Origin: Melioribacter roseus
GTDB lineage: Bacteria; Bacteroidota; Ignavibacteria; Ignavibacteriales; Melioribacteraceae
Direction: 5' to 3'
DNA length: 44,298 nt
Assembly (NCBI GenBank): GCA_020724265.1
Contig: DYHH01000032.1
Location: forward strand, 1 to 44,298
The notes beneath the pieces were generated by a model. The model made no database searches, was not told where the DNA came from, and saw only the letters and a list, made by a program, of their open reading frames with translations. The position numbers were made by a program, and so were the translations under genes. Below, piece by piece: positions 1 to 44,298 of the stretch (positions are counted from its first letter, which is position 1; every line of letters begins with the position of its first letter).

Positions 1-143
1 ATTTATTAATTAAATATACTCTCCTATGGTCATTTGACCTAAACTATAAATAAAATTGAGTTATAAATATTTAGTAAATTCTGTAAGTAAAAAGCAGCTT
101 TATATTAATTCACTTAATAACCAAATAATAAATGGAGTCTCAA

Positions 144-848
144 ATGAAAAACTCTTTTAAACTTTTCTCTTTTGTTTTAGTAATGTCTTTGCTTTTTCTT
201 AGTTCCACGTTGAAAGCACAAACCGATATTTCATTCGGTGCAAACGTCGGATATGGCGGAATGAATATGTCGGATTTTAATGATGCAACTAAAAAAGTAT
301 ATGAAGAAATTCAAAATCAATTTTCGAATTATTCGGTATCTCACGAAGATGTAAGCGGTGGTGTTTATTTTGATGGGCATTTACTTTTCACATTCAACAA
401 ATCGATTACTACAGGTTTATCGGTTAATTATATATCAGGTAGCGGCGGATTGGAGGGAACAGCAGGAGGATCAGATTATACTGTGAAGATGGATGTTTCT
501 ACGATTGAAATTCTTGGTGTATTAGGAACTAAAATTCCGTTCGGTTCAAATACTGCAGTTGCTCTTAGAGGATATGCCGGAGTAGGGCTCCCTTCATTTG
601 ATCTTAATTTTGGCGGTAATAAAGGATCAGCTAGTGATGCATATTTTTCCGGTCGGTTACAAGGTGGAGTAGAATTTGATCTGAACTCTGTTATTCTCAA
701 TGCATTTGTTGGCTATCGCATTGCCAATGCCGGTGCACAGGAATTCGAAATCAATGGACAAAAAGGTAAATTTGAAGTAAATGGTGAAGAGAAAAAATTA
801 GATTTATCCGGGATTTTACTCGGCGTTGGAATTGATATAAAATTATAA
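144..848 (+). CDS. Outer-membrane beta-barrel protein (hypothetical)
   Basis: Secreted protein of about 234 residues. It begins with a signal peptide (hydrophobic stretch to about residue 26, ending LKAQ) and continues with alternating hydrophobic/polar, Gly-rich strands (for example VALRGYAGVGLP and ILLGVGIDIKL at the very C-terminus), as expected for a small outer-membrane beta-barrel of the OmpA/OprF or 'PorT' fold class. The longer ATG at 132 is in frame, but GGAG at 134-137 sits about 6 nt before the ATG at 144, and translation from 144 puts the signal peptide at the N-terminus, so I prefer 144. No partner gene is adjacent. Function unknown; the family is inferred from pattern only. Confidence 0.7.
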   Translation: MKNSFKLFSFVLVMSLLFLSSTLKAQTDISFGANVGYGGMNMSDFNDATKKVYEEIQNQFSNYSVSHEDVSGGVYFDGHLLFTFNKSITTGLSVNYISGSGGLEGTAGGSDYTVKMDVSTIEILGVLGTKIPFGSNTAVALRGYAGVGLPSFDLNFGGNKGSASDAYFSGRLQGGVEFDLNSVILNAFVGYRIANAGAQEFEINGQKGKFEVNGEEKKLDLSGILLGVGIDIKL

Positions 849-1014
849 GATAAATTTCCCGGTAATTATAGATGGATAAAAATACAGAAACCGGGTGCGA
901 AATTGATCATGGATATTATATTGCAGTAAGTATAAAGTGTTAGCCTTAATATGAATGTTGGATTTGACAGAAGTTAGCTGCAAGTAAGAAATGTTAAATT
1001 CTAAAATCAATTAT

Positions 1015-1557
1015 ATGAAAACAGAAAAAAAAATAATTGATATTAGTCCTATGGGACCTATCATGACGGTTATAAGAAACGCAACTGATACCAATGGGGA
1101 GTCATTAGATTTGGAATGGGAAGTTCCGCCATACCTTAATATGGAGTTAGACCCCTTTTTTCATAAACATCCAAACGCAATCGAAACTTACGAGATTCTT
1201 GAAGGCGAAATGGAGTTTTTTGTAAATGATAAATGGTATACCGCAATAAAAGGTGATAAACTATCTGTTCCTAAAGGAGTTACTCATATGTTTAGAAACC
1301 CGACAGATAAAACAGCGAAGGTGTACAACACCCACCAACCTGCACTAAGGATGGAAGAATTTTTTGCAGACGGAGAAAAATTTTTAAACAGAATAACAAA
1401 TAATGGAACAGAGGAATTTAAGCTTAATTTGAAGGCTAAATTGCACATGTCTGTTGTAGCGAATAAATACCGTAATGAAATTATAGCCGTTAAACCTCCT
1501 GATTTCGCCTTAAGATTTCTTGGGGTAATAGGAAAATTAATGGGAATAAAATATTAA
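1015..1557 (+). CDS. Cupin-domain protein
   Basis: About 180 residues. The centre holds a single cupin barrel: the first motif region reads FFHKHPNAIETYEILEGEMEF (paraphrased: His-x-His, then Glu, then the Gly of motif 1), and motif 2 is around PKGVTHMFRNPTD. The His and Glu residues would bind a metal ion in a typical cupin. The C-terminal third is a less conserved helical region. An upstream in-frame ATG at 991 would add MLNSKINY; the ATG at 1015 gives the more usual MKTEKK start, but neither has a strong ribosome binding site. The gene stands alone, and the sequence after it is an unusual hairpin-rich tract. Substrate unknown. Confidence 0.72.
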   Translation: MKTEKKIIDISPMGPIMTVIRNATDTNGESLDLEWEVPPYLNMELDPFFHKHPNAIETYEILEGEMEFFVNDKWYTAIKGDKLSVPKGVTHMFRNPTDKTAKVYNTHQPALRMEEFFADGEKFLNRITNNGTEEFKLNLKAKLHMSVVANKYRNEIIAVKPPDFALRFLGVIGKLMGIKY

Positions 1558-1603
1558 ATGGAAGAACTTTCATTATGCATTACCCTAATATGATACAAGC
1601 AGC

Positions 1604-1640
1604 TAGCAACACGAACCCGCATGCGGCGATTCGGTTGTTA
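1604..1640. repeat. Bulged hairpin, attC-like
   Basis: TAGCAAC (1604-1610) pairs with GTTGTTA (1634-1640, one G-U). After an unpaired A at 1611, CGAA (1612-1615) pairs with TTCG (1630-1633). The apex contains the perfect palindrome CCGCATGCGG (1617-1626). The right end continues into GTTAAAT (1637-1643), which fits the GTTRRRY core of integron attC sites, and the bulge resembles an extrahelical base. The matching left core is imperfect and the site is shorter than usual attC elements, so this is suggestive only. Confidence 0.4.
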
Positions 1641-1850
1641 AATCAAACTTTGTTATTGTATCGAAGTTTGTGCTTGGTTGATAGTAAATTGCTCCGAAGT
1701 CGTCAGCAGCGTGTCACTTCGAAGCGTTCAATTGAGGTTTGTCAGTCTTCTTTCGCTTCAACCGGTACAACGACTATAACTGAAAATTTATTATCGACTT
1801 CAACTTGTATCAGTATTTCTACCGGTTTTTGTTTTGTCTTTTGATTCTTT

Positions 1851-1872
1851 GGGGTGCTGCCAAAAGCACCCC
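1851..1872 (+). terminator. GC-rich hairpin, possible terminator
   Basis: GGGGTGCT (1851-1858) pairs perfectly with AGCACCCC (1865-1872) around a 6-nt loop. It is followed by pyrimidine-rich sequence (ATATCTTTCTTTATC) rather than a clean T run. It could end the cupin transcript or an untranslated RNA covering 1575-1850. Confidence 0.5.
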
Positions 1873-2123
1873 ATATCTTTCTTTATCATTGATATAATTC
1901 TATAAAAATGTTTCAAAATTAGTAGATATTTGATCGTTTTGTATGATTAGGTCTGAATTCAATTGTGTTAATTTCTAGTAATATATGAGGGCAATTATTC
2001 CTAAATCATGTTGCTAAAAATCTTGTTGCTATAATAACACCATTTGTCTATTATTATGCGTTTCATATTAAATCAGTTTTAAGTTTTGTTTCCTTTCAAA
2101 AAATTAATAGAGGAGAATCTTCA

Positions 2124-4382
2124 ATGGATTCAAAAAAAATGATTACCTATCTTTTTACTCTAATATTGGTGGTCTCTTTTAGCATCAATGCACAAAGCAT
2201 TACAGAAACAAAAAAGATATATGAAAATGCCGGAATTACAGGTGAAAAGCTGACTAAAGTTGATTTCACCATTCAGTATTTAGTTTATAACTCGCTTTCA
2301 AGTAACCAATCACAAATAAAAGAATCAAAACCATTTTCTGGAAATTCTGTGATAACAAGTGTAAATGGAAAACTCTTTGTTTCTGTATTTATTAAATCGA
2401 GTTATCCTCAACAAACAAAAGCACTCATTCAATCGGTTGGAGGTAGTGTAAGCAATATTATTCAAAATATTTTAATTGCTGATATACCAGTTGATGAATT
2501 GACGAATGTTGTTTTTAATGAAAATATACTTGAAGTAGAAACAGCTCGTTATTCAGAATCTTTCCTCGATGAAAGTCTAAAATACATTAACGTTGATAAA
2601 ATACATAACGGAGAAAACTTACCAAGAGCTTATAAAGGAAAAGATGTAGTTGTCGGTGTATTAGATAGCGGAGTTGATTGGACGCATCCGTCATTTAGTA
2701 ATGCAAACGGTAATCGAATTTTATATCTATGGGATATGTCCGATGATACAAATCCACCCGCAGAATTTAACTATGGTACAGAATACACAAAAGCCGATTT
2801 AGATCAGCAGAATTCAAATCAAATTGATGATGATGGTCATGGTACTCATGTTGCAAGTACAGCAGCCGGTAATGCCGGAGGTAGTGAATATCCTTTAGAT
2901 GGAGTTGCTCCCGAAGCTGACATTGTTTTCGTTAAAGGTTATAGAAACGGACCTGGTTTTGCTGATACCGATATTGTAAATGGTTGTGATTATATTTTCA
3001 AAAGAGCTGAACAATTAGGGAAGCCTGCTGTAATTAACTTAAGTCTCGGTGGACTGATTGGTAATACCGGTACAACTTTATATGAACAAGCATTGACAAA
3101 TTTAGTTGGACCCGGAAAATTGATTGTCGCTGCTGCTGGAAATGAAGGAGATAATTTCTATCATTTACAATATGAAATGAGCGGTAGTTCAATCGAAGAA
3201 GCATCCGAAACTTATTGGGAAGTAGAAAAAATTGAAAATGAACAAACATTTTTAGTTGGGTACCCGCAAAGTGATAATTATACTTTCGGTATAAAAATTT
3301 ATTCTGCAGATTTATCAACAGTTCTTTACACTTCACCGGCTGTGAGTTTTAATCAGATACAAATGAACGTTGATGTGGTCGTAAATAGCAACAGCATAGG
3401 AACTTTAAATATGAGTGGTCACCCGAATTTTGTTGATCCGTCTTTATCAGGGGAACCGTATTTATTTGGAATGCAGTTCATCTATGAATCGGATGCCGAT
3501 TTTAGTAATTATGTTTTCTCATTATATACATATGGTTCATCAACGCTAAACGCTTGGATAGTAAACGGAGAATTTACTTCTGATTCTGACCCGGGTAATA
3601 AAATATTCCCCGGAGATAATTTTATGACTGTCGGGTCACCTTCAACCGCATATAATGTTTTTAGTATTGGAGCTTTTACAACTAAGCTATCTTGGACGGA
3701 TATCAATGGAGCTCCATTCCAGGTTGATGGAACTATTACAGATCGAGCATATTTCTCAAGTATTGGTCCTACCAGAGATGGAAGAATTAAACCGGACTTT
3801 TCAGCCCCGGGACATTGGATTGCAGCGGGGAATTCAAAAGATGCCAATTATGATAATGAATTATTATTGAATAATATAACTGTCCATTTACAAGGTACAA
3901 GTATGGCGTCACCGCATTTTACCGGTGTAGTTGCATTATTGTTGGAACAAAATCCAAATCTTACTTACGAAGAAGTATTTACAATTCTTCAAAATTCGGC
4001 GGTTGTAGATGGAATAACCGGAGCCGTACCTAACAATGAATTTGGTTACGGAAGGATTGATGCTTATGCGGCATTACAATCAATAATTACTTCCGTTGAT
4101 GATGATAATTCAGTTCCGTTTGAATTCAGCTTATTACAAAATTATCCAAACCCCTTTAATCCAAGTACGGTCATTGAATATAGTATACCGATAAATGAGT
4201 TGGTTCAAATAAAAATTTATGATATGCTTGGAAAAGAGATAACGACCTTAGTTAATGAGCTAAAATCTCCTGGGACTTATAGAGCGGAATTTGATAGTAA
4301 GAATTTATCATCGGGTGTGTATTTTTACCGTATTACTGCCGGAAGTTTTCAAGATGTTCGTAAAATGATACTCCTCCGCTAA
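2124..4382 (+). CDS. Secreted S8 (subtilisin-like) serine protease with T9SS sorting domain
   Basis: A 752-residue exoprotease. It has a signal peptide to about residue 24 (SINAQ), then a propeptide-like region to about 165, then the S8 catalytic domain with all key residues visible: Asp181 in VLDSGVDW, His239 in DGHGTHVAS, oxyanion Asn340 in AAAGNEG and Ser593 in GTSMASPH. About 250 residues separate Asn340 and Ser593, so the catalytic domain carries a large beta-rich insertion there. The last ~80 residues (LLQNYPNPFNPST onward, ending KMILLR) form a type A sorting domain, implying export through the type IX system and release or attachment at the cell surface. AGGAGA 8 nt upstream supports the ATG at 2124. 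Likely role: extracellular protein degradation. Confidence 0.93.
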   Translation: MDSKKMITYLFTLILVVSFSINAQSITETKKIYENAGITGEKLTKVDFTIQYLVYNSLSSNQSQIKESKPFSGNSVITSVNGKLFVSVFIKSSYPQQTKALIQSVGGSVSNIIQNILIADIPVDELTNVVFNENILEVETARYSESFLDESLKYINVDKIHNGENLPRAYKGKDVVVGVLDSGVDWTHPSFSNANGNRILYLWDMSDDTNPPAEFNYGTEYTKADLDQQNSNQIDDDGHGTHVASTAAGNAGGSEYPLDGVAPEADIVFVKGYRNGPGFADTDIVNGCDYIFKRAEQLGKPAVINLSLGGLIGNTGTTLYEQALTNLVGPGKLIVAAAGNEGDNFYHLQYEMSGSSIEEASETYWEVEKIENEQTFLVGYPQSDNYTFGIKIYSADLSTVLYTSPAVSFNQIQMNVDVVVNSNSIGTLNMSGHPNFVDPSLSGEPYLFGMQFIYESDADFSNYVFSLYTYGSSTLNAWIVNGEFTSDSDPGNKIFPGDNFMTVGSPSTAYNVFSIGAFTTKLSWTDINGAPFQVDGTITDRAYFSSIGPTRDGRIKPDFSAPGHWIAAGNSKDANYDNELLLNNITVHLQGTSMASPHFTGVVALLLEQNPNLTYEEVFTILQNSAVVDGITGAVPNNEFGYGRIDAYAALQSIITSVDDDNSVPFEFSLLQNYPNPFNPSTVIEYSIPINELVQIKIYDMLGKEITTLVNELKSPGTYRAEFDSKNLSSGVYFYRITAGSFQDVRKMILLR

Positions 4383-4432
4383 GGATAAGCTGCGGTGGAA
4401 TAGTGTTCATATAATAATGAGAAGGAATAGGT

Positions 4433-4783
4433 ATGAAAACAAAGTTTTATTTAGTTATCCTAATTTCATTAATAATTTTTGGATGCACCTCAATGAACGA
4501 AGATTATCAAAGCAAATTTGATTCACATTTGAGAATGGAATTCAGTGACGAGAGTAAAATAGATTCCGATGAAATTATTAAGTTTTTTGGTAAGTGTAAT
4601 ACTGAAATTTCTACCGAGATGAGAAGTGAGCTCGAAGCGACCGGAGTCTCTATCGAATCGGTAATTAAAGATATATTCACTGCATCAGGTACAAGGCAAC
4701 AATTAATTGAATTAGCTAAACTCGAATCGGTAATTCGTTTGGAAAAATCTCAAATGAATTATCCGCTAAACAAGACAAATTAA
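4433..4783 (+). CDS. Small lipoprotein (hypothetical)
   Basis: A 116-residue protein with a lipoprotein signal: hydrophobic stretch LVILISLIIF followed by GC, with Cys18 as the lipidation site. The mature part is mostly polar and helical, with no motif I recognise. It starts 50 nt after the subtilisin stop with GAAGGA upstream, so it could be cotranscribed with the protease, perhaps as an accessory or inhibitor; that is inference only. Confidence 0.7.
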   Translation: MKTKFYLVILISLIIFGCTSMNEDYQSKFDSHLRMEFSDESKIDSDEIIKFFGKCNTEISTEMRSELEATGVSIESVIKDIFTASGTRQQLIELAKLESVIRLEKSQMNYPLNKTN

Positions 4784-4796
4784 AACAACAGAATTA

Positions 4797-4897
4797 TTGA
4801 GGGTGACCAAAAAGTAATTATTCAATAAAATTATTTGCGAACATTAGCGTAATTCGCGGCTAATATAAATAAAACATTACTTTTTGGTCACCCTCAA
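4797..4897. repeat. 101-bp element with perfect 22-bp inverted repeats (MITE-like)
   Basis: The left arm 4797-4818 (starts TTGAGGGTGACC) is the exact reverse complement of the right arm 4876-4897 (ends GGTCACCCTCAA). The 57-nt AT-rich spacer has smaller nested complements (GCGAA/TTCGC and ATTAGC/GCTAAT). There is no coding capacity. It lies between convergent genes (lipoprotein and msrA), so its transcript could also act as a terminator-like hairpin. No certain target-site duplication is visible and there is no second copy in the window. A miniature transposable element is the best guess. Confidence 0.6.
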
Positions 4898-4931
4898 TTT
4901 TATACCATTCAAATGCACAACATGGATGAAA

Positions 4932-5471
4932 TCAGCTTTTTAATTTATCCGAAAATACTTTCTCAAACTTTTCCAACTTCGGTGTAATTACAAAGCTGCA
5001 ATATGGCTGAGCCGGATTATTATTGTAATAATCTTGATGATACTTTTCAGCGGGATAAAATTTTTGAAAAGGACTAATCTCAGTTACAACCGGTTTATAA
5101 AAAATACCAGATTTATCCAATTCCGTTTTATATTTCTCTGCAAGTTCTTTTTGATTTTCATCATGATAAAAAATTACAGAACGGTATTGAGTTCCAAGGT
5201 CAGCTCCCTGTCGGTTTAAAGTTGTCGGGTCATGTGTTTTCCAAAACACTTCCAGCAATTCTTCAAAAGAAATTTCATCCTGATCAAATTGAATATGAAT
5301 CACTTCTGCATGACCGGTAGCACCTGAACAAACTTGATCATAAGTAGGATTCTCTCTTTTACCGCCGGAATAACCCGGTGTTACACTTAAAACTCCCTTT
5401 AATTTTTGGAAGATTGCTTCGGTACACCAAAAACAACCGGATCCGAATGTAGCTGTTTTGTATTCTTTCAT
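4932..5471 (-). CDS. msrA: Peptide methionine sulfoxide reductase MsrA
   Basis: Reduces methionine-S-sulfoxide in oxidised proteins, a cytoplasmic repair enzyme. The 179 residues match the single-domain MsrA length. The N-terminal catalytic motif GSGCFWC places the nucleophile at Cys13. The conserved blocks GYSGG, PTYDQV, TGHAEVIHIQFD and DPTTLNRQGADLGTQYRS follow in order. A candidate resolving cysteine is Cys158 in QPYCSFV near the C-terminus. No MsrB domain is fused. It is divergently oriented to the kinase gene at 5546 with 74 bp between them, and convergent with the lipoprotein at 4433. A purine-rich AGAGAAG lies upstream of the ATG. Confidence 0.96.
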   Translation of the reverse strand: MKEYKTATFGSGCFWCTEAIFQKLKGVLSVTPGYSGGKRENPTYDQVCSGATGHAEVIHIQFDQDEISFEELLEVFWKTHDPTTLNRQGADLGTQYRSVIFYHDENQKELAEKYKTELDKSGIFYKPVVTEISPFQKFYPAEKYHQDYYNNNPAQPYCSFVITPKLEKFEKVFSDKLKS

Positions 5472-5545
5472 AATTCTTCTCTGATTTTTTTATAAATTAA
5501 GTCCGCTAATTTACAAAAAAGAGATCTTAACCTGTTTCCAATTTT

Positions 5546-8500
5546 ATGGTAATCAATAAACACAAAATAGTCTTAATCGTAATTACACTATTACTCATCA
5601 CTTCTTGTTCGGATCAAAAAGATTTTAATGAAAAGATGCAAAGTGATGCAATATGGTATAAACAAGCGAACGTTGATCTTGGTTCAAAAATTATTATGAG
5701 GTCGGTCGATGAAGGGATTGCAATTTCCCGCGGTGCCGGTTATGATATTAAGGGAAATTTATATCAACTAAAACATGGTAAGTGGGAATCTGTTTTCAAA
5801 TTTGATTATTCAGATAATCCACAGATTGCGTACAACGAAGACAAGATTTGGTTTATACATCACGAAACACATCATAACTTTTGGCATCCCCGTTTTTATG
5901 AATATGACGGAAATGAAACTAAAGAAATAATTTTACCAAAGGTAATGTGGGACGAGACTGATTACTCAATGTGGAATGGAATTGAGATTCTTGATGACGG
6001 TACCGCATGGATGATCGGGCAACTTGGAAATATTTTATACTACGATGGAAAAGTTTGGAGTGAATTCGATAGTCCGTTAAAAAATGTTGAGAGAACATCA
6101 ATTTACTTCGGTGACTTAAACGATATAGAAATGATTTCAAAAGATTTAGGTTGGGCGGTAGGACGCGAAGGTGTAATAATAAAATTTGAAAATGGGAAAT
6201 GGAATAGAATTGCTTCACCGGTTGAAACTGATCTTCGAAAGATATCCATGATTGACTCAAGCAACGGTTGGATAGTCGGTGATAGAGGAACAATTCTAAA
6301 ATTTGAAAATGGTGAATGGCAGTATTTTGAAAATGATTATAGAGTTTCATTCAGTTCAGTGGTATCTGATGGAATTAATAAGGCATGGATTACAGGAACG
6401 CGTTCAACTTTATTGGAGTGGGACGGAAATACTTGGAAAGAAATTGAAAGCATAAAATCATTCAACGATATATTTGAAGATGTTGCTTTTGTTAAAGATG
6501 CAAACGACGAATATAAAATTTGGGTTATCGGGCATGCGGGAATATATACAACTTCACAGAATCTCGGCTTTTCGTTTACGGATATAACAACTGCAGCTTC
6601 AATTAGAAATGAGGGAAGGTCAGCAACTTACTTTGATGGTAATAATGATGGTTTGAATGACCTGGCAATTATATCAGACGGCGGACCAAATCTTATTTAT
6701 AAAAATCTTGGCAACAATGTTTTTTCGGAAATCTCTCGTGAACAAATTGGTATTACCAACGCAAGTTTGAACCAAACATTAATTCTTGGTGATTTGGATA
6801 AGGATGGCAAACTCGATCTCCTGGAAATTTTAGATGACCTAAACTACAACCTGGCATTCGGTAAAGGAGAATTTAATTTCTCCGATGATCTTGAAAGAAG
6901 CATGCTTGAACTTGAAATAATTGATGCAACATTAGCGCTAACCTCAGCTAAGTTTATTGACTTCAACAACGACGGCAATCTGGATATTTACATATCTAAT
7001 TTTAGTCGCGAAGATATGTTATTTAGAAACGACGGTTATGGAAATTTTACTAACATATATCACGAAACCGGGATTAATAAAAAATTGAATAGACAAGCTT
7101 ACGGGGTAATTATAAATGATTTTAACGACGATATGCTTGCAGATATTCTAATTGTTTATAGATTTGCCGAGAATAATAAGTTTCTCGAATTATATCTGAA
7201 TAAAGGTGATTTTACATTCGAAGAGAAAGAATCGGAAGTCTTTAAGTCAAATCAAAATTTAATTTCAATGTCTGCAATTTCAGCAGACTTTAATAATGAT
7301 GGAACGCAAGATATCTTTGTCTTTAACTACGGTAAAACTCCTATGCTGTTGTTAAATGACGGCAATGCAAATTTTACGAATGTTTCATCCGAAGCCGGAT
7401 TTACAGAAACAATTCAACACCCGGAACCAACCGGCGGAATACTTAACGCTGCTGATGTAAACAATGATGGTTATATAGATATTTTTATTAGCTCAAAACT
7501 ATATCTTAACTCTCACGGGTTAAAATTCACAGAAGTAAGCGAACAAGTCGGTTTATCATTTACCGGTAATCCATCATTCGGTGATATTGATAACGATGGT
7601 GATATGGACTTGTTCATCGGAATCAGCAAGAACTCAGCCCCCGCCGGTGAAACTGCAAAGTTATTTCGAAATAATTTATCCGAAGGAAATTCAATCAAGG
7701 TAAAGTTAAATACCGACAAGAGTAATAGGACGGCGATCGGTACAAAAGTTTCTCTGGTTGGAAAGAATGAGAATAGCGAAGAAGCATATCGTAATACAAA
7801 ATATTTTGGTTTCGGAGAATCTCCATTATCGCAGCAAAATATAAGCGAACTTCATTTTGGTTTAATTGATACATTGAATTATTTGATTGAGGTGGAATAT
7901 CCGTCCGGGATAAAAAAAGAAATAAATAATATTGAGCCGAATAAAACATATACTGTAACAGAATCATCATTCTTTAATCACTATATAACATTAACAAGAA
8001 ATTCAATTCAGAGAAGTGTCAACTTATTAGATTGGAAATTGTCTGCTGTAAAATTACTTATCTTGATTCTGGCATCGCTGTTTATATATCGGCAAACAAG
8101 AAAATGGAAATCTTATAGAATTATAAAGCGCTGGTACTTTAACCTGAGCATACTGATTTTCTTCTTGTTTTTAATTCACATAACACTTAAGACCAATTTT
8201 TATTTTGAATGGATACTGCCAATTATCTTACCGGCACTTTTTGTGTTAGTGTTTGTTTATTATACCAATAAATATATTGAAGAACGTGAAAGCAAGTATA
8301 TCTCGCATTTTAAATTACTTGAAATACTTGGTATTGGTGGAATGGGCAAAGTTTTCAAAGCGCTCGATACACAAAACAATAAACTTGTAGCTCTTAAAAT
8401 TATCAACCCGACTTTGTTAAAAGATGAGGAAAATAAAAGAAGATTAAACAGCGAAGGACGATTGCTATCGTCAATTGATCATAAAAATATTGTAAAGGTA

Positions 8501-9091
8501 TTCGAATTCGGAGAAACAGAAGAACACAGCTTTATCGCAATGGAATATTTATCCGGCGGTACTCTGGATGAATTTGTTGAGAATAACTTCCCGTTGGATA
8601 AAGAATTATTCAAGAATATTGCGATTGAAGTTTGTGACGGCTTAATTATCATTCATGAAAACAATGTACTGCATCGTGATTTGAAATCTCAAAACATAAT
8701 GTTTGATGAAAGCAATTGTATTAGAATTATGGATTTCGGATTATCGAAATCTCCACTCGTCTCGACCATGACCTCGCTTGGAACTGTTGTAGGAACATTA
8801 GGTTATGTTGCCCCTGAACAGATAACCAATATTCAAGTAGATCAACGAACGGATATATTTTCATTTGGTGTTATTCTCTACCAGATGCTTACGAAGAAAC
8901 TTCCGTTCACAGGCGAAAATGAAATGGCGTTGATACATTCAATATTTAACACAAATCCGCCGCGTCCATCTGAGCTAAATAACTCCGTTGAAAAAATTAT
9001 TGATAATATTGTGATGAAATGCATTGAGAAAGATATAGATAAAAGATATAATTCCGCTTCAAAAATTAAGGAAGATCTACTCAAAATATAA
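5546..9091 (+). CDS. Transmembrane Ser/Thr kinase with extracytoplasmic YCF48/VCBS/UnbV sensor region
   Basis: A 1181-residue mosaic receptor. The N-terminus is hydrophobic and ends ITSC (possible lipobox, Cys21). Residues ~35-340 hold YCF48/BNR-like propeller repeats (for example GWAVGREGVIIKFENGKW then GWIVGDRGTILKFENGEW). Residues ~360-700 hold seven FG-GAP/VCBS calcium-binding-type repeats (such as DFNNDGNLDIYI). Residues ~720-805 match an ASPIC/UnbV domain. Three membrane helices follow (~831-850, 863-882, 888-909), with the basic loop between the first two predicted cytoplasmic. This places the C-terminal Hanks-type kinase (~921-1181) in the cytoplasm. Kinase motifs are intact: glycine loop G929-x-G-G-M-G, Lys951, HRD with Asp1045, DFG with Asp1063, and APEQ. 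It lies 2 nt upstream of a sigma-54 activator, which is a likely signalling partner. Signal unknown. Confidence 0.92.
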   Translation: MVINKHKIVLIVITLLLITSCSDQKDFNEKMQSDAIWYKQANVDLGSKIIMRSVDEGIAISRGAGYDIKGNLYQLKHGKWESVFKFDYSDNPQIAYNEDKIWFIHHETHHNFWHPRFYEYDGNETKEIILPKVMWDETDYSMWNGIEILDDGTAWMIGQLGNILYYDGKVWSEFDSPLKNVERTSIYFGDLNDIEMISKDLGWAVGREGVIIKFENGKWNRIASPVETDLRKISMIDSSNGWIVGDRGTILKFENGEWQYFENDYRVSFSSVVSDGINKAWITGTRSTLLEWDGNTWKEIESIKSFNDIFEDVAFVKDANDEYKIWVIGHAGIYTTSQNLGFSFTDITTAASIRNEGRSATYFDGNNDGLNDLAIISDGGPNLIYKNLGNNVFSEISREQIGITNASLNQTLILGDLDKDGKLDLLEILDDLNYNLAFGKGEFNFSDDLERSMLELEIIDATLALTSAKFIDFNNDGNLDIYISNFSREDMLFRNDGYGNFTNIYHETGINKKLNRQAYGVIINDFNDDMLADILIVYRFAENNKFLELYLNKGDFTFEEKESEVFKSNQNLISMSAISADFNNDGTQDIFVFNYGKTPMLLLNDGNANFTNVSSEAGFTETIQHPEPTGGILNAADVNNDGYIDIFISSKLYLNSHGLKFTEVSEQVGLSFTGNPSFGDIDNDGDMDLFIGISKNSAPAGETAKLFRNNLSEGNSIKVKLNTDKSNRTAIGTKVSLVGKNENSEEAYRNTKYFGFGESPLSQQNISELHFGLIDTLNYLIEVEYPSGIKKEINNIEPNKTYTVTESSFFNHYITLTRNSIQRSVNLLDWKLSAVKLLILILASLFIYRQTRKWKSYRIIKRWYFNLSILIFFLFLIHITLKTNFYFEWILPIILPALFVLVFVYYTNKYIEERESKYISHFKLLEILGIGGMGKVFKALDTQNNKLVALKIINPTLLKDEENKRRLNSEGRLLSSIDHKNIVKVFEFGETEEHSFIAMEYLSGGTLDEFVENNFPLDKELFKNIAIEVCDGLIIIHENNVLHRDLKSQNIMFDESNCIRIMDFGLSKSPLVSTMTSLGTVVGTLGYVAPEQITNIQVDQRTDIFSFGVILYQMLTKKLPFTGENEMALIHSIFNTNPPRPSELNNSVEKIIDNIVMKCIEKDIDKRYNSASKIKEDLLKI

Positions 9092-9093
9092 TT

Positions 9094-10827
9094 ATGGAAA
9101 TTTCAGAACAAAGACATAAAATAAATAAACTGTTATCCGAATTTGTTAGTCAATCTTCAACTCGGTTTTTAAATCTTTCAGCCGATGTAAAAAAAGCAGC
9201 GAATGATCCCGAGTTATTAAAACAAGTCGATAAAACATTCAAATCTATTCTAGAGTTTAATCGTTTTCTTACAAAAGAACTTGATGAGTTATTTTATCAG
9301 AATGATAAACTTGAAGATAAGTTAGAGAAATTGTCTTCGGAAAAGAAAAAATTAGAAAGGTTATATTCTTCCGGAATTTTATTCCAATCTGAAACGGAGA
9401 TGAAGCGCTTGATGGAAAAGGCAATAGATACTGTTGTGACTGAATTAAATGCAGACGAAGGGTTTATTGTTCTTGTTGATGATGAACTAAATATTGATAC
9501 AATAGTAACAAAAAACATGGAACCGGGGAACGAACCGGAAGCAAAAGAACTTAGCACGACAATTATTAATGACACAATTAAAAACTTAAAACCATCTCAG
9601 TTAAGTGAACTTCAAGCTAATTCGAGTTTCGGTAGCAAACATAGTATTGTAACTCTCGGACTTAAGGCGGCATTGTGTGTTCCGTTGGTTTCAAATTCGA
9701 AAGTAATGGGTGCAGTTTATTTGGATAGAAGAAATGCTGAAAAGTCTTTCAATGAATCTGATCTTACTTTTCTTTCATCCTTCGCAAACCAAATTGTGAA
9801 GGGAATTGAAGTATCTAAAGAGATCGATACACTCGAAGAAAAATTAGCAAATGTTCCATCAACCAGTTTCAAGGAATTACGCGAAGAATTTAAATCTGAT
9901 AATATTATCGGTTCCAGCAGAAAATTATACGACGTCTTGAATCTAGCTTCAAAAGTTAGTGATACAGATGTCTCAGTTTTATTGCTTGGTGAAAACGGTA
10001 CAGGTAAGGATTTGTTAGCTCAAGCAATTCATAACAACAGTAAGCGTAGAGATAAACCTTTTGTTGCGGTTAATTGCGGAGCAATCCCTTCCGATCTTTT
10101 AGAATCCGAATTGTTCGGTTATGAAAGCGGAGCATTTACAGGTGCTAATAAGAGTAAACCGGGAAGGTTAGAGTCTGCCGACGGCGGAACGGTTTTTCTT
10201 GATGAAATCGGGGAGATGAGCGTTAATCTTCAAGCAAAACTTTTACGTGTTGTTCAAACAAGAGAGATTGAAAGATTGGGTTCGGTTGATTCTAAAAAAA
10301 TTGATGTTCGTTTTATAGCAGCAACAAATCAAGATATCTCCAAAATGATTGAAGAAAAAAAATTCCGCGAAGATCTTTACTACCGTTTAAAAGTAATTGA
10401 AATTAATATTCCGCCTCTCCGTGAAAGAAAAGAAGATGTTGAAGATCTAGTTCATTTTTTTCTAAAAAAGTATTCTAATGTGAATAAAGAATTTACAATT
10501 ACTGATGATGCTATTGCAACACTTGAATCATACAATTGGCCGGGAAATGTTCGTGAGTTGGAAAACGTAATTCAACGTGCAGTTATCTTGTGCCTCGGTG
10601 CGGAAATCACTGTTGAGAATTTACCGTCGGAAATTATTGATGATAAAGAAGTTGTTCAAGATAAAACAGAACAGCGTACTTTATCGGAAGCTGAAACAGA
10701 ATTTAGAAAGAGGTTTATTTTGCGTGTACTCAGAAAAACAGAATCGAAATCGGAAGCAGCAAAAGTTTTGGGAATCAACAGAAGCCACCTTCATAAATTA
10801 TTAACACAACTCGATATCAATGTTTAA
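9094..10827 (+). CDS. Sigma-54-dependent transcriptional activator, GAF-AAA+-Fis type
   Basis: A 577-residue bacterial enhancer-binding protein. Residues 1-105 are helical and coiled-coil prone ([19 protein letters not shown]). A GAF sensory domain spans about 105-245. The AAA+ domain (~270-505) has Walker A GENGTGKD (Gly299-Lys305), the GAFTGA sigma-54 contact loop intact at 346-351, Walker B FLDE (Asp370-Glu371) and the RLKV/ELENV sensor regions. The C-terminus is a Fis-type helix-turn-helix ([18 protein letters not shown]). There is no receiver domain, so it is not an ordinary response regulator. The start codon is 2 nt after the stop of the upstream Ser/Thr kinase, so the two are almost certainly cotranscribed and translationally coupled. 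I infer that it is controlled by the kinase, by a GAF ligand, or by both. Confidence 0.95.
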
Positions 10828-10958
10828 TTGTTGCAGTTAAGCAACACTTATAATTATTGCCTGTCGCACCTTTACTACTCCGTTAAAGTATATATTCAGT
10901 TTTCATTCGATATTGTTATGGCACTTAAATTGTACATTATGTCTAAAAATATTTTCAG
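10828..10958. other. Gap between sigma-54 activator and receiver-like ORF
   Basis: 131 bp, AT-rich. No hairpin followed by a T run and no clear promoter is visible, so read-through from the activator gene to the small ORF at 10959 is possible. Confidence 0.3.
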
Positions 10959-11159
10959 ATGAATGATCATATTCTAATTATTGATTCCGATAAAGTAATC
11001 TTAAGAAAATTAAGGGAGCTGTTAACAAGAGAGGGCTTTAGCATAATGACCGTAACAGATAAACAAGAGGCATTAAATTTATGCAAACAGCTCCCGATAC
11101 GTTTAATTATTGGCTCACCCAACGAACTAGGTATAGCCAATGATGAAAATAAAGTCTGA
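10959..11159 (+). CDS. Truncated receiver-like protein lacking the phosphoacceptor region
   Basis: 66 residues matching only the first half of a response-regulator receiver fold: HILIIDSDKVILRKLRELL corresponds to beta1 with the acidic pair and helix 1, EGFSIMTVTDKQEAL to beta2/helix 2, and RLIIGSP to beta3. At the end of beta3, where the phosphorylated Asp is expected, the sequence reads GSP, and the protein stops about 12 residues later, so helices 3-5 and the conserved Thr/Lys are missing. No ribosome binding site is obvious. It lies directly downstream of the kinase/sigma-54 pair and ends 33 nt before a strong terminator. It is either a decaying receiver gene or a small receiver-derived protein; I cannot tell which. 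Confidence 0.55.
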   Translation: MNDHILIIDSDKVILRKLRELLTREGFSIMTVTDKQEALNLCKQLPIRLIIGSPNELGIANDENKV

Positions 11160-11192
11160 TAGTTAACCCTTTCGGTTTCTATATCTCCTCTT

Positions 11193-11220
11193 AGGCGGAG
11201 ATGACATGACTCCGCCTTTT
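11193..11220 (+). terminator. Rho-independent terminator
   Basis: AGGCGGAG (11193-11200) pairs with CTCCGCCT (11210-11217) around a 9-nt loop, followed by TTTATTATT. It closes the kinase/sigma-54/receiver-like cluster and separates it from the methyltransferase gene. Confidence 0.85.
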
Positions 11221-11269
11221 ATTATTCATTCCTCTTTGCTTATCTTTACTTAATTCTAAACAGGGCGAT

Positions 11270-12454
11270 ATGAAAAAAGTAATTCTTCACAAAGGAAGAG
11301 AGAAATCACTACTTCGTAAACACCCATGGATTTTTTCCGGTGCAATTGATTCAATTGATGACAATATCGAATTGGGTGAAACAGTCGAAATATTATCATC
11401 AGATAAAAAGTTTTTTGCTGTCGGGGCATATTCACCTCATTCACAAATACGCATTAGAGTTTGGAGTTTTAATCATATCGAAATCAATAAAGTTTTTTTT
11501 ACTGAAAAAATTTCTTCTGCCGTTACATTTCGTAAATCGATTATTGATGAGAAGAAATATAATGCTTACCGAATAGTGAATTCCGAATCTGATGGTTTGC
11601 CGGGTTTAATCGTAGATAAATACAACAATATTCTTGTTTGTCAATTTATCTCAGCCGGTGCAGAAAAATGGAAACAAACCATTGTTGAAATTCTTGTCGA
11701 TCAATTAGAACCAACTGCTATTTATGAAAGATCGGATGCCGATGTTCGTCAAAAAGAAGGATTGAAATCAAACAAAGGTATGCTTTACGGAAAAATCGAT
11801 TCCGGAGAAGTAATTATTCAAGAAGATAATCTCTCTTATATCGTAAATATTTTTACCGGACATAAAACCGGTTTCTATCTAGATCAAAGAGAGAATAGAA
11901 AGATTATTTCGGAATACTCAAAAGGAAAAAATGTTCTAAATTGTTTTTCCTATACAGGCAGCTTCGGGATTGCCGCATTAGTAAACGATGCCGAACATGT
12001 CTTGAATATCGATTCTTCAGAAGAAGCATTAAACCTATCAACAAGAAATTTTCAATTAAATAAAATAAATGCCGATAAGTTTACCAACTTAAAAGCAGAT
12101 GTATTCACAGAATTGAGAAAACAAAAATCCGAAAGTAAAAAATATGATTTGATAATTCTTGATCCGCCGAAATTTGTAGAAGGAAAGAATAGTCTTAATA
12201 AAGCAAGCAGAGGTTATAAAGATATCAACATGCTTGCAATGCAGTTATTAAATGATGACGGATTACTTTTTACATTTTCCTGTTCCGGGCTTATGACTCC
12301 CGAGCTATTTAATAAAATTATTGCTGACGCAGCTTCAGATGCCGGAGTAAATCTTTCAATAATCGATCGGCTCTGGCAGTCAGGTGATCACCGGGTTACG
12401 ACAAGTTTCCCGGAATCGTTTTATTTAAAAGGATTGTTAGTTAAAAAGGGTTAA
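11270..12454 (+). CDS. rlmI: Class I SAM-dependent rRNA (cytosine-C5) methyltransferase, RlmI-like
   Basis: 394 residues, the usual length of RlmI, which methylates C1962 (E. coli numbering) of 23S rRNA. An N-terminal PUA-like domain opens with LHKGREKSLLRKHPWIFSGAI. A central EEHI-type region contains GLPGLIVDKY. The C-terminal Rossmann methyltransferase has the SAM-binding motif NCFSYTGSFGI, an acidic VLNIDSSEEAL strand end, the substrate motif LDPPKF, and the catalytic-type Cys338 in FSCSG. It starts 50 nt after the terminator that ends the signalling cluster, and only 5 nt separate its stop from the next gene. The exact target base is assumed from family membership. Confidence 0.85.
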   Translation: MKKVILHKGREKSLLRKHPWIFSGAIDSIDDNIELGETVEILSSDKKFFAVGAYSPHSQIRIRVWSFNHIEINKVFFTEKISSAVTFRKSIIDEKKYNAYRIVNSESDGLPGLIVDKYNNILVCQFISAGAEKWKQTIVEILVDQLEPTAIYERSDADVRQKEGLKSNKGMLYGKIDSGEVIIQEDNLSYIVNIFTGHKTGFYLDQRENRKIISEYSKGKNVLNCFSYTGSFGIAALVNDAEHVLNIDSSEEALNLSTRNFQLNKINADKFTNLKADVFTELRKQKSESKKYDLIILDPPKFVEGKNSLNKASRGYKDINMLAMQLLNDDGLLFTFSCSGLMTPELFNKIIADAASDAGVNLSIIDRLWQSGDHRVTTSFPESFYLKGLLVKKG

Positions 12455-12459
12455 CAACT

Positions 12460-13239
12460 ATGAAGAAAAAAGGCATTAGAGGAATGATAGATAAACTCAA
12501 AGAACCGAATAATTTTATCTCCGGTATTTATAATTACTGCGACGGTTGGTGTGAAAGATGTTCATACACCGAGCGCTGTCTAAATTATTCAACAAGGTTT
12601 GAATATGGTTTTAATGAAGATGATGATTCACTGGAGAACACATTGGATTCGGTTTCCGAAATGTTCTCGGACTTAAGTGGTTTCTTAAAAGAAGAAGCCG
12701 AAAAAAGGGGAATTGATCTTAATGAAGAAGTTGATATGAGTGATTATGAAAATGCAAAAGAGAAAGCTAACTCTCATCCTCTGACAACAAAAACTTATAA
12801 ATACTTTCAGTTAGTAAATGATTGGTTTAATTCGCGTAAAGAAATTTTAACAAAGCAAACCGATGAGTTTATTAAGTCCGCCGAATTAGGTTTTGATGAA
12901 GAAAAGATTCAAAATAATGTAAATGAATTTCAAGATGCGATTGAAGTAATTCGGTGGTACTTCACATTAATTAGAGTAAAAATTAATAGGGCGCTTCATA
13001 CAAAATTTGAAAATTCTTATGATGATGAAGAGTTTACATTTGAGCAAGTCAACACATCGGCTAAAATTGCTTTGGTAGGATGCGAAAAATCATTGGCTGC
13101 TTGGAAAACTCTTTATGATTATCTTAAAGAGGACGAGGATAAAATTTTGACTATCCTTGCTTATCTCGATAAGTTAATAAAAGAAATAAAAGAAGAGTTT
13201 CCGGATGTTGCCGAATTCAAGCGGCCTTACTTTGATTAG
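12460..13239 (+). CDS. Conserved hypothetical protein with N-terminal cysteine cluster
   Basis: 259 residues, no family that I can name. The N-terminus carries four closely spaced cysteines (Cys27-x3-Cys31-x2-Cys34-x5-Cys40, sequence NYCDGWCERCSYTERC), suitable for a zinc or iron-sulfur site. The rest is acidic and predicted helical, with a conserved-looking block around FTLIRVKINRALHTK and ALVGCEKSLAAWKTL. There is no signal peptide, so it is probably cytoplasmic. It starts 5 nt after the RlmI-like gene and is very likely cotranscribed with it. The function is not inferable from sequence. Confidence 0.75.
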   Translation: MKKKGIRGMIDKLKEPNNFISGIYNYCDGWCERCSYTERCLNYSTRFEYGFNEDDDSLENTLDSVSEMFSDLSGFLKEEAEKRGIDLNEEVDMSDYENAKEKANSHPLTTKTYKYFQLVNDWFNSRKEILTKQTDEFIKSAELGFDEEKIQNNVNEFQDAIEVIRWYFTLIRVKINRALHTKFENSYDDEEFTFEQVNTSAKIALVGCEKSLAAWKTLYDYLKEDEDKILTILAYLDKLIKEIKEEFPDVAEFKRPYFD

Positions 13240-13311
13240 CTAATTGTTAAATTGGTTTCGTAACTAAATTTTTTTTTAATAATATTGTTGTACAATAAAA
13301 CTGTTAAATCA

Positions 13312-14979
13312 ATGAAGAAAATTTTTCTGTTTTTATTCTTTGCAATTTGTGTTTCTGCTCAAGTAGAAAACGTTCCTTTGGATCACGGCGTTTATACCTT
13401 CCTTAAAGAAATGGAAGTAAAAAAAATAATCTATGGTATTAATGAAGATATTCCGAATCTAAAATACGGCGAAGTAAAAAACTTTTTGAAGCAAATTGAA
13501 TCCCGCCAAATTGAATTGAGCAATACCGAAAGGAAACTTTTCGAAAAATATAGAATTGAGTTTTACACCGATAAAATAAACGACTACAATACCTGGAATC
13601 TTTTCGGTTCTTCTCCGAATATTTTCACTTCACCTTTTTCACTCTTTGATGATAGACAAAAGTATTTATACAATTATAAAGACGGCGATAATAATGTATT
13701 TGTTGAGATGATCGGTACTTTTAATTACGGGCATAGAGTAAAACCATCGACAAATAATGCAGAATTATACGATATCGGTTTTCGTTTTAGAGGTACATTG
13801 TTTTCTAAACTCGGGTATAATCTTACAGTAATCAAAGGGGGAGTAAGCGGTAATAAAAATTTCTCCGCAATTCTTGATCCACGAATGAATTACAATTTTA
13901 AGTTTATAGAAGACATTGAAAATATAATTAACTACGATTTTGTAGAAGGATATCTGCAGTATAATACTCAACCAACTGAAAATATTAATATAACCGTTCA
14001 GCTTGGCAGAGAAAAAATTACTCTTGGTTACGGTTACAATAGTAAGTTATCGTTTTCTGGCGATCACCCTACAATGGATTTTTTCAAATTTAATATCAAA
14101 TATGGTGTTGTAAACTTTACTTCTATTCATGCATCAACCGTAGGTGATTTTAGTTTTGACCGAAGTCAACTATATACAAAGTATATCGCAATGAATAGAT
14201 TAAAATTGAGCTTCCCGGATTTTATGGATTTCGGAGTGGGTGAAATGATTGTTTACTCCGATAGGGGAATTGATTTAGCTTATTTTAATCCTTTGATGTT
14301 TTACAAATTTGCAGAAATGTCATTACAAGATCGCGATAATGGTCTTTTCTTTATTGATGCTAAAACAAACTTCTGGAGAAATTTAGAATTCCACGGTACT
14401 TTTTTCCTCGATGAAAATTTACTCGGGCATTTGCAGCATCTTTCAAGATTCTCTAACAAAACAGCTTATCAACTTGGTGCTATGTGGTATCAGCCTTTAG
14501 GACTTTGTGATCTTTCATTATTTGTTGAATACACAAAAATTCGACCATACACATATTCACATACCAACAATAAAAATACCTTTACTGCATTTGATCAAAT
14601 TCTCGGACATAGAATAGGTCCCAATTCCGATGAGATTTTTATTAAAGCTGCTTATAACCTTAATGAATGGATTAGACCGTCAATATCTTATTCGTATATA
14701 AGAGCAGGAAATAATATTGTCAGCGAAAACGGAACCTTAATAAGGAATGTTGGCGGTGATGTATTCCAACCTTACAGGGATGATGTTGATCCGATGGATG
14801 CACCGTTTCTTGACGGGAATAGAGTGAATACTACCGAAATAATTGCTAATTTGAAGATAGAACCTTTCCGTGATATTATTTTTGATATTTCTTATTATTA
14901 TATTTTTAGCGATCATGTGACAGAAAATTTTTCTGAAAACTTAAGTTATGCACAGCTAATAATGAAACTTCAATTCTAA
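13312..14979 (+). CDS. Outer-membrane capsule assembly Wzi-like beta-barrel protein
   Basis: About 555 residues from the ATG at 13312, which gives a clean signal peptide (MKKIFLFLFFAICVSAQ); an upstream in-frame TTG at 13285 would add nine residues in front of it. The mature N-terminus VPLDHGVYTFLKEMEVKKII is a soluble helical segment typical of FCB-group Wzi-like proteins. The remainder is a long barrel with repeated aromatic-rich strands, including FNPLMFYKFAEMSLQDRDNGLFF, and ends in a terminal Phe (LIMKLQF), a classic outer-membrane signature. Wzi-type proteins anchor capsule or exopolysaccharide at the surface. It overlaps the following lipoprotein gene by 1 nt. Family assignment is by recognition of the pattern, moderately sure. 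Confidence 0.65.
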   Translation: MKKIFLFLFFAICVSAQVENVPLDHGVYTFLKEMEVKKIIYGINEDIPNLKYGEVKNFLKQIESRQIELSNTERKLFEKYRIEFYTDKINDYNTWNLFGSSPNIFTSPFSLFDDRQKYLYNYKDGDNNVFVEMIGTFNYGHRVKPSTNNAELYDIGFRFRGTLFSKLGYNLTVIKGGVSGNKNFSAILDPRMNYNFKFIEDIENIINYDFVEGYLQYNTQPTENINITVQLGREKITLGYGYNSKLSFSGDHPTMDFFKFNIKYGVVNFTSIHASTVGDFSFDRSQLYTKYIAMNRLKLSFPDFMDFGVGEMIVYSDRGIDLAYFNPLMFYKFAEMSLQDRDNGLFFIDAKTNFWRNLEFHGTFFLDENLLGHLQHLSRFSNKTAYQLGAMWYQPLGLCDLSLFVEYTKIRPYTYSHTNNKNTFTAFDQILGHRIGPNSDEIFIKAAYNLNEWIRPSISYSYIRAGNNIVSENGTLIRNVGGDVFQPYRDDVDPMDAPFLDGNRVNTTEIIANLKIEPFRDIIFDISYYYIFSDHVTENFSENLSYAQLIMKLQF

Positions 14980-15491
14980 TGAAAAAAGTAATTGCAATTA
15001 TATTACTTGCGTATATACTAATCAGCTGCGATAAGGGAATTGAACCGTATCCCGAACCGCTTGACCCGGAAAATACAGGTATTGCAGGCACGGTAACTTT
15101 TCTCGGAAATTGGCCCTCCGGAATTGCAAGAACTCATATCGTATTATTTAAAAATCAAATTCAAATGGAAACGGATTTTTTCCCACCTAATTTAAGTTAT
15201 GTAAGTAATGAAATTGACAGCGGTACAGTGTCTTTAGAATATGATTCAAGGACAAACAATTTACTAGATGTAAACATCGCACCGGGAACTTATAGATATA
15301 TTGTTGTTGCTCAATCAACTAAAGATGCTTTATCATTAGATAGAAAAGATTGGTTTGTTGTCGGAGTTTTTTATGCGCCGAACGATAATTCAAAACCGGG
15401 AAGCATAATTATTAATGAAGGAAGAGTGACTGAAAATGTTGATATAATTTGTGATTTTGATAATCCGCCCCCACAACCACCTGGGGGTTAG
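14979..15491 (+). CDS. Lipoprotein (hypothetical), possible partner of adjacent TonB receptor
   Basis: 170 residues with a lipoprotein signal (MKKVIAIILLAYILISC, Cys17). The mature part looks beta-rich and may form an Ig/carboxypeptidase-regulatory-like sandwich (TGIAGTVTFLGNWPSG near the N-terminus, APGTYRYIVVAQST in the middle). The C-terminus is Pro-rich (DNPPPQPPGG). Its start codon overlaps the stop of the Wzi-like gene (TAATG). A TonB-dependent receptor follows 42 nt later, so this could be a surface lipoprotein working with that receptor. No specific ligand is suggested. Confidence 0.7.
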   Translation: MKKVIAIILLAYILISCDKGIEPYPEPLDPENTGIAGTVTFLGNWPSGIARTHIVLFKNQIQMETDFFPPNLSYVSNEIDSGTVSLEYDSRTNNLLDVNIAPGTYRYIVVAQSTKDALSLDRKDWFVVGVFYAPNDNSKPGSIIINEGRVTENVDIICDFDNPPPQPPGG

Positions 15492-15533
15492 TTAATTGGT
15501 TATTAAGTTTTTGGTTATTGGGTTATTGGTGAA

Positions 15534-17702
15534 TTGAAAAATTTATTTTACATATTATTATTTATTACAACTTTAACTGCCCAAACCGGGCATATTACCG
15601 GTTTTGTTTCCGATCAAAATAATCAGCCGTTGGTCGGTGTTAACGTAATCATTGCCGGCTCAACAATTGGTTCCGCTACTGATATAAATGGCTTCTTTGA
15701 AATAAACAATATTGAATACGGAAGTTATGTTTTGGTTGTTAGTTTTGTCGGTTATCAAAAACAGAATGTAAAAATTAATTTTGACGAATCTTATCAGCCT
15801 GTAAGAATAACTTTGCTTGAAAAAGTAATTCAAACCGGACAAATAATTGTATCTGCCGGGAAATACGAGCAAAAAGTAGAAGATCTTACCGTAAGTACAA
15901 CAGTAGTCCCTTCGGATGTGATTGATAAAAGAAATTTTTCAAGTTTGGATGCTGTTCTTCGTTACGTGCCCGGATTCAGTATGGCGGAAGAGCAACCCAG
16001 CATCCGTGGATCTGCCGGGTATAGCTTGGGAGCGGGTTCGCGTGTTCTTGTTGCTATTGACGGTGTGCCTATGTATACCGGTGATACGGGCGAAATTGTT
16101 TGGGAATTTGTTCCTTTAACAGATGTTGAACGAATTGAAGTCATCAAAGGTCCGGCAAGTTCACTTTATGGTTCCGCTGCAATCGGTGGCGTTGTAAATA
16201 TTATTACTAAAAAAGCTCCTCAGAAATCTATCGTTCATTTTAGTTCTCATGGCGGTATGTATGATGATCCGTCGGTTGATGTTTGGAAGTGGTCTAAAAC
16301 GAAACGTACTTATTACGGCTATTCATTAACTCATTCAAACTCCTTGGGAAAATTTGGTTACTCGGTTTCTTATAGAAGAACAAATAATGACGGACACCGC
16401 GAAAATGATCATAACAAGCGGCATCTTACATATGCGAAACTGAGTTATGATTTTAACGAAAATACATCTCTTACTTTTACCGGGAACTACTTGTTCATGA
16501 ACCGGGGGCAGTTTAATTTTTGGAAGAATTCTCGTAATGCACTTCGTCCTCCGGATGCAGATAGAGATCAATTAGTCGTTTCAAATAGATATTTCGGAAC
16601 ACTTGCTTTCAATCATAAATTCAGTGATAAATTTTCGATTCAAGTTAAACCCGGTATTTACTCGTCTGTTTTTGAAGGACGCGGTATTGAGATTACCGAA
16701 TCCAACGCTTTATTGTTGAGAAACGAAATGATAACAAACTATACACCAAATGAAGACTGGACTTTCATTGCCGGAACCGAGCAAACGTATGCTGATGTCA
16801 GTTCAAATGTATTTTCAAGTCCAAGATTCTTTACAGGTTCGGGTTATATTCATACGGAATTCAAAGGAATATCAAAACTTACTGCCACCTTAGGTGTTCG
16901 TTATGATTACATCAAAATAGATTCAGTTGAGGGAGCAAATGCAATTATGCCTAAGTTAGGGCTGAACTATAAATTATTTGATACTGTTATTTTACGAGGC
17001 TCAATAGGAACAGGTTTCAGGGCACCGACTCCTGCCGAGGTGTTTATAACCGTCAGTATCGGTGGTGTTGATATAAAAAAGAATACAGACTTAACATATG
17101 AGACAAGTCTTTCTTTCGAATTAGGTGCAGTATATAAACCTTTACCCAATTTATTTTTTGATGCGGCATTCTTTCAAACCGATTACGATAATTTTATTGA
17201 ACCGAATTTTATTAACGATGAAGGTGGTCTGGCAATAAAATTTATAAATCTTCCTAAGTCAAGAATACAAGGTGCCGAACTTGTATCGGATTATAAAATT
17301 ATTCCGGAATTACTCAGTTTTAATATCGGGTATACATATTTATGGTCGCAGGATCTGAAGACAAAAAAGGCGATGAAATATCGTCCCCGGCATAGAGTTT
17401 ATGCAGCGCTTAATTACACTCCTTACCCATTCGAGTTTGGCGTATATTACCGATACTGGAGCAGAATAGAAGAGATTGACGAAACAATTGTGCAGCCGCC
17501 GGTTGAATTAATTGTAGAAGGCGATCTGAGGGTTGAAGTTTATGTGTGGGATTTAAGCGCAGGGTTTAACTTTAATCTGTTTGAAATGCCGCTGAAAATT
17601 TCTGCTAATGTATATAATTTACTAAACTATAACTATGTTGAATTCCTAGGCAACATACAACCTCTTAGGAATTTTTCTCTTAGGTTAGATGCTTATTTCT
17701 GA
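15534..17702 (+). CDS. TonB-dependent receptor with carboxypeptidase-regulatory-like N-domain
   Basis: 722-residue outer-membrane transporter. The start appears to be TTG at 15534: a signal peptide (KNLFYILLFITTLTAQ) begins directly after it and no ATG fits. Residues ~18-100 form a CarboxypepD_reg-like domain (GFVSDQNNQPLVGVNVII ... GSATDINGFFEI). The plug domain follows with VLRYVPGF, PSIRGSAGYSLGAGSRVLV, IDGVPMY and VERIEVIKGPASSLYGSAAIGGVVNIIT. The remaining ~480 residues are a 22-strand-type barrel ending RLDAYF with a terminal Phe. It is the last gene of the Wzi-like/lipoprotein/receptor cluster. The substrate cannot be read from sequence; there is no riboswitch upstream. Confidence 0.93.
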   Translation: MKNLFYILLFITTLTAQTGHITGFVSDQNNQPLVGVNVIIAGSTIGSATDINGFFEINNIEYGSYVLVVSFVGYQKQNVKINFDESYQPVRITLLEKVIQTGQIIVSAGKYEQKVEDLTVSTTVVPSDVIDKRNFSSLDAVLRYVPGFSMAEEQPSIRGSAGYSLGAGSRVLVAIDGVPMYTGDTGEIVWEFVPLTDVERIEVIKGPASSLYGSAAIGGVVNIITKKAPQKSIVHFSSHGGMYDDPSVDVWKWSKTKRTYYGYSLTHSNSLGKFGYSVSYRRTNNDGHRENDHNKRHLTYAKLSYDFNENTSLTFTGNYLFMNRGQFNFWKNSRNALRPPDADRDQLVVSNRYFGTLAFNHKFSDKFSIQVKPGIYSSVFEGRGIEITESNALLLRNEMITNYTPNEDWTFIAGTEQTYADVSSNVFSSPRFFTGSGYIHTEFKGISKLTATLGVRYDYIKIDSVEGANAIMPKLGLNYKLFDTVILRGSIGTGFRAPTPAEVFITVSIGGVDIKKNTDLTYETSLSFELGAVYKPLPNLFFDAAFFQTDYDNFIEPNFINDEGGLAIKFINLPKSRIQGAELVSDYKIIPELLSFNIGYTYLWSQDLKTKKAMKYRPRHRVYAALNYTPYPFEFGVYYRYWSRIEEIDETIVQPPVELIVEGDLRVEVYVWDLSAGFNFNLFEMPLKISANVYNLLNYNYVEFLGNIQPLRNFSLRLDAYF

Positions 17703-17963
17703 AATCCAAAATCCTAATCTCTAAATCCGAAACAAATTCAAAGCTCGAAACTCAAAATCATAAACCTATTAATTTGTTTTTAACATTCGAATTTAGCATT
17801 TAGAATTTGTTTAGAATTTAGGGTTTCGATATTAGAATTTAGTATTTCAAACAGATATTTGAGCATTGTACTCTGTGATCCCCCACCTTGTTAATCTCAT
17901 CAATTAAACTTAATATTGCCGATTAATTATTCCCTAAAATCCTAAAATTAACAAGGACTATTT
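17703..17963. repeat. Low-complexity intergenic tract with imperfect inverted repeat
   Basis: A 261-bp gene-free gap built of degenerate A/T-rich words (variants of CTAAATCC and GAATTTAG). CTAAATCCGAAACAAATTC (17721-17739) matches the reverse complement of 17803-17821 at 17 of 19 positions, so the transcript could fold into a long AT-rich hairpin. The last ~60 bp contain the ribosome binding site (AACAAGGACT) of the next gene. No coding potential. Confidence 0.5.
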
Positions 17964-20807
17964 ATGAAAAGATTCCATTATCTATTCTTCGGATTGTTAT
18001 TTTTATTAACAACTGTTGCTCATGAAAATGAAACTATAAAAAAAATTGAAGAAGCATATCAATTAGGAAAAATAAATTATGAAGAAGCATTACTTCAAAA
18101 ATTTTATTCCGGTTTTGACAGGTCAAAACTAAATGATGAGTTTTCAGTTTACTCCCAATCAATACAAAAATGTGCAACACATTTAATTGCAGAGTTTAAA
18201 AATAATTCAGATAAACTTTCGGATGAAACAATAAGAATCATTGAAAAATTGATTGTACCGAAAGTAACCAAAACAAATAACTCGAATACAACTTCAACAT
18301 ACATTTCGCCTTATCAAAAGTTCGAGTTGACATATACAACATCGGGAACGCACCGTGTACCGTCACAAGATTTGGATAATAACGGTATTCCCGATTACGT
18401 TGAAAGAGTTGCAGAGTATTTTGATCACTCATGGCGAGTGTTAATTGATACACTTGGTTTTAAACCAATTCCACTTGGACCCGGAGAATATTATCAAATC
18501 GGTTTTGAGAATATGGGTTATTACGGATATACAATGCCAGATGGTTCTAATGCAATGTCTTATATTATGATGCACAATAATTATGAAGGTTTTCCAAATA
18601 ATAGTGATCCTGATGGTAATGTTTTAGGAGCTGCAAAAGCAACCGCAATACATGAATTTAAACATGCAATTCAAAGAATATATAACAGATGGAGAGAACC
18701 CGGATGGTTTATTGAAGCCGATGCTACCTGGTCTGAAGATATAGGATTCGATCTTACCAATGATTATTATAATTATCTTCGTGATTCACAAATACGCGAG
18801 CCCGGACGCGGACTTGCACAAGGAGATGGTTATGAAGATAATCTCTTCTTTCACTTCTTTACCGAGAAATACAGTATTCATACAAACCGGGAGATTTGGG
18901 AACGAAGAGAACAGTTTAATGAATCTGTTTTCAGCAGTGTAAATAATATGCTCGCTAATTACGGTGCATTTTTTGATCAAGCATTTGCAGAGTATTTTAC
19001 ATGGTTGTTTAATACCGGGAATAATTACAATCCTAACCTTCCCGGTTTTGGAGAAGCAACTTTTTATCCGACCTCCTTGCATTGTAACTTAATTACATCT
19101 TTGCCTGTTGAAAGTACAGGCTGTAGTAGAGATGCACTATCAGGGAACTTTCTGATTTTTGACAGCCAGAATCAAAATAAATATTTGCAGGTTTTATTGG
19201 ATACTCCGAACGGGAATAATTATGCGGGTGTTTTAACAATCTATACTGATGGAACAACTAATGTAGAATTTTTTGAGTTAAGTAATTCAACTGAATTGGA
19301 TTTATTTGTACAACCAAAGTTAACGGATATTGAAAGATTTGTTGTTATCCCGGTTGTTACATCTACAACAGGTTCCGGTTTTAGTTATGAATATAAATTT
19401 GATGCATTTCAAACCGCAGTTTTTACCCACACTCCATTTGCAGATACTGAATCAACAGGTGATTTGGAGTTTATAGTTACTGTTGAAACACCGCAGAATC
19501 TTGCATATTTAGATTCGCTCAGATTTTTTTATCAAATAAACCAAAGCGGATATCAAGAATTAGAATTAAACCCAACAGGAAATATTGATGAATATTCGGT
19601 AACTATTTCTGATCCCGGGGCAGAGATTCAGTTTGATTATTATTTCAAGATTGCCGACGAATTGGGTGAAAAAATATTTTATCCTCATTTAGGACCTGAC
19701 TCGACATTTAGCTTTTTTATCGGAATTGATTTGATAGCACCGGTAATCGTTCATAACTCTTTGATCGGAACTCCTAAATATAATTTCCCTTTATATGTTT
19801 ATTCGCGGGTTACGGATAATATTGGTCTCGATTCCGTTTATTTGGAATACCGTGTTAATGAAAATGAATGGATTAAAAAGGAAATGATATTTTTAGGAAA
19901 TGATATCTTTATTTCGACTATCAATCTATTACCTGAAGAATTAACAACAGGTGATTTAATTGATTATAAACTTACCGCCGTTGATATATCTTCAAACAGT
20001 AATGTTGCCACCAAACCAGAAAGCAATTTCTTTAGATTTGATGTTGCGGAAGGAACTTATTTTTATAGTGAACCGAATATTGCAATTCGTGAACATATTA
20101 TTGCTTCGACAAATGATACAATTAGTGTCACAGATGAAATTACTATTGAAGATATTAATATTTATTTTAAGTCCGATCATCCCAGGTTCAGCGATTTGCA
20201 TATTCGTCTTTATGATCCTTCAGGAAATCAATACGATTTAGTCAACCGCGATTGGTTCGAGACCGAAAATGAAAATGCCGGTTCACCTTCAATAATCTTT
20301 GATCAAGATGCGTACTTCACTTTTGATGAAGCAGTGTTGGTTGATGCAGATTCGGCAACTGGAACTTTTGCACCGGTTCATTCTGATTTGACTCAACTCA
20401 ACGGTACATCAGCATTGGGTGATTGGAGATTACGCGTATTCGATAAAGGTATTAATGACATTAAAGGTAATTGGCTTGAATGGGGATTAATAATAAAAGG
20501 TCATGGTACCACAAGTGTTGATGACAAAGATGATACGCTAGTTAACGAATATCAGCTATTCCAAAACTACCCAAACCCGTTTAACCCAACAACCAGAATC
20601 AAGTATCAAGTAGCAAGTATCGAGAAAGTAATTATAAAAGTTTACGATATTCTTGGTAGGGAAATAACAACACTTGTTAATGAAGTCAAATCACCGGGCA
20701 CTTATGAAGTTTATTTTAATGCTTCAAATTTAACGAGCGGTGTTTATTTCTATCAGTTAACTTCAAATGGTTTTTCGCAAACCAAGAAACTCTTGCTGCT
20801 CAAGTAA
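17964..20807 (+). CDS. Secreted HExxH metalloprotease with P-domain and T9SS sorting domain
   Basis: 947 residues. A signal peptide (to about residue 20) is followed by a propeptide-like region, then a zinc-protease domain with the HEFKH motif (His230-Glu231-His234) and a downstream Glu251 in IEADATWSED as candidate third ligand. This arrangement resembles the MXAN_6640-type putative metalloproteases. The middle is Ig-like beta-sandwich sequence. Residues ~700-845 form a proprotein-convertase P-domain (DINIYFKSDHPRFSDLHIRLYDP ... LGDWRLRVFDKG). The C-terminus is a T9SS type A sorting domain (FQNYPNPFNPTT ... KKLLLLK). It is first in a run of four exported proteins, and a terminator follows it. 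The substrate is unknown. Confidence 0.85.
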   Translation: MKRFHYLFFGLLFLLTTVAHENETIKKIEEAYQLGKINYEEALLQKFYSGFDRSKLNDEFSVYSQSIQKCATHLIAEFKNNSDKLSDETIRIIEKLIVPKVTKTNNSNTTSTYISPYQKFELTYTTSGTHRVPSQDLDNNGIPDYVERVAEYFDHSWRVLIDTLGFKPIPLGPGEYYQIGFENMGYYGYTMPDGSNAMSYIMMHNNYEGFPNNSDPDGNVLGAAKATAIHEFKHAIQRIYNRWREPGWFIEADATWSEDIGFDLTNDYYNYLRDSQIREPGRGLAQGDGYEDNLFFHFFTEKYSIHTNREIWERREQFNESVFSSVNNMLANYGAFFDQAFAEYFTWLFNTGNNYNPNLPGFGEATFYPTSLHCNLITSLPVESTGCSRDALSGNFLIFDSQNQNKYLQVLLDTPNGNNYAGVLTIYTDGTTNVEFFELSNSTELDLFVQPKLTDIERFVVIPVVTSTTGSGFSYEYKFDAFQTAVFTHTPFADTESTGDLEFIVTVETPQNLAYLDSLRFFYQINQSGYQELELNPTGNIDEYSVTISDPGAEIQFDYYFKIADELGEKIFYPHLGPDSTFSFFIGIDLIAPVIVHNSLIGTPKYNFPLYVYSRVTDNIGLDSVYLEYRVNENEWIKKEMIFLGNDIFISTINLLPEELTTGDLIDYKLTAVDISSNSNVATKPESNFFRFDVAEGTYFYSEPNIAIREHIIASTNDTISVTDEITIEDINIYFKSDHPRFSDLHIRLYDPSGNQYDLVNRDWFETENENAGSPSIIFDQDAYFTFDEAVLVDADSATGTFAPVHSDLTQLNGTSALGDWRLRVFDKGINDIKGNWLEWGLIIKGHGTTSVDDKDDTLVNEYQLFQNYPNPFNPTTRIKYQVASIEKVIIKVYDILGREITTLVNEVKSPGTYEVYFNASNLTSGVYFYQLTSNGFSQTKKLLLLK

Positions 20808-20829
20808 AATAATATTTGTATAGATTGAT

Positions 20830-20866
20830 AAATCCCCGAGGTAGTTTTTTTATGTCGGGGATTTTA
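20830..20866 (+). terminator. Rho-independent terminator
   Basis: AAATCCCCGA (20830-20839) pairs with TCGGGGATTT (20855-20864) and is followed by TATTTG. It ends transcription after the metalloprotease gene, so the tandem M28 genes likely have their own promoter in the ~90 bp that follow. Confidence 0.8.
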
Positions 20867-20958
20867 TTTGTTGATAACCGGATATACAAGTATTGATATA
20901 TTTCTTATTGCATGGTATATTCAAAAAAACAATTCTACCATTTATGGGGGGAAATACC

Positions 20959-23841
20959 GTGCAGAAGTTATTCATACTTATTACAGCTATTGTTGTATCT
21001 ATTAACATCTCGATTTTTGCTCAAACCAATGAAGTAAAACTTGTTTCAATTGATCTAACCAATCCGATAAAATTAGATCGCATTGAATTACTAAATTTTC
21101 CGGTTTTTAATATTACTTCAGATAAACTTTATAGTGCAGCGACAAAATCACAATTAGAAAATTTGAACAAATATAAAATAGAATATGAATTGTTCAGTGA
21201 TTATGTGAATTATGATAATCTCTACATTATTTCAGAAAAGAAAAATCGAAAAATTAATGAAGCGATTATAAAAACATTGGAGCAAGTAAAACTTGCTGAC
21301 GTTTCGTTAATAATTGCCGAAGATGCTTCAATTATTAATCATGACTTAAAAATCATTCCGGTAAAAAATATCACAAGAACTTTTAAAAATATTAAAACAA
21401 GATATAATTCAACTTATTCCAGTAGTAAATTGGATTCAATGATAATCCCCATAATAAATGATGTTAACGTAGAATCCGTAACAAGTTATATACAAGGTTT
21501 ACAGGACTTTGGAACACGATTTCTTCGTCATCCAAACAGAAAAGAAGTTGCGCTTTGGATTAAAGAAAAATTTGAGTTGATGGGTTATTCTGATGTAGTT
21601 CTGGATTCATTTGTTGTTTCTGGTTATATGCAATACAATGTTATTGCAACTTATCCGGCTGAAGTCCCAACCAGTAAAACTATTGTTGTAGGCGGGCATC
21701 ATGATTCTATCACACAACAGAGCTTGAGTAATACTTTTGCACCTGCACCCGGTGCAGATGACAATGCAAGCGGAACAACCGCAGTTCTTGAATCTGCCCG
21801 TGTATTAAAAGAAAATAATTTTCAATCCAAGGCAAATATAAAATTTGTAACCTTTGCCGCAGAAGAATTGGGACTATATGGCAGCCACTTTCATGCTCAG
21901 AAAGCACTTAATAGTGGTGAAGATATCAAACTAATGATTAACCATGATATGATTAGCAGTTCGAGAAGACCGCTAGCAGAAAGTGTTGTTGATATAAATT
22001 ATTATCGAGGCTCTGAAGTTTACCGGGATATTGCCGTTCAAACTGTAAATAAATACGCGAACACCAATGCTTTAATCGGTCAATTAAACAGCAGTGGGTC
22101 TGACAGCTATTCTTTTTGGTCAAGAGGATTTGATGCCGTATACTTTGAGGAATATGATTTTAGTAGTTACTATCATACTGATCAAGATCTAATTCAGAAC
22201 CATGATATGGAGTTTTGTACGGAGGTGATTAAAGGTTCATTAGCAACCTTGATTTCCGTATCACTTATTCCGGCGGTAGTTTCTAATTTTGAAATTTATG
22301 ATGCGGGCGATGGTGAAACTATAGTGTTAAATTGGGATCTCAGTAGTGAATCGAATCTTGACTATTACAAAGTTTATATAGGTACATCCGAAGGGAATTA
22401 CAGCAGTGTTTATGAAACGAATAATAATACTTACGAAATTACAAGTCTAACGGAAGGTGTTGTTTATTATTTAGGTGTTTCGGTGGTTGATACAGATGGT
22501 TATGAATCTTTGATAATAGAACGAACTAAGATTCCTTATTCAATTCCGTTGTCACCGGTACAATTTACAGTTGAACCTTCATGGCAATCAGTAGTTTTAA
22601 ATTGGAAAGCCAATGAAGAACTTGACCTTGCCGGATACAATATCTATCGCTCGGAAAAAGAAAGCGAAGAAATAACAAAATTAAATAACGAGCTTGTTAC
22701 CGAGAATACATTCACCGACAATACTGCCGAAAGCGGTATTTATTATTATTATTTTATTACTGCAGAGGATGCAGATCAAAACGAAAGTGATTATTCGGCT
22801 ATTATAGTTTCCCGTGCTGTAACTTTGGATCAAGGAATTCTGCTCGTTGATGAAACCGCGGATGGCGACGGTTCACTTTTTTCTCCAACCGATGAACAAG
22901 TGGATGATTTCTATAGAAATGCCATAAATGATTTTTATTATAGCACCTTCGACTTAAAATCAATAACAAAAATTAGTCTTTCAGATTTAGGAGCTCACTC
23001 AGCCGTGTTATGGTATGGTGATGATAAAACAGACCAAGATGCTATGCAATTTGTTGAGGACATAAAAAAGTATTTGGAATTCGGTGGTAAGTTCTTCTAT
23101 TCGGGTTATCGTCCGTCAAAAACATTTGCAGGTGTAACGGGTCTTACAAGTGAATTTAATTCAGGTGATTTTTTATATGATTACTTCAAAATCAATAGTG
23201 TGAATTATAGTTTGTTAGGTCGTTTTAACGGAGCTGAAAGCGAGTCACTTGGTTATCCGAGCATTTTCACCGATCAAAACAAAACCGAAGCAAGTAATAG
23301 TTACCATATAAATGGTATTGAAACTTTTGAACCTGTTGAAGGAGCGGTTGAAATTTACAAATACAATTCCAGTTATGATATCGGCACGCCGCAAGGCTCA
23401 CTAAGTGGTAATACTGTCGGAATAGAATATATCGGCGAAGATTTTTCAACTGTAATTTTAAGTTTCCCTTTGTATTATATGAATGAAAGCGAAGCTTATC
23501 AATTTATTAATTATGTATTCGCAGAAAAATTCGGATTACTAACCAGCGTTGATGCAGATGAAAAAGATAATATTTCTTTAACATTTAGTTTGCAGCAAAA
23601 TTATCCGAACCCGTTTAATCCAAGTACCAACATCGAATTTTCTTTACCGCAGAATCAAAAAGTTACGTTAAAGATTTATGATTTACTTGGTAGATTAGTT
23701 TCAACTTTAGTTGATAGTGAATTAAATGCAGGAAATCACAAAGTAACATTCAATGCGGGTGATTTATCCAGCGGTGTTTATTTCTATACTATTAATGCCG
23801 GTGAGTTCAACGCAACTAAAAAATTAATATTGCTTAGGTAG
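20959..23841 (+). CDS. Secreted M28 zinc aminopeptidase-like protein with FN3 and T9SS sorting domains (copy 1)
   Basis: About 960 residues from GTG at 20959. I chose this start because GGGGGGA lies about 7 nt upstream and the signal peptide (QKLFILITAIVV...IFAQ) begins right there; an in-frame TTG at 20893 would put 22 extra residues in front. The M28 domain has every metal ligand: His247 and Asp249 (GGHHDS), Asp268 (GADDNASG), catalytic Glu302 with Glu303, Asp330 (NHDMI) and His406 (YYHTDQD). Two fibronectin-III-like domains follow, then a ~200-residue domain beginning GILLVDETADGDG, then a sorting domain (QQNYPNPFNPST ... KKLILLR). An N-terminal ~150-residue prosegment is absent from its neighbour at 23850. 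Likely an exported peptidase. Confidence 0.9.
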   Translation: MQKLFILITAIVVSINISIFAQTNEVKLVSIDLTNPIKLDRIELLNFPVFNITSDKLYSAATKSQLENLNKYKIEYELFSDYVNYDNLYIISEKKNRKINEAIIKTLEQVKLADVSLIIAEDASIINHDLKIIPVKNITRTFKNIKTRYNSTYSSSKLDSMIIPIINDVNVESVTSYIQGLQDFGTRFLRHPNRKEVALWIKEKFELMGYSDVVLDSFVVSGYMQYNVIATYPAEVPTSKTIVVGGHHDSITQQSLSNTFAPAPGADDNASGTTAVLESARVLKENNFQSKANIKFVTFAAEELGLYGSHFHAQKALNSGEDIKLMINHDMISSSRRPLAESVVDINYYRGSEVYRDIAVQTVNKYANTNALIGQLNSSGSDSYSFWSRGFDAVYFEEYDFSSYYHTDQDLIQNHDMEFCTEVIKGSLATLISVSLIPAVVSNFEIYDAGDGETIVLNWDLSSESNLDYYKVYIGTSEGNYSSVYETNNNTYEITSLTEGVVYYLGVSVVDTDGYESLIIERTKIPYSIPLSPVQFTVEPSWQSVVLNWKANEELDLAGYNIYRSEKESEEITKLNNELVTENTFTDNTAESGIYYYYFITAEDADQNESDYSAIIVSRAVTLDQGILLVDETADGDGSLFSPTDEQVDDFYRNAINDFYYSTFDLKSITKISLSDLGAHSAVLWYGDDKTDQDAMQFVEDIKKYLEFGGKFFYSGYRPSKTFAGVTGLTSEFNSGDFLYDYFKINSVNYSLLGRFNGAESESLGYPSIFTDQNKTEASNSYHINGIETFEPVEGAVEIYKYNSSYDIGTPQGSLSGNTVGIEYIGEDFSTVILSFPLYYMNESEAYQFINYVFAEKFGLLTSVDADEKDNISLTFSLQQNYPNPFNPSTNIEFSLPQNQKVTLKIYDLLGRLVSTLVDSELNAGNHKVTFNAGDLSSGVYFYTINAGEFNATKKLILLR

Positions 23842-23849
23842 AGGATGTA

Positions 23850-26345
23850 ATGAAAAAATTTTTATTTGTATTTCTGTTAACAATCTTATTTATTGGTACA
23901 AATGCACAAACACTCAAACAAAAAATTGAATCTGTTCATAGTTATATGAGTGTTGATAGTGTTACTTATTATGTTCAATCTTTAGAAAACTTCGGAACAC
24001 GATTTCAATACCATGAGAATAGAAAAGAAATTGCAAATTGGTTGAAAGATCAGTTTGTTGGTATGGGATATGAACAAGTTGAGCTTGATTCATTTTATGT
24101 TGTAACAAGATTTAATAATAATGTTCCTGTTATGCAGTATAATGTAGTCGCAACTCTCACCGGATCAACAAGACCGGATGAAATTTTTATTATTGGCGGT
24201 CATTATGATTCGTTTAATCATACGGGTGATCTTGAAAATGCACCGGGTGCTGATGATAATGCAAGCGGGACGGCTTCCGCATTAGAAACTGCAAGAGCTA
24301 TTAAACTAGCAGGTTATCAACCTTCTGCAACAATTAAGTTTGTCTGCTTTGCAGCAGAAGAACTCATGCTATCCGGAAATTCCGGCTCGGAATATATGGC
24401 GGCTAAATATCGTGAACAAAACATCAACCTAAAATTGATGATAAATAATGATATGATTGCAAATAATCCGAGACCGTTGAATGAAAGCATGGTTAGCGTA
24501 AATTATTATACAGGTAATGAATATCTAAAAGATATAGCAAAACGACTTGTAGAAGAATATACAGTTGTAACTCCAATGGATGGGGGACGGGATACATGGA
24601 CAGACAGCCGATCTTTTCATGAAGAAGGATTTCCTGCAATCTATTACGATGAATATGATTTTAGTCCGTACTACCATACCTCAGATGATCTTGTAGTAAA
24701 CTGTGATATGGAGTATTGTACCGAGATCATTAAAGCCTCTTCTGCGATGTTAATTTACAGCATTGAAGCACCAGGTTTAGTAAATAATTTAGTCGCTTAT
24801 GATGTTGGTGATGGATCTTCAATAAAATTATCCTGGAGACAAAGTGAATCAGAATTTTTAGAAGGATATAATATTTATTTTGGTACAGATGAAGACAATT
24901 TATTTTTTCATTCTTCTGTTGATACTTCATTCCAAATAATCACAGGATTACAAGAAGGAAATCTATACTATTTTGGAGTTAGCAGTGTAGACAAAGAAGG
25001 AAATGAAAGTATCACAAGAAATATTTCTGCTGTTCCTCATTCAGTACCACGAACACCTGTTGATTTGGTAGCCGAACCTAAATTAAACGCGGTTGAGTTA
25101 AGTTGGGAAGCAAATACCGAAGTTGATTTACTTGGTTATAGAATTTATAAAGTACCGGTAACAACATTCGATAATTTTCCACCATTAACTTATTATGTAA
25201 CTGAAAATTCATTCATCGATGAAGATATTGTCAGCGGCATGTGGTATGAATATGTTCTCTACGCATTTGATACAGATTCTAATTTTAGCATTGAAGGTGC
25301 AATAGTATTTTCACGTGCTGTTACTTTGGATAAAGGAATTCTATTTGTTAATGAAACTACCGACGGAAACGGTAATATCGGTAATCCGTCATTTGAACAG
25401 GTAGTAGAATTTTACCTCACACTACCCGGAAGCAATTATGAAGTTGATGCAGTCAACATGACTGAAACAGATAGTTTTAATTTAGCGCATCTTGGTGCAC
25501 ATAATACAGTTGTTTGGCATGTTGATAAATCTGCCGATGTAAAAACATTTCAGTATATAAATATCATTAAAGAATATTTGGATTACGGAGGTAATTTTAT
25601 TTTCACCGGTTATAAACCTTCTAAAGCATTTGCTAACTCCTCAAGTATGTTTAATGAATATTCCGAGGGAAGTTTTATTTATGACTATATGAAAATTTCC
25701 AAATCGGAAAATTCGCTTCTTGGTTTATTTAAAAATGGTGATAGTGAATCTGCAGGTTATCCGAAATTAGAACTTGACCAGGAGAAAATTAACACAGCTG
25801 ATGGACATATTAAAACAATTGATGTTATTCATCCAACTGATGAAGCGGATATAATTTATTCTTATGCTACTGATTATCCGACGGGTGATATTAAAGGAGC
25901 ATTATCCGGTAAACCAATCGGAATTGAATATTTATCGGAAGATTATAATCTGATTGTACTTTCTCTGCCTCTTTATTATGTAAATAAAACTCAAGCTCAA
26001 GAATTTTTAAATTATGTTTTGACAAGCAAATTTAATACTCCGACAAGTATTGAGTTCGAAAATGGTAAAGAAGAGTTAGCAAACGAATTCTATTTAGCAC
26101 AAAACTACCCAAACCCGTTTAACCCAACTACCAGTATCAAGTATCAAGTAGCAAGTATCGAGAAAGTAAGTATAAAAGTTTACGATATTCTTGGTAGGGA
26201 AATAACAACACTTGTTAACGAAGTCAAATCGCCCGGCACATACGAAGTAAAATTTGATGGCTCGAATTTATCGAGCGGAGTTTATCTGTATAGATTTGAA
26301 GCCGGGAGTTTTTCTTCAGTTAAGAAACTAATATTACTTAAATAA
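23850..26345 (+). CDS. Secreted M28 zinc aminopeptidase-like protein with FN3 and T9SS sorting domains (copy 2)
   Basis: 831 residues and a clear paralog of the gene 8 nt upstream: same domain order (signal peptide, M28, FN3-like, the ILFVNETTDGNG domain, sorting domain) but without the long prosegment. Ligands are His118 and Asp120 (GGHYDS), Asp136 (GADDNASG), Glu170/Glu171, Asp201 (NNDMI) and His276 (YYHTSDD), all intact, so both copies should be active. AGAGGATG sits before the ATG. The two are a tandem duplication and surely cotranscribed. The sorting domain DNA differs from copy 1 but nearly matches the unrelated genes at 17964 and 26546, which points to local gene conversion. Confidence 0.9.
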   Translation: MKKFLFVFLLTILFIGTNAQTLKQKIESVHSYMSVDSVTYYVQSLENFGTRFQYHENRKEIANWLKDQFVGMGYEQVELDSFYVVTRFNNNVPVMQYNVVATLTGSTRPDEIFIIGGHYDSFNHTGDLENAPGADDNASGTASALETARAIKLAGYQPSATIKFVCFAAEELMLSGNSGSEYMAAKYREQNINLKLMINNDMIANNPRPLNESMVSVNYYTGNEYLKDIAKRLVEEYTVVTPMDGGRDTWTDSRSFHEEGFPAIYYDEYDFSPYYHTSDDLVVNCDMEYCTEIIKASSAMLIYSIEAPGLVNNLVAYDVGDGSSIKLSWRQSESEFLEGYNIYFGTDEDNLFFHSSVDTSFQIITGLQEGNLYYFGVSSVDKEGNESITRNISAVPHSVPRTPVDLVAEPKLNAVELSWEANTEVDLLGYRIYKVPVTTFDNFPPLTYYVTENSFIDEDIVSGMWYEYVLYAFDTDSNFSIEGAIVFSRAVTLDKGILFVNETTDGNGNIGNPSFEQVVEFYLTLPGSNYEVDAVNMTETDSFNLAHLGAHNTVVWHVDKSADVKTFQYINIIKEYLDYGGNFIFTGYKPSKAFANSSSMFNEYSEGSFIYDYMKISKSENSLLGLFKNGDSESAGYPKLELDQEKINTADGHIKTIDVIHPTDEADIIYSYATDYPTGDIKGALSGKPIGIEYLSEDYNLIVLSLPLYYVNKTQAQEFLNYVLTSKFNTPTSIEFENGKEELANEFYLAQNYPNPFNPTTSIKYQVASIEKVSIKVYDILGREITTLVNEVKSPGTYEVKFDGSNLSSGVYLYRFEAGSFSSVKKLILLK

Positions 26346-26356
26346 TTACTTGCAGA

Positions 26357-26375
26357 GAGCCGGTTTTACCGGCTC
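26357..26375 (+). terminator. Hairpin after M28 pair, possible terminator
   Basis: GAGCCGG (26357-26363) pairs with CCGGCTC (26369-26375) around TTTTA, 12 nt after the stop of the second M28 gene. It is followed by ACTTCTTGC, not a strong T run, so termination is probable but not certain. Confidence 0.55.
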
Positions 26376-26545
26376 ACTTCTTGCTTGCAGCTTAATTAGT
26401 ATTAGTATTGCTAATTATAATTTTCCTTCTTAAGTTAAAGTCAAGACTAACTAATAACAGTTTTTATACTTTTGTTTTTTACGAACAAAATTATCAATCA
26501 TAACTACATTCACATGTGATTGAAGAATTTGTTAGTGAGGTAAAA

Positions 26546-28267
26546 ATGAAAAGGTTAATTCTTCTTGTTTTACTTTTATCTTTCCAAATAATAATTACAG
26601 CACAGAGTAAAATTGATTTGGCAGAAAAAGCTAAAACAATTCCGGTAAACAAAAACAATTCATTTGTAATTCCTAAAGCGAATACTTCCTCAACAGAAGG
26701 GAATATAATTGGCTACACGGATTATGACTATGTAAGCAATAACGGTTTGCTAAATCAGTTGGATTTGTATGACATTGACTCTGACGGAAAATTAGATCCG
26801 GTTGGTACTTATATGAGAAGATTATCTACAGAAGCTAATGGTTTAAGACAACAAGTAATGTTTCTCGGTTTGGAAAATGAGTTTGTATCATTTCCTATAA
26901 CAGATGATAATTTACCTTCCGGATCCGGGGCAATTCAAGTATTAAGAGCAGGACCTTGGGCTGATCATGCTGCTATTATGTTTTCGCAAGGTAATAAAAT
27001 GAAGTTTACGGTTATTCGGTTAGCGGATTTCTATTTAATTGTTAATGCCGTTGAACTCGATTTCACAGTTTCATATCCAAACTTTTGCTATTTAGACGAT
27101 GGAAAAATATATGCGATTTCAAACGATGATAAGTTGAAGTTAATTTATGCAGATAATCCGCAAGTATCAAGCGTAACAGAGATAGAATTTTCAGCAGGTT
27201 CATCATTTCAGCCAATAAAAAGATCACCGAACGGTCAATACTTAGCTGTTGTAAATGCCAATACCGAAACTCAAGTTATCTTGCATTATTCCAGCGATTC
27301 AGGTGAAACATGGAGTGAAGAAATTATCGGTGAAAATTTGGTCAATGAAATTTCTAATAGACCTAACACTTTTCCGCTTTTTACCAATTTTGGACAAGCA
27401 TCATATGTATTAGATGATTCGGGCGGAGTTCATATCGGAATGAACGGATACGGTTTACATATTGATAATACCGATACAACATTTGCTTACCCGGCTTTAT
27501 ACTGGAATAATAGAAATAGAGAATGGATTGCAATCTCTCATCCGGACGAAGAGGGTGAAGAACTTTCTGGTTTGCATCCGGGAAATGGAATTGGTAATGC
27601 GTATCCGACTCCAATGGTAAGTAATGATGGGAAAGATGTAACAGTAATTTATCAAGCGCCAGAATATGAAAATGGGGTGCTTCAAATTTATAGTGGGGAT
27701 GGTTCCGATAATAATTATGCGTGTTATTATACGGATATTGTATTGAGTAGTCCAAATTATTCTGATTGGTTACCATTTGGAAAACCTCATCAGTCAGAAG
27801 TATTTCCTACTGCATTTGATTGGATTGAAAAACATCATGCGCAACCTCCTCAAATATGGACATCATGGTATTACCAATTTATGTACATGGTTGATGCAAT
27901 ACCTGGATGCTCTATATTTGATGAAAATAGTCCTGACGAAAATACATATTGGGTTCATGATAGTTTTTTTATTGCGACGACAGGTGTTGATGAACAGAAA
28001 GAGTTTAATTTTGCATTAGCACAAAACTACCCAAACCCGTTCAACCCAACTACCAGTATCGAGTATCAAGTAGCAAGTATCGAGAAAGTAAGTATCAAAG
28101 TTTACGACATTCTTGGTCGGGAAATAACAACACTTGTTAACGAAGTCAAATCACCAGGCACATACGAAGTAAAATTTGATGGCTCGAATTTATCGAGCGG
28201 AACATATTTTTATAGACTCTCTTCCGGAAATTTTACACAAATCAAAAAGATGCTGCTAGTCAAGTAA
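26546..28267 (+). CDS. Secreted protein of unknown function with T9SS sorting domain
   Basis: About 573 residues from the ATG at 26546, chosen because GTGAGG lies 7 nt upstream and the signal peptide (MKRLILLVLLLSF...ITAQ) begins there; an earlier in-frame ATG would be 26516. The body is beta-rich with BNR/sialidase-like propeller phrases (HYSSDSGETWSEEI, SPNGQYLAVVNA, DDSGGVHIGMNGYG, PMVSNDGKDVTVIYQ), but no catalytic motif can be pinned down. The last ~85 residues are a sorting domain (AQNYPNPFNPTT ... KKMLLVK), nearly identical at DNA level to that of the M28 copy 2 gene. A hairpin repeat follows. Probably an extracellular propeller protein. Confidence 0.75.
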   Translation: MKRLILLVLLLSFQIIITAQSKIDLAEKAKTIPVNKNNSFVIPKANTSSTEGNIIGYTDYDYVSNNGLLNQLDLYDIDSDGKLDPVGTYMRRLSTEANGLRQQVMFLGLENEFVSFPITDDNLPSGSGAIQVLRAGPWADHAAIMFSQGNKMKFTVIRLADFYLIVNAVELDFTVSYPNFCYLDDGKIYAISNDDKLKLIYADNPQVSSVTEIEFSAGSSFQPIKRSPNGQYLAVVNANTETQVILHYSSDSGETWSEEIIGENLVNEISNRPNTFPLFTNFGQASYVLDDSGGVHIGMNGYGLHIDNTDTTFAYPALYWNNRNREWIAISHPDEEGEELSGLHPGNGIGNAYPTPMVSNDGKDVTVIYQAPEYENGVLQIYSGDGSDNNYACYYTDIVLSSPNYSDWLPFGKPHQSEVFPTAFDWIEKHHAQPPQIWTSWYYQFMYMVDAIPGCSIFDENSPDENTYWVHDSFFIATTGVDEQKEFNFALAQNYPNPFNPTTSIEYQVASIEKVSIKVYDILGREITTLVNEVKSPGTYEVKFDGSNLSSGTYFYRLSSGNFTQIKKMLLVK

Positions 28268-28277
28268 GTTTGTCAAA

Positions 28278-28307
28278 TGTAGGGACAAGCCATGACTTGT
28301 CCCTACA
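28278..28307. repeat. Perfect 12-bp inverted repeat, REP-like
   Basis: TGTAGGGACAAG (28278-28289) pairs exactly with CTTGTCCCTACA (28296-28307) around CCATGA. No T run follows, so a simple terminator is less likely. Short palindromes of the form TGTAGGGRC...GYCCCTACA are scattered as repetitive extragenic elements in many bacterial genomes, from general knowledge; only one copy is in this window. Confidence 0.65.
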
Positions 28308-28389
28308 ATATCATCCAATCACAAAGTAGAATTTTAGCGCCGGATTAACTAAGTTGATCATGTCCGATTTATAATTTATTGAGGTAGTA

Positions 28390-29760
28390 ATGAACAAATT
28401 TTCCATTCTTATTTTATTATTAATTGTTGTTACCGGCTTTTCACAAGATCATTCAAAATTTATACGAGGTCCATTCTCAACTCCGCAAGAAGTTACTAAT
28501 AGATGCCTTGAATGTCACGATGTAGCTGATGAAATAATGAATACAAGACATTGGTTATGGCTTGGCGATGTTATTAAATCCGGTAAATATGAAGGACAGC
28601 AGCTTGGTAAAAGAAATATTATAAATAATTTTTGTATAGCAGTTTCATCGAACGAACCGAGATGTACTAGTTGCCATATTGGTTATGGTTGGGAAGATGG
28701 TTCGTTTGATTTTACAAAAGCTGAAAATATTGATTGCCTCGTTTGTCATGAGCAAACCGGAAATTATAAAAAAGAACCGACAGCAGCCGGAATGCCCGCA
28801 AAAAATGTTGATTTATTGGCTTCGGCAAAAAGTGTAGGAAGACCATCGCGACAGAATTGCGGCAGTTGTCACTTTGACGGTGGGGGCGGTGCTGGCGTAA
28901 AACATGGTGATCTTGATGATAGTCTTTATGATCCTACTCCCGATGTTGATATTCATATGGGCGGATTAGGTTTTACTTGCGAAAATTGTCACAGCAAAGG
29001 TGATCATAATATATTAGGTGCATCTCACGCTTCAATGGCAGCAGGCGAAAATCATTTTTCTTGTGAAAGTTGTCATAAAGGTGAAGTTCATGAGAAAGAA
29101 ATTCTTAATAAACATCTTCAATCAATTGCTTGCGAAACTTGCCATATACCTCAAATTGCTAAAGTTGAACCCACAAAAACCTGGTGGGATTGGTCTGAAG
29201 CGGGTGAAGATAGAGAAAAATCTGTTGATGCTGACGGAAATGAAACTTATTCCAAAATGAAAGGCGAATTTGTTTGGGAAAAGAACCTAACCCCGGTTTA
29301 TGCATGGTACAACGGTACTACCGATCTTTATTTAATAGGGGATCAGGTTGAGGCGAAGGTTGTTAAATTGAATAAAACTAACGGTGATATTAAAGATACT
29401 AAAGCAAAAATTTATCCTTTCAAATTAATGAGAGGAAAGCAACCGTTTGATCCGGTAAATAAATATTTAATTGTTCCCCGTTTGTTTGGCGAGGGCGGAT
29501 ATTGGAAAACTTTTGATTGGATTAATGCTTCAAGAATTGGAATGGAAACAGTTGGTCTTGAATTTTCCGGTCAAGTTGATTTTATCGAAACAGAAATGTA
29601 CTGGCCTATTAACCATATGGTTGCTCCGGCAGATCAAGCGGTTAAATGTATCGAATGCCATGGTGTAAGAGAAGGTAAACGTGTTGACTTAAAAGCTCTA
29701 GGTTATTCCGAAGACCCGATGAAAACAGGCGGAAGATTCAAAAGCGGAATTATTAAGTAG
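28390..29760 (+). CDS. Octaheme c-type cytochrome, tetrathionate reductase family
   Basis: 456 residues with a signal peptide (to about residue 19, GFSQD) and exactly eight CxxCH heme sites, at Cys39, 92, 116, 157, 197, 225, 248 and 420. The long gap before the eighth heme matches the Shewanella-type octaheme tetrathionate reductase (OTR) family, periplasmic enzymes that can reduce tetrathionate, nitrite and hydroxylamine in vitro. The segment between hemes 7 and 8 is rich in Trp, Lys and Gly. GAGGT precedes the ATG. No quinol oxidase or partner cytochrome is adjacent, so its electron donor is not visible. It converges on the BtuB-like receptor gene and they share an inverted-repeat terminator region. 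The actual substrate here is inferred only by family. Confidence 0.88.
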   Translation: MNKFSILILLLIVVTGFSQDHSKFIRGPFSTPQEVTNRCLECHDVADEIMNTRHWLWLGDVIKSGKYEGQQLGKRNIINNFCIAVSSNEPRCTSCHIGYGWEDGSFDFTKAENIDCLVCHEQTGNYKKEPTAAGMPAKNVDLLASAKSVGRPSRQNCGSCHFDGGGGAGVKHGDLDDSLYDPTPDVDIHMGGLGFTCENCHSKGDHNILGASHASMAAGENHFSCESCHKGEVHEKEILNKHLQSIACETCHIPQIAKVEPTKTWWDWSEAGEDREKSVDADGNETYSKMKGEFVWEKNLTPVYAWYNGTTDLYLIGDQVEAKVVKLNKTNGDIKDTKAKIYPFKLMRGKQPFDPVNKYLIVPRLFGEGGYWKTFDWINASRIGMETVGLEFSGQVDFIETEMYWPINHMVAPADQAVKCIECHGVREGKRVDLKALGYSEDPMKTGGRFKSGIIK

Positions 29761-29767
29761 TAAAAAT

Positions 29768-29848
29768 AAATCCCCGGGATTTTCTTCAATAGAATTTAGA
29801 ACAGAAAGTTTTTTATATAAAATTCTAACCGATAAATCCCGGGGATTT
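29768..29848. terminator. Inverted repeat between convergent genes
   Basis: AAATCCCCGGGATTT (29768-29782) and AAATCCCGGGGATTT (29834-29848) are exact reverse complements, with 51 nt between them. They sit between the octaheme cytochrome (+) and the BtuB-like receptor (-), whose coding ends are about 95 bp apart. The arrangement would stall or terminate transcription from either side. Confidence 0.6.
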
Positions 29849-29854
29849 CCAAAC

Positions 29855-31768
29855 TCAAAATCCCAAATCAAGAACAAACCCGGCATAAAAACTTCTTCCC
29901 GGTGTACCGTAGAAAAGTACCTCTTCGTAAACAGTATCAAAAAGATTTTCAACTCTTCCGAATAGTTTCAGATTCGAAATCAATTTATAGTTTACCGTAA
30001 AATCAACTATTGTATAGCTTTCAAGTTTAACCCGTGCCGAAGGAAAAGAAGAAAAATCTTCATCCTCGCGTTCACCGATATATCTTATAGATGTGTTTAA
30101 ATTTAGTCTTTCAATTGGATTATATGAAAGTGATAATGTTAGTTTATCTTTTGGTCGGCGGATTAATTTTGATTCCTGTTCGCTGCTTAAGTCAACTGCA
30201 TCGGTATAAGTATAAGTGAGATTCGCATAAAAATTATTTGATTGATATGTAACGAAAGATTCGATTCCTTTTGTCTCTGCTTCATTAATATTTATCGTTA
30301 CAAAATTCTGATCGAACCCGAACATATTTTCAAATTTCATTGAAAAGTAAGTTGCACCGAAAGCGAAACCGCTTCCGAAGAAATATTGTTCAAATCCCAA
30401 ATCCCACCCGGTATTTTCTTCGGGATTCAAATCCGGGTTACCAAATGCCGGATCGAACAAATAAAACAATGACGGCGCTTTGAACCCCGTTCCGTAATTG
30501 GCTTTTAGTTTAGTATTAGTTTTGTCGTAAAAAAATGATGTTCCTAACTTATAAGTAGAATGACTTCCGAATTTCTCATTATCATCAAATCGAATTCCTG
30601 CAATTGTAGAAAAACCGCCATCGAGAATTAATTGATTTTGAAGAAAAGCAGAATTAGTTCTCATCTGTTGAGAAGGAAAAACACTTTCGAAAGGTCCCCA
30701 TTCACTAATAGAAATATATTCTGTGTTGGCTTTTTCAAGTTCGGTTTCTAATCCGAGTGTAATAACATTATGTGGAATGAATGTAAGGTTGTTAAGCCAT
30801 TCAAACTTTGTACGTGTGGCGTTTGTAAAATTTGTGGCCGAACCGGGGTTATTATCATCAGGTTCATCAATTGATTTACTGATTCTTCTGAGAACCGAAC
30901 CGCTAAATTTTTGCTTCCATTTGTTGTCAAATAAATCGTAATTGACAGCAGCATTAAAAATATTCTCTTCAATATCATAAGTATAGTTCGGGTCATCTCC
31001 GAATTGTGTTCCTTGATCCAAATCAGCAGAAGAATTTGTATGTCGATAATTCAAGCTAAATTTTAAATTATCAAAAACTTGTGCAGAAAGAAAAGATGAA
31101 AATGAATTGTTTGAATATCCGTCTTTCTCTGTATTGCCGTATTTCTCATTAGCTGCTGATATCCCCTCGGTTGCGAGACGTGAAAAATTTATAGAGTAAT
31201 TAAATAAACTGTAACTTCCGGTTAATTGTCCGCTGCCTCTGTAATAACTGTTAGAACCGCCTTCAGTTTGCAAGGAAAATTTATTTATTTCACTCCCCTG
31301 TTCGGTAAACACATTTATTATACCGGCAAGAGCATCTGACCCGTAAAGTGTGCTTTGAGGACCGCGCACGATCTCGATTCTTTCAATATTACTTGTTTGC
31401 AAATTTGATAAATCGAATGCATTACTCGGGGAACTTGGATCGTTTACTTCAACTCCGTCAATTAAAACCAAAGTATGATTAGCATTAGCACCTCTCATAA
31501 AGAGACTATTTAGTTTTCCAAGTCCGCCTTGTTGTGCAATGGAAATTCCGGGAACTTCTCGTAATAATTGAAGAACAGTAGACGAGTTCGATCTTTGAAT
31601 AAGTGACTTATCAATAATTGAATATGAACTCGAAATATTTTGAACTTCGGTAGGAAACTTGGTTGCTGTTACTAAGACATCACTCAAAGAAATTTTAAGT
31701 GTATCTTCCTGAGCGAAAGTTGAAAAAATAAATAGCAGTAAAAACAAAAAAGAATATAGATATTTCAT
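29855..31768 (-). CDS. btuB: TonB-dependent outer-membrane receptor, probable cobalamin receptor (BtuB-like)
   Basis: About 637 residues from the ATG at 31768, supported by GAGGAGG 8 nt upstream and a signal peptide starting MKYLYSFLFLLLF; the longer frame to 31819 crosses the regulatory hairpin. The TonB box region (DTLKISLSDVLVTATKFP) precedes a plug with FMRGANANHTLVLIDGVEVND and IERIEIVRGPQSTLYGSDALAGIINV, then a barrel ending AGFVLDLGF. Size and plug sequence match BtuB-type receptors, and a cobalamin riboswitch lies directly upstream in the 5' leader, which is strong evidence that it imports vitamin B12 or related corrinoids. The needed TonB, BtuF and BtuD genes are not in the window. 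Confidence 0.92.
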   Translation of the reverse strand: MKYLYSFLFLLLFIFSTFAQEDTLKISLSDVLVTATKFPTEVQNISSSYSIIDKSLIQRSNSSTVLQLLREVPGISIAQQGGLGKLNSLFMRGANANHTLVLIDGVEVNDPSSPSNAFDLSNLQTSNIERIEIVRGPQSTLYGSDALAGIINVFTEQGSEINKFSLQTEGGSNSYYRGSGQLTGSYSLFNYSINFSRLATEGISAANEKYGNTEKDGYSNNSFSSFLSAQVFDNLKFSLNYRHTNSSADLDQGTQFGDDPNYTYDIEENIFNAAVNYDLFDNKWKQKFSGSVLRRISKSIDEPDDNNPGSATNFTNATRTKFEWLNNLTFIPHNVITLGLETELEKANTEYISISEWGPFESVFPSQQMRTNSAFLQNQLILDGGFSTIAGIRFDDNEKFGSHSTYKLGTSFFYDKTNTKLKANYGTGFKAPSLFYLFDPAFGNPDLNPEENTGWDLGFEQYFFGSGFAFGATYFSMKFENMFGFDQNFVTININEAETKGIESFVTYQSNNFYANLTYTYTDAVDLSSEQESKLIRRPKDKLTLSLSYNPIERLNLNTSIRYIGEREDEDFSSFPSARVKLESYTIVDFTVNYKLISNLKLFGRVENLFDTVYEEVLFYGTPGRSFYAGFVLDLGF

Positions 31769-31769
31769 T

Positions 31770-31798
31770 GAAGTTACCTCCTCATCGGTTGTAACTTC
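31770..31798 (-). promoter_or_regulatory. Hairpin around the receptor's ribosome binding site
   Basis: GAAGTTAC and GTAACTTC (perfect 8-bp arms, 31791-31798 and 31770-31777) flank a 13-nt loop that holds most of the GAGGAGG Shine-Dalgarno (31777-31783), immediately before the ATG at 31768. It is a plausible riboswitch expression platform acting on translation. A second GTTAC a little upstream could be a competing partner. Confidence 0.55.
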
Positions 31799-31871
31799 GA
31801 GGGCGTGATGTAACGTCAAAAATGAAATTTACGTTCATAACCTCACCCGCGAAGGTTAATTAGTTGTTGAA

Positions 31872-32025
31872 TGCTTACGGCAGGTCTCCTGGCTCAGGAC
31901 ATCTATCAGCGCCTTCCCATCCCCATTTGTCGGGACAGTGGCATTGTACTGAAGACTTTTTGCGTCCTTTACAGTTGCGGGGCAGCACCGGATTTTAACC
32001 GGTTTCCCTAACACCATAAGTTTGT
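31872..32025 (-). ncRNA. Cobalamin (B12) riboswitch
   Basis: Read on the minus strand the leader contains, in order, GGTGTTAGGGAAACCGG, then AATCCGGTGCTGCCCCGC followed by AACTGTAA, and further on the B12 box GCCAGGAGACCTGCCG. These are the diagnostic conserved elements of the cobalamin riboswitch. It precedes the BtuB-like gene by about 100 nt and should reduce its expression when cobalamin is abundant. The exact ends are estimated from the conserved core. Confidence 0.95.
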
Positions 32026-32149
32026 TTAAGAACTTATCTAAACTTAAGGAAGAAATCCATTGTGAGCAAGGTAAATTTAATAATTGGATTTGAAAAAATA
32101 CCTCTACTGAAAAATAGGTAAAAAAACATAAATGCTTATAATCATCTCT

Positions 32150-32404
32150 TTATTTGTAGGCTTCTCTACGATGTTTAATTCTAAATATAAATATAGAATG
32201 ATCGATATCGTTAACCTCATATAAAACTCTATATTTTCCAGATCGAATTCTGTACCCTTCAAAGTCTGTCAATTTCTGTGTACCAGCCGGACGAGGATTT
32301 TCTGATAACAAATTTATTTTATTTAATATGTTTAAAACTTCTTTGGCTGGAAGCGAATCAAGATCTTTTTGTGCGGAAGGTTTTATTTTAATCGTGTATG
32401 CCAC
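32150..32404 (-). CDS. RelE/ParE-family toxin
   Basis: 84 residues with the compact RelE fold pattern: MAYTIKIKPSAQKDLDSLP at the N-terminus, LLSENPRPAGTQKL in the middle, then YRIRSGKYRVLYEVND and IFRIKHRREAY at the C-terminus. RelE members are mRNA interferases acting at the ribosome; ParE members inhibit gyrase. The basic C-terminal residues (Lys, Arg, Arg and a Tyr) fit RelE better. Its start lies inside the end of the upstream antitoxin ORF (17-nt overlap), a usual toxin-antitoxin arrangement. Confidence 0.88.
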   Translation of the reverse strand: MAYTIKIKPSAQKDLDSLPAKEVLNILNKINLLSENPRPAGTQKLTDFEGYRIRSGKYRVLYEVNDIDHSIFIFRIKHRREAYK

Positions 32405-32579
32405 GTTTCTTCAAATATTCGTCGATGGATAGACTTTTTCCTTTGGATTTTTTGGCTTCTTCTAAATCGCTAATATCTTCCAATAATTCAAGAGCATCTC
32501 TCAATGTTGGGTTCATTTTCATTTTTTCCCAATCACTTCTGGAAATTTTAATATGCGTTTTTGTTTTTTTTAAAGTCAT
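32388..32579 (-). CDS. Antitoxin of the RelE-type pair
   Basis: 63 residues, upstream of and overlapping the toxin gene. Small antitoxin proportions: a short N-terminal part that could bind DNA (KTKTHIKISRSDWEKMK) and a helical, charged C-terminus (LELLEDISDLEEAKKSKGKSLSIDEYLKKRGIHD) that would wrap the toxin. It likely autoregulates the pair. Antitoxin family not identified with certainty. Confidence 0.75.
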   Translation of the reverse strand: MTLKKTKTHIKISRSDWEKMKMNPTLRDALELLEDISDLEEAKKSKGKSLSIDEYLKKRGIHD

Positions 32580-32885
32580 ATTCTTTTATCAAATAGTAAG
32601 ATTATGTGAATGCTGGTCTTAACATAAATAAGAATTTCTTTTTGAGCAAGTTAAAATTAGGAAAATGCTGTAATGAAGGTTAGAATTTATTGTGCAGAAT
32701 TCAATTAACAAAAGAAATCTTTGAAATTAATTTCTATTAGCATTATTTTGCAATTAGATATTTGACTCCAACAATCGGAAATTTGTGACTCGCCAGAGAA
32801 TTACATATACGGATAATTTAGTACCGCAGATAAACAATAGCATTGTAATAAATCCACAAACAGTAGACAAATAAGGAGGAGATTA
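32580..32885. other. Intergenic region between divergent TA pair and sdhC
   Basis: 306 bp without a gene. It should contain the TA promoter on the minus strand and the sdh promoter on the plus strand. The right end holds the strong ribosome binding site AAGGAGGAG (32874-32882) of sdhC. No terminator or repeat is seen. Confidence 0.5.
32720..32750 (+). promoter_or_regulatory. Possible Bacteroidetes-type promoter for sdhCAB
   Basis: TTTG (32720-32723) and TTATTTTG (32743-32750) are separated by 19 nt, close to the TTTG-N19-TAnnTTTG consensus of Bacteroidetes housekeeping promoters (one mismatch). Whether this lineage uses that consensus is not shown here. Confidence 0.3.
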
Positions 32886-33557
32886 ATGGGCTGGCTCTCA
32901 GAAGCGCTTGGTTCGTCTATCGGTAAGAAATTTGTAATGGGGTTTACCGGTATCGGCCTGATTCTCTTTTTGATCTTTCATCTCGTCGGTAACTTCACTC
33001 TTTACGGAGGTCCTGAAGCCTTTAACGGGTATGTTCATACCCTGGACATTGTTAAACCGATAATTAGAGTAATTGAAGTTGGGCTGGGGCTTGTATTTAT
33101 TTTTCACATCTATAACGGAATCAAATTATGGTGGGAAAACAAGAAAGCAAGACCGAATGATTACAAGATTTCGGCAAAATCCAAGAACACAACGTTTTTT
33201 TCTCGAACAATGATACAAACCGGAAGTATTGTATTTATTTTTCTTGTTCTGCATCTAGCTACATTTTGGTGGTTGTTTAATTTTTCCGGTGAACCTCACG
33301 AAAAAGGCGATGCTTATTATGCAATAGTTGTTGAATGGTTCCAAATTCCGTGGTATGCGATTTTTTATGTGATTGCAGTTATCCTTTTAGGATTTCATCT
33401 CAATCACGGCTTTCAAAGTGCATTTCAAACTTTTGGTTGGAATCACAAAAAGTATTTTCCTTTTATTCAAAAATTAGGAACTGTTTATGCAGTTATTATG
33501 GCTTTAGGATTTGCATCCTTCCCGATTTACTTTTTATTTTTTTACGGAGGTAACTAA
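32886..33557 (+). CDS. sdhC: Succinate dehydrogenase cytochrome b subunit (SdhC)
   Basis: 223-residue integral membrane subunit of succinate:quinone oxidoreductase, of the single-subunit diheme type found in FCB bacteria. Five hydrophobic helices are visible; candidate heme b ligands are the histidines in [24 protein letters not shown] and GFHLNHGFQ. The basic N-terminus [21 protein letters not shown] is typical of the family. A strong AGGAGGAG ribosome binding site precedes it, and its stop codon overlaps the sdhA start by 1 nt, so SdhC, SdhA and SdhB should be made in fixed ratio. Confidence 0.94.
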
Positions 33558-35467
33558 TGGTTAAGTTAGATTCGAAAATACCGGAAGGACATATTTCCGA
33601 AAAATGGACTAATCATAAGTTCAATATGAAATTGATAAACCCCGCTAACAAAAGAAAGTATGATGTTATTGTGGTCGGTACTGGGTTAGCGGGCGCATCA
33701 GCGGCTGCTTCATTAGCTGAATTAGGTTATAATGTAAAAGCATTCACTTTTCATGATAGCGCAAGACGTGCTCACTCGATTTCTGCTCAAGGGGGTATTA
33801 ACGCAGCTAAAAATTATCAAAACGATGGCGATTCGGTTTATAGGTTATTTTTCGATACTGTAAAAGGTGGTGACTTCCGCGCCAGAGAGGCTAATGTTTA
33901 TAGACTTGCCGAAGTAAGCAACAACATTATCGATCAATGTGTTGCACAAGGTGTTCCTTTCGCCAGAGAATACGGTGGTTTACTTGACAATCGTTCTTTC
34001 GGCGGTGCTCAAGTTTCACGAACTTTTTACGCAAGGGGACAAACAGGTCAACAATTATTGTTGGGTGCTTATAGTGCGCTCAGCCGTCAAGTTGGTTTGG
34101 GAAAAGTTAAGATGTATTCAAGACGTGAGATGCTGGAATTAGTCGTAGTAGATGGGATTGCTCGAGGAATCGTATGCCGAAATTTAGTTAACGGCGAAAT
34201 AGAAAAATACTCCGCTCATGCAGTAATTGTTGCAACCGGTGGTTATTCAAATGTTTTCTTCCTATCAACCAATGCGATGAATTGTAACACAACAGCTATT
34301 TGGCGTGCTCATAAAAAAGGTGCTCTTTTTGCTAATCCTTGTTTTACTCAGATTCACCCGACTTGTTTACCTGTTCATGGCGAAGGTCAATCGAAACTCA
34401 CCTTAATGAGTGAATCACTTCGAAATGACGGCAGAATCTGGGTATCGAAAAAGAAAGGTGATATGCGTGAACCGAATGATATTCCCGAAGAAGAAAGAGA
34501 TTATTACTTAGAAAGAAAATATCCTTCTTTTGGAAACCTTTCTCCCCGTGATATTTCTTCAAGAAGTGCAAAAGAAGTTGTTGATGAAGGAAGAGGAGCA
34601 AAAGGACAAGAGGCAGTCTATTTGGATTTTGAAGATGCAATTAAAAGACTCGGTAGAAAAGCAATTGAAGAAAAATACGGCAATCTTTTTGAAATTTATG
34701 AAACAATTACCGGCGAAAACCCATACGCTGTACCAATGAAAATTTATCCCGCTCCTCACTATACAATGGGAGGACTTTGGGTAGATTATAACTTAATGAG
34801 CAATATCCCCGGTCTATTTGTTTTAGGTGAAGCTAATTTCTCAGATCACGGCGCCAATAGATTGGGTGCCAGTGCTTTGATGCAAGGTTTAGCAGACGGT
34901 TATTTTGTTATTCCCTATACTATTGGTAATTATCTTGCAGCCGATAAGCCCGAAAAACTGTCGGTTGATCATGCTGAATTTGAAAATGTAAAAAAACAAA
35001 CAGAAGATTTAACAAAGAAATTCCTATCTATAAACGGAAAGCAAACCGTTGATGATATTCATAAACGGCTTGGTAGAATTATGTGGAACAAAGTAGGTAT
35101 GGGTAGAAACGAAAACGGTTTAAAAGAAGCCGTCAATGAAATAAGAGAACTTAGAGAAGAATTTTGGAAAGATGTTAAAGTACCGGGTAATGATAAAGAT
35201 ATAAACCAAACGCTCGAACGGGTCGGCAGACTTGCAGATTATTTTGAACTCGGCGAACTTATGGCTGTTGATGCTCTCAATAGAAACGAATCTTGCGGTG
35301 GACATTTCCGCGAAGAATATCAAACCGAAGAAGGCGAAGCTTTACGTAACGATGAAGAATATACTTATGTAGCTGCCTGGGAAATGGAAGAACTTGGTAA
35401 ATGGAAACTGCACAAAGAAGATTTACAATTTGAATATGTAAAACTATCCACGAGGAGCTATAAATAA
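33557..35467 (+). CDS. sdhA: Succinate dehydrogenase/fumarate reductase flavoprotein (SdhA)
   Basis: 636-residue catalytic subunit that oxidises succinate to fumarate with covalently bound FAD. The dinucleotide motif [12 protein letters not shown] begins near residue 40. His73 in [17 protein letters not shown] is the expected FAD attachment site. The active-site region includes [15 protein letters not shown] and the arginine in [11 protein letters not shown]. The ribosome binding site GGAGG lies within the end of sdhC. The start overlaps the sdhC stop (TAATG), and the stop overlaps the sdhB start in the same way. The C-terminus is the usual helical and capping domains, full length. Confidence 0.97.
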
Positions 35468-36237
35468 TGAGTGGAAAACATTTGAATCTGAAATTGAAAA
35501 TCTGGAGACAATCCGGACCTCAAACAGCGGGTAGTTTTGTCGATTACCAAATCGAGGTTTCACCCGATGATTCTTTCCTTGAAATGCTGGATGAATTAAA
35601 CAATAAACTTGAAAGCGAAGGAAAAGAACCGATTGCTTTTGAAAGCGACTGCCGAGAGGGTATTTGCGGAACTTGCGGACTAGTAATTAATGGTCAACCA
35701 CATGGTCCTATACCCAAAATAGCAACTTGCCAACTTCATATGCGTAATTTTAATAACGGGGATACAATATGGATCGAGCCATTCCGTGCAAAAGCATTTC
35801 CCGTTTTAAAAGATTTGATTGTTGATAGAAGCGGATTTGATGCTATTATGAATGCAGGAGGATTTATTTCTGTAAATACCGGTGGTGTACCTGATGCCAA
35901 CGAAATACTAATACCAAAAGAAATTGCATCTGCTTCGATGGATGCTGCGGCTTGTATAGGATGCGGTGCGTGTGTAGCAGCCTGCAAAAATGCATCGGCT
36001 ATGTTATTTGTAAGCGCTAAAGTTTCTCAATTTGCATTACTGCCCCAAGGCAAGCCCGAAAGATTCCGCAGAGTTGAAAAGATGGTAAAGGTTATGGATG
36101 ATCTTGGATTCGGAAGCTGCACAAATACTTATGCTTGCGAAGCCGAATGCCCGAAAGGAATTTCTGTTACCAATATTGCAAGAATGAATAGAGAATATTT
36201 CCTGGCAAAAGTAAAATCCAAAGAATTGGAAGTATAA
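35467..36237 (+). CDS. sdhB: Succinate dehydrogenase iron-sulfur subunit (SdhB)
   Basis: 256-residue electron-transfer subunit. The N-terminal ferredoxin domain carries the [2Fe-2S] ligands Cys62, 67, 70 and 88 ([12 protein letters not shown]). The C-terminal domain has Cys163, 166, 169 and Cys228 region residues for [4Fe-4S] ([11 protein letters not shown]) and Cys173, 218, 224 for [3Fe-4S] ([12 protein letters not shown]). It passes electrons from SdhA FAD to the SdhC hemes and quinone. It is the last gene of the operon, followed by a clear terminator. Confidence 0.96.
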
Positions 36238-36260
36238 AGTTGTTTTATTTATCACAAAAG

Positions 36261-36292
36261 AAAAATCCCGGTTAATTTAATCGGGATTTTTT
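36261..36292 (+). terminator. Rho-independent terminator of sdhCAB
   Basis: AAAAATCCCG (36261-36270) pairs with CGGGATTTTT (36282-36291) around an AT-rich loop and continues into TTCTTT. It ends the sdh operon 24 nt after sdhB. Confidence 0.9.
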
Positions 36293-36345
36293 CTTTATGT
36301 TTTGGTATAATATATATCAAAACTGTTAAATAAAAGTAAAAAAGT

Positions 36346-38208
36346 ATGTTTGAACGAGAAGTAAAATTTATTTACGATTTTAATTCCAACAAAGTTAAGA
36401 AACTTGGTGCATCGGCAACATATACCGAGCTTCTTCCCTTGGGAATTCATCCGGCAATTTTACGGTACATCTCTGCAGAAATTGAATTCCGTGTTTTTGA
36501 AGATAGACAAACATTGCTTAAGCATTCAATGTTTGATTATTCCGGTACGGAAATTTCCAAACATTTCAAAAAAATTACCGATGTAGTTAAAAGCGAAAAA
36601 AGATTTTCAACAGATTTTTTAAGCAAAGTTATTCTTCATGCTACCTCCTTTAATCTGAATTACTTGATAAGACCGAATTGGTCATTGAAAAAATTAATAT
36701 TTGATACGAGTGAATCAGCTTCTGCTGCAGAGATAAACCAAATATTGAACTATGCTTTTTATTATAAACACATCATCAAAGTCATAAGAAGTTACTTTGA
36801 AAGGAAAAAATTAATTACTCTTGACAAAGAAGAATTTAATGAACTACTTCTTAAAATTGATCAAGTAAGTTTTGAATCATATGGCAGCGATATCATCGAT
36901 TATGCTATGAAATCAATGTCTTCCTTTTTTAATATTGGCTCGATGAATCAAAAAAATATTCCTATTCAAGCAATTGTTGTTTTTCTTCAAGAGAAAAAAT
37001 TAACTTCTCATTTAGAAATACTTCAAAACAGACTTGGTGATGAAAACAAATCGAAAGTAGATGTAAATGATTTAAGAAAAATTTTATTGAATGTTCCGTT
37101 TGAAAGAACCGAGTATTTTGATGTCCCTCCGAAAACTGAAAAAGTAAAAATTGTTGAAGAAAAACCTGTTGAACAGAAAAAGGAGAAAGAAAATTTAGAT
37201 TTAACTCATGAGAAACCTGTTGAAGAATCAAAAGCAGAAATAGATAAAACCGATGAAGTAGAAATAAAACTAAGGGCAAATAAAGAAAAAGAAGTTGCTG
37301 AAATTGAAAAAGAAGAAGAACCTGTAATTGAAAAAGATAATTCTAGTGAAGTGACATCCGAAAAAGAAACGGAGGAAGATTATTTAATTGAACAGCATGA
37401 ACCGTCACCTGAAATAATTTTATCTCCGGAAGATACCGAAGAACATGAGTTTGATGTGAATCTTGAAAAAGAACAAACTAAAGAGTTGATTGATGAATTT
37501 GTTGAAGATGAAACTGAACTTGAAGATCAGTCCGATTATGAAGAGTTAATTGAAAGTGAAGAAGAATCCGATTACATAAACGATGAAGTAAAAATAGAAG
37601 ACAAACTTGAGGAAGAACCAACGATAGAAGAACCTCACGAAGAAATTGATGAATTAATCTTTGAAGACGAAGTAGAATATGAACTGACTCCGGCTGTAGA
37701 AGATGATTACAGTCACCCTGAAATTGCAGACGAAAATATTCCGGACGAAGAATCTAAAGAAGATCTAATAGAAAATGCTGAAGAAACCGAAAGTGATATT
37801 GATTTGGAAGATACCGAAGAATTAAAGGAAATTGAAGAAACCTCAGTAGTTGAAGATGAACAAAACGAAGAAGAAAAAACAACGGAACCCACATTGTTTG
37901 GCGATGAAGAATTGATTGAAAAATCTGAAGATGAGTTTATAAAGGACTTCGGTTCGTTAAATCAATCAAAAAGAATTGATATTTCAGACCTGCTCGAAAA
38001 CAGAAATATGACAAGAATTATTGAAGTTGTTTTCGATTATGATATGGAAGAATTTGCAAACGCAATTGAAAGAATTTGTGATTCGTCAAGCAGACAGGAA
38101 GCATTTGCAACGTTGCACGAGATATTTGAAGTAAACCAAGTCAATCCTTCCTCAAAAGAAGCACAGGCATTTAAAGACATCATTTCAGAATACTTCGAAC
38201 AGAGTTAA
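36346..38208 (+). CDS. Acidic, repeat-rich hypothetical protein upstream of obgE
   Basis: 620 residues in three parts. Residues 1-265 form a folded, mixed-charge N-domain with no signal peptide (EREVKFIYDFNSNKVKKLGA ... FFNIGSMNQKNIPIQAIVVFLQEKKL). Residues ~265-535 are an extremely Glu/Asp-rich, low-complexity linker (EEKPVEQKKEKENLDL, EEEPTIEEPHEEIDEL), surely disordered. Residues ~540-620 form a compact C-domain (KRIDISDLLENRNMTRIIEVVFDYDMEEFANAIERI ... IISEYFEQS). No family recognised. Only 5 nt separate it from obgE, so they are cotranscribed; a link to ribosome assembly or the stringent response is possible but speculative. Confidence 0.78.
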   Translation: MFEREVKFIYDFNSNKVKKLGASATYTELLPLGIHPAILRYISAEIEFRVFEDRQTLLKHSMFDYSGTEISKHFKKITDVVKSEKRFSTDFLSKVILHATSFNLNYLIRPNWSLKKLIFDTSESASAAEINQILNYAFYYKHIIKVIRSYFERKKLITLDKEEFNELLLKIDQVSFESYGSDIIDYAMKSMSSFFNIGSMNQKNIPIQAIVVFLQEKKLTSHLEILQNRLGDENKSKVDVNDLRKILLNVPFERTEYFDVPPKTEKVKIVEEKPVEQKKEKENLDLTHEKPVEESKAEIDKTDEVEIKLRANKEKEVAEIEKEEEPVIEKDNSSEVTSEKETEEDYLIEQHEPSPEIILSPEDTEEHEFDVNLEKEQTKELIDEFVEDETELEDQSDYEELIESEEESDYINDEVKIEDKLEEEPTIEEPHEEIDELIFEDEVEYELTPAVEDDYSHPEIADENIPDEESKEDLIENAEETESDIDLEDTEELKEIEETSVVEDEQNEEEKTTEPTLFGDEELIEKSEDEFIKDFGSLNQSKRIDISDLLENRNMTRIIEVVFDYDMEEFANAIERICDSSSRQEAFATLHEIFEVNQVNPSSKEAQAFKDIISEYFEQS

Positions 38209-38213
38209 GTCTA

Positions 38214-39200
38214 ATGTTTATCGATACCGCTAAAATATTCATTAAGTCCGGTAAAGGTGGAAACGGTGCAGTAGCTTTTCGGCGAGAAAAATTTGTTCCA
38301 AAAGGCGGTCCATCCGGAGGCAACGGAGGTAAAGGTGGAGATGTTATTTTCGTTGCAGATAGAAACCTTCATACTCTTTTGGATTTCACTTACAAAAAAA
38401 AATATACTGCTGATGACGGCGCACCCGGGGCCTCGGCTCTAAAAGACGGCAAAAATGGAAAAGATATTATTATAAAAGTACCGGTAGGAACTATAATTAA
38501 AAATATTGAAACCGATGAATTGATTGCCGATTTAACCGGGCATGAAGAATCTGTAATCATTGCAAAAGGGGGAAAGGGAGGAAAAGGAAATAGTAATTTT
38601 GCAACATCCACAAACCAAGCACCTCGCAAAGCTGAACCGGGTAAACCAGGTGAAGAAATGTATGTTAAGTTGGAATTAAAACTTATTGCGGATATAGGTT
38701 TAGTCGGTTTCCCGAATGCAGGTAAATCAACTTTGATTTCTTCAATTTCTGCTGCTAGACCAAAAATTGCCGATTATCCTTTTACAACTCTTGAACCGAA
38801 TTTGGGAATTGTTAAGTATAAAGATTTCAACACATTTGTGGTTGCCGATATTCCCGGTATTATTGAAGGTGCACACGCGGGAAAGGGACTCGGACACAAA
38901 TTTCTTAAGCATATCGAGCGTACGAAAATATTATTAATATTAATTGATATTGCTTCCGAAAATTATTTGAAAGAATATAAAATATTATTGAATGAATTAA
39001 ATGAATTTTCCGATGTATTAAGTGATAAGCAAAAAATTGTTGCAATCTCCAAATGTGATTTGCTCGGTGATGAAGAGATAAAAGAACTCAGTAATTTAAA
39101 ATTTCCCGGTGCGGATAAAAAAGTATTTTTCATTTCTTCAGTTTCCGGGAAAGGAATTCCCAAATTATTGGATTACTTATGGCAGCAGATAAACAATTAA
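38214..39200 (+). CDS. obgE: GTPase ObgE/CgtA
   Basis: 328-residue essential GTPase of ribosome (50S) maturation and stress response. The N-terminal Obg fold is visible as glycine-rich GKGGNGAVAFRREKFVPKGG and GGNGGKGGDVIF. The GTPase domain has G1 GFPNAGKS (165-172), G2 YPFTTLEP, G3 DIPGIIEGA, G4 SKCDL (Ser replacing the usual Asn of NKxD) and G5 SSVSGKG. The length matches Obg proteins without the C-terminal OCT domain. It overlaps the downstream permease gene by 22 nt. Confidence 0.96.
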   Translation: MFIDTAKIFIKSGKGGNGAVAFRREKFVPKGGPSGGNGGKGGDVIFVADRNLHTLLDFTYKKKYTADDGAPGASALKDGKNGKDIIIKVPVGTIIKNIETDELIADLTGHEESVIIAKGGKGGKGNSNFATSTNQAPRKAEPGKPGEEMYVKLELKLIADIGLVGFPNAGKSTLISSISAARPKIADYPFTTLEPNLGIVKYKDFNTFVVADIPGIIEGAHAGKGLGHKFLKHIERTKILLILIDIASENYLKEYKILLNELNEFSDVLSDKQKIVAISKCDLLGDEEIKELSNLKFPGADKKVFFISSVSGKGIPKLLDYLWQQINN

Positions 39201-40189
39201 CTATTGCCAAATTTTTAATTGTCATCATTTCTTTATTAATTCTTCTTGCAGTTTCAATTACTGCAGGAATATCAATCGGTTCAGTAGACATTTCAATTAA
39301 ACAGTTAATTGCACTTTTTACTTACGAAGAAGTTGATGATTCTGTTGCCCGAATTATTTATGATATCAGGTTGCCTAGAGTTTTACTTGCTATTGCTGTG
39401 GGGGGCGGTCTCTCAATTGCCGGCGCCGTATTCCAGGCTTTATTGATGAATCCTCTTGCCGAACCATACATATTAGGTATTTCAAGCGGCGGTACCTTTG
39501 GAGCGATTCTTTCTTTTCTACTTGGGTTGACTTTTTTTTATACTCAGTTGTTTGCTTTTACCGGTGCCGTAATAGTGGTCTTTTTAGTTTTTTATCTGGG
39601 TCAGCGTTTCGGTGAACTTGAACCGAATGTATTGCTGTTAACAGGTGTAATGATAGGTGCTTTTTTCTCTGCATTGATTTTATTGATGTTAACGGTAATG
39701 GAAGATTCCGTTCGTACTGCAGTTTTTTGGCTGATCGGAAATTTGAGTTTCTCGGGGATGGAAAATGTTATAATAGTTCTACCGGTTGTTGTAATTGGTT
39801 CGTTGTTTTTGTCTTTCTTTTCACAAAAATTTAATGTTCTAACACTTGGTTCTTCCACTGCAGCTCAGCTTGGAATAAATGCCGGTTTTGTAAAGAACTT
39901 TTCATATATCGTTTCAAGTTTGATTGTCGGTGCGGTTGTTTCGGTAAGCGGAATAATCGGATTTGTCGGTTTACTAATTCCGCACATCGTTCGTTTAATT
40001 GTCGGTGTTGATAATAGAATTGTAGTACCTGCATCTTTTTTACTTGGGGCAAGCTATCTTATAATTGCAGATATAATTGCAAGAACAATAATTTCACCTG
40101 CAGAAATTCCGGTTGGTGCAATTACAGCTCTTTTAGGTGCACCTGTTTTTATATATTTGCTTCGAAGAAGATTTAGTATAATAAAATGA
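39179..40189 (+). CDS. FecCD/BtuC-family ABC transporter permease
   Basis: 336-residue integral membrane protein with about nine or ten hydrophobic helices. Family signatures are present: DIRLPRVLLAIAVGGGLSIAGAVFQALLMNPLAEPYILGISSGGTFGA in shortened form (RLPRVLLA, GAVFQ, NPLAEPYILGISSG) and, near the C-terminus, GIIGFVGLLIPHIVRLIVG. These permeases import iron-siderophores, heme or vitamin B12 together with an ATPase and a binding protein. Neither partner is adjacent, so the substrate is open; B12 is possible given the riboswitch-controlled BtuB elsewhere in the window. It overlaps obgE by 22 nt and the next gene by 4 nt (ATGA), an unusual operon company. Confidence 0.92.
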   Translation: MAADKQLTIAKFLIVIISLLILLAVSITAGISIGSVDISIKQLIALFTYEEVDDSVARIIYDIRLPRVLLAIAVGGGLSIAGAVFQALLMNPLAEPYILGISSGGTFGAILSFLLGLTFFYTQLFAFTGAVIVVFLVFYLGQRFGELEPNVLLLTGVMIGAFFSALILLMLTVMEDSVRTAVFWLIGNLSFSGMENVIIVLPVVVIGSLFLSFFSQKFNVLTLGSSTAAQLGINAGFVKNFSYIVSSLIVGAVVSVSGIIGFVGLLIPHIVRLIVGVDNRIVVPASFLLGASYLIIADIIARTIISPAEIPVGAITALLGAPVFIYLLRRRFSIIK

Positions 40190-41037
40190 GTGAGATGAAA
40201 ATGAAAAAATACATAACAAAAAAATATTCTTCTATTTTGATTCTGCTTATTGTTGTTGCCTGTGGTACAGGAATTAACCTTTTTTCAGATCAAGAAGAAG
40301 TTAAATTAGGTATTCAGTTTGATGAGGAAATTAGATCAAAACCTGATGAATTTCCTATTTACAATAAAAACCCTCAAGTAAAAGAATATATAAGAACAAG
40401 AATTTTCAATCACGTACTTGAATCTCCGGAAGTGAAGAAAGTTACAGTATATCAATATCAAATGGAAATAATCGATAATGATTCAACTCTGAATGCATTT
40501 GCTGTCCCGGGCGGTTATATTTATCTATATACAGGACTTATAAAATACTTAGACTCCGAAGCGGCGTTAGCAGGTGTAATTGCTCATGAAATTGCACACA
40601 TCGAAAGGAGACATGCTACACAAAGAATTACAAATGCATACGGATTGCAGCTGCTTGCAAGTTTAGCACTTGGCAACAATCCATCGCAAGTAAGCATAAT
40701 TGTTGCAAATTTATTCTCCGGATTAACATTATTAGCCAACAGCCGTTCTGCCGAAGATGAGTCGGATAAATATGCTGTTTTATATTTAAGCTCAACGCGA
40801 TACTATCCGGGCGGTGTAAAATTCTTTTTTGAGAAACTAAGAGATGACGGAAAAATATCATCAGGTGGTGGTGGAATTGCAACTTTTCTCTCGACTCACC
40901 CCGATCCGATTGATAGAATAAATACAACCGAACAAAGATTAAGAGAACAAGGTATTCCAATTCGAACATATACGGATGTTGAAGAACCTACTATCTTTAG
41001 AGAAGAGTATATTCGGAATATAAAAGATAGAATTTAA
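40186..41037 (+). CDS. M48-family zinc metalloprotease lipoprotein (BepA/LoiP-like)
   Basis: 283 residues. The lipoprotein signal ends LLIVVACG, with Cys26 as the lipidation site. The M48 motif HEIAH (His134, Glu135, His138, then IERRHA) is intact; Glu192 in SAEDESDKYAV is the probable third zinc ligand. The C-terminal STHPDPIDRINTTEQRL is typical of periplasmic M48 peptidases such as BepA, which perform outer-membrane protein quality control. The start overlaps the permease stop by 4 nt; later in-frame ATGs at 40195 and 40201 are possible but lose the overlap coupling. Confidence 0.9.
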   Translation: MSEMKMKKYITKKYSSILILLIVVACGTGINLFSDQEEVKLGIQFDEEIRSKPDEFPIYNKNPQVKEYIRTRIFNHVLESPEVKKVTVYQYQMEIIDNDSTLNAFAVPGGYIYLYTGLIKYLDSEAALAGVIAHEIAHIERRHATQRITNAYGLQLLASLALGNNPSQVSIIVANLFSGLTLLANSRSAEDESDKYAVLYLSSTRYYPGGVKFFFEKLRDDGKISSGGGGIATFLSTHPDPIDRINTTEQRLREQGIPIRTYTDVEEPTIFREEYIRNIKDRI

Positions 41038-41100
41038 CGGATACTCATTTACTTGAAGTTTCAAAAGCAGTGTGATATATTTACAATCTTGTTTTTTTAC

Positions 41101-41174
41101 GGCGGGGTAGCTCAGTAGGTTAGAGCAGTGGAATCATAATCCACGTGTCGGGGGTTCGAATCCCTCCCCCGCTA
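41101..41174 (+). tRNA. tRNA-Met (anticodon CAT)
   Basis: Standard cloverleaf. The acceptor arm GGCGGGG pairs with CCCCGCT (terminal G-U), then U8-A9 and the D-stem GCTC/GAGC. The anticodon stem GTGGA/TCCAC holds loop ATCATAA with anticodon CAT. The T-arm is GGGGG/CCCTC with loop TTCGAAT. CCA is not encoded. The anticodon stem lacks the three G-C pairs of initiator tRNA, so it is elongator Met, or less likely the CAT-type Ile2. It sits 22 nt upstream of secG. Confidence 0.93.
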
Positions 41175-41196
41175 CAGAAACGATTAGGAGAAAAAG

Positions 41197-41568
41197 ATGT
41201 ACACATTATTAATTGTAATATCGGTAATTATAGCAGCTTTGCTGATTGTGATAGTTCTACTTCAATCCGGTAAGGGTGAAGGTTTATCAGGTGCAATCGG
41301 CGGAGGTGTTGGTAATATGGGTCAAATGTTCGGAACAAGAAGAACTGCAGATTTTTTGAGTAAATCTACATGGTGGCTTGGCGGTTCTATGTTGGTATTG
41401 GCAATTCTGATTAACTTATTCTTCCTGCCGACTTCCGTTGATCAGCAAAGGGAAAGTATAATTCAAAGTACTCAGCAAAGAGCGGTTCCAACATCACCGG
41501 CGCTTCCTCCTGCAACAGCGCCCACAGAACAAGTTCCTACTCAGCAGCAGCAACCCGATAATGAATAA
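41197..41568 (+). CDS. secG: Preprotein translocase subunit SecG
   Basis: 123 residues, an accessory subunit of the SecYEG channel. The first helix is YTLLIVISVIIAALLIVIVLLQ, followed by the highly conserved SGKGEGLSGAIGGG and a loop GQMFGTRRTADFLSKST, then a second helix LGGSMLVLAILINLFFL. The C-terminus is a Pro/Gln-rich tail. AGGAG precedes the ATG. A bidirectional terminator follows, before the convergent dacB-type gene. Confidence 0.95.
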   Translation: MYTLLIVISVIIAALLIVIVLLQSGKGEGLSGAIGGGVGNMGQMFGTRRTADFLSKSTWWLGGSMLVLAILINLFFLPTSVDQQRESIIQSTQQRAVPTSPALPPATAPTEQVPTQQQQPDNE

Positions 41569-41574
41569 AAAATT

Positions 41575-41598
41575 AACCCGTCAACCGACGGGTTTTTT
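41575..41598. terminator. Bidirectional rho-independent terminator
   Basis: AACCCGTC (41575-41582) pairs with GACGGGTT (41587-41594) around AACC, followed by TTTT on the plus strand and by TTAATTTTTT on the minus strand. It serves secG (+) and the PBP4-type gene (-), which converge here. Confidence 0.9.
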
Positions 41599-43003
41599 AT
41601 AAATTTTCGGCAATATAGGTAATAATTTTATCCTGCAAACCCCTGTAATAATTCTGTCCTTTCGACTTAAAGTTCATTATAATACTTACAATTATATCTC
41701 TATTACTTTTTGTAGTTAAATACCCTGATAGGGAAGAAACTCCATTAAGGCTTCCCGTTTTTCCTCTAAAATTCTTATAAGCACTTGATTGATAAAACCG
41801 ATCCTGTAAAGTTCCATCCTCCCCTGCTATTGCTAATGAATTGTAAAAAAAATCAAACTTATCAATATCGAGATAGATATATTCTAATAAACTGACAATC
41901 GATGCTGTAGATACTCTGTTAAATCTGGAAATGCCGGAACCGTCGACAATTTCTATTCCCCTGTAAAAAATATCATATTTTTCTAAAAAAGAAATTACAG
42001 CTTGAGTTGCATAAAAGGAATTTCCTTCTTTACCACTAAATTCGGCACCTATTACTTTGAAAAGATTTTCGGCGAGATAGTTATCACTTTTTTTATTGAC
42101 CCTGTCAACTAAATCCATCAAAGAGTTTCGAAAGGAAACTATTTCTATAACAGATGAAGGAGTGCGCCCGGCATATGCTTTGCCTTTGATGCTAATTCCG
42201 CTTTTTTCAAGCTGATATTTAAAAAGACTTGCAATAAAAACTGCAGGCGAATCCGGGTTAACAAAATAACTGTACGGGTTTCTTCTTTTTTGTATTCCAC
42301 CGCTGATTTGAACAGCAATATTTTTCCCACTTGTTTTAAAATTTATTCTGGGTACCGAACGTGAGCTTGTTATTTTTGCGTTAATTGTTGTATTATAAAA
42401 ATCTCCTTCTGGCTCAATTTCAAAAGAAGGTGAGCTGCCGACCTGCCCATTTGTAAAAAATTTTACAACAATTTGATTTCTATTTAAGCTCAGTCCTGAA
42501 ATTGGAGGGAGTTTAACATTTGCTTGCTCATCAACTATCCAATCGTCCCGAGTATATACATTGTCGAAGTATGTTTCATCTGCAAAAATATTTCCGTCAA
42601 TTTGTCGTATACCCGATTCAAAAATAGCATCAACTAATTGCTGAAGATTCTTATCGGTAAATTGTGCATCACCGAATCCTTTTATGAATAGGTTTCCATT
42701 TATAATACTATCCGAAAAGATATCATCATCGCTATAAACTTTAGTGTAAAGATAATCTTTATCTCCAAGAATATTTAACGCCGCAGCTACCGTATATAAC
42801 TTAACGTTGGAAGCCGGTATTAGGTTATTGAATATATCTTTTGCATAAATAGTATCCATTGAGATCGGGTCGTAAATGAGAACCGAAATATCAACTTGAC
42901 TTTCGTTTGCTAAGAAGGAATCAATTTTGTTTTTAACAATATCTTGCGAATTGAGAATAACGGTTTGTATTAGCAAGAAAGTAAATAAGAGTAGTTTTAT
43001 CAT
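41597..43003 (-). CDS. dacB: D-alanyl-D-alanine carboxypeptidase/endopeptidase, PBP4 (DacB) type
   Basis: 468 residues with an N-terminal signal peptide (IKLLLFTFLLIQTVILNSQ). It belongs to the S13 penicillin-binding proteins that trim or cleave peptidoglycan cross-links in the periplasm. All three active-site motifs are present: SNVK with Ser65 and Lys68, SDN at 306-308 and KTG at 415-417 (RGKTGSLNG). The long insertion between the first and second motifs is normal for PBP4. It is divergent from the LOG-family gene, with 87 bp between them. Confidence 0.93.
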   Translation of the reverse strand: MIKLLLFTFLLIQTVILNSQDIVKNKIDSFLANESQVDISVLIYDPISMDTIYAKDIFNNLIPASNVKLYTVAAALNILGDKDYLYTKVYSDDDIFSDSIINGNLFIKGFGDAQFTDKNLQQLVDAIFESGIRQIDGNIFADETYFDNVYTRDDWIVDEQANVKLPPISGLSLNRNQIVVKFFTNGQVGSSPSFEIEPEGDFYNTTINAKITSSRSVPRINFKTSGKNIAVQISGGIQKRRNPYSYFVNPDSPAVFIASLFKYQLEKSGISIKGKAYAGRTPSSVIEIVSFRNSLMDLVDRVNKKSDNYLAENLFKVIGAEFSGKEGNSFYATQAVISFLEKYDIFYRGIEIVDGSGISRFNRVSTASIVSLLEYIYLDIDKFDFFYNSLAIAGEDGTLQDRFYQSSAYKNFRGKTGSLNGVSSLSGYLTTKSNRDIIVSIIMNFKSKGQNYYRGLQDKIITYIAENL

Positions 43004-43054
43004 ATTCTTAAAATGTAATTAAATAAATGAAGTGGAAAAATACATTAATTACCT

Positions 43055-43062
43055 TATTTTTG
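43055..43062 (+). promoter_or_regulatory. Possible -7 element for the LOG-family gene
   Basis: TATTTTTG fits the TAnnTTTG -7 box of Bacteroidetes promoters and lies 28 nt before the ATG at 43091. No TTTG is found at the expected upstream distance, so this is weak. Confidence 0.25.
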
Positions 43063-43090
43063 TAATTCTTTTCACAAGTCAGGTATTAAA

Positions 43091-43942
43091 ATGGTTAAGA
43101 AAAATCCGGTTGAAAAAGCGTATAAGAATTTAGAATTTCTTAGTTCTGCGGAAGCAAGAACAGTAAGAATTTTAGCAGAATATTATGAACCTCGGGCAAG
43201 ACTTAGACGCAACAGTATTGCAGATACGGTTGTGTTTTTCGGTTCGGCTAGGTTAAAGTCCAAGAAAGATGCACGAAAAGAATTGCGATTACTAAAGCAA
43301 GCTGCTAAAAATAAAAACACAAGCATTTATAAAAGAAAAATTGCGGATGCTGAAAGGAATTTGGCAATGTCGCAATATTATGAAGATGCAACCGAGTTAT
43401 CTCGAAAATTAACAGAGTGGTCGTTAAATTTACCCACCGATGATCATCGGTTTATTATTACAAGCGGCGGCGGACCCGGAATTATGGAAGCCGCTAATAA
43501 GGGTGCAACTCTTGCCGGCGGCCCAACCATTGGAATGAATATTAGTCTCCCGTTCGAACAATTCATTAATAGATACGTTGAGCCCGAATTAGCTTTTGAG
43601 TTTCATTACTTCTTTATGAGAAAGTTTTGGCTTGTGTACCCTGCGAAAGCATTAATAATTTTTCCTGGCGGGTTTGGTACATTAGATGAATTAATGGAAG
43701 TGTTAACACTTATCCAAACCGAAAAACTTCAGAAGAAATTACAAGTTGTTGTTTATGATGAAAAGTTCTGGAATAAGGTTATAAACTTTGAAGCATTGGT
43801 TGAAATGGGTACGATTAGCAAAGGGGATTTAAAATTATTTTCTTTCTGCAATACAGTTGATGAAGCATTTAATATTATAACAAAACATCTATCGACACAT
43901 TATCTAAATAACGGAAATGGTACAAAAAAACCCGTCAAATGA
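43091..43942 (+). CDS. LOG-family protein (TIGR00730-type)
   Basis: 283 residues with a Rossmann-like core. The conserved motifs VVFFGSARLKSKKD, SGGGPGIMEAANKGA, SLPFEQFINRYVEPELAFEFHYFFMRKFWLV (in part) and PGGFGTLDELMEVLTLIQTEK are intact. The last is the PGGxGTxxE signature of nucleoside-5'-monophosphate phosphoribohydrolases ('lysine decarboxylase' family misnomer). It has an N-terminal extension of about 45 residues and an internal basic helical insert (KKDARKELRLLKQAAKNK) relative to plant LOG enzymes. Predicted cytoplasmic. The enzyme substrate is probably a nucleotide monophosphate, by family. Confidence 0.9.
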   Translation: MVKKNPVEKAYKNLEFLSSAEARTVRILAEYYEPRARLRRNSIADTVVFFGSARLKSKKDARKELRLLKQAAKNKNTSIYKRKIADAERNLAMSQYYEDATELSRKLTEWSLNLPTDDHRFIITSGGGPGIMEAANKGATLAGGPTIGMNISLPFEQFINRYVEPELAFEFHYFFMRKFWLVYPAKALIIFPGGFGTLDELMEVLTLIQTEKLQKKLQVVVYDEKFWNKVINFEALVEMGTISKGDLKLFSFCNTVDEAFNIITKHLSTHYLNNGNGTKKPVK

Positions 43943-43952
43943 CGGGTTTTTT
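43924..43952. terminator. Bidirectional rho-independent terminator
   Basis: AAAAAAACCCGTC (43924-43936) pairs with GACGGGTTTTTTT (43941-43953) around AAAT. A-run and T-run on either side make it work in both directions, between the LOG-family gene (+) and rpsU (-). Confidence 0.92.
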
Positions 43953-43954
43953 TA

Positions 43955-44149
43955 TTAAAAATCTCTCATACGATCTTTGTGAGCACGTCTCTTTGCTTTG
44001 ATTCTTTCCATGCGTTTTTCGATGGACGGCTTTACGAAAAATGTTCGTTTTTTATATTCTTTTAATATACCTGAACGTTCGTATTTTTTCTTAAAGCGCT
44101 TGAGAGCTCTATCGATATTCTCGTTTTCGGAAACGTTAATACCAACCAC
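43955..44149 (-). CDS. rpsU: 30S ribosomal protein S21
   Basis: 64 residues from GTG at 44149 (MVGINVSENENIDRALKRF...), matching the normal S21 start. An in-frame GTG at 44158 would add MIL, but it overlaps the AGGTG that serves as Shine-Dalgarno about 6 nt before 44149, so I prefer 44149. The core NIDRALKRFKKKYERSGILKE and basic C-terminus (RMERIKAKRRAHKDR) are diagnostic. S21 binds the 30S platform and helps initiation. In Bacteroidetes S21 also covers the anti-Shine-Dalgarno; whether that holds here is not visible. Confidence 0.93.
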   Translation of the reverse strand: MVGINVSENENIDRALKRFKKKYERSGILKEYKKRTFFVKPSIEKRMERIKAKRRAHKDRMRDF

Positions 44150-44248
44150 TAATATCACCTACCTTTTGGTTTATTTTAATAAAGTCTTCAAAAATATGTA
44201 CTTCCCGGATGGAAATCAAATAAAATCCTTAAAAATATTCCTCTATGT

Positions 44249-44294
44249 AATAACTCGTTAAAAATGTCATGTAAATAACTCAATAGAAATGTCA
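44249..44294. repeat. Short direct repeat at window edge
   Basis: Two copies of AATAACTC-N6-AATGTCA at 44249-44269 and 44274-44294, period 25 bp. They lie upstream of rpsU and run to the end of the window. Such iterated motifs are seen at ends of some insertion sequences (for example IS21-type), or may be binding sites. Confidence 0.5.
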
Positions 44295-44298
44295 GTAA

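Follow-up and report, generated by a model that had tools for sequence, protein, structure and literature searches.

In ectopic gene conversion and in the concerted evolution of repeated genes, an internal tract is replaced, the flanks are kept and neighbouring copies are affected most. At the locus described here, by contrast, the repeat is not a gene family but a secretion signal of ~240 bp with which genes of no mutual relationship end on their 3' side. A likeness also exists to the T9SS cargo genes rgpA, kgp and hagA of Porphyromonas gingivalis, which carry identical repeats and whose modules are, according to passages of one study, reshuffled by recombination (PMC5266723). To account for the variation of surface proteins, these passages appeal to gene conversion. 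Their repeats are described there as adhesin modules of related proteins with exchange between strains (PMC5266723), whereas here, the tract is the sorting tag itself, shared between unrelated cargo genes of one genome. Among the best matches of a literature search that covered titles, abstract beginnings and some passages, no description of gene conversion of T9SS tags was found. Gene conversion as a general process is known; the T9SS tag as its substrate is new as far as this search goes.

The window, i.e. the whole stretch of 44,298 nt that was analysed, is contig C43 of a genome of 56 contigs and 3.77 Mb (G000). In a profile search for the T9SS type A sorting domain, this genome gave 121 matches, 120 of them above the cut-off. 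In addition, the genome encodes a translocon protein of the SprA family (TIGR04189, 1068 bits, G000:C10:235638-242084). All five tags of the window exceed the curated cut-off of Pfam and NCBIfam (TIGR04183 / PF18962) at the C-terminus of their proteins. Three of these proteins had been called unrelated in an earlier note, and their bodies indeed gave no mutual blastp matches at 1e-4. The designation of the first as P-domain protease is supported by matches to P_proprotein and an HExxH metalloprotease model. For the third, the label propeller-like had to be dropped, as Pfam and NCBIfam return the tag alone above curated cut-offs; ATG at 26547 is its likelier start and, judged by eye, opens a signal-peptide-like beginning. 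The body of M28 copy 2 is 43.5% identical (blastp) to that of M28 copy 1 located just upstream, and the tags of these two genes differ. The downstream end of the tag genes is adjoined by a gene for an octaheme tetrathionate reductase family cytochrome c (28390-29760; TIGR04315, 586 bits). Table 1 lists the features.

Table 1. Features of the sorting-tag block and its control in the window
Feature	Position	Strand	Basis or remark
Subtilisin gene's tag, control	4143..4382	+	Core and tail both pair with the G002 orthologue
P-domain / HExxH metalloprotease-like exoprotein gene, C-terminal T9SS tag	17964..20807	+	ORF; P_proprotein, NF045524, TIGR04183
Core read as converted, P-domain gene's tag	20568..20705	+	Switch points ~-9 to +15, and near +138; sliding identity, block edges
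Tag end, P-domain gene	20706..20804	+	Nearer G002 orthologue except +162..+185
M28 peptidase copy 1	20893..23841	+	Tag 23602-23841; shared subtype absent here, present in G002 orthologue
M28 peptidase copy 2, T9SS tag	23850..26345	+	ORF; Pfam, NCBIfam
Core read as converted, M28 copy 2 tag	26094..26267	+	7/186 differences; sliding identity
7-bp repeat AAGTATC AAGTAGC AAGTATC within core	26139..26159	+	Nearly invariant in DNA across 12 subtype tags
Tag end read as unconverted, M28 copy 2	26268..26342	+	Sliding identity; tail tree
Third exoprotein gene, T9SS tag	26516..28267	+	ORF; Pfam, NCBIfam
Core read as converted, third gene's tag	28016..28189	+	Codon/difference count; sliding identity
Tag end, third gene	28190..28264	+	Nearer orthologue to about +209, ambiguous beyond; sliding identity
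Intergenic palindrome TGTAGGGACAAG..CTTGTCCCTACA	28278..28307	.	Family found in frame within G002 tags

The tags of the three unrelated genes are strikingly alike in their DNA. As claimed beforehand, the segments 26094-26279 and 28016-28201 differ at only 7 of 186 positions without any indel. The copy at 20562, said to be nearly as close, proved to be 91% identical over 20562-20740, so that the likeness runs slightly beyond the end originally given for it (20712); over 174 positions, it displays 17 and 21 differences to the other two. The tags of subtilisin (4143) and M28 copy 1 (23602) are diverged, as had been stated: their best core matches in the genome set reach only 0.62 and 0.60. A comparison of all 121 tags of the genome revealed unequal similarity, with a median DNA identity of 0.54 across the 7260 pairs, which speaks against a universal codon constraint. 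A subtype with the motif YQVASI comprises 12 tags: three in the window, three on C3, five on C7 and one on C33. These 12 tags are similar in the middle and divergent toward the end. The shared blocks break off sharply where conserved motifs lie; the upstream bodies and 3' flanks are unrelated, and the likeness of the tag ends does not exceed the ordinary (0.58-0.61). Among the loci searched, repeats resembling AAGTATC/AAGTAGC occur outside the 12 subtype tags at two places (L017 and L020). Elsewhere in the genome, three tag pairs with a spacing of a few kb show complete DNA identity along their entire length (C56:173433/177727, C47:24961/29219 and C50:72114/73793); they are either recent duplicates or products of whole-tag conversion.

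As orthologue reference, the closed genome of a member of the same genus (G002, 132 sorting-domain matches in the profile search) was used. It keeps the four genes in the same order, with an additional tag gene separating the P-domain gene from M28 copy 1; the cores of the three genes' orthologues are of another type. In the window, the central part of the sorting domain, about 120-175 bp long, sides with the neighbouring unrelated genes, and the tag end and about 50-70 bp of 3' flank side, like the protein body, with the G002 orthologue. Positions were counted from the YPNPF codons and identity was determined in steps of 24 columns. The P-domain gene matches its orthologue at 0.67-0.87 from -90 to -10. 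Between +15 and +137, identity to the orthologue is 0.17-0.79 versus 0.83-1.00 to the sister genes, and from +138 to +248, it is again 0.75-1.00 to the orthologue, except for +162..+185 (0.83 to M28 copy 2 versus 0.75 to the orthologue). The likeness to the orthologue persists ~70 bp past the stop codon, interrupted by a single low value of 0.36 at +249..+262. In M28 copy 2, the stretch between +15 and +161 resembles the other genes more closely; from +162 up to about +305, the orthologue is the closer match. A return to the orthologue near +162 is also seen in the third gene, albeit less clearly. Close to the tag, its body is just 0.40-0.50 identical to the orthologue, some steps do not exceed the likeness to M28 copy 2, and the final 16 bases before the flank favour neither side. 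Due to this low body identity and the ambiguous last coding step, the third gene is the weakest of the three cases. Since tag end and 3' flank stay with the gene, it is an internal tract that has been replaced between flanks of the gene's own ancestry, clearly so in the P-domain gene and M28 copy 2 and less so in the third gene. This means that the earlier suggestion of a conversion of the sorting tag holds with one correction: by sliding identity to orthologue and sisters, the exchanged unit is the middle of the tag and not the whole tag. Furthermore, M28 copy 1 carries a YQVASI core in G002 and not in the genome of the window; therefore, the subtype has been mobile inside the block.

Trees were calculated from 144 columns of the core and 72 columns of the tail. 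In AU tests on groups seen beforehand, the core tree rejects the three orthologue pairs between the window's genome and G002 (p-AU 6.8e-6, 0.0055 and 3.7e-4) and the tail tree rejects the grouping of the three genes (p-AU 1.8e-6). The subtilisin control pairs with its orthologue in both trees, i.e. without conflict. The core tree has many open forks and the three cores form no resolved clade; in the tail tree, the orthologue pair of the third gene is not resolved. A column-shuffle test of the Sawyer type on 12 members (66 pairs) yielded P = 0.0005, 0.0005 and 0.0035 for the window pairs and was set aside, because these values are inflated by a core that is more conserved than the tail.

Type A sorting domains form a seven-stranded beta-sandwich. 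An AlphaFold2 model of the tag at 26 kb, built from only five sequences (mean pLDDT 76.9), contains seven strands (14-18, 27-34, 38-45, 51-60, 63-70, 77-85, 88-96). Foldseek with this model lists the T9SS cargo domains 8glk_D, 8gl8_D and 8gl6_D, none of which reaches E 0.001. By sequence, a profile match to the sorting domain 8glj_D was obtained (E 1e-4). Mapped onto the model, the exchanged core would extend from the linker before beta2 into beta5 in the P-domain gene or to a point just past beta5 in the other two genes, and beta6-beta7 would stay with the gene. In P. gingivalis, the C-terminal end and the beta3-beta4 loop matter for export, and mirolase has a much longer beta2-beta3 loop, according to passages of one paper (PMC11285876). 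By our own placement, the beta3-beta4 loop would fall into the exchanged core and the C-terminal motif would be kept by the tail.

How often such replacements occur was assessed with a motif-based set of 117 of the 121 tags, to which 79 of the 132 G002 matches and 14 of the 58 matches of the draft genome G001 were compared. The orthology filter reduced the reciprocal best pairs from 33 to 27 (G002) and from 13 to 8 (G001). A strict rule demanded a core at least 0.10 nearer to a gene with an unrelated body and a tail nearer to the orthologue. It identified 3 of the 27 pairs with G002, all three inside the window, so that conversion is shown for the window block and only suggested genome-wide. 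A looser measure, a different type of beta2-beta3 loop, applies to 7 of these 27 pairs. With G001, both measures detect one of eight pairs, the P-domain gene, whose tag end is altered in G001, too. Core identities above 0.75 between tags of unrelated bodies were found in 7/47 pairs within 6 kb and in 5/69 pairs 6-20 kb apart, compared to 4/211 pairs farther apart on the same contig and 13/6836 pairs on different contigs. For those within 6 kb, the mean core identity is 0.558; permuting the labels 5000 times gives 0.476 (P = 2e-4). Old duplicates beneath the blastp limit may be among the near pairs, e.g. C21_47075/C21_47969, which are similar in core and tail alike.

The best explanation, which can be advanced with considerable confidence, is ectopic gene conversion between T9SS sorting-domain repeats that favours genes a few kb apart. 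The about 120 copies of tag DNA in the genome would provide the substrate repeats. Stretches conserved in nearly all tags (the codons for QNYPNPFNP, DILGRE and SSGVYFYR) could serve as places where homologous recombination starts and stops. The middle of one tag, flanked by these anchors, would be copied over that of another, more often among genes a few kb apart. In this way, three unrelated exoprotein genes next to each other would have had their cores homogenised after this genome had separated from its relatives of the same genus. The donor was presumably a copy in the same genome, although any choice of one particular copy would be conditional, and RecA-type recombination probably drives the exchange. 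The converted tags presumably still function in export.

Allelic import, by which a core from another strain or species would have replaced the resident core in each gene after DNA uptake, is improbable. The subtype is present in G001 and G002, so donors exist in the genus, and the data carry no readable direction of transfer. However, the best matches among 58 genomes are the three own copies (100, 96 and 91%), followed by 81% in G001. Moreover, the similarity tracks the distance along the chromosome, and one allele would have to be imported several times separately into neighbours. An assembly artefact with collapsed or chimeric repeats is very unlikely, even though tags are repetitive DNA and a contig end immediately follows a tag gene in nine cases. 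Collapse is at odds with copies that differ at 7-21 sites, share one contig and keep orthologous sequence on either side of the core, and a chimera presupposes two misjoins that coincide in each gene. The idea that a tagged gene was duplicated and its bodies were replaced later finds some backing in the tandem relationship between M28 copies 1 and 2. It is hardly credible for the three genes, as their bodies have syntenic orthologues in G002 and their tag ends and flanks side with them; therefore, the genes are older than the shared core. Among codons with the same residue, 55/61 are identical in the 26-kb/28-kb pair, compared to 26.0 (sd 3.6, maximum 41 in 20,000 draws) expected from the tags' codon usage. 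Over 58 codons, the pairs with the 20-kb copy share 43/52 (22.5 expected) and 39/51 (21.9 expected). That constraint on the protein and codon bias keep the tags alike can thus practically be dismissed despite a conserved family with YPNPFNP-like motifs in nearly all copies, because identical synonymous codons are far above chance, the all-pairs median is low and the cores are closer to each other than to their own orthologues.

If gene conversion between tags takes place, the same pairing could also be resolved as a crossover and would then delete the gene between two tags. Two relatives with draft genomes, G001 and G003, are of interest in this respect. In tag coordinates, the P-domain genes of G003 and G002 are identical between -120 and about +82. 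Beyond ~+82, the G003 gene matches, with a few differences, the gene that comes next in G002, tag and flank alike, and the 2293 bp that are missing are exactly as long as the interval from one of these G002 tags to the other. At the G003 junction, ~90 bp are identical between the two G002 tags; as the junction of this draft genome lies within this stretch, a misjoin is possible. In G001, tag end and flank of the P-domain gene are those of M28 copy 1, and behind them M28 copy 2 begins (38 codons to the contig end). Since the P-domain tag end of G002 matches that of the window's genome, the gene order of G002 is probably older. The arrangements in both drafts suggest the loss of a whole gene by tag-by-tag recombination.

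Tags also harbour palindromes. About 297 kb of the window's genome and ~197 kb of G002 were scanned for perfect arms of at least 11, loops of at most 10 and a G+C content of at least 35%. All 13 palindromes inside open frames of at least 120 codons (4 in G000, 9 in G002) are located in tags at the beta2-beta3 loop, in a sample that is biased because the scanned DNA was chosen for tag genes. Palindrome-bearing loops comprise L112, L118, L103 and L109 in G000 as well as L305, L313, L317, L326 and L333 in G002. They contain palindromes of the GTAG type and others, among them GTAGGGACAAGTCGCGACTTGTCCCTAC, which is also intergenic at L229:3064. At L109 from 1596 (contig C39), the tag loop PPRPSPYQGEGEREG is a G+C-rich hairpin repeat translated in frame. 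The pattern GTAGGGACA(8-12)TGTCCCTAC was searched genome-wide. In closed G002, 11 copies were found, 6 of them in frame in the beta2-beta3 loop of a tag. Among four copies in G000, none is in a tag, and the one at L379 lies within an open frame of 135 codons. G005 has no copy. G013 has 22, and at six loci inspected there, one copy (L374) is in frame within a protein region other than a tag, and four are in open frames without a nearby tag. Like GTAG-tagged REP palindromes, these palindromes start with GTAG and have intergenic copies. The known elements, including the Rickettsia RPEs, are short, begin with GTAG and are mostly intergenic with some within ORFs, as passages of PMC3733652 state, whereas here, in the G000 and G002 DNA around tag genes, all those in long ORFs sit in the sorting tag. 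The phyla named for GTAG repeats in these passages do not include Ignavibacteriota (PMC3733652).

A second repeat begins at the stop codons of tags. AAATAGTATCAAATGACC or AAATAGTGCCAAATGACC is present within 55 bp of the contig end at 10 of the 112 contig ends of G000 (C6, C8, C16, C21, C26, C28, C30, C34 and both ends of C36). At 9 of these 10 ends, AAATAG comprises the final sense codon of a tag gene plus its stop, and two further internal copies are at tag genes, too. Ten of 58 genomes, among them G000, contain a 15-bp pattern of the repeat, which this search did not find in G001-G003; 24 of the 28 loci printed for the pattern read by eye as a tag end. Similarly, repeated words after the stops of 117 G000 and 79 G002 tags did not reveal the repeat in G002. 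In G005, it is located at ends of C2, C9, C12, C15, C17, C21 and C37, and all five of these seven that were read (C12, C15, C17, C21 and C37) are at a tag stop. Two versions in this genome, ~69% alike, reach 118-124 bp and open a small ORF (MEQRRRV.. / MRKSRRI..). Only the first 50-124 bp of the repeat are visible at contig ends, and its body was not found in G005 or G000. Scanning genome contigs with the repeat pattern yielded eight stretches, seven in Ignavibacteriae bacterium IGN16 and one in a short record labelled archaeon, and a plasmid protein search gave no match. The repeat is either a mobile element preferring the 3' end of tags or a shared 3' repeat, and it breaks the assembly at tag genes.

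Taken further, tag DNA might constitute a genome-wide recombination platform, on which ~120 repeats swap cores, delete exoprotein genes by crossover and dock palindromes (beta2-beta3) and the stop-codon repeat. This wider picture is tentative and rather doubtful. If true, the secretion signal would drive the turnover of the secretome. T9SS bacteria may carry more than 100 genes with one and the same signal domain at their end, as do both genomes compared here. If the tag is a recombination substrate, tag phylogeny would tell little about the cargo, cargo genes between tags could be lost cleanly and draft assemblies may misjoin at tags. Recombination between tags would then be a simple, testable source of secretome turnover.
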